From Deltaproteobacteria bacterium (GTDB taxonomy: Bacteria > Myxococcota > XYA12-FULL-58-9), in contig JACRCV010000087.1 of NCBI GenBank assembly GCA_016218825.1, forward strand, positions 1-64,000: DNA of 64,000 nt, in the 5' to 3' direction. Under the pieces are notes generated by a model that searched no databases, was not told the DNA's origin, and saw only the letters and a program-made list of their open reading frames with translations. Shown here piece after piece: positions 1 through 64,000 of the stretch. The number at the start of each line of letters is the position of its first letter. Within the stretch, counting starts at the first letter, position 1. The position numbers and the translations under genes are program-made.

Positions 1-508
1 CGCTCTTGCGCCAGGCGCCGAGAACGGCGCGCGCCTCATGTTCGGACCACTGAGCTCTCATTCCCGCACTCCAAGTTTGGGGCGGGCGAAGATCGCCGAT
101 TACGAGGGGCGGGGGCAGAGATCCATGGCCGGACGGTTACGGTCGAGCGGCACCATTTTGCCTCGTCTCTGCGCTCTCCGGGGAGAGAGCAAAGAGAGAG
201 CGGTTAACGGCGGGAGAGCGGCGTTTAACAGAAGAACATCTCTGGCTTTCGACTCAGCGTGCGCATCTCGGCTCCGTCCCCAGGGCACCACCTGCGAGCC
301 TCGGGCGGTTCATAGCTAGATGACGGCGCCATCTTCCGGCCCACCGCACCTGAGCCCGGCGCACCCACCACCCGTCTTGGCCAGCCATTCTCGGATCTCG
401 CGCTCGACTGACGAACGCCGTGCAGTGAGCGGGACGCGGTCACTCCTCCGATCAAGATGCTACTCATCGGCTGTAGACCGATAGTCATCATCCAGCAAAG
501 ATGCTGGC
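1..508. other. Gene-poor stretch, nothing recognised
   Basis: No reading frame here looks like a known protein. The frames present have compositions typical of antisense or out-of-frame GC-rich DNA. A short inverted repeat (ATCGG/CCGAT arms) lies at about 467-483, just before the truncated helix-turn-helix gene. With broken genes on its right side, this looks like recombined or decaying accessory DNA. Confidence 0.5.
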
Positions 509-682
509 GTGCCCAACAAAGATCTCCAGCGATTCGGTGCTCGTGTTCGCGCAGGGCGCGAACACCTTGGCATCTCGCAGGAGGATCTCGCGGACCGCGC
601 TGCGCTCCACCGCACCTACCTTGGCGGAGTTGAGCGCGGGGAGCGGATTGTTGTCCTTCCCGAAATGTTTGACCTGATCTGA
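509..682 (+). pseudogene. Truncated XRE/Cro-type helix-turn-helix regulator
   Basis: This short frame of 57 codons starts at GTG 509 (no ATG is available after the upstream stop at 482-484) and ends with TGA at 680-682. Residues 8-47 match the core of Cro/CI-type DNA-binding domains well: [17 protein letters not shown], then [15 protein letters not shown], which is the usual Ser-Gln-Glu/Asp recognition-helix layout. After GER the family normally continues for 20 or more residues (typically N-x-S/G-L-x-N-L-hydrophobic). Here the frame drifts to an unrelated tail and stops. It therefore looks like the 5' remnant of a controller-type regulator (phage, toxin-antitoxin or restriction-associated), broken by frameshift or recombination near 648. 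No partner toxin or methylase is visible. The family assignment is fairly sure; function is doubtful. Confidence 0.6.
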
Positions 683-908
683 GTCGAAATCTGGAGAGTA
701 AATCCCTCCTCCCACAACGCGGCGGACGCCGCACTGGGAGGAAGAGATGTCAGGCATTCTGGAAACAGGGATTGAAGGACGAGATGCCGCCGTTGGGGGC
801 GGATGAGCCTGAGCCTGAAGGGTCCGATGAGCCGGTCGGGCTGCCTCGGCTTCAGGGGCCTCAGCGCGGCCGGCGGTTGGTGAAGAAGGACCTGAAGCCG
901 CGTGGCCA
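683..908. other. Unassigned segment at a recombination junction
   Basis: No gene is recognised between the end of the HTH remnant and the point where the permease homology stops (about 908). A plus-strand frame from ATG 784 reads through the junction and ends inside the antisense of the permease, so it does not look like a real gene. The segment seems to be foreign DNA that replaced the 3' end of the permease gene. Confidence 0.4.
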
Positions 909-1531
909 ACCGCCACCGGCGAGGCCGACGCTTTGATCATCTCGAGCGTCTTGCCGATCGGCGCCGGCAACGTGGCGCCGGTCGCATCGACCAGGATCGC
1001 CGCTGCGATCGCGATGATGAACGGGTTCTTCGCGATCGTGCTGACCAGGGGGCGGCCGTGGACGCGGTCATCGCGCGAGCGCTCGAGGAGCACGATGCCG
1101 GCGGTGAACAGCGTGACGACGTAGATCGCGATCAGGACCGCGATCTCCTGCTCGCGTCCGGGTGCGAGCGTCGAGACCAGGGGGAAGCCGAGGTAGGCGA
1201 CGTTGCCGAAGAACGCGCCGATGACGATGGTGTTCGCCCACGGGCGCTCGAGCCGCATCCGGCGTGTGAGGGCGACGAGCGTCGCGAATACGCCGCCGAC
1301 GACCGCCGCGGTGACCCCGTAGACCGGGAGTTGGCGTCTGAGCACGTCGGCGTCGAGGGCGGTGAGGTTCACGAACACCAGCACCGGGAACCCCACGTAC
1401 ATGCCGTAGCGATTGAGGACCCCGACCCAGGTGTCGTCGGCGATCGCGAGGCGGCGGAGCAGCACCCCGAGGCCGATCGTCAGGTAGACCGGGAGGATCG
1501 TGGCGACGACGGTGCTCATCGATTCGGTCAC
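909..1531 (-). pseudogene. AEC (auxin efflux carrier)-type permease, 3' end missing
   Basis: Membrane permease of the AEC family, whose bacterial members export or import malonate-like acids and other small anions; the substrate here is unknown. About 207 residues are recognisable, with hydrophobic segments near residues 5-25, 42-60, 72-90, 103-122, 130-150 and 172-190. Family signatures include GFPVLVFVNLTAL and FFGNVAYLGFPLV. The full-length family is about 300-320 residues. Here the homology stops after SASPVAV, and the frame runs on to 488 with a hydrophilic, unrelated tail. The 3' third, with about four membrane helices, is therefore lost, and the protein is unlikely to work. The frame opens with GTG 1531; an ATG four codons later is an alternative start, and neither has a clear ribosome site. 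A hairpin (1527-1542) covers the start. Confidence 0.75.
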
Positions 1532-1561
1532 GCGAGCGTGACGGCGGCGGCGCGGGAATCG
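1520..1561 (-). repeat. Palindromic repeat, possible terminator of the 1581-3374 gene
   Basis: CGATTC (1520-1525) and GAATCG (1556-1561) flank a perfect hairpin of GTCACGC-GA-GCGTGAC at 1527-1542. On the minus strand the segment reads GATTCCCGCGCCGCC starting about 20 bases after the stop codon of the 1581-3374 gene. The same core follows three other genes in this window (34545, 57206, 57439). It may act as a terminator or as a repeated extragenic palindrome. Confidence 0.5.
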
Positions 1562-1580
1562 AGAGGCGCGGTGGCGTCTG

Positions 1581-3374
1581 TCAATGCCACGCGAGGCACT
1601 TCCCGGCCCGGTCGTCGTTGATGAAGCCGTGGTATCGGCCCATCCAGTACGCGACCAGGAAGTCGACTCCGGGCTGGGCGTCGGCGGCGTCGCCCGGGTC
1701 GTACAGGGTCCACGGGTGATGTTGCCAGAGGAAGGTCCGCACCGGTCGCTCGCCGACGTCGATCGCGGTGTCGTGGTTCGCCTGGTCGGTGCAACCGTTC
1801 GCGTGGGGCATGAAGCGGGCGTCGGCGCGCAGATCGACCGGCCGGCGATAGAGCGGCGGCACCGGGAACTGGCTGACCTGGGTTGCGGCCCCGGTCGCCA
1901 CGGTGGCCGGGACGCCAGGGACGGTGCCGGCGTAGATGAACGAGAAGAAGGCGTTCTTGGTCTTCTCGAACTTCGGCCAGATCGTGTTCTTGAACAGGCC
2001 GAGGACGCGGGCGCTGCGGCCGGGATCGGTGTCGAGCCGGGCGAGGTTGTAGAGCGGCTCCATCATGATGTTGTTCGCGTAGTACGCCTCACCACAGTCG
2101 CTGTTGCTCTGCCACAGGTCGGCGATGTCGAGCCAGTTGTCGATGTTGCCGCCGCGCCCGGTGTTGTGGAGGTAGAAGTCGAGGATGGCGTTGCGCTTGT
2201 CCGCCCACGCCGGTTGGTCGCGGGTGACAAGCAACGCGACCTGGAAGGCTGCCGCGAGCATGATCGCGGAACCGGGTCGCGGGATCGGCGCCGTCGGCAG
2301 CAAGCTGGCGAGGAAGTCCGGTAGTTGGGCTTTCGCTTGGTCGATGATGTCGTACAGGTCGGGGATGAACTCCTGGAACCCCCACATCTCGCCCTCCTGG
2401 GCGCTGGTGTCGACAGCCATGTAGGCAGCGCCGCCGCGGAATTCCCAGGGGGCGGCGACGGCGAACCGCATCTTCACCGTCATGCGGGGCAGCTCGACGC
2501 CGTTGACCGTCAGATCGACGGGGAGGTCGCGCTCGAACATCAGCTGCTCGGCGAGCTCGACGACGTCCTGGCGGATCAGCTCCCGCAGCTCTTCATCGTC
2601 GTCGCCGAGCGCTTCGTACGCCAGCGCGTAGCCGAGCATCACCCCCTGGTACATGTCGCGGCTGATGTGGCCGAGGACCATGTAGGTCGTGTCACCGTAG
2701 GGGACGTCGCAGTGGATGTGCTCGCGGGTGCAGTCCTTGTCGTTTGCGGCGAGGGGCGCGGTCGCGACGTCGGCCGACTTCAGGGCGAAGCGCGACAGCA
2801 GGCCGGGCTGGCCGGCGACGTTGCACAGCAGGTTGAGCGTCCGCACCAGGCCGCGCACACGGGTACGGGCGCCCGGGGAGCCGGTCGCCTTCAGGCGCAG
2901 CGCCTGCGCCGCGAGGTAGGTGCCGGTCCAGAGGGCCGAGTCGTATACGTCGCCGAGCCGCGTCACGGTCTGGTAGGTCGGCGGGTCGCTGAAATAGGGG
3001 GAGCCGACGGCGCCGCCGAGCATCGCCTTGCTGTGGATGAGCTTCTCGTAGGCGCGCGCGCGGTCGGCGACCGAGGTCGCTGGTGTCGAGGGGATGAAGT
3101 TGCCGCTCGCGAGGTCGAGGAGGCCGCAGCTCTGCCCGGAGCCGTTGGTCTGGCCGAGGCGACACTCGTCGCTGCACTCACCGACGCGGCACTCGCCGTT
3201 GACGCAGCCGCTGCCGGCCGGGCAGGTCTCGTCGACCCAGTGCCAGGAGACGCCATCGTCGAGGCAGCTCTTCTTGGCGCGGGCGCCGGTGCAGATGCTA
3301 TCGCCGTGGGGGCCGCACGACGACGGGTGCGCGGGATCGGATGATGTCCCGGACAGTGGGGAAGAGATTGGCAC
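1581..3374 (-). CDS. Secreted-type Cys-rich protein with helical toroid-like domain
   Basis: About 597 residues from GTG 3374; the true start is uncertain. Residues 17-75 hold a Cys-rich module (ICTG, SCLDDGVSW, TCPAGSGCVNGECRVGEC), a pattern found in secreted myxobacterial proteins. The rest (about 100-590) is mostly helical with conserved aromatic and acidic clusters, resembling the (alpha/alpha) barrels of polysaccharide lyases and six-hairpin glycosidases. No catalytic motif can be named, so the activity is unknown. No signal peptide is visible in any of the three frames upstream. The Cys-rich module suggests export, so the 5' end may have been lost or frameshifted near 3340-3420. A promoter-like pair at 3448-3476 puts the transcript start near 3441, which excludes longer frames. 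It diverges from the lipoprotein gene at 3585. Confidence 0.6.
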   Translation of the reverse strand: MPISSPLSGTSSDPAHPSSCGPHGDSICTGARAKKSCLDDGVSWHWVDETCPAGSGCVNGECRVGECSDECRLGQTNGSGQSCGLLDLASGNFIPSTPATSVADRARAYEKLIHSKAMLGGAVGSPYFSDPPTYQTVTRLGDVYDSALWTGTYLAAQALRLKATGSPGARTRVRGLVRTLNLLCNVAGQPGLLSRFALKSADVATAPLAANDKDCTREHIHCDVPYGDTTYMVLGHISRDMYQGVMLGYALAYEALGDDDEELRELIRQDVVELAEQLMFERDLPVDLTVNGVELPRMTVKMRFAVAAPWEFRGGAAYMAVDTSAQEGEMWGFQEFIPDLYDIIDQAKAQLPDFLASLLPTAPIPRPGSAIMLAAAFQVALLVTRDQPAWADKRNAILDFYLHNTGRGGNIDNWLDIADLWQSNSDCGEAYYANNIMMEPLYNLARLDTDPGRSARVLGLFKNTIWPKFEKTKNAFFSFIYAGTVPGVPATVATGAATQVSQFPVPPLYRRPVDLRADARFMPHANGCTDQANHDTAIDVGERPVRTFLWQHHPWTLYDPGDAADAQPGVDFLVAYWMGRYHGFINDDRAGKCLAWH

Positions 3375-3447
3375 CCGCAAAGCCCCACGGCTACAGCTGC
3401 GTCCCGCGCGCGATGTCCGCCGGCCCGAGGCCCCCCGGAGACCGACC

Positions 3448-3480
3448 CAGATATTGGTGTATCTTCCTGTTATCAATAAC
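3448..3480 (-). promoter_or_regulatory. Promoter with overlapping palindrome between divergent genes
   Basis: On the minus strand TTGATA (3476-3471), a 17-base spacer and TATCTG (3453-3448) form a good sigma-70-type promoter for the 1581-3374 gene. The perfect inverted repeat GTTATCAATAAC (3469-3480) overlaps its -35 box and is a likely operator. In the plus direction TTGGTG (3454-3459), 17 bases and TAACGA (3477-3482) could serve the gene at 3585, so the palindrome could control both. The stretch is unusually AT-rich for this DNA. Confidence 0.5.
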
Positions 3481-3584
3481 GAATCACACCGGACAACCCA
3501 CCTCTCCCAACGCAACGACGGCTCGTGGCGGTTGGCACATGCTGTGCTTCTCCTTGACCGGTGCCGAGCGCGCATGGAGGCAGC

Positions 3585-5459
3585 ATGGTGTCGTTTCGAC
3601 TAGGGATTCGAGGGAGTGTGGAGACCGTGGCGCGCGACGTGGTCGGGGTCATGGCGCTCTTGCTGATGACTGTCGGCTGCGGCGGCTACGAGGACGACGG
3701 CGTGCGCATGGAGGCCGCAGCCGCATCGAGCTCGGCGCTCGGGTGTGCGGAGGCCCGGGTCGCGATCAACGGTGCCTCGGTGACCGCCTCCCACTCCGAT
3801 GCCGCCAACGGGCCGGCGAATGCCGTCGATGGATCCACCGCCACTAGGTGGATCTCCGGCGGTGGTCCCTCGCAGTGGTTGCAGATCGACTTCGGGTCTA
3901 CGATCCCGGTTACGCGGCTCCGGCTTCTCGTCGTCCAGGCCCCGGAGGGCGCGACGACGCACGTCATCAGCGTCCCGGTCGACGGCTCGAACTGGAAGGA
4001 AATCGCCACCGTCAACCGGTACACCGCGGACGGACAGTGGCTCGACGTCGGCGCCTATCACCGGACGCGATATCTGAAGATCACGACGACGGCGAGTCCG
4101 TCGTGGGTGGCCTGGGGTGAGGTCGAGGTCTACAGGGACGCGACCATCGCCCCGGAGCACTTCGGGTACTACTGCAGCAGCTGCCAGAACGCCGGCAACG
4201 GCAACTACACCGCCGCGACCTCCGATCACGCCAATCTCACCTGGGTGGTGGACTGGGGGATCGCGACGATGCAGGCCCGGGTCGCCGAGGGCGCCGCGCT
4301 CGGGATGAAGTCGGTGGTCGACGTCAACTGGGTCTTCTTCAACGGCGCGGCCAACCTGCAGACCAACTGGCAAACGATCTGGGATGGTTTTGCCACCGCG
4401 TTCGAGCCGTACGCCAAGGACATCGTCGCCTGGTATCTGGTCGACGAGCCCGATCTGACACCGATCACCGACCAGTCGATCGCCACCGCGGTCCAGGCGA
4501 TGAAGGCGCGGTTCCCTCAGATCCCGGTCGCCGCCATCTATTCGCCGCTCATCGTCGTCAACGGCAATCTCCCGGGCATCGCGTCGTGGGATTGGGTGGC
4601 GGTCGATTGCTATGCGAACGGCGGCTACAAGTGCGAGGGCGTTCCCTACGAGAGCGCCTATTACTCGCTCAGGTCACACATCGACACGACCCGGCAGCGG
4701 ATGTTCCTCGTGCCGCAGGCGGGCGCCCCGGTCGGAACCCCGGCGACGGTCGCTGACGCGCTCGCGGTCGAGATCGACAAGTTCGTGGCGCTGTCGCGCC
4801 GTGACCTCGCGATCGTCGGCATCGTCCCGTTCCTGTACCAGAACTTCAATGTCGGCACGAACTGGTACGGCCTCGAGGCATATCCATCCCTGCGCGGCAA
4901 GTTCGCCTCGGTGGCCCAGACGTTGAAAGCCGAGCACGCCGCCGCGGTGGCTCCCTGCCCGCCTCCGCCTCCGCCTCCACCTCCGCCCCCTCCAGCCCCG
5001 TCCCCGGATGGTGGACCGGCTGACGGTGGGTCCCCCTCGGACTCCGGCGGGACGGACGACGGCGCCGGCGCGAGCGACCCGCTGGTCTCCGAATCGGCGT
5101 CACCTTCGACGAGTGCGCAGAAGGGCGGCGACCCGTTGCCGCGAAACCTGGACGGCACCGCGGTCATCACCGGCGGCTGTGGGTGCACGGCGGCTCGGGG
5201 GCAAGGCGCGCTGTGGGGCGCGCTGCTGCTGGTCTGCCTGGCGCGTCCGCGCCGCCATGTCCTTCCCGACCCCGGACGTGGTGCCAGGCACTTCTCTTGG
5301 GGCTCGAAGGGCCCTTGGCGATCTCGGTGCGAGAGGAGGCCGAACTCGCGCGACGCGTCTACCTCGAGGGTGACCTTCCATTTCGGCGCGAGAGCATACC
5401 GACCAGCCGAAGTTGATGGCCAGCGTGCGCAAGACGATCACGCTCGAGATCATGCGTGA
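3585..5459 (+). CDS. Discoidin-domain/glycosidase-like lipoprotein with MYXO-CTERM-like tail
   Basis: ATG 3585 follows a GGAGG ribosome site; a GTG eight codons upstream is less likely. Residues 1-35 form a lipoprotein-type leader with C at LLMTVGCGG. Residues about 45-180 are an F5/8 type C (CBM32) carbohydrate-binding domain (NAVDGSTATRW, W-L-IDFG, VEVYRD). Residues about 185-450 look like a TIM-barrel glycoside hydrolase (VVDVNWVF, WYLVDEPD with an acid/base-like Glu, WDWVAVDCY); the family cannot be named. A run of about 12 prolines and a Gly/Ser/Asp-rich linker lead to a GCGC motif (Cys532, Cys534), a hydrophobic helix and RPRR. This is the three-part layout of MYXO-CTERM sorting tails. 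No stop follows the basic cluster, and about 65 unrelated residues are added, suggesting loss of the original stop. Likely a surface polysaccharide-binding or -degrading protein. Confidence 0.7.
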   Translation: MVSFRLGIRGSVETVARDVVGVMALLLMTVGCGGYEDDGVRMEAAAASSSALGCAEARVAINGASVTASHSDAANGPANAVDGSTATRWISGGGPSQWLQIDFGSTIPVTRLRLLVVQAPEGATTHVISVPVDGSNWKEIATVNRYTADGQWLDVGAYHRTRYLKITTTASPSWVAWGEVEVYRDATIAPEHFGYYCSSCQNAGNGNYTAATSDHANLTWVVDWGIATMQARVAEGAALGMKSVVDVNWVFFNGAANLQTNWQTIWDGFATAFEPYAKDIVAWYLVDEPDLTPITDQSIATAVQAMKARFPQIPVAAIYSPLIVVNGNLPGIASWDWVAVDCYANGGYKCEGVPYESAYYSLRSHIDTTRQRMFLVPQAGAPVGTPATVADALAVEIDKFVALSRRDLAIVGIVPFLYQNFNVGTNWYGLEAYPSLRGKFASVAQTLKAEHAAAVAPCPPPPPPPPPPPPAPSPDGGPADGGSPSDSGGTDDGAGASDPLVSESASPSTSAQKGGDPLPRNLDGTAVITGGCGCTAARGQGALWGALLLVCLARPRRHVLPDPGRGARHFSWGSKGPWRSRCERRPNSRDASTSRVTFHFGARAYRPAEVDGQRAQDDHARDHA

Positions 5460-5508
5460 CCTTGGCGTCATCGCCAGGTAGGTCCTGGCGCCCAAGGAGA
5501 AGACCAGT

Positions 5509-6342
5509 ATGCCAGCCCATCACGCGCTCACCATCCTCGCCGTGAGAGACCTCGCTCTTGCCACTCGCTTCTACAGAGAGGCCTTCGCGTGGAAGCAGAT
5601 CGTGGAGGCTCCCGTCTACATCGAGTTCGCGCTGCCCGGTGGCATGCGTTTCGGCCTCTACCGACGGGAGTCGTTTGCCAAGAACACCGGGCAGATGCCG
5701 GCGCCTACGCCAACGGACGTCATCACACCGACAGAGCTGTACTTCTACGTCGATGAGCCGGACGCCGCGATGACAAGAGCACTGTCCGCGGGGGCGCGAT
5801 TGCTCAGCGGGCTGTCGTTGCGGGACTGGGGCGATGAGGCCGCGTATCTCGCCGACCTCGACGGCAACGTCATCGTATTGGCACGCGCGACGAAGAACGC
5901 GGCGGCGCCGGAGTTGCGGGAGGTCGCCAAGCGCTGGCTGCACGCCTGGCAGGGACGCGGAACATCATGCATCGACGATCTGCACGCGGCCGACTTCGTC
6001 GATCACTCCGCCGGCGGCAGGTCTCCCGACAACGCCGGGTTCAAGCAGGGGATCGCCGACCTCTACGCGGCGTTCCCGGACTTCTACGGTGACGCCGACG
6101 ACATCAACGTCGACGAAGACGCCGGCAAGGTGACCATCGTCTGGTCCGCGAAAGGTACGCACCGGGCAACGTTTCTCGGTGTGGCAGCGACCCACAAGGC
6201 CATCGCGTTTCGCGGCATCGAGGTACTCAAGGTCCGTGACGGGAAGATAGTCGAACGCTGGGGAGAGTGGGATGGCATCGACCTCGCCTGTCAGCTCGGT
6301 GCGTTGTCCTTGAGCGCGGCCGCGGCAGACGAGCGGGTGTGA
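5509..6342 (+). CDS. VOC (glyoxalase-fold) and SnoaL-like fusion protein
   Basis: 277 residues; AAGGAG stands about 10 bases before ATG 5509. Residues 1-126 are one VOC/glyoxalase module (beta-alpha-beta-beta-beta repeats: AVRDLALATRFYREAF, the YFYVDEPDAA region, LADLDGNVIVLA). Residues 130-265 are a SnoaL-like polyketide-cyclase/ester-cyclase domain (ELREVAKRWLHAW, FVDHSAGGR, FPDFYGDADDI, GTHRATFLGV, RGIEVLKVRDGKIVERWGEWD). Both folds bind small organic molecules, and such fusions are seen as stress or catabolic enzymes of unknown substrate. It ends 23 bases before the deacetylase gene, so the two may share a transcript. The domain call is firm; the reaction is not known. Confidence 0.8.
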   Translation: MPAHHALTILAVRDLALATRFYREAFAWKQIVEAPVYIEFALPGGMRFGLYRRESFAKNTGQMPAPTPTDVITPTELYFYVDEPDAAMTRALSAGARLLSGLSLRDWGDEAAYLADLDGNVIVLARATKNAAAPELREVAKRWLHAWQGRGTSCIDDLHAADFVDHSAGGRSPDNAGFKQGIADLYAAFPDFYGDADDINVDEDAGKVTIVWSAKGTHRATFLGVAATHKAIAFRGIEVLKVRDGKIVERWGEWDGIDLACQLGALSLSAAAADERV

Positions 6343-6365
6343 ACGATCATGGAGGCGACTGCCGG

Positions 6366-7085
6366 ATGACGAGCCGACGGCGAAGACTTCGAAACGCGGG
6401 GCTCGGAGTGGTGATCGCTCTGGCAATCGCGGTTGCCGGCCTGCAACTATCACGGTCCAAGACCTTTCAAGTCTTCGGCGGCATCCACGCTCGGGCTGAC
6501 ACTTCGCGGCCACTCGTGGCGATCACCTTCGATGACGGACCGAACGTCACGAACACACCGCCCATCCTTGCCGTGCTGCGCCGACACGGTGCCAGGGCGA
6601 CCTTCTTCATGACCGGCGAGAACCTCGCCAGGCACCAAGATATTGCCGCGTCCGTCGCGGCCGATGGACACGAGGGGGCCAACCACTCCTACTCCCACAG
6701 GAGGATGGTGTTCGTCTCGCCAGGGTTCGTGCGGGAAGAGATCGAGCACACGGATCGCCTGCTCCGCGGCGCCGGGTTCACCGGCGACCTCCTGTTTCGA
6801 CCGCCCTACGCGAAGAAGCTGCTCGTGCTGCCCTACGTCATGCGCGAGATGGGCAGGAAGACGATCACCTGGGACGTGGAGGCCCACGACACCGAGACCC
6901 AGGACGCGGCGGCCTTGAGCAGCAACGTGCTCGACAACGTCCGGCCGGGCTCGATAGTCCTCTTCCATGATGGCGGCCCACCGAAGCCGGGCACCATCGA
7001 GGCGTTGGACAAAGTCCTGTCTGTGCTGCGGTCACGCGGCTTTGAGCTCGTGACGGTGTCACAGCTTCTTGCCGCGGGCACCTGA
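6366..7085 (+). CDS. Polysaccharide deacetylase (NodB-type)
   Basis: 239 residues from ATG 6366, which has GGAG about 10 bases upstream. An N-terminal arginine cluster followed by a hydrophobic segment (residues 10-28, LGVVIALAIAVAGLQL) is a signal anchor. The catalytic domain (about 48-235) shows the NodB motifs: TFDDGPN with the catalytic and metal Asp pair, HSYSHRR (His-x3-His metal site), RPPYAKK, TWDVEAHD and IVLFHDGG. These zinc enzymes remove N- or O-acetyl groups from peptidoglycan, chitin-like or exopolysaccharide chains, probably in the periplasm here. The domain is of normal size. It lies just after the VOC-SnoaL gene. Confidence 0.88.
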   Translation: MTSRRRRLRNAGLGVVIALAIAVAGLQLSRSKTFQVFGGIHARADTSRPLVAITFDDGPNVTNTPPILAVLRRHGARATFFMTGENLARHQDIAASVAADGHEGANHSYSHRRMVFVSPGFVREEIEHTDRLLRGAGFTGDLLFRPPYAKKLLVLPYVMREMGRKTITWDVEAHDTETQDAAALSSNVLDNVRPGSIVLFHDGGPPKPGTIEALDKVLSVLRSRGFELVTVSQLLAAGT

Positions 7086-7797
7086 CACGGGGAGCGCCGA
7101 CGACCAATCGGAGCCCCGTTCCCCACCTGCTGACCACGCACACCGACACGCGGGCGTTCGGGCACGCGAAATTCTCCCGATGCACGTTCTCTGGCGGTTT
7201 CCGTATTGTTTTCAGGGAGTCCGCGTAGTAGAGAACTGGGTGTCCGGTCATCCTGTGCTGTACGTGACACGGGACGACCGGCGAGCCAAATCTAGTCCCG
7301 ACCACTTGGTGGTCGGTTTGGTTTGCTGAAGGCCCTGCCGATGTCCTCGGCGGGGCCTTCGCGTATTTGCCCCATGTTTCGCGGGCAGTTGCGCGTTTCG
7401 CCTCTCGCGCGGCTCCACCTCGACCGGCGAAGCTGAGAGCCAGATGACGGTGAGGACCCGGTCGCCGAGGCCCGAAGAGCGCGCTCAGAGGGCCAGAGAG
7501 CGGGTCGAGAGCCGCGGTTTCTGTTCAACTACGTCTGGATCTCTGTTTAGCAGCAAGGTGGACTGCGTGGATGAGTAGCCGGCGTCCGAGGACGATGCAG
7601 AGGTCCGCGCCGCTCGGGTGCCGCCACGCCCAGGAACTGCGATGCAGCAGCATGGCCCTGCGCGGGGGCGAACCTGATGAGAGTAGGGTGGTCGTGACTT
7701 CATCGCCTCGTGAACGCCGCCCCTGCGCGTGCTATGTGACCACGACATGCAAGTTCAGGTTCCCGCATACGAGCTGACTGACGTCAGGAGCCAGGTG
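7086..7797. other. 712-base intergenic region without a protein gene
   Basis: No coding frame is convincing. The region holds three successive plus-strand hairpins (7244-7360, listed separately). From about 7440 to 7780 nothing further is recognised until the ribosome site of the delta-60 repeat gene. Confidence 0.5.
7244..7360 (+). ncRNA. Candidate structured RNA: three tandem hairpins
   Basis: Hairpin 1 pairs 7244-7257 with 7268-7281 (CCGGTC/GACCGG outer arms, one mismatch and one G-T wobble in 14). Hairpin 2 is a perfect 8-base stem with a 3-base loop at 7298-7316 (CCGACCAC/GTGGTCGG), followed by TTTGGTTT. Hairpin 3 at 7328-7360 pairs GAAGGCCC with GGGCCTTC and contains an inner CCG/CGG stem. 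A TATTGT -10-like box lies at 7205-7210. This could be a small RNA with a terminator, a double terminator for the deacetylase gene, or a mobile-element end. No known RNA family was recognised. Confidence 0.35.
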
Positions 7798-10353
7798 ATG
7801 CACGCTCTGCTCGCCGCGCTCCTGATGACGAGCGCCGAGGCCCTCGCTCAAGACGTTCCATATCCAAAGTTCGAGGGGCTACCAACGGGTGCACAAGAGG
7901 TCGTGCCCTTCGTCGACGGCGTCGTGCTCTTGTCTGGAGAGACGCCGGTCGTCCGACTTCGCCAAGACGGATCGGTAGATCGGGCCTTCGCCGCCCAGCT
8001 CGGCTTTGCGGCGTTTCGCGCGGGCCAAGGGCGTCCGCGCATCGCCGCGCAGGGACGAGATCGGCTCCTGGTTTCGGGTTGGTTCGACAGCTACGGCGGA
8101 TTTGACACCGGCTGCTTGGTCGCCTTGCGGCCGAATGGCGCAATCGACATACCGTTCGCACGCGCCATGAAGGGCGGCGCCGGCGGCGGACGGGGCGCCG
8201 CCTGTATCACCAGCGCGTTGGCCGTGCAGCCGGACGGCACAATCCTCGTCGGCGGGAACTTCACGACTTTTGGGGGAGCCCCAGCGAGGAACCTGGCGCG
8301 TCTCAAGCCAGACGGCAGCGTCGACGCGGCGTTCAGCGCCAACCTGCCGTCCCTCGAGGAGGTGCGGGAGATCGCGGTCGCGGCAGACGGGCGCATCGCC
8401 GTCACCGGTTTTCGCCGGACGCAGTCGGGCGACTACGTCGGGGTCCTGACGCGGCTCTCGTCGACCGGCGCCGCAACGCCGAAGCAGCTGCCGCCGCAGA
8501 AGGGCATCGGTTTGGTCGCGTATGACACGCAGGGCAATCTCTACGTCGTCGGCGACAAATTCTACCGCTTCAAGCCAGATGATAGCGAAGACCCATCCTT
8601 CAATCCGGAAGTGCAGGGCTTCGCTGCCTATGCCATTGCATTCCAGAAGGACGGCAAGATCCTCCTCGGTGGACGCGTCCTGGACGCCGCAGGTGGCCAA
8701 AGCTCGCTCATTAGGCTCCTCGCGGACGGCAAACGTGATCCAGCTTTCAAGGCGCGCGTCGGGCCTCCTGGCGAGGCTTCTGAGATCCGAGCGCTGGCGT
8801 TGCTCCCAGACGGCGGCATCTTGATCGGCGGTGTCTTTGGTCGCTTCGGCGACCAGCACATCGCACGTGGCTTTCTGCGCGTGGAGGCGGACGGCACGAC
8901 GCGCATGCGCACGATCACGCCGCCGAGTGACGTGGAGGAGCAGCAACAGGCGGACCGCCTTCGCGCGGGTGATCTGTGGGCCGACAACGGAGTCACGACC
9001 ATCGACCTCGGTGGCACCGAGGGAGCCGCGCACATCATCGCATCGTCGGACGCGTGGTCCTTTCTCGTCGCCGGCCGAACCGAAGACGGCTTCGCATTGA
9101 TGCGACCAGGCCAGACCGGCCTGTGGACGCAGTGGTTCAACAACGGCGGATTGGCGCGCTCCCGCGGCGCCGCCGGCGCGCGGGTATTCGGCGTTGTCGA
9201 GCTCGATGGCCCCAAGTTCATGGTCGCGGCGCTCTGGGAAGATGACCGGAGGATCGCCATCCATGAGCTGGGCAACCGCGGCGAGGGCGCGGCGGCCCGC
9301 AACTCGACCACCGCGTTCTCGAGCGATGCCACCCCGACCGACTTCGCCGCGCTGCCGGACGGCCGCCTACTCATTGGCGGCATGGATTCCGTGCCACCCC
9401 GTCCGACTGTTGCTCGCTTCAGGGGCACCAGGCTCGACACGAGCTTCGGCAGAGACGGCGTCGTGCGCCTGCCCGAGGGCGCAGGCGAAGTGCGAGTGAC
9501 CCCCCTCGCCAGCGGCAAGCTCTTCGTCACGGCGACAAATGGGCTCGTCTATCGGCTCGACAAGTCTGGGCGCGCCGACACCGCCTTTGGCGGAACGGGG
9601 GCGGTGCGCGCCACCCTGCACGACGAGCTCCGCCTCTTGCGTGCGCTGCCGACCGGCGCTGACGGGGTCATGCTCATCGGCCAAGTACAGCAGCGGCTTG
9701 TCGTGACGACGCTGACCAGCGCGGGCGCTTGCGCCTCCAGCACGGTCGTCTCGGCTCCCGCACCCGGTGTACTGCAGCGAGTGGTGACTCGCGACGACGG
9801 CCGCTTCGTGGCCGTCTTCAGCAACGCCGTTGCCGTGCACGACGCGACGGGCGCCCAACGACGCCTGACGCTGCTCCCAGACGGCGTCGATGCCACAAGC
9901 GCGACACTGCTGAAGGATGGGGCCGTGATCGCCAGCGGTAGCCGCGGCGGTGACTTCGCTCTTGTGCGCGTCGAGCCCGATGGCGCGATCAAGGGCCACA
10001 CTTCGCGCCCGGTGGCTACCGATGCCTCCGCGCTCGCACTTTCTTGCGCCGTCACGCCACTGCCGGCCACTGTCTGGTCGCAGCCGGCAGCGCATTCGGG
10101 CGGGGCCAAAGAGACAGGTCCAGCCCTCGACGCAGCCAAGCGCGCCCTCGCCTCCGGCGACCTCTTGGCGGCCATCGACGCGGTGCAGCCAGCCCTGGCG
10201 ACCAATGTTGCCGACCCCGATCTCAACTTCCTCCTGGCCGCGCTGCTTCACGACGCGGATGCCGCCCGCGCGGCGGAGCTGCGCACCGCCTCGGGCATCA
10301 AGCCGGGCCCTTTCCCTACGGTGCCAAGTGCAACCCCACCGCTCGCAAGCTGA
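7798..10353 (+). CDS. Delta-60 repeat (beta-propeller-like) exported protein
   Basis: 851 residues from ATG 7798, with GGAG eight bases upstream; a longer frame exists but lacks a ribosome site. Residues 1-18 are a signal peptide ending ALA-Q. The protein carries many copies of the delta-60 repeat, for example ALAVQPDGTILVGGNF, then ARLKPDGSVDAAF, and further copies near residues 230, 270, 340, 520 and 590. Such repeats probably fold as beta-propeller blades in secreted or surface proteins. Residues about 770-835 look like a TPR-type helical pair (AAKRALASGDLLAAIDAVQPAL). The frame stops at TGA 10351 and then continues in the same frame into the SH3-type segment at 10363, so the two may once have been one protein of about 1,120 residues. 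Confidence 0.75.
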   Translation: MHALLAALLMTSAEALAQDVPYPKFEGLPTGAQEVVPFVDGVVLLSGETPVVRLRQDGSVDRAFAAQLGFAAFRAGQGRPRIAAQGRDRLLVSGWFDSYGGFDTGCLVALRPNGAIDIPFARAMKGGAGGGRGAACITSALAVQPDGTILVGGNFTTFGGAPARNLARLKPDGSVDAAFSANLPSLEEVREIAVAADGRIAVTGFRRTQSGDYVGVLTRLSSTGAATPKQLPPQKGIGLVAYDTQGNLYVVGDKFYRFKPDDSEDPSFNPEVQGFAAYAIAFQKDGKILLGGRVLDAAGGQSSLIRLLADGKRDPAFKARVGPPGEASEIRALALLPDGGILIGGVFGRFGDQHIARGFLRVEADGTTRMRTITPPSDVEEQQQADRLRAGDLWADNGVTTIDLGGTEGAAHIIASSDAWSFLVAGRTEDGFALMRPGQTGLWTQWFNNGGLARSRGAAGARVFGVVELDGPKFMVAALWEDDRRIAIHELGNRGEGAAARNSTTAFSSDATPTDFAALPDGRLLIGGMDSVPPRPTVARFRGTRLDTSFGRDGVVRLPEGAGEVRVTPLASGKLFVTATNGLVYRLDKSGRADTAFGGTGAVRATLHDELRLLRALPTGADGVMLIGQVQQRLVVTTLTSAGACASSTVVSAPAPGVLQRVVTRDDGRFVAVFSNAVAVHDATGAQRRLTLLPDGVDATSATLLKDGAVIASGSRGGDFALVRVEPDGAIKGHTSRPVATDASALALSCAVTPLPATVWSQPAAHSGGAKETGPALDAAKRALASGDLLAAIDAVQPALATNVADPDLNFLLAALLHDADAARAAELRTASGIKPGPFPTVPSATPPLAS

Positions 10354-10362
10354 CAGGCTTGG

Positions 10363-11163
10363 GTGAACGTCGCCAGCGCTGGTGTGCGCGCCTCAGCGAG
10401 CGACAAGGGTAAGCTCTTGGGGCGCTTGCCTATCGGCTCGCGGGTACAGGTCATCAAGCTGCAGAAGGACTTCGCACAGGTGACCATCGCCGTCGCCGAC
10501 TTCAAGGCAAAGAAGGGCTACATCCAAAGGGATCTGCTGTCCAACCAGCAGCCGACCGTCGACGCGTTCCTGGCAGAGGCCGAAGAAGCCGCTGCCAAGG
10601 GGCCGGACTACGAAGCGACCATTCTCTGGCGCGCCTTGAACCTCGACCCCACCCATGAAGCCGCGTTGACGCGCATCCTAGGCGCCGCGTTCCGCGCCCA
10701 TCGCTATGACCTGGCGGTCGACGCGACCGAGTTAGCCATTCGCGGAGCACGCTGGCCGGCTCTACCATCCGCAGAGCTGCGAACACCCCAAGCCCTACGC
10801 CTACAGCTCCTACGCTCGGCGATCGCGCGCGACAGTCTTCCTATTCTAGAGGTGCTGCCGGTGACGCCGAAGTACATCAACGTCACCAACTACGATACGA
10901 TCCAGATCACCGAGGGGCAGATGTACGCCCACGCATTGGATCGACCCAAACACCCGATCTACGCCGCCCTCATCGCAGTGCTCATCTCGGGGCCAACGAG
11001 GAGCGATGGCAAGTGGCTGCTGGCCGAAGGTGAGCATTCGATGACCTTGGAGGTGACGGAGAGTGGCGCTTGGCGTGTGACGCAGCTCCAACTGCCGGGC
11101 TACTTCCATCCGCAACAGTGCGGCACAGCGGAGAAGCAGTGCGAAGGTGCTGAAGGAGAATAG
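10363..11163 (+). CDS. SH3-type and TPR-like protein, probable 3' part of the preceding gene
   Basis: Reading from GTG 10363 gives 266 residues with no signal peptide and no good ribosome site. The first 65 residues form a bacterial SH3 (SH3b) domain (VRASASDKGKLLGRLPIGSRVQVI, KKGYIQRDLL). Its first strand needs the codons before 10363 (QAWVNV), which follow directly on TGA 10351-10353. Residues 70-135 resemble TPR helices (EATILWRALNLDPTHEAALTRIL), matching those at the end of the upstream frame. The C-terminal part (160-266) is a beta-rich segment of unknown type. The most economical reading is one gene split by a nonsense change. A compensated frameshift between about 10310 and 10355 is also possible, because another frame reads GAKCNPTARKLTG just before. 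Confidence 0.55.
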   Translation: MNVASAGVRASASDKGKLLGRLPIGSRVQVIKLQKDFAQVTIAVADFKAKKGYIQRDLLSNQQPTVDAFLAEAEEAAAKGPDYEATILWRALNLDPTHEAALTRILGAAFRAHRYDLAVDATELAIRGARWPALPSAELRTPQALRLQLLRSAIARDSLPILEVLPVTPKYINVTNYDTIQITEGQMYAHALDRPKHPIYAALIAVLISGPTRSDGKWLLAEGEHSMTLEVTESGAWRVTQLQLPGYFHPQQCGTAEKQCEGAEGE

Positions 11164-11574
11164 TCGCAGCGACGCCACTCCGACGAGGTCCCGTTCTCGA
11201 GTCATCTCCACCGTCGTCGTCGACTGCCGTGAACGTGCGACGGTTTCTTGGTGGCGCTGCTCGGCAAGGACGGCCGCCTCAAGGGCACCTTCCGCATCAG
11301 GGACGGCGACTCGAGCTCAGTGGCGGCGGCGCTGGTAGCGCCGATTGCCGATTGGTGCCGCGACGCGGGAGCAATTCGGTCAGCGCTGCTGTCCATATCG
11401 CCTCGGGATTCATGCCGCGCCTCCTGGTGCCGGGGATGTCGACGTTGACCGCGAGCAATCCATCAACGTATACCTGAGCCGCTCTAGTACCCTGGCTCGC
11501 ACCCCACCGCAGCGCCACGAGCCATGCCTCGCCTGGCAGGCGGTGACCATGGGTAGAAGTGAGGACGGCCAGAT
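11164..11574. other. 411-base gap with one possible gene fragment
   Basis: The plus-strand frame at about 11240-11390 reads CDGFLVALLGKDGRLKGTF and continues with protein-like composition for about 45 codons, but it has no ribosome site and decays into an arginine-rich tail. It may be a remnant. Nothing else is recognised. Confidence 0.35.
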
Positions 11575-11667
11575 ATGAGCGCCGACGCGACCAGGATTCG
11601 CCTCACCCCGGCGCTCACGCGGAAGCCGAAGGCCAGCACCAACAAGGGCAAGACAGCGCAGCAATGA
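11575..11667 (+). CDS. Possible 30-residue leader peptide before the AlkD-like gene
   Basis: ATG 11575 has AGTGAGGA about eight bases upstream and opens a 30-codon frame rich in Lys, Arg, Thr and Ala. Its TGA overlaps the ATG of the next gene (ATGA at 11664-11667), a typical arrangement for translational coupling. No family is recognised. It could be a real coupling leader or a chance frame. Confidence 0.3.
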   Translation: MSADATRIRLTPALTRKPKASTNKGKTAQQ

Positions 11668-12578
11668 CCACGACCACCGATCAGGAACGAGCACGGGCAT
11701 ACGTCGACGTCGCGTGCCGGAGACCCAGCCAGAGGCGCATCGCCGCAGTCGCCAAGGCGACCCTCGATTGGGGCAAGCGCCGCAAGCGCCATCAACGGGC
11801 GGGTCATCCCGTCACCGACGGCAGGGTCGAGCCGATCCTGGCAGATCTGAAAGCCATGGGCAGCGAGCGGAACCGGGCGGGCATGGCCCGCTACGGCATC
11901 AACGTCGAGGACGCGTACGGCGTGTCGGTCTACGAGCTGCGCAAGGTCGCCAAGCGACTTGGCATCGACCACGACTTGGCGCTCGCGCTCTGGGCGACAG
12001 GGAACCACGAGGCCCGACTCCTGGCCTGCTTCGTCGACGACCCCGCATCTGTCAGCGCCGCGCAGATGGAGGCATGGGCCGGTGACTTCGACTCGTGGGA
12101 CGTCTGCGACCAGGCGGCGACCAGCCTCTTCGACCTGACGAGGCACGCGTGGGCCAAGGCGGCGGCGTGGGCGCGTCGCCGCGAGGAGTGGGTCAAGCGC
12201 GGCGGCTTCGCCCTCATGGCCGGCCTCGCCGTCCACGACAAGACGGCCGACGACAAAGCGTTCAAGCGCCTGCTGCCGCTCATCGAGCGATGCGCGGCCG
12301 ATGACCGCAACTTCGTCAGGAAAGCCGTCAACTGGGCGCTCCGGAACATCGGAAAGCGCAATTCGTCCTTGAACGCCGCTGCTGTTTCCTGCGCCGCGAG
12401 GATCCTTGCGGCCGCGAACAAGCGCGCCGGTGGGGAGCGCGGTGGCGACAGCGGCGCTCGGGCTGCTCGGTGGGTGGCAACGGACGCGCTCCGTGAACTC
12501 CGCTCGGAGAAGGTCCAGGCGAGGTTGATCGGTAGGCGGCCCCGACACGACGGAGGCAGGCAGAGCGTGCACCGATGA
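11664..12578 (+). CDS. AlkD-like DNA alkylation repair protein
   Basis: 304 residues from ATG 11664. Residues about 50-285 match the DNA alkylation repair (AlkD/AlkC-like HEAT-repeat) family: GMARYGI, GVSVYELRKVAKRLG, ALALWATGNHEARLLA, DDP, DFDSWDVCDQ, REEWVKRGGFALMAGLAVHDK, RNFVRKAVNWALRNIGKRN. The Trp and Asp residues of the DFDSWDVCDQ region correspond to those that grip the damaged base pair in AlkD, which excises N3/N7-alkylated purines without base flipping. The first 45 residues are basic and not part of the family, so a downstream start is possible. It may be translated with the small frame at 11575. The family is sure; glycosylase activity is likely but inferred. Confidence 0.85.
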   Translation: MTTTTDQERARAYVDVACRRPSQRRIAAVAKATLDWGKRRKRHQRAGHPVTDGRVEPILADLKAMGSERNRAGMARYGINVEDAYGVSVYELRKVAKRLGIDHDLALALWATGNHEARLLACFVDDPASVSAAQMEAWAGDFDSWDVCDQAATSLFDLTRHAWAKAAAWARRREEWVKRGGFALMAGLAVHDKTADDKAFKRLLPLIERCAADDRNFVRKAVNWALRNIGKRNSSLNAAAVSCAARILAAANKRAGGERGGDSGARAARWVATDALRELRSEKVQARLIGRRPRHDGGRQSVHR

Positions 12579-12756
12579 CGGCTCGCATCGCGCTTCTTCG
12601 CGTGGCGAACTGTGCAAGAGCTGGCCACGATGGCTGACGCCGCCACGCGACCCGGCCTCGCGAAAGGAGCGTTCTCCACCGTCGGCAGAGGTTTGTCACG
12701 AGGCCCTCGAGATATGGAGCCGCCCTCGCCGGCCAGACGCTCCGCGTCGATATCCG

Positions 12757-15402
<2,646 letters not shown>

Positions 15403-15570
15403 CTTCTTGGTTCCGGGAACCTCGGAAACTCGCCCAGGAATGTGCGCGATCGCCTGCGGCGAGTAAAGATGGAACAGCCCAAATCGCCTCGATTCTTCTG
15501 CTCTCGTCGAGCATCGCGGACCAGCGTGCTCGGCGACAGGCGTTGACAAACATCGCCGCCGACAGTAGTG

Positions 15571-15607
15571 CTCATTGCAGCTCATGGCAGCTCACCGCAG
15601 CTCATGG
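15571..15607 (+). promoter_or_regulatory. Direct repeats with 10-base period in the divergent intergenic region
   Basis: CTCATTGCAG, CTCATGGCAG and CTCACCGCAG follow each other without gaps, then CTCATGG. The 10-base spacing puts every copy on the same face of the helix. TTGACA at 15543-15548 could be a -35 box, placing the repeats around the transcript start of the gene at 15619. They are a likely binding site for a regulator, possibly the HTH-receiver protein encoded just downstream. Confidence 0.5.
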
Positions 15608-15618
15608 GTCTTTGGTCT

Positions 15619-16182
15619 ATGGATCGCAACCCCAACGCGCTCGGCATCAGCGAAGCCGCCGCCTTCATCGGCGCCCATGAACAGACCGTGCGCAAGCTCG
15701 CCAGAAGCGGAGCAATTCCCGCCTATCGGGTAGGGACTGTATGGCGGTTCCGCAAGGAAGCTCTCGTGCGGTGGATGGAAGGGCAGCAGCGAGGTCGGAG
15801 CGGTTGCTCCGTTCTCGTCATCGACGACGACGAGAGGATCTGCAAGGCCTTGGCCAGGATCGTCGAGCAGTTCGGATGCCGCGTGCGGCAAGCACCAAAC
15901 GGCCAGCGGGGCCTCGAATTGGTTGCCGAGGCAGTGCCGGATCTCATTCTGCTGGACCTCATCATGCCCGCAATGAACGGTCCGCAGTTCCTCCGTGCGC
16001 TGCGCAAGACGCAGCCGGACCTGCCGGTCGTTGTCGTTACGGGGTATCCGGACAGCGCGCTGATGAAAGAGGCCGCGCAGTACGCGCCTCTGATGGTGGC
16101 GCCAAAGCCCGTGGATCAAGCGCTGCTCGAGCGAACAATGCGCGTGGCCCTCGGCAAGAGATCTACGGCAGGGGTCGAGTAA
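15619..16182 (+). CDS. Response regulator with N-terminal excisionase/MerR-type HTH
   Basis: 187 residues from ATG 15619. Residues 5-50 are an excisionase-type (MerR-like winged) DNA-binding domain (LGISEAAAFIGAHEQTVRKLA, then IPAYRVGTVWRFRKEAL). Residues 60-180 are a receiver domain (VLVIDDDERI, phospho-Asp in LLDLIMPAMNG, Thr in VVVTGYP, Lys in APKP). The usual order in response regulators is receiver first and DNA-binding domain last; here it is reversed. It is the first gene of the chemosensory operon, 23 bases before cheW, and lies next to 10-base direct repeats. It probably couples phosphorylation by the CheA-type or hybrid kinases to transcription. Confidence 0.82.
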   Translation: MDRNPNALGISEAAAFIGAHEQTVRKLARSGAIPAYRVGTVWRFRKEALVRWMEGQQRGRSGCSVLVIDDDERICKALARIVEQFGCRVRQAPNGQRGLELVAEAVPDLILLDLIMPAMNGPQFLRALRKTQPDLPVVVVTGYPDSALMKEAAQYAPLMVAPKPVDQALLERTMRVALGKRSTAGVE

Positions 16183-16205
16183 GCACCGCGGGGGCGGGGG
16201 GGGAA

Positions 16206-16757
16206 ATGACAGCAAGTCTGCACCACGAAACGAGAATCGCGTCGACACCGCGGCCGCTGGTGGTCTTCTCGCTGGACGACCAGCGCTACGCCCTGGATCT
16301 CGCGCGCGTGCAGCGGTCGATCCGCGTGGTCGCCATTACGCCGCTGCCCGATGCACCGCCGATCGTCCTGGGCATCATGGATCTCGGGGGCGTGGTCATC
16401 CCCGTGATCGACATTCGAAAACGCCTCAACCACCCGCCGCGCGATGTTCGTCTATCCGACCATTTGATTGTCGCCATGACCGGAAAGCGAACTGTCGCGC
16501 TCCTGGTCGATGAAACGAAAGGGGTGATCGAGACCGCACCGGGGAGTTACGCGCCGGCGGATGAGATCCTGCCCCGGATCGAGCTCGTCGAAGGCGCCAT
16601 GAAGCTTCCGGACGGGCTCGTCCTGATCCACGACCTCGAACGCCTGCTCTCCCTCGAAGAGGAGACGGCGATCGACCGCGCGCTGCGCGCCACCTCCGGC
16701 GGCGATGCTCCGGTGGGCGGCGGCAGCATCGACAAACCCGAAGACGGAGCACCGTAA
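16206..16757 (+). CDS. cheW: CheW-type coupling protein (first copy)
   Basis: 183 residues from ATG 16206. The CheW domain covers about 15-150 (VVFSLDDQRYALDLARVQR, GIMDLGGVVIPVIDIRKRL, VALLVDETKGVI, KLPDGLVLIHDLERLL). CheW links receptor tips to the CheA kinase in the cytoplasmic array. The C-terminal 30 residues are a Gly/Ala/Asp-rich tail. It is separated from cheR by only three bases. By position and size it corresponds to WspB or FrzA in known pathways. Confidence 0.9.
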   Translation: MTASLHHETRIASTPRPLVVFSLDDQRYALDLARVQRSIRVVAITPLPDAPPIVLGIMDLGGVVIPVIDIRKRLNHPPRDVRLSDHLIVAMTGKRTVALLVDETKGVIETAPGSYAPADEILPRIELVEGAMKLPDGLVLIHDLERLLSLEEETAIDRALRATSGGDAPVGGGSIDKPEDGAP

Positions 16758-16760
16758 ACG

Positions 16761-18185
16761 ATGATCGCCGCCCTGGACACAACGCTGTTGGGCGAGGTGA
16801 GCGGCTTCATCGCCGAGCGCCTGGGCCTGCATTTCCCCGAGGAGCGCTGGTCCGATCTAGCTCGCGGCCTCGAGGCGGCCGGCCGGGAGCTGGGCTTCGA
16901 GTATCCTGACGCCTGCAAGCGATGGCTCACGGCCCGGGATCTCACGACCCGGCAAATCGAGACGCTCGCGAGCCACCTGACCGTGGGCGAAACCTACTTC
17001 CTTCGGGACCCCGCGAGCTTCGAGGTCCTCGCGCGAGAGATCCTGCCGCCGCTCGTTGCGAGACGCGTCGAATCGGGTCGAACCTTGCGCCTGTGGAGCG
17101 CCGGGTGCTCCACTGGAGAAGAAGCGTACTCGCTCGCCATCACCTGTGCCCGAACACTCCCGGACCTCGAGGCGTGGAACGCCTCGGTGCTCGCGACCGA
17201 CATCAACCCCAAGGCCCTCGCCAAGGCCGAGGCGGGCGTCTACTCCCAGTGGTCGTTCCGCGGCGCTCCGGGTTGGCTGCGCGAGCGGTTCCTCGCTCCC
17301 ACGCCGGAGGGTAAGCTCGAGATCGCTCCGACCCTGAAAAACCTCGTTCACTTCGGTTACCTCAACCTGGCCGAAGACGTCTATCCGTCGCTCCACAACC
17401 ACACGAACGCGATGGACGTGATCTTCTGTCGCAATGTCCTCATGTACTTCACTCCCGACCACCAGCGGCGAGTCGTAACCGCGCTGCATCGTTGCCTCAT
17501 GGACGGGGGCTATCTCGTGGTAAGTCCGGCCGAGGCCGGCAACTCGCTCTTCCCGATGTTCGCAATGGAAGACATCGGCGGCGTCATACTCTATCGCAAG
17601 ACGTCGCGGCCGACCTGTGTGGTGCCCTGGCCGAGCATCGTCTCGCCTGAGCCCTCTGCCCTCGCACCCGAGCCGGCATTCTTCGCCACCTCGACGCCCC
17701 TTGGCCTGCCACGTGAACCCGCGTTCGTTGCCGCCGCTGCGCCCGCCGCGACAGTCGCGCCGGTCGAATCTGCCACGCCCATCATCGCACCGCCCGGGGA
17801 CAGCCCCCTCGAGCTGGCGCGGACGTATGCCAACCAGGGCAAGCTCGCGGCGGCGCTCGTGGCGTGCCGTGACGCCGTCGCAGCCGATCGCACCAACCCC
17901 GCGGCGCATTTTCTCTGCGCCACCATCTGCGAAGAGCTTGGCCGGCCCGAGGAGGCCGTCGCGGCGCTGGGGAAAGTCCTCTACCTCGACCAGGATTTCG
18001 TCCTCGCTCATCACGGGTTGGGCGGTCTCTACAAACGCCTCGGCAAGCACGAGAAATCCAAGCGCCACCTCGCGATTGCCCTCGAGCTCCTCGCGCACCG
18101 GAGCAGGGATGAGATCGTGCCCGAGTCCGACGGGATGACGTGTGGGCGGCTCCAGGAGTCGGTTCGAGCCATGACGGGAGCCTGA
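16761..18185 (+). CDS. cheR: CheR methyltransferase with C-terminal TPR repeats
   Basis: 474 residues; GGAG precedes ATG 16761. Residues about 1-275 are CheR: the N-terminal helical domain, then the SAM site (LRLWSAGCSTGEEAYSLAI), ATDINPKALAKA, HFGYLNL, DVIFCRNVLMYF and GGYLVVSPAE. It transfers methyl groups from SAM to glutamates of the MCP. A Pro/Ala-rich linker (about 290-345) leads to three TPR-like helical pairs (345-445: LARTYANQGKLAAALVACRDAV, FLCATICEELGRPEEAVAAL, GLGGLYKRLGKHEKSKRHL). CheR-TPR proteins are typical of WspC and FrzF, where the TPR controls access to the receptor. Its stop lies four bases before the next cheW. Confidence 0.92.
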   Translation: MIAALDTTLLGEVSGFIAERLGLHFPEERWSDLARGLEAAGRELGFEYPDACKRWLTARDLTTRQIETLASHLTVGETYFLRDPASFEVLAREILPPLVARRVESGRTLRLWSAGCSTGEEAYSLAITCARTLPDLEAWNASVLATDINPKALAKAEAGVYSQWSFRGAPGWLRERFLAPTPEGKLEIAPTLKNLVHFGYLNLAEDVYPSLHNHTNAMDVIFCRNVLMYFTPDHQRRVVTALHRCLMDGGYLVVSPAEAGNSLFPMFAMEDIGGVILYRKTSRPTCVVPWPSIVSPEPSALAPEPAFFATSTPLGLPREPAFVAAAAPAATVAPVESATPIIAPPGDSPLELARTYANQGKLAAALVACRDAVAADRTNPAAHFLCATICEELGRPEEAVAALGKVLYLDQDFVLAHHGLGGLYKRLGKHEKSKRHLAIALELLAHRSRDEIVPESDGMTCGRLQESVRAMTGA

Positions 18186-18189
18186 GACC

Positions 18190-18795
18190 ATGGAACGACG
18201 CACCATCGACTGGGAGGCAATCCACCGCCGCCTGGCGCTTGCCGCGGCGGCCATCGCCGGCGGCCTCCGGCATGGGCCGGAGGAAACCCGCCGCGTACTC
18301 GAAGCGCGCGCTCGGGTGGCAGCCAAACCGGCGCTCACGGCGGACGACGGGGAGCGCATCGAGATCTTGGCCTTCACCCTCGCCGGCGAGGCCTATGGCG
18401 TCGAGACCCGTCACGTCCGCGAGGTCTGTCAGCTCAAGGATCTGACGGCCCTGCCTTGCACACCGCCCTTTGTCGCCGGGGTCATGAGCCTGCGCGGTCA
18501 GGTCCTGGCGGTGATCGACCTTCGCCAGTTCTTCGAGCTGCCGGCCAAAGGGCTCACCGAGCTCAATCGGGTGGTCGTCCTCAAGGGCGGCGACAACGAG
18601 ATGGGGTTGCTCGCGGATTCTATCGACGGGGTCCGCTCCGTCGCTGCGGCCGATCTGCAGCAGGGCTTGCCCACGCTCACCGGCATCCGTGAGAGGTTCC
18701 TCAAAGGTATCACCGGCCAGATGCTGGCCATTCTCGATGGCGGCCGTCTGCTGGCAGACGCCGGCCTCAGAGTCAACGAACATGCAACTCGCTGA
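18190..18795 (+). CDS. cheW: CheW-type coupling protein with N-terminal extension (second copy)
   Basis: 201 residues; GGGAG lies about 10 bases before ATG 18190. The first about 55 residues are a basic helical extension (IDWEAIHRRLALAAAAIAGG). The CheW domain follows (about 58-190: ILAFTLAGEAYGVETRHVREV, PFVAGVMSLRGQVLAVIDLRQFF, VVVLKGGDNEMGLLADSIDGV, ITGQMLAILDGGRLL). A second CheW with an extended N-terminus is the WspD arrangement, which supports reading the operon as Wsp-like. It is 27 bases before the MCP gene. Confidence 0.9.
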   Translation: MERRTIDWEAIHRRLALAAAAIAGGLRHGPEETRRVLEARARVAAKPALTADDGERIEILAFTLAGEAYGVETRHVREVCQLKDLTALPCTPPFVAGVMSLRGQVLAVIDLRQFFELPAKGLTELNRVVVLKGGDNEMGLLADSIDGVRSVAAADLQQGLPTLTGIRERFLKGITGQMLAILDGGRLLADAGLRVNEHATR

Positions 18796-18822
18796 TGCCG
18801 CAGGGTCAGCCGGAGGTAGCCG

Positions 18823-20466
18823 ATGAATTGGTTCATCAACATCAAGACCCGATCGAAGTTGTTCCTTGGCTTCGGCACCATGCTCGTCCTGCTCGGCGTC
18901 GTGATTGCCATTTCGTATCGCGGGATCACGCGCATCGAGGAGAACGAAAGGGACCTGTTCCAGGGGGACTACACGACGGCGATGGACATCAGGCACGTCA
19001 GAATCAACCAACAAGACCTACGGCTCGCCTCCTTCCAGATGCTCCATGCCAAGGATCCGTTGAAGAAGGAACAACTCCGCCAGGAAAGTGACGCGCTGGC
19101 CAAGGAGAACGTCGAGCTCTTGTCCGGGCTCGTCGAGCGGGGGAAGAACGAACCGGGTCTGATCGGCGACTTGAGGGAATATGAGCGAGAGTTGACGGCC
19201 TTTGCCGACGCCCGTGCGAAGCAGGTCGTTCCGGCAATCCTCGAAGGGCGCACCGAAGCGGCCCTCGACGTCATCATGAACGTCCAGGCGGAGCGGACGC
19301 GGCGCATTCAAGATCTCGGTGACAAGCTCGACCAGGCCGTTACGAACATCGCAGCAAGCAAGGCCCTCGAGGCCTCGCAGATCGTGCGCTCGAGCTTCCT
19401 CGCCTTCCTGCTCGCGGGGTTGCTCGCGATTGCACTGGCCATCGTGCTCGCCCTGTTGCTCAACCGCCTGATCGCCGCGCCTTTTCAGGTTGCGACCAGC
19501 GTGGCCGAGCGAGTTGCCGCGGGCGACCTGGCGGTGCGGGTCGAGGTCGGCGAGCGGACGGACGAGGTTGGTGTGCTGCAGCGAGCACTGCGAACCATGG
19601 TCGACAACTTGCGGGGTCTCAACAAGGAGCTGCAGACCGGCTTCACCGTCCTCGCCTCGTCGTCGAGCGAGATCCTGGCCACGGTCTCCCAGGTCGCGGC
19701 GAGCGCTTCCGAGACCGCCACCGCCGTGAGCGAAACCTCGACCACTGCTGAAGAAGTCAAGCAGACCGCCCACCTCTCCAACCAGAAGGCCAAGGCGGTC
19801 CAGGAGACCGCTCAGAAAGCGGCTGTTGTTTCCGATACCGGCCGCAAGGCCGTCACCGAGACCATCGAGGGCATGAGCCGCATCCGCGAGCAGATGGAGT
19901 CGATCGCCGAGAGCGTCGTGCGGCTCTCGGAGCAGGGTCAGACCATCGGCGAGATCATCGCCACGGTCAACGACCTCGCCGAGCAGTCGAACCTGCTGGC
20001 GGTCAACGCGGCCATCGAGGCGACCCGTGCCGGGGAGTACGGCAAGGGGTTCGCGGTGGTGGCGCAAGAGGTCAAGAGCCTGGCCGAGCAGTCGCGGCAG
20101 GCGACCACCCAGGTGCGCACCATTCTCATGGAGGTTCAGAAGGCCACGAGCGCCGCCGTCATGGCCACCGAGCGGGGCACCAAAGCGGTGGCCGCGGGGG
20201 TCAAGCAGGCCAACGACGCGGGTGAGTCGATCCGCGCGCTCACCGGGAGCGTGGGCGAGGCCTCCCAGGCCGCCTCTCAGATCGCGGCGTCGAGCCAGCA
20301 ACAGCTCGTGGGCATGGATCAGATCGCCTCGGCCATCGCCAACATCAAGCAGGCCACGACCCAGAACGTGGCCGGCACCAAGCAGCTCGAGGCGTCGGCG
20401 CAGGGCCCCCAGGCGCTCGGCGGGCGGTTGAAGGTCTTGGTGGAGCGGCAGCGCATCGAGACTTGA
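18823..20466 (+). CDS. Membrane methyl-accepting chemotaxis protein
   Basis: 547 residues; GGAGG six bases before ATG 18823. TM1 about 12-33, a periplasmic four-helix-bundle sensor (34-185, 4HB_MCP type), TM2 about 190-213 ([21 protein letters not shown]), HAMP about 213-267 ([21 protein letters not shown]) and the signalling domain 280-530. The hairpin tip shows the conserved [18 protein letters not shown], and flanking heptads offer Gln/Glu methylation sites. It ends in RQRIET without a CheR-docking pentapeptide of the NWETF kind. The ligand is unknown. Unlike cytosolic FrzCD it is membrane-bound, as in Wsp and other alternative-cellular-function systems. Confidence 0.92.
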
Positions 20467-20488
20467 GCCGGGGCGGGCGGAGCGTCGG

Positions 20489-22717
20489 ATGGACAAGAAG
20501 AAAGAAGAGTTCCTGGCCAAGCTGCGGGACACGTTCCGCGTCGAGGCCGCCGAGCACCTCGAGGCCATCACCGCCGGCCTCTTGACGATCGAGAAGGCCG
20601 GCGACGCCGAGCGCGCCCTCATCGTCGAGCGCATCTTCCGGGAAGCCCATTCACTCAAGGGCGCGGCGCGGTCGGTGAGCCTCGCCGGCGTCGAGGCGCT
20701 CTGCCTGGAGCTGGAGAGCCTCTTCGCGGCAACGAAAGCCAAGAAGCTCGAGCTGTCGCCGGAGATGCTCGACGCCATTCATCACGCGCTCGACGTTCTC
20801 GCGACCTCGTGCAAGAGCCCGGGTGCCCCATCGTCGGCAGACGGCACCAACCAGGAGCAACGAGCTCTCGTGACCCTCAGGCGACTCGGCCGAGGGGCGG
20901 CGGCTGATACTACCGATGAACCGGGTGCCCTGGCCCCGCCTCCGCCGCGGGTACCGGACGCGGCCCCCACCGGCGCACGGTCGACGGCGGCGGTCACGAG
21001 CGTTGTCGCGCCCGACACCGTTCGTATCTCCACGCACAAGCTCAACGCGATCTTGCTCGAAGCCGAGGAGCTCGTCGGCGCCAAGATCGCGGAAGGCGAG
21101 CGTGCCGGTGAGATCCGTATGTTGGCGGCGGATCTTGCCGGCTGGAACCAACGGCGTCTCCGCCATGGCGGCGCAGCGACCACAGCCGAGCTGCTCGAGT
21201 CGGAGCTGCTCTACACCAGGAAGCTCGAGAGCTCGCTCAGGAAGCTGGCCGGCTCCGCGCGTCAGGACGCACGTGCCCTCGCGGTCCTCACCGACCGACT
21301 CCTCATAGACACCAAGCAGGCGCTCTTGCTCCCTTGCTCGTACCTCTTCGGCCATCTGCCCAAGATCGCGCACGACCTCGGACGCGAGGCGGGCAAGGAG
21401 GTCGACCTCCTGGTGACGGGCGAGGACATCGAGATCGACCGCCGAGTCCTCGACGAGCTCAAAGACCCGCTCACTCATCTCCTTCGGAATGGCATCGATC
21501 ACGGCATCGAGAAGGCACAGACACGGCGCGAGCTCGGCAAACCCAGCCGCGGCTCGGTGACCATCAATGCGAAACCGGGCGAAGGGAATCGGGTCGAAAT
21601 CACCGTGGCTGATGACGGTCGCGGGATCGATGCCGACAAGGTCGAGAAGGCCGCCGTACGGCTGGGGCTCCTCACCGCCGACGCGGCAGCGCGTCTGACC
21701 GGGGCTGACGTCACCCGGCTCATCTTCCACTCAGGGCTGTCGACGAGCCCGATCATCACCGACCTCTCGGGCCGGGGTCTGGGCTTGGCAATTGTTCGCG
21801 AGAAGGTCGAGAGGCTCGGCGGCACTGTCGAGGTGACCTCGTCGCCGGGCGTCGGCACGACGCTTCGCATGCTCGTGCCGCTGTCGCTCACGGCTTTCCG
21901 GGGCGTGCAGGTCGGGGTCGCCGGTCGCCGTTTCCTCTTCCCGAGCGCCCACGTGGTGCGCGTGAGCCGGGTGAGGCCGGCCGAGATCAAGACGGTCGAG
22001 AATCGTCAGACGATGGTGATGGGAGAACGCGCGTCGTCGCTGGTGCGCCTCAAGGACGTCCTGGAGCTTTCCGGTCCGGACGGACACGAGAAGGACCAGG
22101 CCCGGCCGATCGTCGTGGTGCACGTCGCGGACCGCCAGGTTGTCTTCATGGTCGACGAGGTGGTGGGCGAGCAGGAGGTCATGGTCAAGAGCCTGGGCCA
22201 ACAGCTCGCCCGGGTCCGCAATATTTCCGGCGCCTGCATCTCGGGCAGCGGTGCGGTCATCCCCATCCTCAACGTCGTCGATCTCGTGGAGTCCGCGAGC
22301 ACGGCCGTCGCGCCGCGCCCCACGGAGATCGCCGACGCCCCCATCAGCGAACGGCGCCGACGTCTTCTTCTCGCCGAGGATTCGATCACGGCGCGCGCGC
22401 TCTTGAAGAGCATCCTCGAGGCCGCCGGCTACGAGGTCGTGGCCTCCGTGGACGGCATGGATGCGCTGACGCGGCTGAAGACCGAGCCGTTCGACCTCCT
22501 GGTCTCGGACGTGGATATGCCACGCTTGAACGGTTTCGAGCTCACGGCCAAGCTCCGCGCCGACAAGAAGCTCGGCGAGCTGCCGGTCGTGCTCGTCACG
22601 GCGCTCGGCTCGCAACAGGACCGCGAATACGGCATCGAGGTCGGCGCCAACGCTTACATCGTCAAGAGCGACTTCGATCAGAGCAACCTCATCGAGATCG
22701 TCCGGAGGCTCCTGTGA
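20489..22717 (+). CDS. cheA: CheA-type histidine kinase fused to a receiver domain
   Basis: 742 residues; GGAG six bases before ATG 20489. Hpt domain 1-110 with phospho-His54 in REAHSLKGAARSV. A Pro/Ala linker replaces the P2 domain. Dimerisation segment about 175-260. ATPase about 300-455 (HLLRNGIDHGIE, VADDGRGID, LSGRGLGLAIVREKV). CheW-like P5 about 465-600. C-terminal receiver about 620-742 (LLLAEDSITARALL, phospho-Asp in LVSDVDMPRLNG, Thr in LVTALGS, Lys in IVKSDFD). CheA-REC without P2 is the WspE/FrzE layout. The attached receiver usually competes for or tunes phosphate flow. No separate CheY or GGDEF partner is encoded here. Confidence 0.93.
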   Translation: MDKKKEEFLAKLRDTFRVEAAEHLEAITAGLLTIEKAGDAERALIVERIFREAHSLKGAARSVSLAGVEALCLELESLFAATKAKKLELSPEMLDAIHHALDVLATSCKSPGAPSSADGTNQEQRALVTLRRLGRGAAADTTDEPGALAPPPPRVPDAAPTGARSTAAVTSVVAPDTVRISTHKLNAILLEAEELVGAKIAEGERAGEIRMLAADLAGWNQRRLRHGGAATTAELLESELLYTRKLESSLRKLAGSARQDARALAVLTDRLLIDTKQALLLPCSYLFGHLPKIAHDLGREAGKEVDLLVTGEDIEIDRRVLDELKDPLTHLLRNGIDHGIEKAQTRRELGKPSRGSVTINAKPGEGNRVEITVADDGRGIDADKVEKAAVRLGLLTADAAARLTGADVTRLIFHSGLSTSPIITDLSGRGLGLAIVREKVERLGGTVEVTSSPGVGTTLRMLVPLSLTAFRGVQVGVAGRRFLFPSAHVVRVSRVRPAEIKTVENRQTMVMGERASSLVRLKDVLELSGPDGHEKDQARPIVVVHVADRQVVFMVDEVVGEQEVMVKSLGQQLARVRNISGACISGSGAVIPILNVVDLVESASTAVAPRPTEIADAPISERRRRLLLAEDSITARALLKSILEAAGYEVVASVDGMDALTRLKTEPFDLLVSDVDMPRLNGFELTAKLRADKKLGELPVVLVTALGSQQDREYGIEVGANAYIVKSDFDQSNLIEIVRRLL

Positions 22718-22739
22718 GACACGACCTCGGAGCACCGCG

Positions 22740-23819
22740 ATGATCAACGTGCTCGTGGTCGAAGACTCGCGGGCCAGCCGGGACTACCTGGTGTACGTCC
22801 TCGAGACCGATCCGGAGATCCGGGTCATCGACACCACCGACAGCGGCGAGGCGGCGCTCGAGCTCGTGGCCAAGCACCGCCCCGATGCGGTCCTCATGGA
22901 TATCCATCTGCCGGGGATCGACGGCCTCGAGACGACGCGACGGATCATGTCGTCGAATCCGGTGCCCATCGTCGTGTGCACGGCCAGCACGAGCTTCGAC
23001 CAGGTGCGCACCGCCATGCTGGCCTTGGAGGCGGGCGCGCTCGCCGTCTTGAAGAAGCCCAAAGGACTCGGCGACCCGGATGCCGACGCCGAGGCCGCCG
23101 CCATCATTCAGGCTCTCAAGCTGATGTCCGAGGTCAAGCTGGTGAAGCGGTGGAACCGGGCTGCGGCTGCGACTGCGGTCGTGGCCGCGGCCGCCGCCGA
23201 GCCCGAGACCCTCGCAGCGGTTGCCCGCGACGCCGCCATCGTCGCGATTGGGGCTTCCACCGGTGGTCCGCCGATCGTCATGCAAGTCCTGGTCGGTTTG
23301 CTCCCGACCTTCCCGGTGCCGATCCTCCTGGTCCAGCACATGGCCACCGGTTTCGCCGTCGGCTTTGCCGAATGGCTCGCGACCGGGTCCGGCTTGCCGG
23401 TGCGCATCGCGCGCGGCGGAGAGATGCCGCTCCCCGGCCACGTCTACGTCGCGCCCGACGACCATCACCTGCGGGTCGGCCCGCGAGGTGAGCTGCAGAC
23501 GACCCGAGATGCGCCGCACCATGGCCTGCGGCCCTCGGTGGGGATCCTGTTCCGCTCGATGGCCGAGCGCCTCGGCCGCCGGGCCGTCGGCGTGCTCCTC
23601 ACCGGCATGGGGCGGGACGGTGCCGAGGAGCTCAAGCTCATGGCCGACCAAGGGGCGCTCACCATCGCGCAGGACGAGGCGAGCTGCGTGGTGTTTGGCA
23701 TGCCGGCCGAAGCGATCAGACTGGGCGCGGCGCGCTTCGTGTTGCCGCCGCAGAAGATCGCCGGGCTTCTGACCACCGCCGTTGGGAGCGTAGGGAGAAG
23801 GGGACAGTCCGATGGCTGA
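22740..23819 (+). CDS. cheB: CheB protein-glutamate methylesterase
   Basis: 359 residues; GGAG lies about 8 bases before ATG 22740. Receiver domain 1-125 with phospho-Asp54 (LMDIHLPGIDG) and Lys in LKKPKG. A linker follows at 135-165. The esterase domain runs from 166 to 350 with the catalytic triad Ser173 (GASTGGP), His200 (LVQHM) and Asp293 (GMGRDG). It removes methyl groups from, or deamidates, the MCP, opposing CheR. It corresponds to WspF or FrzG. It overlaps the next gene by eight bases, implying translational coupling. Confidence 0.94.
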   Translation: MINVLVVEDSRASRDYLVYVLETDPEIRVIDTTDSGEAALELVAKHRPDAVLMDIHLPGIDGLETTRRIMSSNPVPIVVCTASTSFDQVRTAMLALEAGALAVLKKPKGLGDPDADAEAAAIIQALKLMSEVKLVKRWNRAAAATAVVAAAAAEPETLAAVARDAAIVAIGASTGGPPIVMQVLVGLLPTFPVPILLVQHMATGFAVGFAEWLATGSGLPVRIARGGEMPLPGHVYVAPDDHHLRVGPRGELQTTRDAPHHGLRPSVGILFRSMAERLGRRAVGVLLTGMGRDGAEELKLMADQGALTIAQDEASCVVFGMPAEAIRLGAARFVLPPQKIAGLLTTAVGSVGRRGQSDG

Positions 23820-26415
23820 CAGCGCGGAGATGAAACAGAACAAAGCGAAGATCCTCGTGGTCGAGGACAGCCCCACACAGGTCGAGGAGCTGCGGTTCAT
23901 CCTCGAGGCGGCGGGCTTCTCGGTCGTCGTGGCGACCAACGGCAAGGAGGGGCTCGCGGCCGCCAAGACGAGCCCGGTCGACCTGGTCATTTCGGATATC
24001 GTGATGCCCGAAATGGACGGCTACGAGCTCTGCAAGGCGCTGCGCGCCGACGAGGCGCTCCGGCACCTGCCGGCGATCCTCCTCACCTCACACGCCGATC
24101 CACGGGACGTGATCCGCGGGCTCGAGTCAGGAGCAAACAACTTCATCTGCAAGCCCTACGACAACTCAGCGCTGATCGCGCGCGTCAACAACATCCTCGC
24201 GAACCAGGAGATCCGCAAGGCCGCGTCCAGCGAGTTGGGGATCAGCATCTTCTTCGCCGGCCAACGGTTCTTCATCACCGCCGACCGGCTACAGATCCTC
24301 GATCTCCTGCTCTCGACGTACGAGAATGCCGTGAACAGCAACAGCGAGCTCATCCGCACCCGCGACGAGCTGCGAGTCTTGAACGAGCAACTCGAGGCGC
24401 GGGTCGCGGAACGCACCGCCGCTCTCACGGCGGAGGTCGAGGAGCGCCAGCGCACACAACACGACCTGGAGGCATCTGAAGCGCGGTACCGCCGCCTGTT
24501 CGAATGCGCCAAGGACGGTATCCTGATCCTCGACGCCGGCGCCGGGAAGATCATCGACGTCAACCCGTTCCTGATGGAATTGACGGGCTACCCGCACGAC
24601 CACTTCCTGGGCAAACACCTCTGGGAGATCGGCCCATTCAACGACATCGCTGCGTCCGAGAACGCCTTCGCCGAGCTGCAGGCCAAGGAATACGTCCGCT
24701 ACGAGGATCTGCCGCTGGAGACCAGGGACGGCCGGAAGATCAGCGTCGAGTTCATCAGCAACGTCTACCGCGTGGACGGCCAGTGCGTCATCCAGTGCAA
24801 CATCCGTGACATCACCGCGCGCAAGCGGGCGGAGGAAGCGTTGCGGGCGTCGCGCGAGGTTCTCCAGGCGGTGCTCAACACCATCCCGATCCGGGTCTTC
24901 TGGAAAAACCGGAACCTGACCTACCTGGGCTGCAACATGCAGTTTGCCCGCGACGCCGGCTTCGAGACTCCGGAGGACCTGATCGGCAAGGACGATGACG
25001 CCATGGCCTGGCGAGAACACGCCGAGCTCTACCGCGCCGACGACCGCGCGGTGATCGAAAGCGGACAAGCGAAACTGCTCTTCGAGGAGCCGCTCACGAA
25101 CCCGGCCGGCGAAACGGGCTACGTCCTCACGAGCAAGGTGCCCCTGCGTGACGCCAAGGGCGACATCGTCGGCGTCCTCGGGGCCTATCAGGACATCACC
25201 GAGCGCAAACAGGCGGAGACCCAGCGCCAGCGGCTCGAGGAGCAGCTGCGCGCGTCCCAGAAGATGGAGTCGATCGGTAGCCTCGCCGGCGGCGTGGCGC
25301 ACGACTTCAACAACCTGTTGTCGGTGATCCTGAGCTACACGGGGTTCGCGATGGGCACGGTACAAGACGGCGACCCTCTGAAGGACGATCTCCTGGAAGT
25401 GAAGAAGGCCGCCGACCGCGCAGTCGCGCTGACCCGCCAGCTCCTGGCCTTCAGTCGCAAGCAAATACTGCAGCCCGAGCCGCTGGACTTGAACCAGACC
25501 GCCGCGGGAGTCGAGAAGATGCTCCGGCGGATCCTCGGCGAAGATATCGACTATGCGCAAGCTCTCGCGTCTGTCCTCGGTCTGACGTTGGCCGACCCGG
25601 GTCAAATCGAGCAAGTGATCATGAACCTCGTGGTCAACGCTCGCGACGCCATGCCCGCGGGCGGCAAGCTCACCATTGAGACCTCCAACGTGGAGATCGA
25701 CGAGGAGTACGCGGCGCGTCACGTGGCAGTGAAGCCTGGGTCCTATGTCCAGCTCGTGGTCACGGACACGGGTTGTGGCATGGACGACAAGACCAAGACC
25801 CGGCTCTTCGAGCCCTTCTTCACCACCAAGGGAAAGGGCACGGGCCTCGGGCTCTCCACGGTCTACGGCATCGTCAAGCAGAGCGGCGGCAACATCTGGG
25901 TCTACAGCGAGCTTGGCAAAGGGACCACCTTCAAGATCTACCTGCCGCGCGCGCTTGCGGCGGCCCCGGCAACGACCGTCAAGCCGGCGCCGATCGAGAC
26001 GCCGCCCAATGGAACTGAGACCATCCTCGTGGTCGAGGACGAGGAGGCGCTGCGCAGGGTCGCCCAGAGGAGCCTCGAGGCAACCGGCTACAAGGTGCTG
26101 ACCGCTGCGAACGGCGACGAGGCGTTACTGACCGGTGCACGACACGTGGGCGAAATTCATCTCCTCTTGACGGACGTAGTCATGCCACGGATGAGCGGCA
26201 AGACACTTGCGCAAGAGCTCTCGAAGACGCGGCCGACGCTCAAGGTTGTCTACATGTCGGGCTACACCGACAACGCGATCGTTCACCACGGCGTGCTCGA
26301 CGCCGGGACGCATTTTCTCGCCAAGCCGTTCACGTCGACTGACCTGACGCGGAAGGTGCGGGAGGTGCTGGATGGCGGCATCCAAGTGTTCACTACAACC
26401 AACCCCGACGCCTGA
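23812..26415 (+). CDS. Hybrid histidine kinase REC-PAS-PAS-HK-REC closing the operon
   Basis: 867 residues. Receiver 1 about 12-130 (ILVVEDSPTQVE, phospho-Asp in ISDIVMPEMDG). A signalling helix about 145-220 (RLQILDLLLSTYENAV). PAS about 228-345. PAS about 350-470 (VFWKNRNLTYLGCN). HisKA with His in LAGGVAHDFNNLL. HATPase (NLVVNARDAMP, VTDTGCGMD, GTGLGLSTVYGIV). Receiver 2 about 742-858 (ILVVEDEEALRR, phospho-Asp in LLTDVVMPRMSG, Lys in LAKPF). It has no membrane helix. An N-terminal receiver suggests that CheA can phosphorylate it, so it may take the place held by WspR in Wsp operons, feeding a further relay. Its 3' end overlaps the convergent corA gene by 23 bases. Confidence 0.9.
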   Translation: MADSAEMKQNKAKILVVEDSPTQVEELRFILEAAGFSVVVATNGKEGLAAAKTSPVDLVISDIVMPEMDGYELCKALRADEALRHLPAILLTSHADPRDVIRGLESGANNFICKPYDNSALIARVNNILANQEIRKAASSELGISIFFAGQRFFITADRLQILDLLLSTYENAVNSNSELIRTRDELRVLNEQLEARVAERTAALTAEVEERQRTQHDLEASEARYRRLFECAKDGILILDAGAGKIIDVNPFLMELTGYPHDHFLGKHLWEIGPFNDIAASENAFAELQAKEYVRYEDLPLETRDGRKISVEFISNVYRVDGQCVIQCNIRDITARKRAEEALRASREVLQAVLNTIPIRVFWKNRNLTYLGCNMQFARDAGFETPEDLIGKDDDAMAWREHAELYRADDRAVIESGQAKLLFEEPLTNPAGETGYVLTSKVPLRDAKGDIVGVLGAYQDITERKQAETQRQRLEEQLRASQKMESIGSLAGGVAHDFNNLLSVILSYTGFAMGTVQDGDPLKDDLLEVKKAADRAVALTRQLLAFSRKQILQPEPLDLNQTAAGVEKMLRRILGEDIDYAQALASVLGLTLADPGQIEQVIMNLVVNARDAMPAGGKLTIETSNVEIDEEYAARHVAVKPGSYVQLVVTDTGCGMDDKTKTRLFEPFFTTKGKGTGLGLSTVYGIVKQSGGNIWVYSELGKGTTFKIYLPRALAAAPATTVKPAPIETPPNGTETILVVEDEEALRRVAQRSLEATGYKVLTAANGDEALLTGARHVGEIHLLLTDVVMPRMSGKTLAQELSKTRPTLKVVYMSGYTDNAIVHHGVLDAGTHFLAKPFTSTDLTRKVREVLDGGIQVFTTTNPDA

Positions 26416-27370
26416 AGAAGGCCACCATCACCGCGGGCGTGCCGACGCAGATCGCGACCATCAAGTACATCAGAGAATCGTTGTGCACCCACTCTCGCAG
26501 CCCGGGGAGGTTGTCGAAGTTCTGGCCGAAGAAGCCGACCACGAACGCCAGGGGCAGAAACACCGCGCTCATGATCGTCAGATACTTCATGATCTCGTTG
26601 GTGCGATTCGACACCGACGACAGGTAGGCCTCGAGGGCGTTGCCGAGCAGATCGCGGTTGGCCTCGATCGACTCGTTGATGCGCGCCAGGTGGTCGTAGA
26701 CGTCGCGAAAGTAGAGGGTGGTCCGCTCGCTCACTCGCAGGTCGCCGCGCTTGGACAAGAGCGCGAAGACGTCGCGCTGCGGCGACAGCACCTTGCGCAT
26801 GGTCACCAGGTGGTGCTTGAGATCGAAGATGCGGCTCAGGCTCTGGCGGCGGGGGTCAGCGAGCACCGCGTCCTCGATGGACTCCAACTCCTCGGCGATC
26901 CGGTCGAGGATCGGGAAGGTGCCGTCCACGATCCCGTCCGCGACGAGGTAGTAGAGGAAGTCGACCCCGCGCCGCACCAGCTCGGCGTCATGGCACGCGC
27001 GCCGCCACACGGTGTCGAGGCTGGCGATCGACCCCAGATGGACGGTCACCAGGAAGCGCTCGCCCAGGAAGGCATGCAGCTCCTGGAGGTCGAGCTCGGT
27101 CACCGGCTCGCCCGTCGCCGCGAAGCTCTGGGTCACGAGGAACAAGCAGTCGCGGTACTCCTCGAGCTTCGGACGCTGGTCGAAGTGAGCGCAATCCTCG
27201 ATGGCCAACGGGTGAAAGTCGAAGCGCGCCCGCAGCAGCTCGAGCTGCTCGTCGTCTTGCGCGGCGAGATCGATCCACCGCAAGGCCCCGGCGGGCGGCG
27301 GCGCGACGCGCTCCGGGCCCTCGTAGACCTCGACCTTTCCGCCGGCGTTCACCTCGAGCACCCGAAACAT
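26393..27370 (-). CDS. corA: CorA-family divalent cation transporter (GQN variant)
   Basis: 325 residues. The N-terminal cytosolic domain (about 1-250) has the CorA pattern (FHPLAIEDCAHFDQRPKLEEY, long helices about 150-250). Two C-terminal helices (about 265-288 and 298-318) flank the loop. CorA channels carry Mg2+ (or Co2+/Zn2+) and nearly always have the sequence GMN at the end of the first helix. Here it reads FGQNF, so Met is replaced by Gln. The helix-loop pattern is otherwise normal (AVFLPLAFVVGFFGQNF). The change may alter selectivity or be normal for a subfamily. The gene is single and convergent with the chemosensory operon. Confidence 0.88.
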   Translation of the reverse strand: MFRVLEVNAGGKVEVYEGPERVAPPPAGALRWIDLAAQDDEQLELLRARFDFHPLAIEDCAHFDQRPKLEEYRDCLFLVTQSFAATGEPVTELDLQELHAFLGERFLVTVHLGSIASLDTVWRRACHDAELVRRGVDFLYYLVADGIVDGTFPILDRIAEELESIEDAVLADPRRQSLSRIFDLKHHLVTMRKVLSPQRDVFALLSKRGDLRVSERTTLYFRDVYDHLARINESIEANRDLLGNALEAYLSSVSNRTNEIMKYLTIMSAVFLPLAFVVGFFGQNFDNLPGLREWVHNDSLMYLMVAICVGTPAVMVAFFRRRGWL

Positions 27371-27448
27371 ACCGGCAGACTACGGCATCGGCGGGGGGCG
27401 GCGGAAGCAAACACTGCGTCGGCGTCCGGGTTCTCGGCACCGAAACCG

Positions 27449-27467
27449 GGCGGGCTTCGCGCCCGCC
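27449..27467 (-). terminator. Hairpin after the double VOC gene
   Basis: GGCGGGC (27449-27455) and GCCCGCC (27461-27467) form a perfect 7-base stem with a 5-base loop. On the minus strand it follows the VOC gene stop by about 65 bases and is followed by a weak T run (GGTTTCGG). It may be a terminator; evidence is modest. Confidence 0.4.
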
Positions 27468-27530
27468 GCCGAGCATTCGTTCTCGCCGTCGCAGCGCTGC
27501 GTCGAGCTCGAGCGCCCCTGGACGACGCGC

Positions 27531-28448
27531 CTACCGTCCCGCGAAGGCGCGATCGAGGACGGCGATGTCGAGCTTCTCCATCGCCAGCATCGCCGTAAAC
27601 GCCCGGTCGCGCGCCGCCGTGTCCGCGCTGGTCATCCACGCCGCGATCGCGGTCGGCACCACCTGCCACGACAGGCCGAAGCGGTCCTTCAACCAACCAC
27701 AAGGACCGTGCTCGCCCCCCTCGGCCAGCGCCGCCCAATAGTGGTCGAGCTCGGCTTGATCCTCGCACATGACCTGCAGCGACAGCGCCTCGTTGAAGCT
27801 GAAGGCGTGCGCGCCGTGGCTGTCCATCGCGACCAGCTCCTGGCCGGCAACGGTGAAGCGACCGTGCTTCACCGTGCCCTGCGGCCCCTCCCCGACGGCG
27901 TAGCGCTCGACGCCGTCGACGCGGCCCCCGGGGAAGATGCCGGCGTAGAAGCGCATCGCCTCCTCGGCCCTGCCATGCTGTGCCCCCACGAACATCAAGC
28001 ACGGGACGATGGTCGCGCCACTCTGCGGGCGGCGGCCGGCGATGACCTGCCACGACACCCCGAAGCGATCCTTCACCCAGCCGTAGCGCTCGCTCCAGGG
28101 GTAGGCGCCAAGCGGCATCAACGCTTCGCCGCCGTCGATCAGGGCGGCATAGATCCGCTCGGCGTCCGCGGCGCTGTCGACGTGGACGAAGAAGGAGATG
28201 CTCGGGTTCAAGACGAAGATCGGCCCGCCGTTCAACGCCGTGAAGCGCTGCCCGGCCACCTCGAGCTCCACCGTCAGAACGCTGCCGCGCGGCCTGCCGC
28301 TCGGGTTGTCGCTCTTCTCCGGATAGCGCGAGGTCGCGGTGACGCGGACGCCCGGAAAGACGCGGGCGTAGAACGCGGCGGCGCGCTCGGCCTGATCGTC
28401 AAACCAGATGCACGGCGTGATCTTCGGGGACGGGCTCATGCGTGCCAT
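27531..28448 (-). CDS. Tandem PhnB/3-dmu-9_3-mt-type VOC protein
   Basis: 305 residues; a strong AAGGAGG site lies about eight bases before ATG 28448. Two copies of the VOC fold of the PhnB-like (3-demethylubiquinone methyltransferase-like) family: residues 6-135 (ITPCIWFDDQAERAAAFYARVFPG, then GWVKDRFGVSWQV) and 145-265 (IVPCLMFVGAQHGRAEEAMRFYAGIFPG, then GWLKDRFGLSWQV). The C-terminal 35 residues (AMLAMEKLDIAVLDRAFAG) are the usual family tail. The proteins bind small substrates or metals. The exact reaction is not known despite the old name. It stands alone. Confidence 0.85.
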   Translation of the reverse strand: MARMSPSPKITPCIWFDDQAERAAAFYARVFPGVRVTATSRYPEKSDNPSGRPRGSVLTVELEVAGQRFTALNGGPIFVLNPSISFFVHVDSAADAERIYAALIDGGEALMPLGAYPWSERYGWVKDRFGVSWQVIAGRRPQSGATIVPCLMFVGAQHGRAEEAMRFYAGIFPGGRVDGVERYAVGEGPQGTVKHGRFTVAGQELVAMDSHGAHAFSFNEALSLQVMCEDQAELDHYWAALAEGGEHGPCGWLKDRFGLSWQVVPTAIAAWMTSADTAARDRAFTAMLAMEKLDIAVLDRAFAGR

Positions 28449-28650
28449 CGGTGGCCTCCTTGTCGTGATTTCAGGTAGGCACGCGGCCGGATGTTGTCAA
28501 TCGACGCGGCGCCCGGGTCGCGGAGGTCAACGACCCGATGCACACCGCCGCGTGGACGCGGATGGCGAAGATGGGCAGGGAGAGCCAGATCGAACGGCTC
28601 GAGGCGGCGCCCGACTGAGCGGCCGCGGCGCGCCTCGACGCTCGTTCACG

Positions 28651-28836
28651 TCAGTCCGGCTTCTCGACCAGCGTCTCGCGGGCCAACCGGGCGCTGTTGT
28701 CGAGCAGCGCGATGACCTCGTCGGTGGACAGCTCCCAGTCGGAGAAGAACATCTTCAAATGGTCCATCCACGCGGCGCCGAAGTCGTCGCTCTCCATCAG
28801 GTCCTCGAACGGCCTGCCTTTGCGTCGATCTCTCAC
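28651..28836 (-). CDS. Small acidic protein of unknown function
   Basis: 61 residues from GTG 28836, with AAGGAG eight bases upstream, the kind of site that supports real translation. The sequence is hydrophilic and probably helical: a basic start (RDRRKGRPFEDL), then GAAWMDHLKMFFSDWELSTDE and a Leu/Ala-rich helix ending in EKPD. It has no Cys, signal peptide or membrane segment. No family is recognised. It is flanked by about 200 bases of non-coding DNA on one side and 300 on the other. Confidence 0.55.
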   Translation of the reverse strand: MRDRRKGRPFEDLMESDDFGAAWMDHLKMFFSDWELSTDEVIALLDNSARLARETLVEKPD

Positions 28837-29136
28837 GTCGATTGCTCCTTGGCGTCCGCGGGCTCCTGCCCGACGCCTGCCCGGCCGGGGTTTCGCCGGC
28901 GTCGATTTGCCGCAAACGAAGGTGTGGGTCGGCAGCCGCGCGGCTCTAGCTTCTGCTGTGAAGGCCGACTCTGCCAGGCCAGTGGCTGTTTGTCGAGCGG
29001 AACGACGGCAACAAGCTCCACAGCCAGCGCACGGTCGAGCGGCTGGGCAACTGGAGCGCCGGGGCTGATCGGCGGCCGGCGCTGCAAAGCGAAGTCGGTT
29101 CGCCAGAATCATCCGGACGATGGTACATTCAGGTAC
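28837..29136. other. 300-base gap upstream of the multihaem genes
   Basis: No complete gene is seen. A plus-strand frame at 28959-29150 reads QWLFVERNDGNKLHSQRTVE and looks protein-like for about 30 codons before running into antisense-like sequence. It may be a degenerate fragment. No clear promoter pair was found for the cytochrome gene at 29137. Confidence 0.35.
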
Positions 29137-30858
29137 ATGCGCCCACATGCATGGCTGAACCTCGCGCTGGGGACTCTCGCGGCGACGGTCTGCGGCTGCA
29201 CCAGCGCCCGCGACGAGGCCCGACCGCCCGCGTGCTACGACTACGACGCCGACATCCAACCGCTGTTGTCGCGCGAGTGCGAGGAGTGCCACGACGCCTC
29301 CCGGGCGGACGGCGGCTTCCGCGTCGACACCTACGCGCAGGTGGTGACGCCCTCCCCCGCCGGCGTCCGGCGCGCCACAGCCGGGGATCCGGAATCGCCA
29401 ATCCTTACCCGGGCGAACGGCGCCGGCGGCCACCCGACGGCCTCGGCGAGCACCCGCGCCGTCCTCGAGCGCTGGGTCGTCGCCTGCAACCTGAGCTTCA
29501 TGCCGACCGACCTCGTGCACCCGCAGGGTTTTGTCGACCCGGCCGCCCCTGCATTTCACGGCCGGGCTCTCGCCCTCCGCGGCTACGACCTCGACCTCTG
29601 CGGCCGCTGCCACGGCGACAGCGACGACACCGCCGGCGGCCCGAGCGGCAAGAGCTGTATGGCCTGTCATCCGTCGGGCGCGACCGCTTGCGACACCTGT
29701 CACGGCGACGCGACCAATCCGGCGCCGCCCAGGGCCTTGAACGACAGCGTCGCCGCGACCGACCCCGGCGTCGGCGCCCATCGTGTCCACCTCGACGGCG
29801 GCGCGATCCTGCACCGGCCCTTCGGCTGCAGCGCCTGCCACCTGGTGCCGACGAGCTGGCGCGACCTCGGTCACCTGTCGGACGCGAGCGGCAACCCCGA
29901 CCCCGACGGCCGGGCCGAGGTCAGCTTCGGCAAGCTGGCGTCGCTGAGCCTCGAAGGTTTCGAGTCGCTGCGTCACGGCGAGCCGAGCTACGACCGGACC
30001 AGCGGCACCTGTCGCAACATCTACTGTCACGGCGGCGCCCTCGCCGCCGGGATCGACCCGGTGTGGACCGCGCCGGTGACCGGCGCCCAGGGCTGCGCCA
30101 CCTGTCACCCGATGCCGCCGGGCGGCACCACCCATCCACGCCCGGTGACCACCGCCAGCTGCGCCGCCTGCCACGGCTACGTGGTCGACGACGCCCTGCA
30201 GATCCGCAACCCGGCGCTGCACCTCGACGGCAGCTTGAGCCTCGACGACACCGCTGCCACTTGCAGCGCGTGTCACGGCGGCGCCGCGAACGCCGCGCCG
30301 CCGCGAGGCGTCGCCGGCGAGACCGAGATCTCGAGCCCGGCGGTCGGCGCGCACCAGGCACACGTCGCGGCGAGCCGGTTCTCGAGTCCGATCGACTGCG
30401 GCGCCTGTCATCTGAGACCGCAGGGCGGCACCTTCCTCGAGGCGGTGGCCGCGCCCGGCCACATCGACGGGGCGTTGCCCGCCGAGGTCTTCCCCGCGGC
30501 TGTCGGATTCACCGGCCTCGCGGCGGCCGACCACGCCGCGCCGGTATACGACCGCACGGTCCCGAGCGACCCCACCTGCACCGGGATCTACTGTCACGCC
30601 GGCGGCGACCGCCTCGCGGGCGATCTGAGCGCCGCGGTCCACCGCACCCTGCGATGGACGGACGTCGGCAATCAGACGATCGACTGCGGGAGCTGCCACG
30701 GCCTGCCGCCGACGGTGGGCGTGGGACACCTGCCGACGACCCCGCTTGCGGACTGCGTCCTCTGTCATTCGCTCGCGGTCGACGACAGCGGTGCCCTGGT
30801 CTTCGACGCCAACGGCCGGACCCGCCACCTGGATGGCGTCGTCGACTTTAACCAGTGA
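29137..30858 (+). CDS. Multihaem c-type cytochrome lipoprotein (13 haem motifs)
   Basis: 573 residues from ATG 29137. A lipoprotein signal ends in VCG-C (residues about 18-21). Eleven CxxCH and two CxxxxCH haem-attachment motifs are visible (CEECH, CGRCH, CMACH, CDTCH, CSACH twice, CATCH, CAACH, CGACH, CGSCH, CVLCH; CRNIYCH and CTGIYCH). The mixed CxxxxCH...CxxCH layout is that of a domain first described in Geobacter. Repeated GVGAH-x-xH stretches provide possible distal His ligands. The first about 100 residues (YDADIQPLLSRECEECH) resemble a separate cytochrome-c-like head. The protein should sit on the outer membrane or outer surface and carry electrons, perhaps to extracellular acceptors. 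It is 16 bases upstream of a second multihaem gene. Confidence 0.88.
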   Translation: MRPHAWLNLALGTLAATVCGCTSARDEARPPACYDYDADIQPLLSRECEECHDASRADGGFRVDTYAQVVTPSPAGVRRATAGDPESPILTRANGAGGHPTASASTRAVLERWVVACNLSFMPTDLVHPQGFVDPAAPAFHGRALALRGYDLDLCGRCHGDSDDTAGGPSGKSCMACHPSGATACDTCHGDATNPAPPRALNDSVAATDPGVGAHRVHLDGGAILHRPFGCSACHLVPTSWRDLGHLSDASGNPDPDGRAEVSFGKLASLSLEGFESLRHGEPSYDRTSGTCRNIYCHGGALAAGIDPVWTAPVTGAQGCATCHPMPPGGTTHPRPVTTASCAACHGYVVDDALQIRNPALHLDGSLSLDDTAATCSACHGGAANAAPPRGVAGETEISSPAVGAHQAHVAASRFSSPIDCGACHLRPQGGTFLEAVAAPGHIDGALPAEVFPAAVGFTGLAAADHAAPVYDRTVPSDPTCTGIYCHAGGDRLAGDLSAAVHRTLRWTDVGNQTIDCGSCHGLPPTVGVGHLPTTPLADCVLCHSLAVDDSGALVFDANGRTRHLDGVVDFNQ

Positions 30859-30874
30859 GACGTGGGAGAGCGCG

Positions 30875-33052
30875 ATGCTGACACTCCGTTGCCCCATACG
30901 ACGATTGGTGCTGGTGGCGATGTCGATCGCCGCGTGCGGCAAGACCGGGGACGGGGGCGGTCGGCCTCCCGCGGGCGGGGGCGACGCCGACCTGCAAACC
31001 GGCGGCGACCAGGCGCAAGGAGATCCGCGCGGCAGCGACGACGCGCCCGGCGATCTCGGCCCCGGCGACTCGCGCCCGGGGACGGACGTCGACACCGGCG
31101 GCGACGGCGGCATCCCCGGTTTGAGCTGCGTCAGCTGTCACGGCAACGCGCTGAACGCCGCGCCGCCGCTCGGCCTCGGCGGCAAAGAAGAGACCACGGC
31201 GACCGGCGTCGGCGCCCACCAGAGCCACCTCCGGCCGTCGGACTGGCACCAAGACATCGCCTGTGAAGAATGCCACCTCGTGCCCCAAGCCCTGGGCGAC
31301 GTCGGCCACATCGACACGCCGCGCCCCGCCGAAGTGATCTGGGGCGGGCTCGCCGAGGCCGACAACGCCCAATCGGCGTGGGACCGAATTTCGTGCGACA
31401 CGTACTGCCACGGCCAGACCCTCGCCGGCGGCACCCACACCGAGCCCGAGTGGACCAAGGTCGGCTTGCACGAGGCCGACTGCGGCAATTGCCACGGGCT
31501 GCCGCCGCCCTTCCCACACCCGGCCGAAAGCGGCTGTTTCGGCTGCCACGGCGAGGTCATCGCCGCCGGCAACCAGACGTTCGCCGCCCCCGAGCTGCAC
31601 GTCGACGGCACGCTCCAGGTGGTCCGGATCCACACGGCCGACTGGGGCAACCCACAAGCTCACGGGCCGGGCTTCCTCGCCGATCCCTCGCGCTGCGGCG
31701 CGTGTCACGGCGCGGCCCTCGACGGCGGCGCGGTCGGCATCTCCTGCGAGGGGTGCCACGGCGGCTGGCAGAGCGACTGCGCCTTCTGCCACGGCGGCAG
31801 CCAAGACCCGGCGCCCCCGGAGGACGTGGCCGGCTCCGACCTCATCACCGCGCGCGGCGTCGGCGCGCACCAGAGCCACCTGAAGACGACGTCCGCCGAG
31901 CACCGCCTGGTGGTGTGCGACGACTGTCACCTCGTCCCAGCGACGCTCCTCGCCGTCGGTCACATCGACACACCGCTGCCGGCCGAGCTCACGTGGAGCA
32001 GCGTCGCCGCGACCGGCGGCGCCGCCGCGACCTTCGACGGCGAGAGCTGCACCGGCGGCTACTGTCACGGCGCGTCTCTGGTCGCGGGCGGCAGCAACAC
32101 CGCCCCCGCGTGGGGGGTCACGAGCCCACCGCAGGCGAGCTGCGGCACCTGCCACGCTCTCCCCCCGAACGACCCGCACCCGCAGCTCACCGACTGCAAC
32201 CAATGCCACGCCGAGGTCATCGCCGCCGGCAACGCCACGTTCACCGCGCCGGCCAAGCACGTCGACGGCGTCGTGCAGTCGACGCCGTTCCACGTCACCG
32301 GCTGGGCAGCGCCCACCGCGCACGGCACGACCTTCAACGGCGGTCGGCCGTCGGCGTGTACGCCGTGCCACGGCGCGACGCTCACCGGCCGCGGCACGTC
32401 CATCAGTTCCTGTGACAGCTGCCACGCGGGCTGGAAGACCAACTGCGTCTTCTGTCACGGCGGCGTCGACAACCAGACCGGCGCGCCCCCCGAAGGCGTC
32501 GACGGCGAGACCACGACCACGACGCTGCAGGTGGGCGCGCACAGCCGGCACGTGGTGGACACCCTGATCCACAGCGGCCGCGACTGCAGCCTCTGCCACG
32601 TGACGCCCACCGACGTCTTCTCCCCGACTCACCTGGACGACGCCGGCACCGCGACCGTGACGCCTTCGGGCTTGGCCTCGGGGACCGCGTACGCCGCCGG
32701 CACCGGGGTGTGCAGCAACAACTACTGTCACGGCGACGGCCAGACCGGGAGAAGCGGCAGCGCCGACTGGAACGCCCCCGGCCAGCTCGACTGCGGCTCC
32801 TGCCACGACGACGGCACCAACCCGCTGAACATGTCGGGCGAGCACGACCGGCACGTCGCCGACAAGAACTACGAGTGCTACGAGTGTCACGCGGCGGTCG
32901 TCGACATCAACCGCAACATCATCGACGTCGGCCTGCACGTAAACGGCGCCCGCAACATCCAGCTGCGCACCGGCGGCACCTGGAACGCCGCCGGCAACAG
33001 CGGGCGCGGCGCCTGTGATCCGGCCTGCCACAACTCGAAGTCCTGGTACTGA
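30875..33052 (+). CDS. Multihaem c-type cytochrome lipoprotein (about 20 haem motifs)
   Basis: 725 residues; GGGAGAG lies before ATG 30875. A lipobox-like MSIAAC is followed by about 60 residues of Gly/Asp-rich linker. Sixteen CxxCH motifs, two CxxxxCH (CTGGYCH, CSNNYCH) and two unusual CxxxCH (CDTYCH, CDPACH) are counted. Three copies of a module of about 200 residues are visible (CxxCHG...APP, GVGAHQSHL, CxxCHLVP, GHIDTPxPAE, YCHG, PHP, EVIAAGN, HVDG). The spacing of CDTYCH looks like loss of one residue from a CxxxxCH site. It probably works with the preceding 13-haem protein as a surface electron conduit. No porin or inner-membrane quinol oxidase is encoded nearby. Haem maturation genes are not in the window. 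Confidence 0.88.
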   Translation: MLTLRCPIRRLVLVAMSIAACGKTGDGGGRPPAGGGDADLQTGGDQAQGDPRGSDDAPGDLGPGDSRPGTDVDTGGDGGIPGLSCVSCHGNALNAAPPLGLGGKEETTATGVGAHQSHLRPSDWHQDIACEECHLVPQALGDVGHIDTPRPAEVIWGGLAEADNAQSAWDRISCDTYCHGQTLAGGTHTEPEWTKVGLHEADCGNCHGLPPPFPHPAESGCFGCHGEVIAAGNQTFAAPELHVDGTLQVVRIHTADWGNPQAHGPGFLADPSRCGACHGAALDGGAVGISCEGCHGGWQSDCAFCHGGSQDPAPPEDVAGSDLITARGVGAHQSHLKTTSAEHRLVVCDDCHLVPATLLAVGHIDTPLPAELTWSSVAATGGAAATFDGESCTGGYCHGASLVAGGSNTAPAWGVTSPPQASCGTCHALPPNDPHPQLTDCNQCHAEVIAAGNATFTAPAKHVDGVVQSTPFHVTGWAAPTAHGTTFNGGRPSACTPCHGATLTGRGTSISSCDSCHAGWKTNCVFCHGGVDNQTGAPPEGVDGETTTTTLQVGAHSRHVVDTLIHSGRDCSLCHVTPTDVFSPTHLDDAGTATVTPSGLASGTAYAAGTGVCSNNYCHGDGQTGRSGSADWNAPGQLDCGSCHDDGTNPLNMSGEHDRHVADKNYECYECHAAVVDINRNIIDVGLHVNGARNIQLRTGGTWNAAGNSGRGACDPACHNSKSWY

Positions 33053-33068
33053 AGGTCACCAACGTCCC

Positions 33069-33097
33069 TTGTCAACAGTGTCCGGTGAGCGTACACC
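33069..33097 (+). promoter_or_regulatory. Promoter of the sigma-factor gene
   Basis: TTGTCA (33069-33074), a 17-base spacer and TACACC (33092-33097) give a sigma-70-type promoter with transcription start near 33104. This lies after ATG 33101, so translation most likely begins at ATG 33137. Confidence 0.5.
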
Positions 33098-33136
33098 CCG
33101 ATGGTGCTCGCCGTCGGGCGCATCTATGGCCACCAA

Positions 33137-34537
<1,401 letters not shown>

Positions 34538-34544
34538 CCCCTTC

Positions 34545-34588
34545 TTTTGATTCCCGCGCCGCGGCTGCCGCGGCGCTCCCCACCCCCA
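34545..34588 (+). repeat. Repeat copy and hairpin after the sigma-factor gene
   Basis: TTTTGATTCCCGCGCCGC begins at 34545, eight bases after the stop. It contains a perfect 9-base stem with a CTG loop (34556-34576) and ends CTCCCCACCCCCA. The same string, with the hairpin slightly changed, lies in inverse orientation at 57439-57481. A likely terminator or extragenic repeat. Confidence 0.6.
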
Positions 34589-34617
34589 CCCTTGAATCTT
34601 CTCGAGCCGCGCCGGAT

Positions 34618-34638
34618 CCCGCCCCCGGGTGGGGCGGG
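34618..34638. terminator. Second GC hairpin in the sigma/His-Cys gene interval
   Basis: CCCGCCCC and GGGGCGGG form a perfect 8-base stem with a 5-base loop. It lies between two convergent genes (sigma factor on plus, 34792-35604 on minus) and could slow polymerase from either side. There is no T run. Confidence 0.35.
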
Positions 34639-34791
34639 CAAGACGAGCGTGGCCGCGAAATCGGTCACCAGCCTTTTCGCTTTCACTCGACCCTACTGTC
34701 GCGCCCGCCGGTACCGCAGCGCGGAGGCGAAGCCGCGAGCGCGAGGAACGCAAGAAAGGGCGCGGAACGATCAGCTCACGGCGAGACCGCT

Positions 34792-35604
34792 CTAGCGCTC
34801 GGCCGGCGCCGGATCGTCCGCGAACCCGAACGACCCCCAGGCGCCCTCGGGGGTGAACATGTTGCCCTTGTCGAGCGCGTCGAGCAGCTCCTGCGCCGAG
34901 CCCTGCCGCTGCAGGGTCTCGATGAAGCGGTCGATCATGTCGGGGTAGTCGGAGAGCGACAGCTGGCGGTTGGCGGCGAAGATCTTCAGGCGCTCGGGGC
35001 CCTTGCGGGTGCGGAGCTCGTCGCAGAACTGCTCGCTGACGCAGCTCATCAACACCAGGAGCTGATCCTGGTCGCCGAACTTCACCCGCTCGAGATCGCG
35101 CTTCGCCGGGTTCGCGAGGTAGAGAAACCCCGGGTCACCCGCCGACAACCGGATGCCCTCGTGCATGCGCGAGTGACCGGCGAAGATCACGACCTCGTCC
35201 TGACGCATGCTCTGCAGGAGCTCGGCGCCGGCGTCGGGGTTCTCGTGGCCGCTCGCGATCCGGAGGCTGAGCCGCACGCTGCGGCCGTCGATGACGACGT
35301 CCTTCTGCAGCCGCACGTGGCGCGGATCTTCTTCGGCCACCCGCCAGCCGCTGCTCCGGAACACGTCGGCGAGCGCCCGAAAGCCGCCGTGCATCGCCGC
35401 GCGGTCGGGGGTGTCGAAGCCGAACATCACGCCGATGTCCAAGCGACCGTCCTCGAAGAGCTTGCGATAGGAGGGGTGCCGCGCCCCGAGGTCTTTGACC
35501 CGCCGCGCGTCCGGCACCTCGTCGGTGCCGTAGCGCACCGCCGGCCGGGTCCGCACCGCACCGCCGTTGACACCCGCAACCTGACCTACCGGTCGTGATG
35601 GCAT
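34792..35604 (-). CDS. Unknown protein with possible caspase-like His/Cys dyad
   Basis: About 270 residues from ATG 35604; a TTG two codons upstream is an alternative. No signal peptide or membrane helix is seen. A beta-strand then His (VVIFAGHSRMHEGI, His144) is followed about 44 residues later by a strand and Cys (LLVLMSCVSEQF, Cys188). Further on come a Ser/Asn-rich loop and a helix (IFAANRQLSLSDYPDMIDRFIETL). This strand-His...strand-Cys order is the core of clan CD peptidases (caspase-, gingipain- and CHAT-like). It is only a pattern match, and the protein could be a non-peptidase. It is the last gene of a minus-strand run that includes a radical SAM enzyme and a Cys-rich lipoprotein. 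Confidence 0.5.
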   Translation of the reverse strand: MPSRPVGQVAGVNGGAVRTRPAVRYGTDEVPDARRVKDLGARHPSYRKLFEDGRLDIGVMFGFDTPDRAAMHGGFRALADVFRSSGWRVAEEDPRHVRLQKDVVIDGRSVRLSLRIASGHENPDAGAELLQSMRQDEVVIFAGHSRMHEGIRLSAGDPGFLYLANPAKRDLERVKFGDQDQLLVLMSCVSEQFCDELRTRKGPERLKIFAANRQLSLSDYPDMIDRFIETLQRQGSAQELLDALDKGNMFTPEGAWGSFGFADDPAPAER

Positions 35605-35667
35605 CCGCAAGACCTCGCAGATCTTATCGGCGCGCCGCCGTCGAGGGTTGCGGCCGTCAGCAGCCGA

Positions 35668-36021
35668 CTAGCGTCGGGTGCCGTTGGCGGTGACGCAGGG
35701 CCCGACCGCGAGTGACGGTCGGTTCTCGGCCCGGTCCTGGCGCCAGTCGAGACACTCCTCGGCGCTCGGCAGGCAGAGCCGCTTACCGGTGGCCTTCTGC
35801 AGCAGGTCACCTACGACCCGGAAGCAATAGGCCTCCTCCTGGGCGAAGCAGGCCAACCGCTCCCACGACCCCAACCGGGTCGCGCACTCCTTCTTCGAGG
35901 CAAAGCACTCGCGGTTGTCCTCGCGGCACCAGAAGCTCGCCGCGCTGCGTCTACAGCCCGACGGCCCGCCGCCGATCCCCACGAGAAGGCCTACGAGCAG
36001 CATCCAACTCATGCTCTTCAT
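35668..36021 (-). CDS. Small Cys-rich lipoprotein
   Basis: 117 residues from ATG 36021, with GGGAGGAGG about eight bases upstream. A hydrophobic leader (residues 5-17) ends at PSG-C, a slightly unusual lipobox. The mature part has about nine cysteines in a spaced pattern (FWCREDNRECFASKKEC, LACF, AYCF, LCLPSAEEC, GPC), which suggests a disulfide-rich fold in the periplasm or on the surface. Proteins with this repeat pattern occur in myxobacteria; their function is unknown. It lies 116 bases after the radical SAM gene, with which it may be co-transcribed, and could be a substrate or partner. Confidence 0.6.
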   Translation of the reverse strand: MKSMSWMLLVGLLVGIGGGPSGCRRSAASFWCREDNRECFASKKECATRLGSWERLACFAQEEAYCFRVVGDLLQKATGKRLCLPSAEECLDWRQDRAENRPSLAVGPCVTANGTRR

Positions 36022-36137
36022 GGCCCGCCTCCTCCCGACGACCCCATGATGCGCCCCGCGACCCGAGTTGGGAAGCGCGCCCTGTGGTCCGCGCTCGAGC
36101 ACCGCCTCGACGCCGGCGTGGCTCGCCGGCCGCTGCG

Positions 36138-37175
36138 TCAGCCCGCGCCGCCCTCGGCCGCGCCCGCCAGGTTGTACAGACAGCTCGAAAAGCCGGCGCA
36201 GGGGTTGTCGCGGCCGTGCGCGATGCGGAAGTCCGACATCGCGGTGAGTCGGCAACCCCCCTGACAGTCGGCGAAGCGATCACAGCTCCGGCACGGCTCC
36301 TCGAGCCGCTGCCGGTTGGCGAGGAAGGCCGCGAAGCTGGCGTTGTCGTGGCCGTCGACGCGGCCCACCGCCATGCTGTCGATCCCCGCCATGCACGGGC
36401 ACGGGAACACCTGCATGTCGTTGAGGCGGATCGCGAAGTGGTTGACGCCGGCGTTGCAGTAGGTGCCGGGCACCGGCGGCGCGAAGAAGCGGCACCGCGG
36501 CGATTCGTCGTTGACGAAGTCGGGGCCCCAGATGGCGTCGAGCTCGAGGCGAAAGGGCAGCGCCGCCCGACTCGCGGTCAGCAGTCGGTGCACGGCGCGC
36601 TTGTCGTCGGCGGTCAACACCGCGCTCGGCCCGAGCACCGCGGTGGCGTTGCCGGAGTAGCCGAGGGGGATGAGCTCGAGGAAGTCGAGGTCGAAGGTCT
36701 TGCACCGCTCGATCATCGCCGGCAGATCGGCGACGTTGTGACGGCTGACGACGCAGTTGACGCCGAGGCCCAGGCGGAAGCGTTTGCGGAAATTGCCGAG
36801 GAAGCGGACGATGGCCTCGAAGTCGTCCTTGCCGCTCGCCTTGCGGTGCACGGCAGAGCTCGAGCCGTGCAACGAGATCGCGATCGCGGTGCGCAGACCG
36901 TTCAGGTACGCGAGGTCCTGGGGCTCGGGGTCGAAGTCGGCGGTGACGTTCAGCCAGCCGGGGTTGTTGGCCTCGAACTGCCGGGTCAGACGGTAGATGA
37001 GGATCGACTCCTTGCGGACGTAGAAGTCGTAGAGGTGGACCCGAAAGCCGCGGCGCATCAGGGTCTCCACCACCCGTCGCACCTCGACGTAGTCGACCGC
37101 CTGCATCGCGCCGTAGGCGCAGATCCGACAGTTCTTGTCGCAGTTCTTGTGGACCAGGGTAACGGTCGTCTTCAT
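36138..37175 (-). CDS. Radical SAM enzyme with SPASM-type C-terminus
   Basis: 345 residues from ATG 37175. The radical SAM site is near the N-terminus: CDKNCRIC (CxxxCxxC, residues 12-19) for the [4Fe-4S] cluster that cleaves SAM. Middle motifs AISLHGSS and LELIPLGY fit the partial TIM barrel. The C-terminal 110 residues have SPASM-type cysteines (YCNAGVNHFAI, FPCPC, CRSCDRFADCQGGC as CxxCxxxxxCxxxC, and CAGFSSC) for auxiliary clusters. SPASM enzymes modify peptides or proteins (Cys, Tyr, Asp and other side chains) or form cofactors. The start is only 13 bases after a membrane sensor gene and precedes a Cys-rich lipoprotein, a possible target. No classical precursor peptide was found. Confidence 0.85.
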   Translation of the reverse strand: MKTTVTLVHKNCDKNCRICAYGAMQAVDYVEVRRVVETLMRRGFRVHLYDFYVRKESILIYRLTRQFEANNPGWLNVTADFDPEPQDLAYLNGLRTAIAISLHGSSSAVHRKASGKDDFEAIVRFLGNFRKRFRLGLGVNCVVSRHNVADLPAMIERCKTFDLDFLELIPLGYSGNATAVLGPSAVLTADDKRAVHRLLTASRAALPFRLELDAIWGPDFVNDESPRCRFFAPPVPGTYCNAGVNHFAIRLNDMQVFPCPCMAGIDSMAVGRVDGHDNASFAAFLANRQRLEEPCRSCDRFADCQGGCRLTAMSDFRIAHGRDNPCAGFSSCLYNLAGAAEGGAG

Positions 37176-37188
37176 CGCGAGCCGGTGC

Positions 37189-38283
37189 TCAGGTCGCGCC
37201 CTGCCACATTCGCTGCCACCACGGGCCGCGATCGGCCTCGAGCATCACGATGACCCGGGTCGGCGCGCCGCGGCCGTCGCGCACCATCGCACAGCGCGCC
37301 ACGTGCGGGACCTTGAGCGACCCTCTCAGATCGAGGGGATGGTCGTCGTGGCCGACACCGGTCGTCAACACCTGATCGACCACCTGTTTCAGCGCTTCGC
37401 CACCCGGGACCTTGGTCACCTCGGCGCCGACCAGCTCCTCCACCGCGGCCCCGAACGCCTCCGCCGCCATCGGGTTGGCGTAGTCGACCTTGCCGTCGAC
37501 GCCGATGATCACCACCGGCGCCTCGACGAACGCCAGCACCCGCTCGACGAGGTTGCGCATCTCGATGATGCGCTGCACCTTCAAGTGATCGCGGCGATCG
37601 AAACGCCGCACCGCGTGCTCCAAAGCCTCGGCGAGCCGCGCCATCTCGCCATGTTGACCCTGCGGGACGCGGGCGTCCAGATCACCGTCCGCCACCCGCT
37701 GCAGCACGTTGACGATCAGCGCCGCCGGCCGCACCACGGTGCGCCGCACCCACAACAGCAAGATCAACGCCAAGCCGGCCCAGACGGCGAGGAACATCGT
37801 CACGTCGCGAATCGCCAGGTCTTCGACGCGGTGGGCCCGCGAGCTCGGGACCCGCGCCATGCGCAGCGCCGCCTCCAACGCCCGGCCCGACAGCGCCTTG
37901 ACCTCTGCGCAGTGCGACTGCGCCCACGGCGAGAACACCTCCGGCGTCCCGGCGAGCGTCTCGCCGACCTGGACCCGCATCGCCTCGAGGTGATTGGCGA
38001 GGGCCTCGTCGCCGAGCTCGCCGGCGCCGCGCGCCGTGAGGGTCTCGAGCGCGCCGCGCCATCGCTGCAGATCATCCTGCGCGAGATCGGCGCCGCTGCC
38101 GCCGCCACAGGTGATGCCTTGAGAGAGGTAGCGGCTGGCCTCGGCGAGCTCCGCCCAGCGCGGCACCTGACTCAGCATCTGGTAGAGCCGAACGTAGACC
38201 AGCGCCGCCAACAACGGCACGGCGACAAACGACGCCAACAGCGCGAGGCTGACCGTGCGTCTGATCGACCAAGGCGTCCGCAT
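37189..38283 (-). CDS. Membrane HAMP-PAS sensor without a kinase domain
   Basis: 364 residues from ATG 38283. TM1 about 10-33 (SLALLASFVAVPLLAALVYV), a periplasmic helical domain about 34-158 with two Cys (ITCGGG, SHCAEV), TM2 about 160-180, HAMP about 180-235 (RPAALIVNVLQRVADGDLDARV) and a PAS domain about 247-350 (VVIIGVDGKVDYANPMAAEAFG). It ends without HisKA, GGDEF or methyl-accepting parts. Such a protein must signal by contact. It begins five bases after the trkA stop and ends 13 bases before the radical SAM gene, so it is probably translated with both. What it senses is unknown. Confidence 0.82.
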   Translation of the reverse strand: MRTPWSIRRTVSLALLASFVAVPLLAALVYVRLYQMLSQVPRWAELAEASRYLSQGITCGGGSGADLAQDDLQRWRGALETLTARGAGELGDEALANHLEAMRVQVGETLAGTPEVFSPWAQSHCAEVKALSGRALEAALRMARVPSSRAHRVEDLAIRDVTMFLAVWAGLALILLLWVRRTVVRPAALIVNVLQRVADGDLDARVPQGQHGEMARLAEALEHAVRRFDRRDHLKVQRIIEMRNLVERVLAFVEAPVVIIGVDGKVDYANPMAAEAFGAAVEELVGAEVTKVPGGEALKQVVDQVLTTGVGHDDHPLDLRGSLKVPHVARCAMVRDGRGAPTRVIVMLEADRGPWWQRMWQGAT

Positions 38284-38288
38284 GCGTG

Positions 38289-38978
38289 CTACTTGGCGGC
38301 CGACAGCGCGCGCACCGCGTCGTCCGAGCCGACGACGACCAGCACGTCGCCCTTCTCGAGGATGGTCTCCGGCCCGACGTTGCTCACCACGCGATCCGCC
38401 TGCTTCACGGTGCCGTCGTCCTGGACCGCCTCCACCTGGCGTCGCACCGCGACCGCGTTGACGCCGAACTCGGTGCGCAGCTTCAGCTCCGCCAAGCTCC
38501 GGCCGATGAAGCCCTCCGGGGCCTCGACCTCGGCGAGGCTGGCGTCGTCGGCGAGCGGCACGATCTCGCGCACGCTCGGCATCAAGATCTGGCGCGCGAT
38601 CTGAGTGCCGATCTGGCGCTCCGGAAAGATGACCTTCGAGACCCCCAGCCGTTCGAGGACCTTGGCCTGCACGTCGGTCCCCGCGCGGGCGATGATCCGG
38701 CCGACGCCGAGGTCGCGCAACAGCATCGTCGCCAGCACCGCCTCTTCGAGCTGGTTCTCACCGAGCGCCAACACCACGGTGCTGGCGTCCGAGATCCCCG
38801 AGGCGCGCAGCGCCCGCTCGTCGGTCGCGTCCAGACACAGCGCCCGCGCCACGTGGTCCTTCACCGCGTCGACGCGGGCGGCGTTGGTGTCGATCGCGAT
38901 CACCTCGCCGCCGTTCGCGAGGTTGGTCGCCACCGCGGCCCCGAGCTGGCCCAGGCCAATCACCGCATAGAGCGCCAT
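38289..38978 (-). CDS. trkA: TrkA/KtrA potassium-uptake regulatory protein
   Basis: 229 residues from ATG 38978, with GGAGGAAGG upstream. TrkA-N (Rossmann) domain 1-120: GLGQLGAAVATNLANGGEVIAIDTN shows the glycine loop and the acidic residue that binds the ribose of NAD(H)/ATP. TrkA-C domain about 140-225 (ASLAEVEAPEGFIGRSLAEL, LEKGDVLVVVGSDDAV). Binding of nucleotide (and c-di-AMP in some bacteria) gates the partner channel. It follows the trkH gene by 73 bases and is of the short, single-unit KtrA type. Confidence 0.92.
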   Translation of the reverse strand: MALYAVIGLGQLGAAVATNLANGGEVIAIDTNAARVDAVKDHVARALCLDATDERALRASGISDASTVVLALGENQLEEAVLATMLLRDLGVGRIIARAGTDVQAKVLERLGVSKVIFPERQIGTQIARQILMPSVREIVPLADDASLAEVEAPEGFIGRSLAELKLRTEFGVNAVAVRRQVEAVQDDGTVKQADRVVSNVGPETILEKGDVLVVVGSDDAVRALSAAK

Positions 38979-39051
38979 GCGTCGCCGTCCCTTCCTCCGG
39001 CCTCCCATACCGCGTCGCCACCGGGAGAGCCATAGAACCTCGAGCCGCGCC

Positions 39052-40728
39052 TCAACCGACCAGCACCCGGCCCTCCGGCAGCCGAATCGCCCCGGTCGCA
39101 GCGCCGCTGGCCCCGGCCGCGGCCGCCACCGTCAGCGGGCCGACGCGGCCGACGAACATCAAGAAGATGACCACGACCTTGCCGGCGCTCGACAACAGCG
39201 GCGTCAGATCCATGCTCAGACCGACGGTCCCGAGGGCGCTCGCGGCCTCGAACGCCAGCGCGTGGAACTCGGCGGTCTCGGTCGAGAGCAGCACCCCCAC
39301 CCCGAGGACGTAGACCACGCTGTAGGCCCCGAGGATGGCGAGGGCGCGGGTGACGTTCTCCGGCGCCAGGCGCCGGCCATAGACCTCGACGTCCGAACGG
39401 TTGCCGAGGTAGGCGCGCACCGCGAGATACGCGATCGCGACCGTGGAGGTCTTGGCGCCGCCGCCGGTGGACCCCGGGGAGGCGCCGATGAACATCAGGA
39501 CGATGAGCAGCAGCACCGTGACCGGCCGCAGCTCGCCCATCGCCACGGTGTTGAACCCCGCGGTGCGCGGGGTGATCGCCTGAAAGAGCGACGCCAGCAC
39601 CTTGCCGGACAGCGGCAGCTGGGCCAACGAGCCGTCGTACTCGAAGTAGAAGAACGCCAGCGCGCCCACCCAGATCAGGAGACCGGAGGTGAACAGCACG
39701 ACGCGCGCGTGGATCTGCAGGCGATGGCGGCCGGCGCTCCTCCCGAGGCGGTACAACCCGACCAAGACCCCGAACCCGAGGCCGCCCAAAAAGACGAGCG
39801 CGCTCACCGTCAGGCTGACGGTCGGATCGGCGGCGTAGCGCGTCAGGTTGTCGGAGAACAGCGCAAAGCCGGCGTTGCAGAACGCCGAGATCGAGTGGAA
39901 GAAGCCGTAGGCGAGGGCCTGGTCAAGAGGCATCTCGGTCGCAAAGCGCGACGCGAGGATCAAGGCGCCGATGGTCTCGATCCCGAAGGTCGAGATCACG
40001 AGCCCGCGCAGCAACGCCCGGAGCTCTTCGGCGTCGGCCTCGTCGAAGGCGCCGCGCACCGCGGCGTGGGTGTCGAGACCCATCGCCCGGCCGAAGAACA
40101 AGGTGGTGGCGGCGGCGATCGCCATGATCCCCAAACCGCCGGATTGAACGAGCAGCAGGATCACGGTCTTGCCGAACACCGACCAGGCGCCGGACGTGTC
40201 CAGCGTCGTGAGCCCGGTGACGCAGGTGGCGCTGGTCGCGGTGAACAACGCGTCCAGCACCCCGACCGGCGCGCTGCCCCACGAAGCCGGAAACGCCAGC
40301 AGCGTGGTGCCGACGCCGATCAAGGTCGCGAACGAGGCCAACAGCGCGCGCGCCGGCCGATAGCCGACGTCGACCAAGATCCGCCGGCCGGGGCGCTCGC
40401 GGCGCAGCCAGCGAAGAACCAAGTACAGGTCGTGGCCGATCGCCACCGCGGCCGCGACCCTTATCCACAGCAAGCTGAGCCCCAAGACCAGGGCCGGCAC
40501 CGCGAACGTCGAGACGCGCACGAACGCCCGCCCGCCGATGCCGACCTTGACGGCGAGGCGGAGGCCGAAGCTCACGACCACGACGCCGGCGACACCGATC
40601 AGAATCGCGGGCAGCCAGACGGCGCCGCGGGCCAGGCCGGACTCGGCCATCGTCCAGCCGAAGCCGGCGACGACCTCAACCCAGATGAGCACCGCGCGCA
40701 GCCGCCGCAAATGCAGGGCGCGCACCAT
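39052..40728 (-). CDS. trkH: TrkH/KtrB potassium uptake protein
   Basis: 558 residues from ATG 40728. An integral membrane protein of the SKT superfamily with four pore loops: TSATCVTGL, SISAFCNAGFA, ITPRTAGFNT and GTVGLSMDLT. The GSTGGGAKT loop is the usual intramembrane Gly-rich gate. The N-terminal about 110 residues add two to three extra helices before the first pore unit, longer than minimal KtrB. It moves K+ (with H+ or Na+) under control of TrkA, encoded next. It lies 64 bases after the rluD-like gene. Confidence 0.92.
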   Translation of the reverse strand: MVRALHLRRLRAVLIWVEVVAGFGWTMAESGLARGAVWLPAILIGVAGVVVVSFGLRLAVKVGIGGRAFVRVSTFAVPALVLGLSLLWIRVAAAVAIGHDLYLVLRWLRRERPGRRILVDVGYRPARALLASFATLIGVGTTLLAFPASWGSAPVGVLDALFTATSATCVTGLTTLDTSGAWSVFGKTVILLLVQSGGLGIMAIAAATTLFFGRAMGLDTHAAVRGAFDEADAEELRALLRGLVISTFGIETIGALILASRFATEMPLDQALAYGFFHSISAFCNAGFALFSDNLTRYAADPTVSLTVSALVFLGGLGFGVLVGLYRLGRSAGRHRLQIHARVVLFTSGLLIWVGALAFFYFEYDGSLAQLPLSGKVLASLFQAITPRTAGFNTVAMGELRPVTVLLLIVLMFIGASPGSTGGGAKTSTVAIAYLAVRAYLGNRSDVEVYGRRLAPENVTRALAILGAYSVVYVLGVGVLLSTETAEFHALAFEAASALGTVGLSMDLTPLLSSAGKVVVIFLMFVGRVGPLTVAAAAGASGAATGAIRLPEGRVLVG

Positions 40729-40792
40729 GGCCGCAAGGCATAGCACGGTTCCGGCGCCGGCTACACCGGCGGCCGCGAACCCAAGGCCGCCG

Positions 40793-41764
40793 TCAGCCGA
40801 CGAGGTCGGTCAAAGGACGGAGCTCCGCCGGCAGCGGCGCTTCGAACAGCAGCGGCACGCCGGAGATCGGGTGGTTGATCCCGAGACTCAAGGCGTGCAG
40901 CGCCTGCCGGTTCAGGCGCTCGGCGACCTTGCGCAGCGCCGGGTCGGTCACCCGCCGCCACTGCCGGCCGCCGTACACCGGGTCGCCGACGACCGGGTGG
41001 CCGCGCTCGGAGAAGTGCACCCGGATCTGATGGGTGCGGCCGGTGCCGAGATCGATCAGCACCCGCGAGATCCCACCCTTGGAGGCGACGACCTGATAGT
41101 GGGTCACCGCGCTGCGGCCGCGGCGAACCTTGGTGGTGAAGCGCTTGCGGTCGCTCGGGTGCCGACCGATCACGGTCTCGATCGTCGCCGCCTTCGGCAG
41201 CGGCACGCCGAAGACGAAGGCGACGTAGGTCTTCTTCACTTGCCGCAGGGCGAACTGCGCCGCCAGCAGCCGGTGCGCCCGATCGTGCTTGGCGACGACG
41301 ACGACGCCGCTGGTGTCCTTGTCGAGGCGATGGACGATGCCGGGCCGCTCCTTGCCGCCGATCCCCGACAGATCCTTGCAGTGGGCGAGCAGCGCGTGCA
41401 CCAGCGTCCCGGTCTTGCGTCCGGCCCCCGGATGGACCGAGAGCCCGGCCGGCTTGTCGACCGCGATCAGGTGCTCGTCCTCGTAGAGGATCGAGAGCGG
41501 CATCGGCTCGGGGGTGAGGTCGAGGGGCTCGGGCGCCGGCACCGACACCCTGACCTGCTCGCCGGGGCGGAGCTTGTAGGACGGCCGCACCTTGGCGCCG
41601 GCGACGGTCACCAAGCCGTCGACAATCAGGCGCTGCAATCGGGCGCGGCTGACACCGAACAATGCCGAGTCCGGCGCGGCGACTGCGGCGCGCGCGGCGA
41701 GGAAGCGGTCCAGCCGCACGCCGGTGGCGTCGGCCGGTGCGTCGAGCTGCAAGGTCGCGGTCAC
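40793..41764 (-). CDS. rluD: RluA-family 23S rRNA pseudouridine synthase
   Basis: 323 residues from GTG 41764. An N-terminal S4 RNA-binding domain (about 35-95: VSRARLQRLIVDGLVTVAGAKVRP) precedes the catalytic domain (about 95-310) with the active-site Asp in HRLDKDTSG. Other signatures are AVDKPAGLSVHPG, TYVAFVFG, RTHQIRVHF and GDPVYGG. It isomerises uridines, most likely in helix 69 of 23S rRNA if it is truly RluD. The C-terminal LHALSLGINHPISG and FEAPLPAE are normal. It is eight bases after the small gene at 41773. Confidence 0.9.
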   Translation of the reverse strand: MTATLQLDAPADATGVRLDRFLAARAAVAAPDSALFGVSRARLQRLIVDGLVTVAGAKVRPSYKLRPGEQVRVSVPAPEPLDLTPEPMPLSILYEDEHLIAVDKPAGLSVHPGAGRKTGTLVHALLAHCKDLSGIGGKERPGIVHRLDKDTSGVVVVAKHDRAHRLLAAQFALRQVKKTYVAFVFGVPLPKAATIETVIGRHPSDRKRFTTKVRRGRSAVTHYQVVASKGGISRVLIDLGTGRTHQIRVHFSERGHPVVGDPVYGGRQWRRVTDPALRKVAERLNRQALHALSLGINHPISGVPLLFEAPLPAELRPLTDLVG

Positions 41765-41772
41765 CGACCGCC

Positions 41773-42039
41773 CTACCAGATCTTGGACTTGATGTGCCCC
41801 TTGGAGCGCAGAATGATGTCGATCACCGCCCGATCGTAGAAGTTGGTCCGGGCGAAGAGATCCGGCGCCACCCGGCTGCGATAGAGCTCGCGGCCCTCTT
41901 CCAGCTCGCTGGCGATGGCGTCGTAGAAGGTGTCGTTGGCGATCCCTTCTTTGATCTTCTCCTCGTTGTAGAGCGAGATGTCCGAGGCGATGGCGCGAGC
42001 GAGACGAACGGCCTTTTCGGGCTCTTCAATCAGCGGCAT
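41773..42039 (-). CDS. Small conserved hypothetical protein
   Basis: 88 residues from ATG 42039; it lacks a clear ribosome site, but the composition is that of a real protein (balanced Ile, Glu, Lys and Tyr, unlike out-of-frame DNA). It is probably all-helical: ARAIASDISLYNEEKIKEGIAND, then a second helix and a C-terminal DRAVIDIILRSKGHIKSKIW. The pattern is familiar from myxobacterial genomes, but no function is known. It stands between the pilin-like protein and the RluA-family gene and is probably co-transcribed. Confidence 0.65.
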   Translation of the reverse strand: MPLIEEPEKAVRLARAIASDISLYNEEKIKEGIANDTFYDAIASELEEGRELYRSRVAPDLFARTNFYDRAVIDIILRSKGHIKSKIW

Positions 42040-42092
42040 GCGGCAAACGTACCAACCAAGCGTGGGCCGATCAAGCGCCGTCGCAGGCCGGG

Positions 42093-43034
42093 CTACGGAG
42101 TCGCCGCGGCCTCGCCCTCGGCCTCCGGGGTCGACGGCACCGGCTCGGGACCCCCGGCATCCGGCGCCGCCGCCGAGGGCGTCGTCGACTCCGGCACGTT
42201 TGCCTCGCTCCCCTGGCCCGCGTCACTCCCCGCCGGCGCGCCGGCCGCGGGCGTGGTCTCGGGCGTCAGCAGCTGGTCCTCGACGTCGTCCTGGAGGTGG
42301 GCGACGGTGCCGCGGTCGTTGATCGTCCACACGTCGAGGAAGCCGTCGCCGTCGATGTTGGCGACCGCCATCGCGGTGAACGACGACTCGCTCACCGCCG
42401 GCACCAGGCCGACCGGGAGCGGATCGACGACCTTCTCGCCGTCGCGCTCCGCGCCCACGAAGTCGTCGAGGCCCAGATAGAGGGTGTACTTTCCCTGACG
42501 CGGCTTGAAGCGAAACTCCTTGAACGTGCCGTAGGTGTCGTTGTCGGCCCGGTAGAGCCGCTCGGCGCGCAACAACGCCCGCAGGTCGTCGTCGACCGCG
42601 GTCTGCAAGGCCTCGAGGCGTTGGCGGTGCCGCTCCTTGACGTAGCGGACCGCGAACACGCCCTCGGCGAGGAACACCGAGATGCCTACCACGACCGCGA
42701 CGATGGCGGAGCGCCGGCCGCTGTACCGGCCGACCGGCCCGCGCAGCATCGTCAGCACGTAGACGCCCCCGGCGGCGCCGGCGAGCGCCAGCGGAAAGAA
42801 CAGAATGCCCAAGAACGCCAGCCCGAGCGCGAAGCCGCCGATGTTCTTCACCAACCCCGCGGCTCGAAAAGCGCGGGACCGCGAGCGCTCGGCAGCGGCA
42901 GCCGACGGCCGAACCCCGGTGTTCAGCACCTCGGGGTAGGTGTGCTCCTGCCCACACACACATGGGATACGCGCACCGTGCGGACCAATCGCGAGCTCGA
43001 CTTGGTGTCCGCATTTCAGGCACGTCAACCGCAC
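42093..43034 (-). CDS. Zinc-ribbon, pilin-like membrane protein
   Basis: 313 residues from GTG 43034, preceded by GGAGGGAGC. Residues 1-35 form a zinc ribbon (CLKC and CVC pairs). Hydrophobic helices at about 62-92 and 105-128. Residues 135-240 resemble type IV pilin/pseudopilin heads: AVDDDLRALLRAERLYRADNDTYGTF, and then AVANIDGDGFLDVWTINDRG near the end. The last about 75 residues are a disordered Pro/Ala/Gly/Glu tail. Type IV pilins normally have a prepilin peptidase site; none is seen here. It may be a membrane-bound relative. It starts four bases after the J/HTH gene. Confidence 0.7.
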   Translation of the reverse strand: MRLTCLKCGHQVELAIGPHGARIPCVCGQEHTYPEVLNTGVRPSAAAAERSRSRAFRAAGLVKNIGGFALGLAFLGILFFPLALAGAAGGVYVLTMLRGPVGRYSGRRSAIVAVVVGISVFLAEGVFAVRYVKERHRQRLEALQTAVDDDLRALLRAERLYRADNDTYGTFKEFRFKPRQGKYTLYLGLDDFVGAERDGEKVVDPLPVGLVPAVSESSFTAMAVANIDGDGFLDVWTINDRGTVAHLQDDVEDQLLTPETTPAAGAPAGSDAGQGSEANVPESTTPSAAAPDAGGPEPVPSTPEAEGEAAATP

Positions 43035-43037
43035 GCT

Positions 43038-44021
43038 CTACGCTCCCTCCCCTTTGTGTTTCTTGTACAACGTCATGAAGCTCTTGCATACCGTCGTCGG
43101 ATCGAGCCCGAGGGCCTTGGCGTACTCGGCGACGAAGCCGCGCACGTACACCGCGGCCGGCAGCGAGACGAAGTCCCCGTCTTCGAGGGCGCGCAGGTAG
43201 CGGCGGCTCACCTTGGTGATCTCGGACAGCTCGTCCAAAGACGCCTGGGCGCTCTCGCGCAGGCGACGCAACAGGGTGCCGTTGTACTCGGTGTCCGGGG
43301 TGATGTCGAAGTCGGGCTTGGGTCGCAGCCGGCGCACCGGACGCTTCGTCACCGTCACCGGCGGCGGCACCGGCGTCGAACGGGCCGCGGCGGCGGGCGC
43401 CATCCGCGAGGAAGGCAGCGGCGTCGCGCGCCTGGCGGCGTCCAGCAGCGAAAACGGCGCCTTGACCAGCGGCGGTGCCGGTGCGGCCGCCCGGATCGGA
43501 ACCGGAACCGGCGTCGGCGACGCGTCGGCTCGACTCGCGGCCTGCGACGCGGCCGCTGGCGCCGGCGTCGGCAGAGAATCGACCGGGGACGGGGCCGAGA
43601 CTTCGGGCGCCGCTCTTGCCGGCGCCTCGGACACCGGCGCCGACGGGATTGCGGCCGGTGGCGAGGCGGAGGCAGCGGCCTGCGTCGTCCCGGGCGGCAA
43701 CGGGGTCATCACCCGTCCGATCGTCACGTGGGTGTCGGAGGGCGCATGTGGCAGCATCAAGGACGGATACAGCGACTCGCCGCCGGCGAGGGCGCGGTCG
43801 TACGCCGCGCGGCGCTCGGGGTCTTTGAGGGTGCGGTAGGCCTCGTCCACCTGCGACCGCAGCCGCGCGACCTCCTCCTCGTCCATCATCGAGTACATCG
43901 CCAGCGAGCCGGCGCCGAGGTAGGCGAGCATGCCCCGATACGACGACTCGATCTCGTCGGCGGTCGCGTCGGTCCTGACCTCGAGGATGTCGTAGTAGCT
44001 TTGGCCTCCGCGCTCCGGCAT
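43038..44021 (-). CDS. Degenerate J-domain and RodZ-type HTH fusion
   Basis: 327 residues from ATG 44021. Residues 8-80 match a DnaJ domain (YYDILEVRTDATADEIESSYR and EAYRTLKDPERRAAYD), but the HPD tripeptide that activates Hsp70 is absent from the loop (AYLGAGSLAMYSMMDEEE). A long Pro/Ala/Ser linker (90-225) leads to a C-terminal HTH of the RodZ/HTH_25 type (about 243-315: LRRLRESAQASLDELSEITKVSRRYLRALEDGDFVSLPAAVYVRGFV). Unlike RodZ it has no membrane helix. It probably acts as a binding or scaffold protein next to the MinD-like ATPase, four bases upstream. Confidence 0.8.
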   Translation of the reverse strand: MPERGGQSYYDILEVRTDATADEIESSYRGMLAYLGAGSLAMYSMMDEEEVARLRSQVDEAYRTLKDPERRAAYDRALAGGESLYPSLMLPHAPSDTHVTIGRVMTPLPPGTTQAAASASPPAAIPSAPVSEAPARAAPEVSAPSPVDSLPTPAPAAASQAASRADASPTPVPVPIRAAAPAPPLVKAPFSLLDAARRATPLPSSRMAPAAAARSTPVPPPVTVTKRPVRRLRPKPDFDITPDTEYNGTLLRRLRESAQASLDELSEITKVSRRYLRALEDGDFVSLPAAVYVRGFVAEYAKALGLDPTTVCKSFMTLYKKHKGEGA

Positions 44022-44024
44022 GGC

Positions 44025-45032
44025 TCAGCTCGTGAACCCCAGGGCCTCGGCGATCTGGATCACCGCGCGGCTCGCCTTGGAGTCCGGCGCTTCGAGCAGC
44101 ACCGGCCGGCGGCGCCGGACCGACTGCCACACCGAATCGTCGTAGGGGATGGTGCCCAAGAAGCTCATCTGGATGCCGAAATACTTGCGACAGGCGTCGC
44201 TGATACCGCAGCCGAGGCGCTCCTCCTCCGGCGTGCGGGTCTGGTTGACGACCAGCTTCAACGAGAACCGCGTCAGCTCCTCGCGCAGCTTGGCGCCGCC
44301 CTCTGGATCGCGGCGCTCGACGAAGGCGATCAGGTCGGCCGGGGTCTTCAGTCCCTGACTGCTGCGCTCGTTCATCGCCTCTTCGACCAGGGGGCGCAGG
44401 TTCCAGGCGAGCTCCGCGGTCTTCAGCCGCCGGTAGTAGGCGGCCTTGATGAAGCGATAGGCGTTCTCGATCGACGTCGGCTCCGGCACCACCGTGAGGA
44501 TGCCGTGGTCGGCGATCAGGAAGAAGTCGAGGATGTTGAAGCCGGTGCCGCCGCCGAGGTCGATCACCACGACGTCGACGTCGAGCGCCGCGACCTCGCG
44601 CAGGATCCGCAGCTTCTGGGTGTACTTGGGGTTGGCGGCGCCGAGCACGTCGAGGGCGCCCGACACCAGGCCGAGGTTGTGCACCGGGGTCGGCGAGACC
44701 ACGTCGTGCAGCTTCTCGACCTTGCGGGTGACGAAGTCGGAGAGCGTGGTGCCCGGCGGCTTGACCCCGAGGCAGGTGTGGAGGTTCGCGCCGCCCAAGT
44801 CGGCGTCGATCAGGACCACGCGGTGGCCGTGCTGCGCCAGGTGCACGCCGAGGTTTGCCGCGAGTAGGGTCTTGCCGATGCCACCCTTGCCGCCGCCGAC
44901 CGCGATCACGCCGCGCCGGACCTCGCGCGCCGCTGCGGCCTGGGTGACACCCGTGGCCGGGGACGAGCCGGCGAGGCCGAGCGCACCGCCCGCCGTCCCG
45001 GCCCGGTCGGGGTCGGTCACCAGCTGCGGCAT
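44025..45032 (-). CDS. MinD/FlhG-like P-loop ATPase
   Basis: 335 residues from ATG 45032 with GGAAA upstream; a TTG five codons earlier is possible. After a 45-residue Ala/Gly-rich start comes the deviant Walker A motif GGGKGGIGKT, then VVLIDADLGGANLH (switch I region) and VVVIDLGGGTGFN (Walker B). These mark the MinD/ParA superfamily; the layout is nearest to FlhG/MinD proteins that position polar structures. The C-terminus has no evident amphipathic membrane-targeting helix. It is linked to a J/HTH protein and a pilin-like protein, which hints at positioning of an envelope machine. Function is inferred. Confidence 0.85.
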   Translation of the reverse strand: MPQLVTDPDRAGTAGGALGLAGSSPATGVTQAAAAREVRRGVIAVGGGKGGIGKTLLAANLGVHLAQHGHRVVLIDADLGGANLHTCLGVKPPGTTLSDFVTRKVEKLHDVVSPTPVHNLGLVSGALDVLGAANPKYTQKLRILREVAALDVDVVVIDLGGGTGFNILDFFLIADHGILTVVPEPTSIENAYRFIKAAYYRRLKTAELAWNLRPLVEEAMNERSSQGLKTPADLIAFVERRDPEGGAKLREELTRFSLKLVVNQTRTPEEERLGCGISDACRKYFGIQMSFLGTIPYDDSVWQSVRRRRPVLLEAPDSKASRAVIQIAEALGFTS

Positions 45033-45073
45033 TGTCACGGTTTCCAAAGTTCAGGCTCCCCGCGCTCCCGCGC

Positions 45074-45676
45074 TCATTCGTCGCTGTCGAGCTCGGTGTT
45101 CCAGTAGGACGCATCCACCGGATCCAAGAACGGGATCCACTCCCGATACTGTGCCCGCAGCCGCGGGGGATGAATCAGCTCCGACCATCGCGGCCGCCGC
45201 GGCGCGCGCACCAGCTTCATCGCCGCCTCGGCCGGCGTCCGCCCGCCCTTGCGGAAGTTGCAGTCGATGCAGCTGGCGACGACGTTCTCCCACGCGGTCT
45301 TGCCGCCGCGCGACCGCGGCACCACGTGGTCGAGGTTCAGCTCCTTGCGCGCCAGGCGCCGCCCGCAATACTGGCAGGTGTGGTCGTCGCGGACGAAGAT
45401 GTTATGGCGCGAGAACCGGATCCGCCCCATCGGCACGCGGTCGTACACCTGCAGCACGACGACCCGCGGGATCTTGATCCGCCGATTCAGCGTGCCGACG
45501 GTGTCGTCGTGGAGCTCGGCGCTGATCGCCCGCCAGCTCTGGTAGTCGAACTGACGGAACTGGCCGTCGAGCGCTCGCGCCACCCCGACGTACAACATGC
45601 AGAGCGCACGCCGGACGCCGATGACGGAGACCGGCTGGAAGTTGCGATTCAATACTAGGACGTGCGCGTTTAACAT
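45074..45676 (-). CDS. HNH endonuclease family protein
   Basis: 200 residues from ATG 45676. Residues 1-75 form a strand-rich N-terminal part (VLVLNRNFQPVSVIGVRRAL, VPRVVVLQVYDR-like). The HNH motif follows: CQYCGRR for zinc, LNLDHVVPRSRGG with the catalytic His, and NVVASCIDCNFRKGGRTPAEA. This RRXRR-less HNH type is widespread in bacteria as a single chromosomal gene of unknown role, not clearly part of a restriction system. It has its own promoter at 45688-45716 and heads a long minus-strand gene run; the next start lies 41 bases downstream. Confidence 0.85.
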   Translation of the reverse strand: MLNAHVLVLNRNFQPVSVIGVRRALCMLYVGVARALDGQFRQFDYQSWRAISAELHDDTVGTLNRRIKIPRVVVLQVYDRVPMGRIRFSRHNIFVRDDHTCQYCGRRLARKELNLDHVVPRSRGGKTAWENVVASCIDCNFRKGGRTPAEAAMKLVRAPRRPRWSELIHPPRLRAQYREWIPFLDPVDASYWNTELDSDE

Positions 45677-45687
45677 ACCTTAGTAGT

Positions 45688-45716
45688 AGTGTAGCCGACG
45701 CTCGCACAGCCGGCAA
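45688..45716 (-). promoter_or_regulatory. Promoter of the HNH gene
   Basis: On the minus strand TTGCCG (45716-45711), a 17-base spacer and TACACT (45693-45688). Transcription would start near 45681, only about five bases before ATG 45676, implying a nearly leaderless message. Confidence 0.5.
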
Positions 45717-45792
45717 ATCCTCGGACGCGCCTGACGCGACGAGTCAGACGGCGACCGTGCCGGCGCGCGGCGAGCCGCGGCCAATTGAATAC

Positions 45793-45822
45793 TTGGCAGC
45801 GGAGAAACGACCATACTATAAG
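45793..45822 (+). promoter_or_regulatory. Promoter of the lipoprotein gene
   Basis: TTGGCA (45793-45798), an 18-base spacer and TATAAG (45817-45822) in an AT-rich stretch. Transcription would begin near 45830, about 50 bases before ATG 45879. Confidence 0.5.
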
Positions 45823-45878
45823 CCGTTTTGCGGCGATGGTGACGTCCGATACAACCACCAGGTAGAAGGGGTACGGTC

Positions 45879-46628
45879 ATGCGAAATCTGCTTCTGGTCT
45901 CGAGCTCGTTGGTGATCCTGACGGCGTGCAGCAGCGTCGAGTCGAACGTGGTCGACACCGCGGGGATGTACGCCAACTTCGCGGCAGTCGCGGGCGGCAC
46001 CGGCACGACCGAGGTGATGGCCGAGCTGCTGCTCGGCGAGAACTCCCTCGATTTCGTCAAGCTCGAGGGCGGTGACATGCTGCGCGCCTACATGATCCAC
46101 CCGGTGACCTTCGCCGAGACCGAGGTCATGATGTCGGAGTACCTGTTCGGCGGCGCGACCTGGTACAAGGCCAGCTTCGCGACCCAGGAGACCAACACCG
46201 GCTTCCGGATCAACTTCGACCGGAGCGCCAGCGGCAAGGTCAGCGCCCCGGCGTCCTCGACGACCCTGCCGGTGCCCTTCGTGCTGTCGACGAGCCCGAC
46301 GACGACGACGTTCTCCCGCAGCGGCACCACCGCCTTCAACGTCTACTGGGATCCCTACGCCTTCGTGACCGGCGACCTCTTGTCCTACGAGGTGAGCGGC
46401 AGCTGTATCCAGACGAGCCGCGGCGGCATCAACTGGCAGAACGGCATCGACACCCTGCAGCTCGCCCAGAGCTTCTTGCTCGCGGCGCAGGGCCAGGAGA
46501 CCAACACCTGCAACGTCACCGTCAAGATCTCGCTGTCCCGCAACGGCACCGTGGACCGCGCCTTCGGCAAGACCGGCGTGTTCCCCGGCGTCCAGGAACG
46601 CACCCTCAGCCTGAGCTGCACCCCGTAG
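45879..46628 (+). CDS. Lipoprotein of unknown function
   Basis: 249 residues; AAGGGG lies about 10 bases before ATG 45879. A clear lipoprotein leader (MRNLLLVSSSLVILTAC) ends in the lipobox LTAC at residue 17. The mature protein is beta-rich with many Thr and Ser (VAGGTGTTEVMAELLLG, GATWYKASF, ISLSRNGTVDRAF) and two Cys near 185-225 that could pair. No known domain is recognised. It is transcribed alone from the promoter at 45793 and faces the alpha/beta hydrolase gene. Confidence 0.7.
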   Translation: MRNLLLVSSSLVILTACSSVESNVVDTAGMYANFAAVAGGTGTTEVMAELLLGENSLDFVKLEGGDMLRAYMIHPVTFAETEVMMSEYLFGGATWYKASFATQETNTGFRINFDRSASGKVSAPASSTTLPVPFVLSTSPTTTTFSRSGTTAFNVYWDPYAFVTGDLLSYEVSGSCIQTSRGGINWQNGIDTLQLAQSFLLAAQGQETNTCNVTVKISLSRNGTVDRAFGKTGVFPGVQERTLSLSCTP

Positions 46629-46684
46629 GCGTCGCCTTCCCCGGCGAGCTCGGTCGCGTTGCCCGGCACCCCGGGCCGGCGCGG

Positions 46685-47671
46685 TCAGTCGACCTGCTCG
46701 AGAAAATCGAGGAGCAGCGGAAACACCTCTTCGGGCGCGTTGCGGCCGACCAGGAGGTCGCCGTGCCCGTAGTCGGTGCCGTCACCAAAGCTGCGGCCCA
46801 TCTCGCGGTAGCGGAGGTCCTTGGAGCCGAGGCGGTTCGCGAACGCCTGCACCGCGGCCTTGGGCGCGACCCGGTCGACGCTGCCGCTGACGACGAAGGC
46901 GGGCACGCGGACGCGCCCGAGGCGATCTTCGTGCTCGAAGGGCAGGCCCTCGCTCGCCTCGCCGCTCAGCTGCGCCGCGATCTGCAACAGCAGCTTCACC
47001 GGGACGTCCGCGATCCCCTCCTTCGCCATGCGCGCCATCACCTCGTCGTCACAGTTCTGGGCGTTCAGCAACATCCCGTCGACGAGCTTGGCGGAGAACG
47101 AGATCACCGACCCGGCCGCCAACATCAGCGGTTTGAGGGGCACGTGACGCATCGGGTTGGCGGGTGCCAGACGGGCGCCGACCTCGAGCAGCCGCCGCTC
47201 TCGCGGCGCGAGCTCCAACCCCTTGACGAGCGGTGAGGCCACCGCGGTGAGCGAGCGGATCCGGTGTTGGGCGGTGCCGGCCGCCATCGCCGCGACCAAC
47301 ATGCCGCCCATCGAGTGACCGAACGCGTGCACCGCCGTCGCCCCCGAGTGCGCGAGGACCGCCTTCAGGGCCGCGGGCAGGTCGAGGTCGCGATGCTCCC
47401 CGAAGCCCCACTCGAGCTCGCCCCGCTCCTTGCCTTGCGGCGGCTCGCTCATCCCGGCGCCGCGCAGCTCCAACAGGTAGACGTTGAAGCCGCGGTCGCG
47501 GGCGGCGCGCGCGATGCTCAGGCGCGCGTCCAGGTCCAGGTTCAGCCGGTTGGCGCCCAAACCGTGGACCATCAGCACCGGATGGGCAAACGACGAACGG
47601 CTCGCGCCGTAGAAGTGCAGCGGCAGCTGCCAGCCATCGGAAGTCAACGTGGGGATCACCGTGGCCGCCAT
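46685..47671 (-). CDS. Alpha/beta hydrolase
   Basis: 328 residues from ATG 47671, with GGGAG about 10 bases upstream. Alpha/beta hydrolase fold: oxyanion-hole region LMVHGLGANRLN, nucleophile elbow GHSMGG (Ser near 119), late acid in SGSVDRVAP and catalytic His in YGHGDLL. A cap region lies between about 150 and 240. There is no signal peptide, so it is probably cytosolic. Similar proteins are esterases or polyester (PHA) depolymerase-like enzymes; the substrate is unknown. On the minus strand a perfect TATAAT lies at 47722-47717 upstream, without a good -35 box. Confidence 0.85.
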   Translation of the reverse strand: MAATVIPTLTSDGWQLPLHFYGASRSSFAHPVLMVHGLGANRLNLDLDARLSIARAARDRGFNVYLLELRGAGMSEPPQGKERGELEWGFGEHRDLDLPAALKAVLAHSGATAVHAFGHSMGGMLVAAMAAGTAQHRIRSLTAVASPLVKGLELAPRERRLLEVGARLAPANPMRHVPLKPLMLAAGSVISFSAKLVDGMLLNAQNCDDEVMARMAKEGIADVPVKLLLQIAAQLSGEASEGLPFEHEDRLGRVRVPAFVVSGSVDRVAPKAAVQAFANRLGSKDLRYREMGRSFGDGTDYGHGDLLVGRNAPEEVFPLLLDFLEQVD

Positions 47672-47760
47672 CGCTGCATTCTCCCTGCCCTCGGACTGCC
47701 ATGCAAGTCCCCATGAATTATAGGGATTTCATTGAGGTGCCGTTTCTTTGCGCCGAAAAT

Positions 47761-47828
47761 TTGACAGCGTGCCCTCTTCTAGTAACGTACGCGACGAAAA
47801 GCCGGTGGCGATTGCGCGCCGGTTTTTT
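47761..47828 (+). promoter_or_regulatory. Promoter followed at once by an intrinsic terminator
   Basis: TTGACA (47761-47766), 16 bases and TAACGT (47783-47788) form a promoter with start near 47795. Just 7 bases on, CCGGTGGCG (47802-47810) and CGCGCCGG (47815-47822) form a hairpin with one small bulge, followed by TTTTTT (47823-47828). The transcript would end after about 34 bases unless polymerase reads through to the gene at 47955. This looks like attenuation or a very short RNA. Confidence 0.5.
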
Positions 47829-47954
47829 GCCCCCCGACGAGGGCGCTCGTAGAATGGGGGGCAAGGAAACAGAGGTTCGGCGCGGAACCTCGATTGGACT
47901 CTGCAACCGGCCCCGAGCGAAGAGCTTGCCTGGGGTCGCGGAGGACGAAAGACG

Positions 47955-48221
47955 ATGATGACCCGTACGAAGAAACCCACGAAGACAGCGGTCAAGACCC
48001 AGACCACGACCCTCTCGGCGCTCGAGGAGAAGGTGGTGCGGATGCGCCACGGGCTCAAGGCGCCGGGGGATCTGGTCCTCGAGATGGTCGGCCAGGACCA
48101 TCCCGACGTCGCCGCCAAGCTGCGCGCCATCGAAGAGCGCGCCATCGCCGCGGTGAGCGCGCGGCTGAGTCCGACGAAGCGCAAGATCGTCAGCGAGCTC
48201 AAACGCAAGAATCAGCGCTAG
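47955..48221 (+). CDS. Small basic conserved protein
   Basis: 88 residues from ATG 47955, with GGAGGAC about 10 bases upstream; a second ATG follows immediately. The first 20 residues are Lys/Thr-rich. The rest is helical with LSALEEKVVRMRHGL, GDLVLEMVGQDHPDVAAKLRAIEERAI and a basic Lys/Arg end. There is no signal peptide, membrane helix or Cys. No family is recognised; a nucleic-acid-binding role is conceivable from the charge but not shown. It is preceded by the promoter-terminator pair at 47761. Confidence 0.6.
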   Translation: MMTRTKKPTKTAVKTQTTTLSALEEKVVRMRHGLKAPGDLVLEMVGQDHPDVAAKLRAIEERAIAAVSARLSPTKRKIVSELKRKNQR

Positions 48222-48375
48222 CGCCTCGCGTCGCGGTGCCTGCCGCGGCGCCCCTTCCCGCACCGTTTTTTCGAGCGTCTCCAGGTCGACCGCAAAGCGG
48301 CAGTTGACTTGCCCCCCCGTCCGGCGAACACTGATCGGCGATGGGGAGGGCCCTGTCGCATCGGAGGGGTGGCCG

Positions 48376-51300
48376 ATGGCCACCGGAACTTTGAGCGGTA
48401 CTCCAAGCTCCAGCAGCAAAGAGCTCAAGGCGCTGGCGATCGCGCACACCATGGAGCGCCGCCGCCGGCACCGCTTTGCCGCGACCGACCGCGTCGAGTA
48501 CACCGCCGACGGCCGGCGCTCGATCTCGTTCTTGGGCAACCTCTCGAAGGGCGGCATGTTCCTGCGCAGCGCCGCCGATCTCGCGCCCGGCACGACCTGC
48601 GACTTCAAGGTCTACGTGGGCGGCAGCAAAGACGGGCTGGTGCTGCGGGGCACCGTGCAACCGGAGCCCGAGGGCACCAAGCGTCAGGGGGTGCGGGTGG
48701 CGTTCACCCCCGACCAGCCGCAGGCGATGGCGGCGCTCGCCGAGCACATCGAGGCCCAGATCATCGCGCCGCTCGTCCGCTCCTGCGACCGCCCACGACC
48801 GCCGGCCCGCGATCTGGCCGATCTCGCGATCTTCTACGCCGAGTCCGGCCGCGACGCCGAGGCCGCGGCGCTCTTGCGCCGGGGCTTGGACGCCCACACC
48901 CGCAGCCTCGAGATCTGCGAGCTCTATGCCCGGCTCGTGGTGTTGCAGGTGGAGCGCGAGGGCGAGGCCGCCTGGCCGCAGCTGCTGCAGCTCGAGGACG
49001 CCGTCAGCCGCGGTCGCAAGCTCGGCAAGAGCGAGCTGTTGGACGCCGTCGCCACCGACATCGCGGCGCGCCGCGAGACCATCGAGGCCCTGCAGGCGGC
49101 CTCGCAGAAGCAGGAAGAAGAGCGCCGGCTCGAAGCCAAGCTCCACGACCTCGTCGAGGCCCAGCTCGCCGACCTGAAGCGCCGCCAGCACGACGAGCTC
49201 GAGCGTCTGCGCCGCGAGCACGCCGAGGCGACCGAGGCCCTGGATCAACAACGGCGCGCCGAGATCACCGAGGTCAAGGCGGCGCTCGAAGCGACCAACA
49301 ACGCCCTCGCGGCCGAGCTCGAGCAGACCAAGAGCGCCGCCGCCGCCGCCGAGAGCCAGATCGCCCACCTCACCGAGGCCAACGCCGCCGAGCGCACCCG
49401 CCTCGCCGACGAGCGCCGGGCCCTGGACGAGCTCACCGCCCGCCTCAAAGACGAGAACGCGCCGCTGTTCCGCCACATCGACTGGGCGGTCGAAGCGACG
49501 AGCGCCAAGCTCAAGGCCGAGCACGCCCAGGTGGTCGCGACCCTGAAGGAGCAGCTCGCGGTCGCCGAAGGCCAGGCCGCCGCCGAGCTCGCCCGCATGG
49601 CGCACGACAAGGACGAGATCGAAGAGCTGCGCCGCAAAGTCGACGCCGACCGGCGGGCGCTCGAAGAGGCGCGCGCCAACCGCGGCGAGGCGCTGCAGGA
49701 AGTGGAGGAGCGCCACAAGCGTCTGCAGGCCGAGCACGCCGCCCAAGAAGACCTCCTCGGTCGCCGCGAGCTCGCCCTCGCCGAGCTCCGGGTCGCCCTC
49801 GACGAGCAGCAGGCGTCGATCGCCCGGGCCGTCGAGGCCCAGGCACACGAGCTCGAGACCCTGCGCGACGTGGCCGAAGAGCAGCAACGCGAGACCGCAC
49901 GACTCCGCGACGAGCAGCGACGCGAGGCGGCGGCGCTCTTCGAGGAACAACAGCGCGAGGCCGAGCGCCTGCGCCAGGAGCGCCGGCAGGAGGAGGCGCG
50001 CCTCGCCGAGGCCACCGAGGCGCTCGCGCGCCGCGGCAAGGAGAAAGACGACGAGTGGCAAGCGCGGCAGCTGGCGCTGGCGCAGGCGGAGACCGCGCTC
50101 ACTGAGCGCACCGCGGCCGTCGAGCGCCGCGAGCGCGAGGCCCAGACGCAGTTGGAGTCGGCGCGCGCCGCGCAGGCCGCGCTCGCCGAGCGTGAAGCCG
50201 CGCTCGACCACCGGCACGACGCCCTGGTCGCCGAGGGCCGGCGGCTACAACAGGAGAGCGCCACGCTCGTCGCGGCAGAGCAGGAACAGCGCGCGGCCGC
50301 CGAAGCCCTCGCCGCCGACCGGCAGCGCCTGGTCGCGGGCCAACAAGAGCTCGGCGAGCGCGACAAGGCCGTGGCCGAGGCCGCCGCAGGGCTCGAGGCG
50401 CGCGCCAAGCACGTCGCCGCGGCCGAGGCCGGGCTCGCGGCCCGGGAACAGACGCTGGCCGCAGCGGAGCACGACGTCGCCCTGCGCCAGGGCGCGCTCG
50501 CGCACCAGGAGCGGGCCCAGGCCGAGCTCCAGACCGAGCTCGACTTGCGGCTCCGGGAGGTCCGAGAACGCACCGACGAGCTCGACGCCCTCGGTCGCGC
50601 CCTCGACGCACGGGAGGCGGCGGCGCGGCAAAAAAGCGAGCTGCAGACCGGCCTCGCGGCGAGGCTCGACCAAGAGCGCGCGGCGACCGCAGCGCAGGCG
50701 CAGCGGCTCGCGGAGGAGGAGGCCGCGCTCCAGACCCGCGAGGCGGCGCTCGACAAGGGCGAGGCCGAGCTCACCTCGCACCAACAGCAGGCCGCGACCC
50801 TCCTGCAAACGGCGGACGAGCGCGCCGCGACGCTCGCGGCCGCCGACGAGGCGCTGCGCCGCCGCGAGGCCGGCCTCGCCGAGCGCGAGGCCTCGCTCGT
50901 GGTGCGTGACGCCGAGCTCGAGGCACGGCACCAGGCGCTCGCCGCCGCGGCAGAGCGCAGCGAGGCGAAGGACGCCGAGCTCGCGGCCGAAGCCGAGCGC
51001 CAAGAACAGCGGCACGCGGCGCTCGCCACGACCGCGCAGGAAGTGGCGGCACACCAGGCGGCGCTGCGGGCCGAGCAGGACCGGCTGGCGGTCGCGACCG
51101 AGACCTTGCAGCGCGAGCGCGAGGCGCTGACGACGGCCGAGCAAACGATGCAATTGGCGCGCGAGGCCGTCGCACAGCGGGAGCGCCAGGCGAGCGAGCG
51201 GGACGTGCAGCTGGCGGCCATGAACGACGAGCTCGAGCGCCGCGAGGCGCTGGCCCAGGAGGTCGCCGCCGAGACCGAGGCGCAGCGCGAGGCGCTGGTG

Positions 51301-51615
51301 GCGGAGCGCGAGGCGTTGACCCACGCCCAGGAGGCGGTGGCGGCGATGCAGGCCTCGATCGCCGAGCGCGAAGAGCGCTGGACGGCGCGCATGGGAGAGC
51401 TCGACCAGCGCGAGATGGGCTTGAACGAAGAGCAGGACAAGCTCCGGCAGCAAGAGGAGGCGCTCGTGAAGCGCAGCGCCGACATCGAGCACGAGAACGC
51501 CAGCGCGGTGCAGGCGTTGACGATGGAGGCCGAAGACCTGCGGCAACAGCGCGAGGCGTTGGAGGCGGAGCGACGGACCGTTCAGGCGCAGGTCACGGTC
51601 GCGCCGCGCGCGTGA
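48376..51615 (+). CDS. PilZ-domain protein with a giant coiled coil
   Basis: 1,079 residues; GGAGGGG six bases before ATG 48376 settles the start. Residues about 28-125 form a PilZ domain with the c-di-GMP-binding marks: RRRHRF (RxxxR type) and NLSKGG (D/NxSxxG). A helical segment with TPR character follows (about 145-215: ADLAIFYAESGRDAEAAALLRRGL). From about 225 to the end the protein is one very long coiled coil of Ala/Glu/Gln/Arg heptads, about 850 residues. It is cytosolic; no membrane segment is seen. The likely picture is a c-di-GMP-responsive filament or scaffold. The repetitive sequence could favour slippage. No close named homologue is known to me. Confidence 0.8.
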   Translation: MATGTLSGTPSSSSKELKALAIAHTMERRRRHRFAATDRVEYTADGRRSISFLGNLSKGGMFLRSAADLAPGTTCDFKVYVGGSKDGLVLRGTVQPEPEGTKRQGVRVAFTPDQPQAMAALAEHIEAQIIAPLVRSCDRPRPPARDLADLAIFYAESGRDAEAAALLRRGLDAHTRSLEICELYARLVVLQVEREGEAAWPQLLQLEDAVSRGRKLGKSELLDAVATDIAARRETIEALQAASQKQEEERRLEAKLHDLVEAQLADLKRRQHDELERLRREHAEATEALDQQRRAEITEVKAALEATNNALAAELEQTKSAAAAAESQIAHLTEANAAERTRLADERRALDELTARLKDENAPLFRHIDWAVEATSAKLKAEHAQVVATLKEQLAVAEGQAAAELARMAHDKDEIEELRRKVDADRRALEEARANRGEALQEVEERHKRLQAEHAAQEDLLGRRELALAELRVALDEQQASIARAVEAQAHELETLRDVAEEQQRETARLRDEQRREAAALFEEQQREAERLRQERRQEEARLAEATEALARRGKEKDDEWQARQLALAQAETALTERTAAVERREREAQTQLESARAAQAALAEREAALDHRHDALVAEGRRLQQESATLVAAEQEQRAAAEALAADRQRLVAGQQELGERDKAVAEAAAGLEARAKHVAAAEAGLAAREQTLAAAEHDVALRQGALAHQERAQAELQTELDLRLREVRERTDELDALGRALDAREAAARQKSELQTGLAARLDQERAATAAQAQRLAEEEAALQTREAALDKGEAELTSHQQQAATLLQTADERAATLAAADEALRRREAGLAEREASLVVRDAELEARHQALAAAAERSEAKDAELAAEAERQEQRHAALATTAQEVAAHQAALRAEQDRLAVATETLQREREALTTAEQTMQLAREAVAQRERQASERDVQLAAMNDELERREALAQEVAAETEAQREALVAEREALTHAQEAVAAMQASIAEREERWTARMGELDQREMGLNEEQDKLRQQEEALVKRSADIEHENASAVQALTMEAEDLRQQREALEAERRTVQAQVTVAPRA

Positions 51616-51654
51616 GCGTCGGGACGGCGAGCACGTCGGCCTACCCGGGTCCGC

Positions 51655-51888
51655 TCAGCTCCGATGTTTGAGCCAGACCAAGACCAAGAGCGCCAGCACC
51701 GCGACCAGCAGGACGCCGGCGACCGCGAAGATCACCCGCGGCAGCAGGCGGGCGTCCTCTTCCGGCGGCACGACCGCGGTGTTGCGGCGCACGTGCTTCA
51801 AAGCCTCGATCGCGACCTCGCCCTCGGGCGCCGTCTCCCCGGTCGCGGCGTGCCACGGATTCAACGGAGTCTTGTCGGGCTTGGTCAC
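51655..51888 (-). CDS. Small tail-anchored membrane protein
   Basis: 77 residues from GTG 51888 (a longer frame to 52071 is arginine-rich and unlikely). The cytosolic part (TKPDKTPLNPWH, GEVAIEALKHVRRNTAVVPPEEDARLL) is followed by one C-terminal helix at about 52-73 (VIFAVAGVLLVAVLALLVLVWL) and KHRS. This is the layout of a tail-anchored protein. No ribosome site is clear and no family is recognised. It is convergent with the PilZ/coiled-coil gene, with only 39 bases between. Confidence 0.5.
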   Translation of the reverse strand: MTKPDKTPLNPWHAATGETAPEGEVAIEALKHVRRNTAVVPPEEDARLLPRVIFAVAGVLLVAVLALLVLVWLKHRS

Positions 51889-52505
51889 GGGCCGATAGTA
51901 ACCGCGAACCGCCGGCTCCGCCAGACGGGACCGCGCCGCCGCGATCGCGGGCCGCGTGGCGCACCGGACTGGCAGAGTCGGCAACCGCGGCGGCTCGGCG
52001 GGCGCCTCTCGTCGCGCCACCGCCGCGAGCTCTCTGAGCCGAGGTTTACCGCTCGAGCCGCGGCTGCTCATCGCGCGTCACTTCGTATGCCGACTCGCGG
52101 CGGACGCGCTCCTCGACGCATCCCGCCTTCGCCTGGATCCGCGGTTGCCGCGCACAGCGAGCTTGCCAAGTGAGCGCGCTCAGTCAGGTGTTGGGTGAGG
52201 CGGACTGGAGGGTGAGCCCCGCGCGAGCGGGGCGAAGACGCGGCGCAGGAGCGCCGCGGCCGAGGCCGAAGGCCGAGCCCGTAAGGAGGCCGACCCCCGC
52301 GCAGCGCGGGGGGCACCCCCAGAAGGTCAGCATTTCGCAGCAGCACGCGAACGCAGAAGATCACGCCGCGTTGGCACCAACACCACGCCCGAGGCGGGCG
52401 ACTCGTCCAGCAAGAACGACAACAAGAACAACAACGAGCCGAAACTCAACCCGAAGAGAGAGACGAGAGAGAACTGTCAGAGAGGAGCCGTAGAGTTCGC
52501 CACCG
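51889..52505. other. Intergenic region without a recognised gene
   Basis: About 615 bases with no convincing gene. The frames present are Arg/Pro/Ala-rich shadows. The region holds the four-hairpin element at 52209-52319, then an A-rich stretch (52400-52480, AACGACAACAAGAACAACAACG) before RecJ. Confidence 0.5.
52209..52319. repeat. GC-rich element of four consecutive hairpins
   Basis: Ends GGGTG and CACCC are inverted. Inside lie GCCCCGC-GCGA-GCGGGGC (52216-52233), CGGCGC-AGGA-GCGCCG (52241-52256), GGCC-GAA-GGCC (near 52265-52275) and CCCCGCGC-A-GCGCGGGG (52295-52311). This dense secondary structure is typical of non-coding palindromic elements scattered in GC-rich genomes. Only one copy is present here. 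Confidence 0.5.
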
Positions 52506-54221
52506 ATGGACGCGAGTCGAAACAGCGACGGCCTGAGCCTGACCGGCAAGCGCTGGGTTTGGCCGGAGCCGCAAAACGTGGGTGACCGCATCGCCGGCGT
52601 CGCGCCGCTGATCGGCGAGATTCTGGTGCGCCGGGGTGTCGCCAGCAGCGCCGAGCTCAGCCACTATCTGCAGCCGTCGCTGACATCACTCGACGACCCG
52701 ATGTCGATGGCCGACATGGCGAAAGCGGTCGAAAGGATCCTCGCGGCGCGTGCGCAACGGCAAACGATCGTCGTTTTCGGGGACTACGACGTCGACGGGG
52801 TCTCGTCCACCGCGATTCTGATCGGCTTCTTTCGCGCCATCGGCCTCAAGACGATGTTCTACATCCCGGATCGGCGCGCCGAAGGCTATGGCCTGAATGC
52901 GCAAGCAGTCCGGGAGCTTGCGTCGCAGGCCCAGCTCCTGGTCACCGTGGACTGCGGGATCACCGCGATCGCGGAGATCGAGCTCGCGCGGACCCTCGGC
53001 TTGGACGTGATCGTGGTCGATCACCACCAGCCGCCCCCTACCCTGCCGCCGTCGATCGCCAACCTCGACCCGCACCGCGCCGACTGCGGCTACCCGTTCA
53101 AAGATCTCTGCGCCGCCGGGGTGGCGTTCTTCCTGGCCGCGGCGCTGCGGCGCGCGCTGCGCGACGCCGGGGCGTTCGCGAGCCTGCCGGAGCCCGATCT
53201 GCGCGACAGCCTGGACCTGGTGGCGCTCGCCACCGTCGCCGACATGGTGCCGCTCAAAGGCGCCAACCGGACCTTGGTCGCCGCCGGCCTGAGACGGATG
53301 ACGGCCAACAAGCGCCCCGGCCTGAAGGCGCTGTTCGAGGTCGCGAACGTCGACGCCGCGCAGGTCACCGCGACCGACTTGAGCTTCCGGATCGGACCGC
53401 GGATCAACGCCCGCGGCCGCATCGGCAACGCCCTCGAGGCCGTCGACCTGATGCTCACCGACGATCCCGAGCGCGCCCGCGCCCTCGCCGCCGGCCTCGA
53501 CAAGGCCAACCGCGAGCGCCGCGATCTCGAGGTGCAGACCGTCGAGATCGCCGCCGGCCGCGCCGCGGCGGGGCTCGATGCCAACCGCGCCGGGCTGGTC
53601 CTCTATGACCCCTGCTGGCACCCGGGGATCCTCGGGCTCGTCGCCACCCGCCTGGTGTCGCGCTTTCACCGCCCGGCGATCGTCATCGGCGAGAACGGCA
53701 AGGGCTCGGGCCGCACCTTCGAGGGCCTGGATCTGCACGCCACCATCGAGTCGGTGGGCCACCTCCTCGAGCGCTTCGGCGGCCACCGCGCCGCCGCCGG
53801 CGTCACCGTGCGCCAGGATCGGGTCGACGAGTTCAGCCACGCCTTCGACGCCGAGGTCCGCCGCCGCCTGGGCGAGCCGCCCTTCGTGCCGACCTTGCGC
53901 CCCGACGCCGAGGTCGACGCCGACACCCTGAGCCTGAGCCTGCTCGGCCAGATCGAGCGCCTCGCCCCCTTCGGTCAGGCGAACCCCGAGCCGTTGATGG
54001 TCGCGCGCCGCATGAAGGTCAAAGACCTGCGCCGCGTCGGCGACAACCACCTGAAGCTCCGGCTCGGCGACAAGGCGCACGACGCCATCGGCTTCGGGCT
54101 CGCCGGCCTCGCCAGCCAGATGCCGGAGTGGGTGGACGTCGCCTTCCACCTCAACCGCAACACCTACGGCGGCCGCGAGAGCGTGCAGCTCAAGATCGAA
54201 GATCTGCGCCGCTCCTCCTGA
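52506..54221 (+). CDS. recJ: Single-stranded-DNA exonuclease RecJ
   Basis: 571 residues from ATG 52506. DHH domain about 75-240: VVFGDYDVDGVSST (motif I), VTVDCGIT (motif II) and VVDHHQP (motif III, the DHH signature). LSFRIGPRINARGRIGN and the DHHA1 domain with GRTFEGLDLHATI and GGHRAAAGVTV follow (about 380-460). A C-terminal OB-type domain (about 465-570) ends the protein. RecJ degrades ssDNA 5' to 3' in mismatch repair, base-excision repair and RecF-type recombination, with Mn2+ or Mg2+. The length is normal. It is followed by rocD with a 42-base gap. Confidence 0.93.
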   Translation: MDASRNSDGLSLTGKRWVWPEPQNVGDRIAGVAPLIGEILVRRGVASSAELSHYLQPSLTSLDDPMSMADMAKAVERILAARAQRQTIVVFGDYDVDGVSSTAILIGFFRAIGLKTMFYIPDRRAEGYGLNAQAVRELASQAQLLVTVDCGITAIAEIELARTLGLDVIVVDHHQPPPTLPPSIANLDPHRADCGYPFKDLCAAGVAFFLAAALRRALRDAGAFASLPEPDLRDSLDLVALATVADMVPLKGANRTLVAAGLRRMTANKRPGLKALFEVANVDAAQVTATDLSFRIGPRINARGRIGNALEAVDLMLTDDPERARALAAGLDKANRERRDLEVQTVEIAAGRAAAGLDANRAGLVLYDPCWHPGILGLVATRLVSRFHRPAIVIGENGKGSGRTFEGLDLHATIESVGHLLERFGGHRAAAGVTVRQDRVDEFSHAFDAEVRRRLGEPPFVPTLRPDAEVDADTLSLSLLGQIERLAPFGQANPEPLMVARRMKVKDLRRVGDNHLKLRLGDKAHDAIGFGLAGLASQMPEWVDVAFHLNRNTYGGRESVQLKIEDLRRSS

Positions 54222-54263
54222 CGGCCTGTGGATTGGTCCAGACGGTCGTGCTAGACCACGGCC

Positions 54264-55496
54264 ATGAGCAAGAAAGCCGCGATCCAGAAGCCGTCGTTGA
54301 GCTCCGAGGCCCACATCGAGCTGTGCGAGACCTACGGGGCGCACAACTACCATCCGCTGCCGGTCGTGCTCGTCGAAGGCGACGGCGTGTGGGTCACCGA
54401 CGTCGAGGGCAAGCGCTACATGGACATGCTCGCGGCGTACTCGGCGGTGAACTTCGGCCACGGACACGAGGCGATCGTCCTTGCGGCGAAGGAGCAGCTC
54501 ACGCGCGTCACCCTCACCAGCCGCGCGTTCTACAACGACCAGATCGGGCCGTTCTTCAAGGACATGTGCGAGCTGACCGGCATGGAGGCGATCCTGCCGA
54601 TGAACACCGGCGCCGAGGGCGTCGAGACCGCGATCAAGACCGCGCGCAAGTGGGGCTACGTCAAGAAGAAGATCCCCGACGGCAAGGCCAAAATCATCTG
54701 CTGCAGCGAGAACTTCCACGGCCGCACCACCACGATCATCAGCTTCTCGACCGATCCGTCGGCGCGCGGCGGCTTCGGCCCCTACACCCCCGGCTTCGAG
54801 ATCGTGAAGTACGGGGACGCCAAGGCGCTCGCCAAGGCGGTCGACGCCAACACCGCGGCGTTCTTGGTCGAGCCGATCCAGGGCGAGGCCGGCATCGTCG
54901 TGCCGCCGGCGGGCTACCTCAAAGAGGTGCGTAAGATCTGCAGCGACACCAACACCCTGTTCATCGCCGACGAGATCCAGTCCGGTCTCGGGCGCACCGG
55001 CACCACCTTCGCGGTCGAGCACGAAGGCGTGCGCCCCGACATGTTCATCATCGGCAAGGCGATCGGCGGCGGCATCATGCCGCTGTCGTGCATCGCGACC
55101 TCGCGCGCCATCCTCGACGTCATCAAGCCCGGTGAGCACGGCTCGACCTTCGGCGGCAACCCTCTGGCCTGCGCCATCGGCCGCAAGGTGATCGCGATCC
55201 TCAAGACCGGCGAGTTTCAGAAGAACGCCCGCGACGTCGGCGAGTACCTGTTCGGGGCGCTCACGGCCGCGAAGCTCAAGCCGGTCAAGGAGATCCGCGG
55301 CCGCGGCCTGTGGGTCGGCATCGTCATCAAGGACGACTTCGGCAAGGCCCGGCCCTACTGCGAGAAGCTGATGCGCGAAGGGCTCTTGTGCAAAGAGACC
55401 CACGACCAGATCATCCGCCTCGCGCCGCCGCTGTGCATCACCAAGAAAGAAGCGGATTGGGCCGTGGAGCGCCTGACCCGGGTCCTCGGCTCCTGA
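54264..55496 (+). CDS. rocD: Ornithine aminotransferase
   Basis: 410 residues from ATG 54264. A fold-type I, class III PLP aminotransferase: LVEGDGVWVTDVEGKRYMDML, AYSAVNFGHGHE, MNTGAEGVETAIKTARKW, ENFHGRTTTIISFS, LVEPIQGEAGIVVPP, FIADEIQSGLGRTG and the PLP lysine in IGKAIGGGIMP. The closest family by these motifs is ornithine-oxo-acid transaminase, which converts ornithine and 2-oxoglutarate to glutamate semialdehyde and glutamate. Acetylornithine or 4-aminobutyrate aminotransferases are less likely. The argF gene nearby also uses ornithine, but on the opposite strand. Confidence 0.9.
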   Translation: MSKKAAIQKPSLSSEAHIELCETYGAHNYHPLPVVLVEGDGVWVTDVEGKRYMDMLAAYSAVNFGHGHEAIVLAAKEQLTRVTLTSRAFYNDQIGPFFKDMCELTGMEAILPMNTGAEGVETAIKTARKWGYVKKKIPDGKAKIICCSENFHGRTTTIISFSTDPSARGGFGPYTPGFEIVKYGDAKALAKAVDANTAAFLVEPIQGEAGIVVPPAGYLKEVRKICSDTNTLFIADEIQSGLGRTGTTFAVEHEGVRPDMFIIGKAIGGGIMPLSCIATSRAILDVIKPGEHGSTFGGNPLACAIGRKVIAILKTGEFQKNARDVGEYLFGALTAAKLKPVKEIRGRGLWVGIVIKDDFGKARPYCEKLMREGLLCKETHDQIIRLAPPLCITKKEADWAVERLTRVLGS

Positions 55497-55516
55497 GGCC
55501 CGCTGGCCGCCGCGCC

Positions 55517-57178
55517 GTGAAGCCGGACTCGGAGCCGTCGGTCACCGTCCTGGTCGCGAAGGTCGGCGGCTACGGCTCGCTGTCGCATCGCGACGAGCAG
55601 CTGACCCTCGAGCTGTTGAACGAGCACCAGCTCACGATCTCCGAGATGCTCGCCGCGCTCGGCGGCCAGAGCATCCAGGCGACGAGCGCCGCGATCGTGG
55701 CGCACTTCGACCACGCCTCGTTGGCGGCAGGTGCGGCGATCGAGCTCATCACCCACATGCGGCGCCGCAACGGCGTGGTCGCGAACGAGCGCCGGCTGTC
55801 GCTGCAGATTGGGATCCACGCCGCCCCCGGCGCGCTGGTGCCGGAGCCGACCTTGCGCGTCGCGCACTCTCTGGCGGGGATCGCGGCCGCGGGCGGCATC
55901 TGCGTCTCGGCGGCGGCCGCCAAAGCGCTCGGCGGTCGTCGGCCGATCTTGGAGCCGATGGGCCTGTCGCGCCTCGACGCTGCGTCGCCACCGCTCGAGG
56001 TGTTGCGCCTCCGCCTGCCGTGGGAACGGCGCGTCGCCCGCGGGCGGCGGTCTTGGGCCCGGGTCGTCACGCAGGTTACGCTCGTCGCTCTCGTGGCGCT
56101 CGGCGTCGGCCTGAGCGTCGCGCTCTACCGCGCCGGTCACCTGCCCCGACCCGCTGCGGTGGCGGTCTCGGCCCCGGTGCCCGTGCTCGCGGCGCCGCCA
56201 CCGGCCCTTGCGGCGGGGACCGCGGCTGCGACCTGTCCGGAGTCACTCAACAAGGGTCTGATGCTCTTGCGTCATGGGTCGGCCGCAGATCTCGTCGCGG
56301 CCGTCGCCCTGTTGCGCGGCGCGGCCGATGCCGCCCCCGCGTGCGCCGCCGCCCACCTTGGGCTCGCCGAAGGGTACGTACGCCTCGCTGTGAACGGCAC
56401 CGACCGCAGCGCGAGCTTCGAGCGCGCCGACGCCGCGGTCTCGAGAGCGTTGGCGTTGGCAGACGACGTCGCCGCCGCGCACGCGCTCGCCGCGACACTG
56501 GCGCGCCGGGTTGATTTCGACTGGAGGCGCAGCGAGGCCTCCCTGCAGAAAGCCCTGGAGATCGCTCCTGACGACCTGGCGGCCCATCTCGAGCGCGCCC
56601 TGCTGTTCACGACCCTCGGCGAGCCGGTCAAGGCCATGACCGAGGTCGAGAGCGCCCGCGCCTTGGATCCGCTGTCGGCTGCTACTCTCACGACGGTGGC
56701 GCAGATCGGCAATCTGACGCGGAACCCGACCATCGCCGTCGACGCCGCGCGGCAGGCGCTCGCGCTCGATCCGCTCGGGGCCGCGGCCACCGCCGAGCTG
56801 GCGCTCGCCCACCTCCACCTGGACAAGCTCAGCGAGGCGTCGGCTCTCGCACACCGAGCCGCAAAGCTCGCGCCCGACAGGCCGCGCTACGCCGGGATCC
56901 TCGGGGTGGCGCTGGCCCGCGCCGCTGAGACTTCGCGGGCGCGGGAGGTCCTGGCCACGCTCACCAACCACAGCGCCGACCGTCCCGAGGCCGCGACCAG
57001 CATCGCCTGGATCTATGCCGCCCTGGGCGAGACCGACGAGGCCGGCGGCTGGCTGATGAAGGCCTGCGAAGCCAAAGACGACGGCGCCTTGTACTTGCGG
57101 CTCGACCCGCTCTTCGACAGCCTTCGCCCAACCGCCGGGTTCGCGAGCGCCGAAGCCTGCATGAACCTACGTCGGTGA
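55517..57178 (+). CDS. Degenerate class III cyclase-domain membrane protein with TPR repeats
   Basis: 553 residues from GTG 55517, twenty bases after the rocD stop. Residues about 8-165 match the class III adenylate/guanylate cyclase fold (VTVLVAKVGGYGSLSHRDEQL, SIQATSAAIVAHFDHASLAAGAA, LQIGIHAAPG, HSLAGIAAAGGICVSAAAAKAL). The metal-binding Asp of the first strand (normally D-I-x-G-F/Y) is replaced: the strand reads AKVGGY. The second Asp is also missing. It is therefore probably not an active cyclase. One membrane helix at about 185-208 (VVTQVTLVALVALGVGLSVAL) is followed by about 340 residues of TPR helical repeats outside the membrane. A receptor or scaffold is likely. Confidence 0.7.
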   Translation: MKPDSEPSVTVLVAKVGGYGSLSHRDEQLTLELLNEHQLTISEMLAALGGQSIQATSAAIVAHFDHASLAAGAAIELITHMRRRNGVVANERRLSLQIGIHAAPGALVPEPTLRVAHSLAGIAAAGGICVSAAAAKALGGRRPILEPMGLSRLDAASPPLEVLRLRLPWERRVARGRRSWARVVTQVTLVALVALGVGLSVALYRAGHLPRPAAVAVSAPVPVLAAPPPALAAGTAAATCPESLNKGLMLLRHGSAADLVAAVALLRGAADAAPACAAAHLGLAEGYVRLAVNGTDRSASFERADAAVSRALALADDVAAAHALAATLARRVDFDWRRSEASLQKALEIAPDDLAAHLERALLFTTLGEPVKAMTEVESARALDPLSAATLTTVAQIGNLTRNPTIAVDAARQALALDPLGAAATAELALAHLHLDKLSEASALAHRAAKLAPDRPRYAGILGVALARAAETSRAREVLATLTNHSADRPEAATSIAWIYAALGETDEAGGWLMKACEAKDDGALYLRLDPLFDSLRPTAGFASAEACMNLRR

Positions 57179-57188
57179 CCGCGTCTCT

Positions 57189-57261
57189 ACCGTCTTCGCT
57201 TTGATTTGATTCCCGCGCCGCGGTTGCCGCGGCGCGGGAGTCAAGGACGGACGAAGACGGT
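57189..57261. repeat. Nested palindrome of 73 bases, repeat copy downstream of the TPR gene
   Basis: Outer arms ACCGTCTTCG (57189-57198) and CGAAGACGGT (57252-57261) enclose a very strong inner hairpin (57206-57244): an 18-base stem including one T-G wobble, with a TTG loop. The inner arm begins TTGATTCCCGCGCCGCGG, the same core as the repeats at 34545 and 57439. It lies 10 bases after the TGA of the TPR gene and could terminate transcription in both directions. Confidence 0.7.
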
Positions 57262-57438
57262 CTATGGCACGCAGCACTTGGTCGGATCTGCGCCCCTCGC
57301 CCCACTCGGGGGCGGGCACCGAGCAGCTGGCTTTGCCAGTGCGCGGTGCGGGGGCACGGGGGGACGCAGAGCCGGCGCTCCACCTTCGGCGTGGTCCGCG
57401 GACGGAGTGCGGGCGGGCGGTCCCCCCGCTAGGTTGGC

Positions 57439-57481
57439 TGGGGGTGGGGAGCGGCGCCGCATCGGCGGCGCGGGAATCAAA
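57439..57481 (-). repeat. Inverse repeat copy downstream of argF
   Basis: On the minus strand TTTGATTCCCGCGCCGC, a 7-base stem with a CGAT loop, then CTCCCCACCCCCA. It starts 17 bases after the argF stop. With the copy at 57206 it encloses about 280 bases as inverted ends. The space between (57262-57438) holds no gene. Confidence 0.6.
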
Positions 57482-57498
57482 GGCAGGTGCAGAGCCCT

Positions 57499-58497
57499 CT
57501 AGCGCCGCCGGGCTCGCTTGGCCTTGCCCTTCACGGGCTTGCGGCTGCTGCGTGCCGGCGCGCTCGACCCCTTGGCCTTCGTCCTGTGCCCGAGCAGGAA
57601 GAGCATCAGCGCCTTCTGGACGTGGAGGCGGTTCTCGGCCTGGTCGAACACCGCCGACTGCGGCCCGTCGATGACCTCGGCGGCCACCTCCTCGCCCCGG
57701 TGCGCCGGGAGGCAGTGGAGGAAGATGGCGTCCTTCTTGGCGCGGCTCATCAGGGCGCGGTCGACCTCGAAGCCGCGAAACGCCACCTTGCGTTTGTTGG
57801 CCTCGGTCTCCTGGCCCATCGACGCCCAGACGTCGGTGTAGACCGCGTCCGCCCCTTCGACCGCGGCCAGATCGGCCGTGACCTCGATCTTGGCGCCGGT
57901 CGCTGCGGCCTCCTGCTGCGCGGTCTGGACGATCTCCGGCCGCGGTTGGTAGCCGCGCGGCGCGATGACGCGGACGTGCATGCCGTAGCGCGCCCCGGCG
58001 AACATCAGCGAGTTCGCGACGTTGTTGCCGTCGCCGACGAACACCAGCTGCCGGCCGCGGGCGGCGCCCTTGTGCTCGACCACCGTCAGCACGTCGGCGA
58101 GCGCCTGGCAGGGATGCAGCAGGTCATCGAGGCCGTTGATAACCGGCACCCGACTGGAGCCGGCCAACGCTTCGACCTCGTCGTGGCCGAAGGTGCGGAT
58201 CATGATGATGTCGAGGTAACGCGACAACACCTTGCCGGTGTCGGTGATCGGCTCGCCGCGCCCGAGCTGGATGTCTTTCGCCGACAAGTAGATCGCGTGC
58301 CCGCCGAGCTGCAACATCCCGGACTCGAACGACACCCGGGTCCGTGTCGAGCTCTTCTGGAAGATCATCGCCAGCGTCTTGCCGACGAGAGCATGGGCAA
58401 ACGCCTGCGGCGTGTGCTTCACCTTTGCCGCGAGCCGCAGCACCGCTTCGTGCTCGGCGGTGGAGAAGTCGAGATCGGACAGGAAGTGGCGCACCAT
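57499..58497 (-). CDS. argF: Ornithine carbamoyltransferase
   Basis: 332 residues from ATG 58497; GGAG lies 12 bases upstream. A carbamoyl-phosphate domain with SSTRTRVSFE and HPCQALAD, and an ornithine domain with ADAVYTDVWASMGQE and HCLPAHRGEE. These motifs distinguish it from aspartate carbamoyltransferase. It joins ornithine and carbamoyl phosphate to form citrulline in arginine synthesis. Unusually, the last about 26 residues after LGHRTK are Lys/Arg/Ser-rich (SSRKPVKGKAKRARRR) and absent from normal enzymes of about 305-310 residues. The gene diverges from the JAMM gene by 88 bases. Confidence 0.93.
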   Translation of the reverse strand: MVRHFLSDLDFSTAEHEAVLRLAAKVKHTPQAFAHALVGKTLAMIFQKSSTRTRVSFESGMLQLGGHAIYLSAKDIQLGRGEPITDTGKVLSRYLDIIMIRTFGHDEVEALAGSSRVPVINGLDDLLHPCQALADVLTVVEHKGAARGRQLVFVGDGNNVANSLMFAGARYGMHVRVIAPRGYQPRPEIVQTAQQEAAATGAKIEVTADLAAVEGADAVYTDVWASMGQETEANKRKVAFRGFEVDRALMSRAKKDAIFLHCLPAHRGEEVAAEVIDGPQSAVFDQAENRLHVQKALMLFLLGHRTKAKGSSAPARSSRKPVKGKAKRARRR

Positions 58498-58585
58498 GAG
58501 GCAAGCTCCGAGTTTGAGTCGAAATCCGTTACCGTTGTTCGCGCTGGCAAGCAAGTGCCGCTGTCTGCATGATGGCCCGAGAGTC

Positions 58586-59038
58586 ATGGCGCGTCTGATC
58601 ATCACCGCGGCCCAGCTCCGGGTCGTCGACTACGAGGCGACCCACGCCTGGCCGGCCGAGTGCTGCGGCCTGCTGTTCGGCGCCGAGACCGACGCGGGCG
58701 ACCGCGTCGTCACCCACGTGTTGCCGAGCCCGAACCTGTTCGCCGGTGACAAACGGCAAGGTTACACCCTCGACCCGCGCGCCCTCTTGGTCGCAGAGCG
58801 CTTCGCGAGCCGGGGGCTCGCGACGTTGGGGCTGTACCACTCCCACCCACAGCCGCCGGCGTCGCCCAGCGAGACCGACCGCGCCGCCGGCACCTTCGGC
58901 TGGTCGTACCTGATCGTCGCGCTCGCCGACGGTCGCGTCGTCGAGACCAAGAGCTTCCGCCTCGCCGACGACGGCAGCCACTTCGAGGCCGAGGTGATCA
59001 CCAAGCAGGACGACGAGCCGGACGCCGGGACCGCCTGA
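58586..59038 (+). CDS. JAMM/MPN-domain metallopeptidase-like protein
   Basis: 150 residues from ATG 58586. A JAB1/MPN (Mov34) fold with the zinc motif: the acidic residue in WPAECCGLLFG and HSHPQPPASPSETD (H-x-H-x10-D). Bacterial members cleave isopeptide bonds of sulfur-carrier proteins or process Cys and thiolated metabolites (CysM/Mec+ type). No ThiS/MoaD-like or E1-like gene is adjacent, though thiI follows at 59090. No signal peptide. The family is sure; the substrate is unknown. Confidence 0.87.
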   Translation: MARLIITAAQLRVVDYEATHAWPAECCGLLFGAETDAGDRVVTHVLPSPNLFAGDKRQGYTLDPRALLVAERFASRGLATLGLYHSHPQPPASPSETDRAAGTFGWSYLIVALADGRVVETKSFRLADDGSHFEAEVITKQDDEPDAGTA

Positions 59039-59089
59039 GCCGCGTCGCGCTATGGTGCTCCGGCGCCGGAATCGCTATCTAGCCTGTCC

Positions 59090-60385
59090 ATGCGCTGCGA
59101 TGGCCTGATCCTGCACTACGCCGAGGTCGCGACCAAGGGCCGCAACCGACCGCTGTTCATCGGCAAGCTCGCGGAGAACGTCCAGCAAGCCCTCAGCGGC
59201 TTGCCCTTCGGCCGGGTCGAGCGCCTCTCGGGTCGGCTGTTCGTGCGGGCGCAGCAAGACGACCTGGACCTGGCGACGGTGCACGCGCGCCTGAAGACCG
59301 TCTACGGCCTGTCCTCGTACTCGCCGGTGGTGCGCACCGCCTTGGACCTCGACCGGATCAAAGAGCAGGCGCTGGCGCTGATCCAAGGCCGCACCTACAC
59401 CACCTTTCGGGTCAGCGCGCGGCGGGTGTTCAAGGATCTCCCCTATCCGTCGCTGATGGTCGACCGCGAGGTGGGCGCGTACCTGCTGCAGCACCACCCG
59501 GCGAAGGTGAAGCTCGAAGGCGCCGATCTGCAGGTCTACTGCGAGATGATGCCGGGGAGCGCCTATCTCTACGTCGACAAGTTCGCCGGCGCGTTGGGCC
59601 TGCCGGCGGGGATCAGCGGCAAGGTGATGTGCCTGCTGTCGGGGGGCATCGACTCGCCGGTCGCCGCCGCCCGGATGCAGCGGCGCGGCTGTCGGGTGTT
59701 CGCGACCCATTTTCACAGCCACCCGTTCTTGAGCCGCGCGTCCCAGGAGAAGGCGGTCGAGCTCGCAGAGCACCTCGCGGCCTACCAGGGCCAGATCACG
59801 TTGTTCCTGGTGCCGTTCGGCGAGCTGCAGCGCGAGATCGTGACCAACGCGCCGCCGGCGTTGCGGGTGGTGTTGTATCGCCGCTTCATGATCCGCATCG
59901 CCGCGACCCTCGCGGCGCAGTTCCGCTGCCGAGCGCTGGTGACCGGCGAGAGCCTGGGTCAGGTGGCGTCGCAGACCCTGTCGAACCTGGTCGCGATCAA
60001 CGCCGCGAGCCCATTGCCGATCCTGCGGCCGCTCATCGGCTTCGACAAGCAGGAGATCATCGCCGAGGCCAAGAAGCTCGGGACCTACGAGACCTCGATC
60101 CTGCCGGACGAAGACTGCTGCACCCTGTTCGTGCCGCGCGACCCCGAGACCCACGCGCGCGCAGAGGCGGTCACCAAGGCCGAGACCGCGCTCGACATCG
60201 AGCGCCTGTGCAGCGACGCGCTGACCCGCCACGAGCGCCGGGACCTCGCCGCCCCCTGGGTGACGCCGCGCGCGCCGCGCCACCCCGGTGTGCCGCAGGG
60301 CGACACGGTGTCGGAGCCGCGCGCCGCCGACCCCGAGACGCCCGCCGAGGAGCTGATCGATGAAGAGACCGACGCGCCCGCCTGA
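59090..60385 (+). CDS. thiI: tRNA 4-thiouridine sulfurtransferase ThiI
   Basis: 431 residues from ATG 59090. An N-terminal ferredoxin-like and THUMP region (about 1-165: YAEVATKGRNRPLF, RVSARRVFKDLPYPSLMVDREVG), then an adenylating PP-loop domain (SGGIDSPVAAARM) and FHSHPF, QTLSNL and DEDCCTLFVP signatures. ThiI makes 4-thiouridine in tRNA and supplies sulfur for thiazole. There is no C-terminal rhodanese domain, as in many bacteria that use a separate donor. The last about 50 residues are a Pro/Glu-rich tail. It overlaps rarA by 26 bases. Confidence 0.92.
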   Translation: MRCDGLILHYAEVATKGRNRPLFIGKLAENVQQALSGLPFGRVERLSGRLFVRAQQDDLDLATVHARLKTVYGLSSYSPVVRTALDLDRIKEQALALIQGRTYTTFRVSARRVFKDLPYPSLMVDREVGAYLLQHHPAKVKLEGADLQVYCEMMPGSAYLYVDKFAGALGLPAGISGKVMCLLSGGIDSPVAAARMQRRGCRVFATHFHSHPFLSRASQEKAVELAEHLAAYQGQITLFLVPFGELQREIVTNAPPALRVVLYRRFMIRIAATLAAQFRCRALVTGESLGQVASQTLSNLVAINAASPLPILRPLIGFDKQEIIAEAKKLGTYETSILPDEDCCTLFVPRDPETHARAEAVTKAETALDIERLCSDALTRHERRDLAAPWVTPRAPRHPGVPQGDTVSEPRAADPETPAEELIDEETDAPA

Positions 60386-61721
60386 CAAGGGCGCCGGCGA
60401 TCTCTTCGCCGCTGCCGCCGCCGCCGACCCGTCGCTGCGCCCGCTCGCCGACCGCATGCGCCCGAGGACCTTGGACGAGATCGTCGGCCAGGAGAAGATC
60501 CTCGCCCCCGGCCGCGCCATCCGCCAGCTGGTCGCCAAGGGGGAGATCGCGTCGATGATCCTCTGGGGACCGCCGGGGTCGGGGAAGACGACCCTGGCGC
60601 GGGCGCTGGCGGCGGAGCTCGCCGCCGACTTCGAGAGCGTCTCGGCGGTGATGAGCGGCGTCAAGGAGCTGCGCGAGGTCGTAGAGCGGGCGCGCGCCGC
60701 CCGCCAATACCATCGCAAGAAGACCGTGCTCTTCATCGACGAGATCCACCGCTTCAACAAGGCGCAGCAAGACGCGCTGCTGCCGCACGTCGAGACCGGC
60801 CTGGTGACGCTGATCGGCGCCACCACCGAGAACCCGTCGTTCGAGGTCAACGCCGCGCTGCTCTCCCGCTGCCGGGTCTTCGTCCTCGAGCCGATCCCGG
60901 CCGGGGCGCTCCTCGAGCTGCTGGCTCGGGCGCTCGCCGACCCGGAGCGCGGCCTCGGGGCCCGCAACCTCGGCGCCGCAAGGGAGATCCTCGAGGCGAT
61001 CGCCGCCGGCAGCCAGGGCGACGCCCGCCGGGCGCTCAACACCCTCGAGATCGCCGCCGACCTCGCGACCCAGGAGAAGGTCACGACCCTGTCGATCGCC
61101 CACGTCGAGGAGGCGACCCAACACAAGGCGCTGCTCTACGACAAGGCCGGCGAGGAGCACTACAACATCATCAGCGCCTTCATCAAATCGCTGCGCGGCA
61201 GCGACCCCGACGCCGCCACCTACTGGATGGTGCGGATGCTGGAGTCGGGCGAGGAGCCGCGCTTCATCTTGCGGCGCATGGTGATCTTCGCGAGCGAGGA
61301 CGTCGGCAACGCCGATCCGCGCGCCCTCGGAGTCGCGGTGAACGCGCTGCACGCGTTCGAGCTCGTCGGCCTGCCGGAAGGCGTGCTGCCGATGACCCAG
61401 GCCGCGACCTACCTCGCCTGCGCCCCCAAGTCGAACGCGGTGATCGTCGCCTACAAGGACGCCCGCCGTGACGTGCTCGAGCACGGGCCGCTGCCGGTGC
61501 CGAAGAAGCTCAGGAACGCGCCGACGGCGCTGATGAAGGGACCGGGCTACGGCCGCGACTACAAGTACCCGCACGAGTTCGACGGCCACTACGTACCGGA
61601 GCGCTATCTGCCCGACCGCCTCGCCGACACGACCTACTACCGTCCGAGCGGCGAGGGCGACGAGCAGGCGATCAAGGCGCGCCTCGATTCCTGGCGCGCG
61701 CAGACGGCGCGCAAGCCTTGA
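60360..61721 (+). CDS. rarA: Replication-associated recombination protein RarA (MgsA)
   Basis: 453 residues from ATG 60360, with GGAG seven bases upstream inside thiI. An AAA+ ATPase: Walker A GPPGSGKTT, Walker B VLFIDEIHRFNKAQQD, sensor region GATTENPSFEVN and arginine finger SRCRVF. The C-terminal MgsA domain (about 255-440: HYNIISAFIKSLRGSDPDAATYWMVRML, YKYPHEF) is characteristic. It handles stalled forks and is a clamp-loader relative. The length is normal. Translation of thiI and rarA is probably coupled. Confidence 0.94.
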   Translation: MKRPTRPPDKGAGDLFAAAAAADPSLRPLADRMRPRTLDEIVGQEKILAPGRAIRQLVAKGEIASMILWGPPGSGKTTLARALAAELAADFESVSAVMSGVKELREVVERARAARQYHRKKTVLFIDEIHRFNKAQQDALLPHVETGLVTLIGATTENPSFEVNAALLSRCRVFVLEPIPAGALLELLARALADPERGLGARNLGAAREILEAIAAGSQGDARRALNTLEIAADLATQEKVTTLSIAHVEEATQHKALLYDKAGEEHYNIISAFIKSLRGSDPDAATYWMVRMLESGEEPRFILRRMVIFASEDVGNADPRALGVAVNALHAFELVGLPEGVLPMTQAATYLACAPKSNAVIVAYKDARRDVLEHGPLPVPKKLRNAPTALMKGPGYGRDYKYPHEFDGHYVPERYLPDRLADTTYYRPSGEGDEQAIKARLDSWRAQTARKP

Positions 61722-62509
61722 GCCTGCCGATGTCGCTCTGGTCGCGTCTCCTCGCGCATCCGCTCACCGCCGGCCGGGCGCTCGACGACGTGCAGACGAC
61801 GGTGCTGCGCCGGCGCGTGATCGCGAGCAAGCCGTTCTTGCAGCAGCTCTACCGCGAGTGGTACCAGACGCTCGCCGCGAGCCTGCCGCCGGGGGCGGGT
61901 CGGGTGTTGGAGATCGGCTCGGGCGCCGGGTTCCTGCGCGAGGTCGTCCCCGACCTGATCACCTCGGACGTGCAGCCGCTCCCCGGCGTCGAGCGCACCC
62001 TCGACGCCGAGCAGCTGCCGTTTGCCGCCGGCGAGCTGAAGGCGATCCTGATGATCGACGTCCTGCATCACCTACGGCAGCCGGCGCGGTTCCTCGAGGA
62101 GGCGGCGCGCGTCGTGCGGCCGGGCGGGATCGTCGGCATGATCGAGCCGTGGGTGACACCGTGGTCGAGGCTGGTCTACGCCCATCTGCACCCCGAGCCC
62201 TTCGATCCCGAGGCCTCGTGGGAGGTGGACGGCGACGGCCCGCTGTCGCGCGCCAACGGCGCGTTGCCGTGGATCTTGTTCGCGCGGGACCGCGACCGCT
62301 TCGCGCGCCAAGAGCGCGAGTGGACGATCGCGACGATCCGGCCGCTGATGCCGGTCGCCTACCTGCTCGCCGGCGGCGTCTCGCTCCGGCTGTCGCTGCC
62401 GGGGCAGAGCTACCCGCTCGTGCGCCGCCTGGAGCGACTCCTCGGGCGCGCGACCGAAAAGACCGCGATGTTCGCCCACATCGTCCTCGAGCGCAGCGCG
62501 CCGAGGTGA
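61718..62509 (+). CDS. SAM-dependent methyltransferase
   Basis: 263 residues; the frame begins at TTG 61718, which overlaps the rarA stop, or at ATG 61730 four codons later. Class I Rossmann methyltransferase core (about 60-165): VLEIGSGAGFLREV (SAM glycine loop), LDAEQLPF, ILMIDVLHHL, RVVRPGGIVGMIEPW. The C-terminus is helical with PLMPVAYLLAGGVSLRL and ERLLGRA. These methyltransferases act on lipids, quinones or sugars; the substrate here is unknown. Tight coupling to rarA suggests co-transcription only. Confidence 0.85.
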   Translation: MSLPMSLWSRLLAHPLTAGRALDDVQTTVLRRRVIASKPFLQQLYREWYQTLAASLPPGAGRVLEIGSGAGFLREVVPDLITSDVQPLPGVERTLDAEQLPFAAGELKAILMIDVLHHLRQPARFLEEAARVVRPGGIVGMIEPWVTPWSRLVYAHLHPEPFDPEASWEVDGDGPLSRANGALPWILFARDRDRFARQEREWTIATIRPLMPVAYLLAGGVSLRLSLPGQSYPLVRRLERLLGRATEKTAMFAHIVLERSAPR

Positions 62510-62632
62510 TCGATCTGCAGGCAAAACCAGCGCTTTCTCGCGAAACCAATCGCCGCCGCTGCCGAAAACCTCAAGTGGTGCGGTCCGACCGCGGGCGCCG
62601 ACGACGGCGCGACGCCGCCCCTGGAGCAGCTG

Positions 62633-64000
62633 ATGCGAAATATCCTGTGTTTATGGATCGTTACGGCCGCAGCTTGCGCCGTCGGCGACGGCAACGTCAG
62701 CGTCGATCTCGAGGGCGGCGCTCCGGATGACCTCGAGATCCGGATGGTGCTCGACACCGGGGGCCTGCGGTTGAGCAACGTCGGCCGGGCGGCCGGCGTC
62801 ACCTTGCCACGCAACACCGACGCCAGCCTGCTGCGCTTCGAGGTCGTGGACCAGCATGGAGTCACGCGGCGCTCCGGCTCGCTCTTCGACCCTCGCCAGG
62901 CGCGGTCGGAGACGGTCGAGGACGGCCGGCTCACGGCGCGCCGGGTCGCGACCGACAAGGGTCTGCTGACCTTGCGGGTGCCGCCGATTTGGAGCGAGGT
63001 CATCGTCTTCGAGGCCGACGAGCGCGGCTGGCACGAGCTCGGGCGCGCTCAGGTCGACCCGGCGCTCGCCACCGCTTCGTCCGCCGCGCTCTTGAATCGC
63101 AGCGCCGACGTCCTCGGCGGCGCCGTCAAGATCGTGGACCACGGCGCACCGACGGCGAAGCTCGACCTGCTGTTCTTGCCCGAGGGCTACACCGCCGCCG
63201 AGATGGAGAAGTTCCACGCCGACGTCCAGACCTCGATCGACAGCATGGCGGCGCTCCCCGACTTTCAGCCCTATTGGGGGTTCTTCAATGTTTGGCGCCA
63301 GGACGTGCGCTCGCGGCAGAGCGGCGTCGACGATCCGACCCAGGGGATGATCCGCGACACCGCCTTCGACGTCAGCTTCAACCAGAGCGGCGTCTACCGC
63401 TGCGTCTACCCGCAATCGACCGACGCCTACGAGGCGGTGGTCGACCTCGGCAAACAGGTCGGCGCCGACTTCGTCGTGATCCTGGTGAACAGCGACGTCT
63501 ACGGCGGCTGCGCGGCCGGGCCCTTCGTGCTCCAGACCCGCTCCAGTTACGGCGGCGCCATCCTCGGCCACGAGCTCGCCCACAGCGTCTTCCACCTCGC
63601 CGACGAGTACTCCGCCGGCACCTGCGAGAGCGGCAACGGCGGCCTGAACGTCGCCCTCGGCAGCAGCCGCGACCTGATCCCGTGGGCCGACATGCTGACC
63701 ACCGACCGCCTGCCGACGCCGGCGACGGACGCCTACCAGACCACGGTCGGCGCCTTCGAGGGCGCCGGCTACTGCGAGCACGGCAAATACCGACCGCAGC
63801 TCACCTGCATGATGCGAGATCTCGCGGCGCCGATGTGCGCGGTTTGCAAGCGCGAGATCCAGCGCTACTTCGGCAACCTCGCGGCGCACGGCGGCACCGC
63901 GTGCACCGGCACCTCCTGCAGCAACCCCAACTGCCCCGCGACCTGGCGCGGTGACGGCCTGTGTGATCCGTGTCTCCAGGACGATCCCGACTGCAGCAGC
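62633..64000 (+). CDS. M64-type (IgA peptidase-like) zinc metallopeptidase, 3' end outside window
   Basis: 456 codons from ATG 62633 to the window end, with GGAG seven bases upstream; no stop is reached. A lipoprotein-type leader has C near residue 15 (TAAAC). An N-terminal beta-rich domain (about 20-150) precedes the M64 peptidase (about 165-430): LDLLFLPEGYTAAEMEKF, YWGFFNVWR, GGAILGHELAHSVFHLADEY with the HExxH zinc site at residues 313-317 and the DEY acidic group, and CEHGKYRP. A Cys-rich end (CSNPNCPAT, GDGLCDPC) is the start of a short disulfide module seen in secreted myxobacterial enzymes. A secreted or surface protease is likely. Confidence 0.88.
   Translation, partial: MRNILCLWIVTAAACAVGDGNVSVDLEGGAPDDLEIRMVLDTGGLRLSNVGRAAGVTLPRNTDASLLRFEVVDQHGVTRRSGSLFDPRQARSETVEDGRLTARRVATDKGLLTLRVPPIWSEVIVFEADERGWHELGRAQVDPALATASSAALLNRSADVLGGAVKIVDHGAPTAKLDLLFLPEGYTAAEMEKFHADVQTSIDSMAALPDFQPYWGFFNVWRQDVRSRQSGVDDPTQGMIRDTAFDVSFNQSGVYRCVYPQSTDAYEAVVDLGKQVGADFVVILVNSDVYGGCAAGPFVLQTRSSYGGAILGHELAHSVFHLADEYSAGTCESGNGGLNVALGSSRDLIPWADMLTTDRLPTPATDAYQTTVGAFEGAGYCEHGKYRPQLTCMMRDLAAPMCAVCKREIQRYFGNLAAHGGTACTGTSCSNPNCPATWRGDGLCDPCLQDDPDCSS

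Follow-up and report, generated by a model that had tools for sequence, protein, structure and literature searches.

TA-flanked, non-coding repeats at stop codons of a Myxococcota genome: a probable family of non-autonomous mobile elements that restore TAG on insertion

Why does the palindromic core GATTCCCGCGCCGC recur shortly downstream of stop codons, and what brought it there? A preliminary description of the window, i.e., the whole 64-kb stretch of DNA that was analysed, had placed the core after the stops of four genes, always on the coding strand, had taken the copies at 57206 and 57481 as the inverted ends of one 280-base unit, and had proposed a mobile element tamed as terminators. 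Using an exact pattern scan, four exact copies were recovered from the window, each following a gene stop at the distance listed in Table 1 and each located on the coding strand of the upstream gene, as described. At three of the four sites the flanking genes converge, and the strand rule within the window is therefore weaker than it seemed. The copy at 1547, which keeps the core without the remainder of the unit, is probably degenerate. For the unit after the sigma factor gene, a covariance-model match was obtained at 34517-34588 (E 2.2e-14); its right end is decayed and its limit there approximate.

Table 1. Core copies, units and their parts in the window (positions 1-64000).
Feature	Position	Strand	Remarks
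Exact core GATTCCCGCGCCGC	1547-1560	-	20 nt after stop of gene 1581-3374(-); remaining unit unrecognisable
Exact core GATTCCCGCGCCGC	34549-34562	+	11 nt after stop of sigma factor gene 33101-34537(+)
Exact core GATTCCCGCGCCGC	57208-57221	+	29 nt after stop of TPR gene 55517-57178(+)
Exact core GATTCCCGCGCCGC	57465-57478	-	20 nt after stop of argF, 57499-58497(-)
Unit after sigma factor gene	34517..34665	+	Core 34549-34562, hairpin 1, spacer, hairpin 2 at ~34618-34638
Unit A, after TPR gene	57188..57264	+	Short variant with one long hairpin, TA to TA
Unit A hairpin, TTGATTCCCGCGCCGCGG-TTG-CCGCGGCGCGGGAGTCAA	57206..57244	+	Inverted repeat, 94% complementary
Unit B, after argF	57263..57501	-	Full unit plus internal secondary repeat, TA to TA
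Unit B core and hairpin 1, GATTCCCGCGCCGCCGATGCGGCGCCGC	57451..57478	-	
Unit B secondary repeat, GCCAACCTAGCGGGGGGACC...	57317..57438	-	Limits approximate
Unit B hairpin 2, GCCCGCCCCCGAGTGGGGCGAGGGGCGC	57290..57317	-	In other copies, segment entered by several ISs

In the 6.54-Mb Myxococcota genome from which the window derives, 99 exact copies of the core were counted and none of the reversed control pattern; the copies are therefore not due to chance. A covariance model, for which the best 150 candidates were scored, recognised the family at 148-149 places at least, and following removal of duplicates by flank, at least 155 family loci were obtained. Among relatives, the same model gave seven weak matches in a congener, the only one reached, and no match in 13 others. 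With a broader model, matches among 195 genomes of the phylum were confined to the source genome and the congener. An exact pattern scan of named genomes returned Myxococcota bacterium RA.bin128, which may be the congener, and a MAG labelled Proteobacteria, ZH-Oct18-46. In Rfam searches of the window and of eight family loci, no match reached the gathering score, and over the units sub-threshold matches alone were obtained.

A typical unit is ~125 bp long, runs from TA to TA, carries no genes and contains two hairpins, the core being hairpin 1. A left arm of ~20 nt is followed by hairpin 1, the conserved spacer CTCCCCACCCC and hairpin 2; the unit ends in a right arm, which is paired with the left one. 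Eight young, near-identical copies match one another from TAGACCGTTTTCG to GAAGACGGTCTA, and divergence starts right outside the TA; this limit of identity at TA...TA speaks for a target duplication. Terminal inverted repeats of ~10 bp are clear in the young copies and weakly recognisable in most older ones. Agreement of the inverted ends in at least 8/10 positions was observed at TA in 10 copies (345 pairs tried) vs 39 for nine other dinucleotides together (31,805 pairs), corresponding to a 24-fold enrichment of TA. Of the targets rebuilt by joining the flanks, six read CTAG and one each TTAG, ATAG, CTAT and GTAC. In the fold of a 126-nt copy (z -4.7), the ends are paired, TGATTC:GGATCA forms an inner helix and two hairpins are present. 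Compensatory changes were observed in both hairpins, with 97% of cells paired and 50 double changes vs 13 in shuffles. These changes show that the hairpin structure is maintained.

The cores facing each other between the TPR gene and argF belong to two such units. Unit A has the inverted ends ACCGTCTTCG / CGAAGACGGT and an RNA fold z of -9.8; for unit B this value is -2.9. Unit A extends from TA (57188-57189) to TA (57263-57264) and unit B from the latter to TA (57500-57501), so that one TA is common to both while each keeps its own inverted ends. The first TAG of unit B is the argF stop codon (57499-57501), and unit B thus begins inside that stop. A single 280-bp MITE bounded by the cores at 57206 and 57481 would account for the 87% complementarity of the 31-nt arms at 57205-57235 and 57451-57481. 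Each core, however, forms a hairpin inside a unit bounded by TA ends of its own; units of this construction stand alone at many loci, and other adjacent pairs with one common TA were found at L063 and L081. We regard one such long element as extremely improbable; what had been described as its two ends are the hairpins of two complete head-on units. A secondary palindromic repeat of the GCCAACCTAGCGGGGGGACC...GGTCCCCCCG class, as in unit B, was seen at the same position in at least eight further copies (L061, L067, L027, L057, L019, L063, L039 and L077). The copies that share it have different outer arms, an indication that modules were exchanged among copies or that the repeat inserted site-specifically.

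Genes around the loci were predicted by means of a simple coding model built in-house, and 509 background gene pairs were drawn from the loci around model matches. The family is intergenic at 150 of 155 loci and lies inside predicted genes at the other five. At the 114 loci with both neighbours known, 60 copies were convergent, 26 sense, 17 antisense and 11 divergent. Convergent junctions are thus more frequent than among the background adjacent gene pairs (60/114 vs 95/509, p 1e-12). Between co-directional genes, 26 sense and 17 antisense copies do not differ significantly (p=0.22), and the coding-strand rule, true of the four window copies, does not extend to the genome. For copies cut by a contig end, the upstream gene was on the same strand in 30 of 33; these copies leave room for a mild sense bias of the family.

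In 106 loci, a same-strand stop is found no more than 60 nt from the left end of the unit. The start of the core peaks sharply at 19-20 nt after the stop (47 loci), and the TA of the unit therefore falls inside the stop codon. Where the stop is 15-21 nt away, it is TAG in 49 of 59 cases vs 150 of 443 element-free genes (p 4e-13), and the base before such a TAG is C or T in 44/49 vs 57/150 in element-free genes (p 7e-11); the background counts are those of a first pass, kept as they were beside a flank-wise recount. Contact with a stop was left-only in 25 cases and right-only in 22. It is the stop codon, and not the direction of transcription, that governs placement. Position genome-wide is strongly non-random, in favour of the preliminary description, and strand is close to random, against it. 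Among CTAG sites in 166 kb, 13 are coding, 16 are at stops and 27 lie elsewhere between genes. Within the window, CTAG is strongly under-represented (19 observed vs ~184 expected from base composition).

We consider it probable (roughly 0.7) that the repeats constitute a new family of non-autonomous, TA-flanked MITEs that target YTAR/CTAG, restore TAG on insertion and are nearly harmless at gene ends. A transposase acting in trans, presumably of the DDE type, would insert the unit at a TA, preferably in YTAR/CTAG, after which TA would stand on both sides. With G as the first base of the unit, TA plus G restores the TAG stop, and at the other end C plus TA can restore the stop of a convergent gene. 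CTAG is scarce in the coding DNA of this GC-rich genome and common at TAG stops. Because the stop codon is rebuilt, an insertion at a gene end would be nearly harmless and hence kept, selection being the presumed cause of the gene-end bias; the position at stop codons would follow from the CTAG/YTAR preference together with this tolerance. Every insertion would also recreate CTAG-like sites at the unit ends, which would explain why copies are found side by side, in tandem or, like units A and B, head-on.

Eighteen genes with an element at the stop were sought in the congener. Eleven gene ends were found, all 11 without the element, and in these orthologues the protein stops at the aligned end or at most three residues away; the comparison was made at 55-95% protein identity, a range at which an empty site, and thus the TA duplication, is not seen at base level. 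In the congener, argF is without the element and has a different neighbour. Mobility, as proposed earlier, is borne out by the terminal inverted repeats, TA at both ends, the YTAR preference, amplification in one genome, the empty congener ends and the adjacent or tandem copies; restoration of the stop and covariation of the hairpins are likewise directly supported.

Candidate partners were sought in the source genome. No IS630 partner (IS630 DDE_3) was found in this fragmented assembly, from which collapsed multi-copy ISs are absent. A DDE_Tnp_1 gene on contig C85 was considered, and no family ends were recognised around it. No autonomous copy, i.e., element ends without the core, was found in the fetched loci or at 20 contig starts. 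Spread of a REP/BIME family by a REP-associated tyrosine transposase (RAYT) would agree with palindromic, extragenic repeats in ~150 copies, with three Y1_Tnp genes in the genome and with the known role of REPs as IS targets (PMC1525189). At the three Y1_Tnp loci, however, no flanking family copy was present, and a unit of ~125 bp with inverted ends and TA is unlike the 20-40-bp palindrome with a GTAG-type tag (PMC3733652), which makes this origin highly unlikely. At L089 and L090, RAYT-like Y1_Tnp genes carry short repeats near their ends (GGGGTCAGACCC or GGGGTCA..GGTACC) that are unrelated to the family.

As a MITE family, the units resemble ERIC/IRU, Correia/NEMIS and RUP, the TA-flanked bacterial MITEs, in being non-coding, with inverted ends and TA at both ends (PMC2229807). 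Like ERIC, Correia and RUP, they measure 100-200 bp, have many intergenic copies and give a strongly folded transcript, in this case a predicted one; the optional internal insert has its counterpart in the 107/155-bp Correia forms (PMC2229807). They differ from these three in their unrelated, very GC-rich sequence and in the YTAR target at stop codons, and while RUP has IS630-Spn1 (PMC2229807), an IS630 partner of the present family was not found. SPRITE and BOX of Streptococcus pneumoniae likewise occur in excess at convergent junctions and close to gene 3' ends (PMC3049150). BOX supplies the stop codon of 36 genes, and SPRITE has been proposed as a co-opted terminator (PMC3049150). In contrast to both, the family has no U-tract, a defined TA target, inverted ends and a precise placement at stop codons, and it belongs to a different phylum. 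In the literature on elements that regenerate host stop codons, no direct precedent was found beyond BOX repeats. The target preference is that of IS5 of E. coli, which inserts at Py-T-A-Pu and most often at CTAG (PMC5493358). IS5 duplicates four bases, whereas TA alone is common to both flanks of the family, and no IS5-type gene was linked to it.

The placement at stop codons, the excess at convergent junctions and the compensatory changes could also be those of a domesticated 3'-end module, the hairpins of which would terminate transcription or shield mRNA 3' ends; copies would be kept for the upstream gene, and mobility would be ancestral or incidental. The likely 5' end of a group II intron, located directly after hairpin 1 in two copies (L005 and L058), is in line with such a module, since class C group II introns sit after terminators (PMC8919778). 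Neither hairpin, however, is followed by a U-tract: the next bases are CTCCCCACC or GGGGCG, and the terminator scan lists no site there. Against the module, too, are the orientation counts between co-directional genes, the near-equal left-only and right-only contacts with stops, and the congener orthologues, which manage without the element. Enrichment between convergent genes is also a property of parasitic pneumococcal repeats and IS elements (PMC3049150). A taming as terminators was therefore not corroborated, the position at stops following from CTAG/YTAR preference plus tolerance, and a domesticated module seems unlikely to us.

That this alternative is kept alive is mainly due to ZH-Oct18-46, a genome with a median amino-acid identity of ~41% to the source genome (16 proteins). 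In 19 copies read from it, the two hairpins are arranged in the same frame, and 15 of these copies follow a same-strand stop, at distances of -2 to +39 nt and in most cases -2 to +12; at -2, it is the TGA of TGATTCCC that serves as the stop. Stem letters vary, with 96% of cells still paired, and no TA arms were recognisable in the 19 copies. No other evidence speaks as strongly as these copies for a significance of the hairpins in their own right, and hairpins at stops without TA arms, unexplained by plain MITE biology, count against the MITE reading. Possibly, then, although we do not favour it, the two-hairpin unit is a gene-end device of distant bacteria, a structured 3'-end signal at the stop that lacks a U-tract, and here became cargo of a stop-inserting, stop-rebuilding transposon that gave many genes a new 3' end. 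An effect of the unit on transcript 3' ends is possible. At L323 and L334 of ZH-Oct18-46, two hairpin units face each other as the ends of a ~600 bp repeated stretch between convergent genes, an arrangement resembling the 280-bp unit of the preliminary description.

Other elements land in the unit. The ends of ISs and of the likely group II intron were searched genome-wide, giving 32 matches, all at or near contig ends; nearly all of their distinct flanks resemble the family, and most end at hairpin 2, in either orientation. The ends had been chosen for adjoining the family, and the result thus covers the landing of these elements among the ISs of the genome. At contig ends (L162-L191, L226, L350, L355 and L356), at least three IS types abut hairpin 2 in either orientation, hardly differing in the bases at which they join it: one Tn5-like, one IS110-like by its start and one of no assigned type. 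One IS end encodes a Tn5-type DNA-binding domain (PF14706, E 3e-8), and the flanks of the Tn5-like IS fit a 9-bp duplication, CCCGAGTGG. REP sequences are likewise palindromic landing sites of several IS types (PMC1525189), whereas here it is hairpin 2 of a longer TA-flanked unit that is entered. Group II domain V was recognised at four contig ends (L192-L195), one beside a family copy and two beside the related hairpin GGCGGGCGCTTCGCGCCCG. We infer that these ends and the intron 5' end belong together; the 5' fragment of the supposed intron had no match in Rfam. At three contig starts (L342, L349 and L354), a repeated end, CGTCGTCGACACGATGCTC...GGGTTTTTACGGGCGAATCAA, is joined at TTGATTC to flanks that are unrelated, and may represent another element with the same TTGATTC edge.

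Taken as MITEs, the family suggests a simple route to high copy number for a selfish element in a gene-dense, GC-rich genome: a target that is rare inside genes and common at stops, CTAG, combined with rebuilding of the stop on insertion. The family also makes gene ends available to other elements as landing sites: the hairpins are occupied by several IS types and by a likely group II intron, and many contigs of the source assembly break at hairpins so occupied. Should the hairpins shape transcript ends as well, 3' ends throughout the genome would be rewritten by the element.
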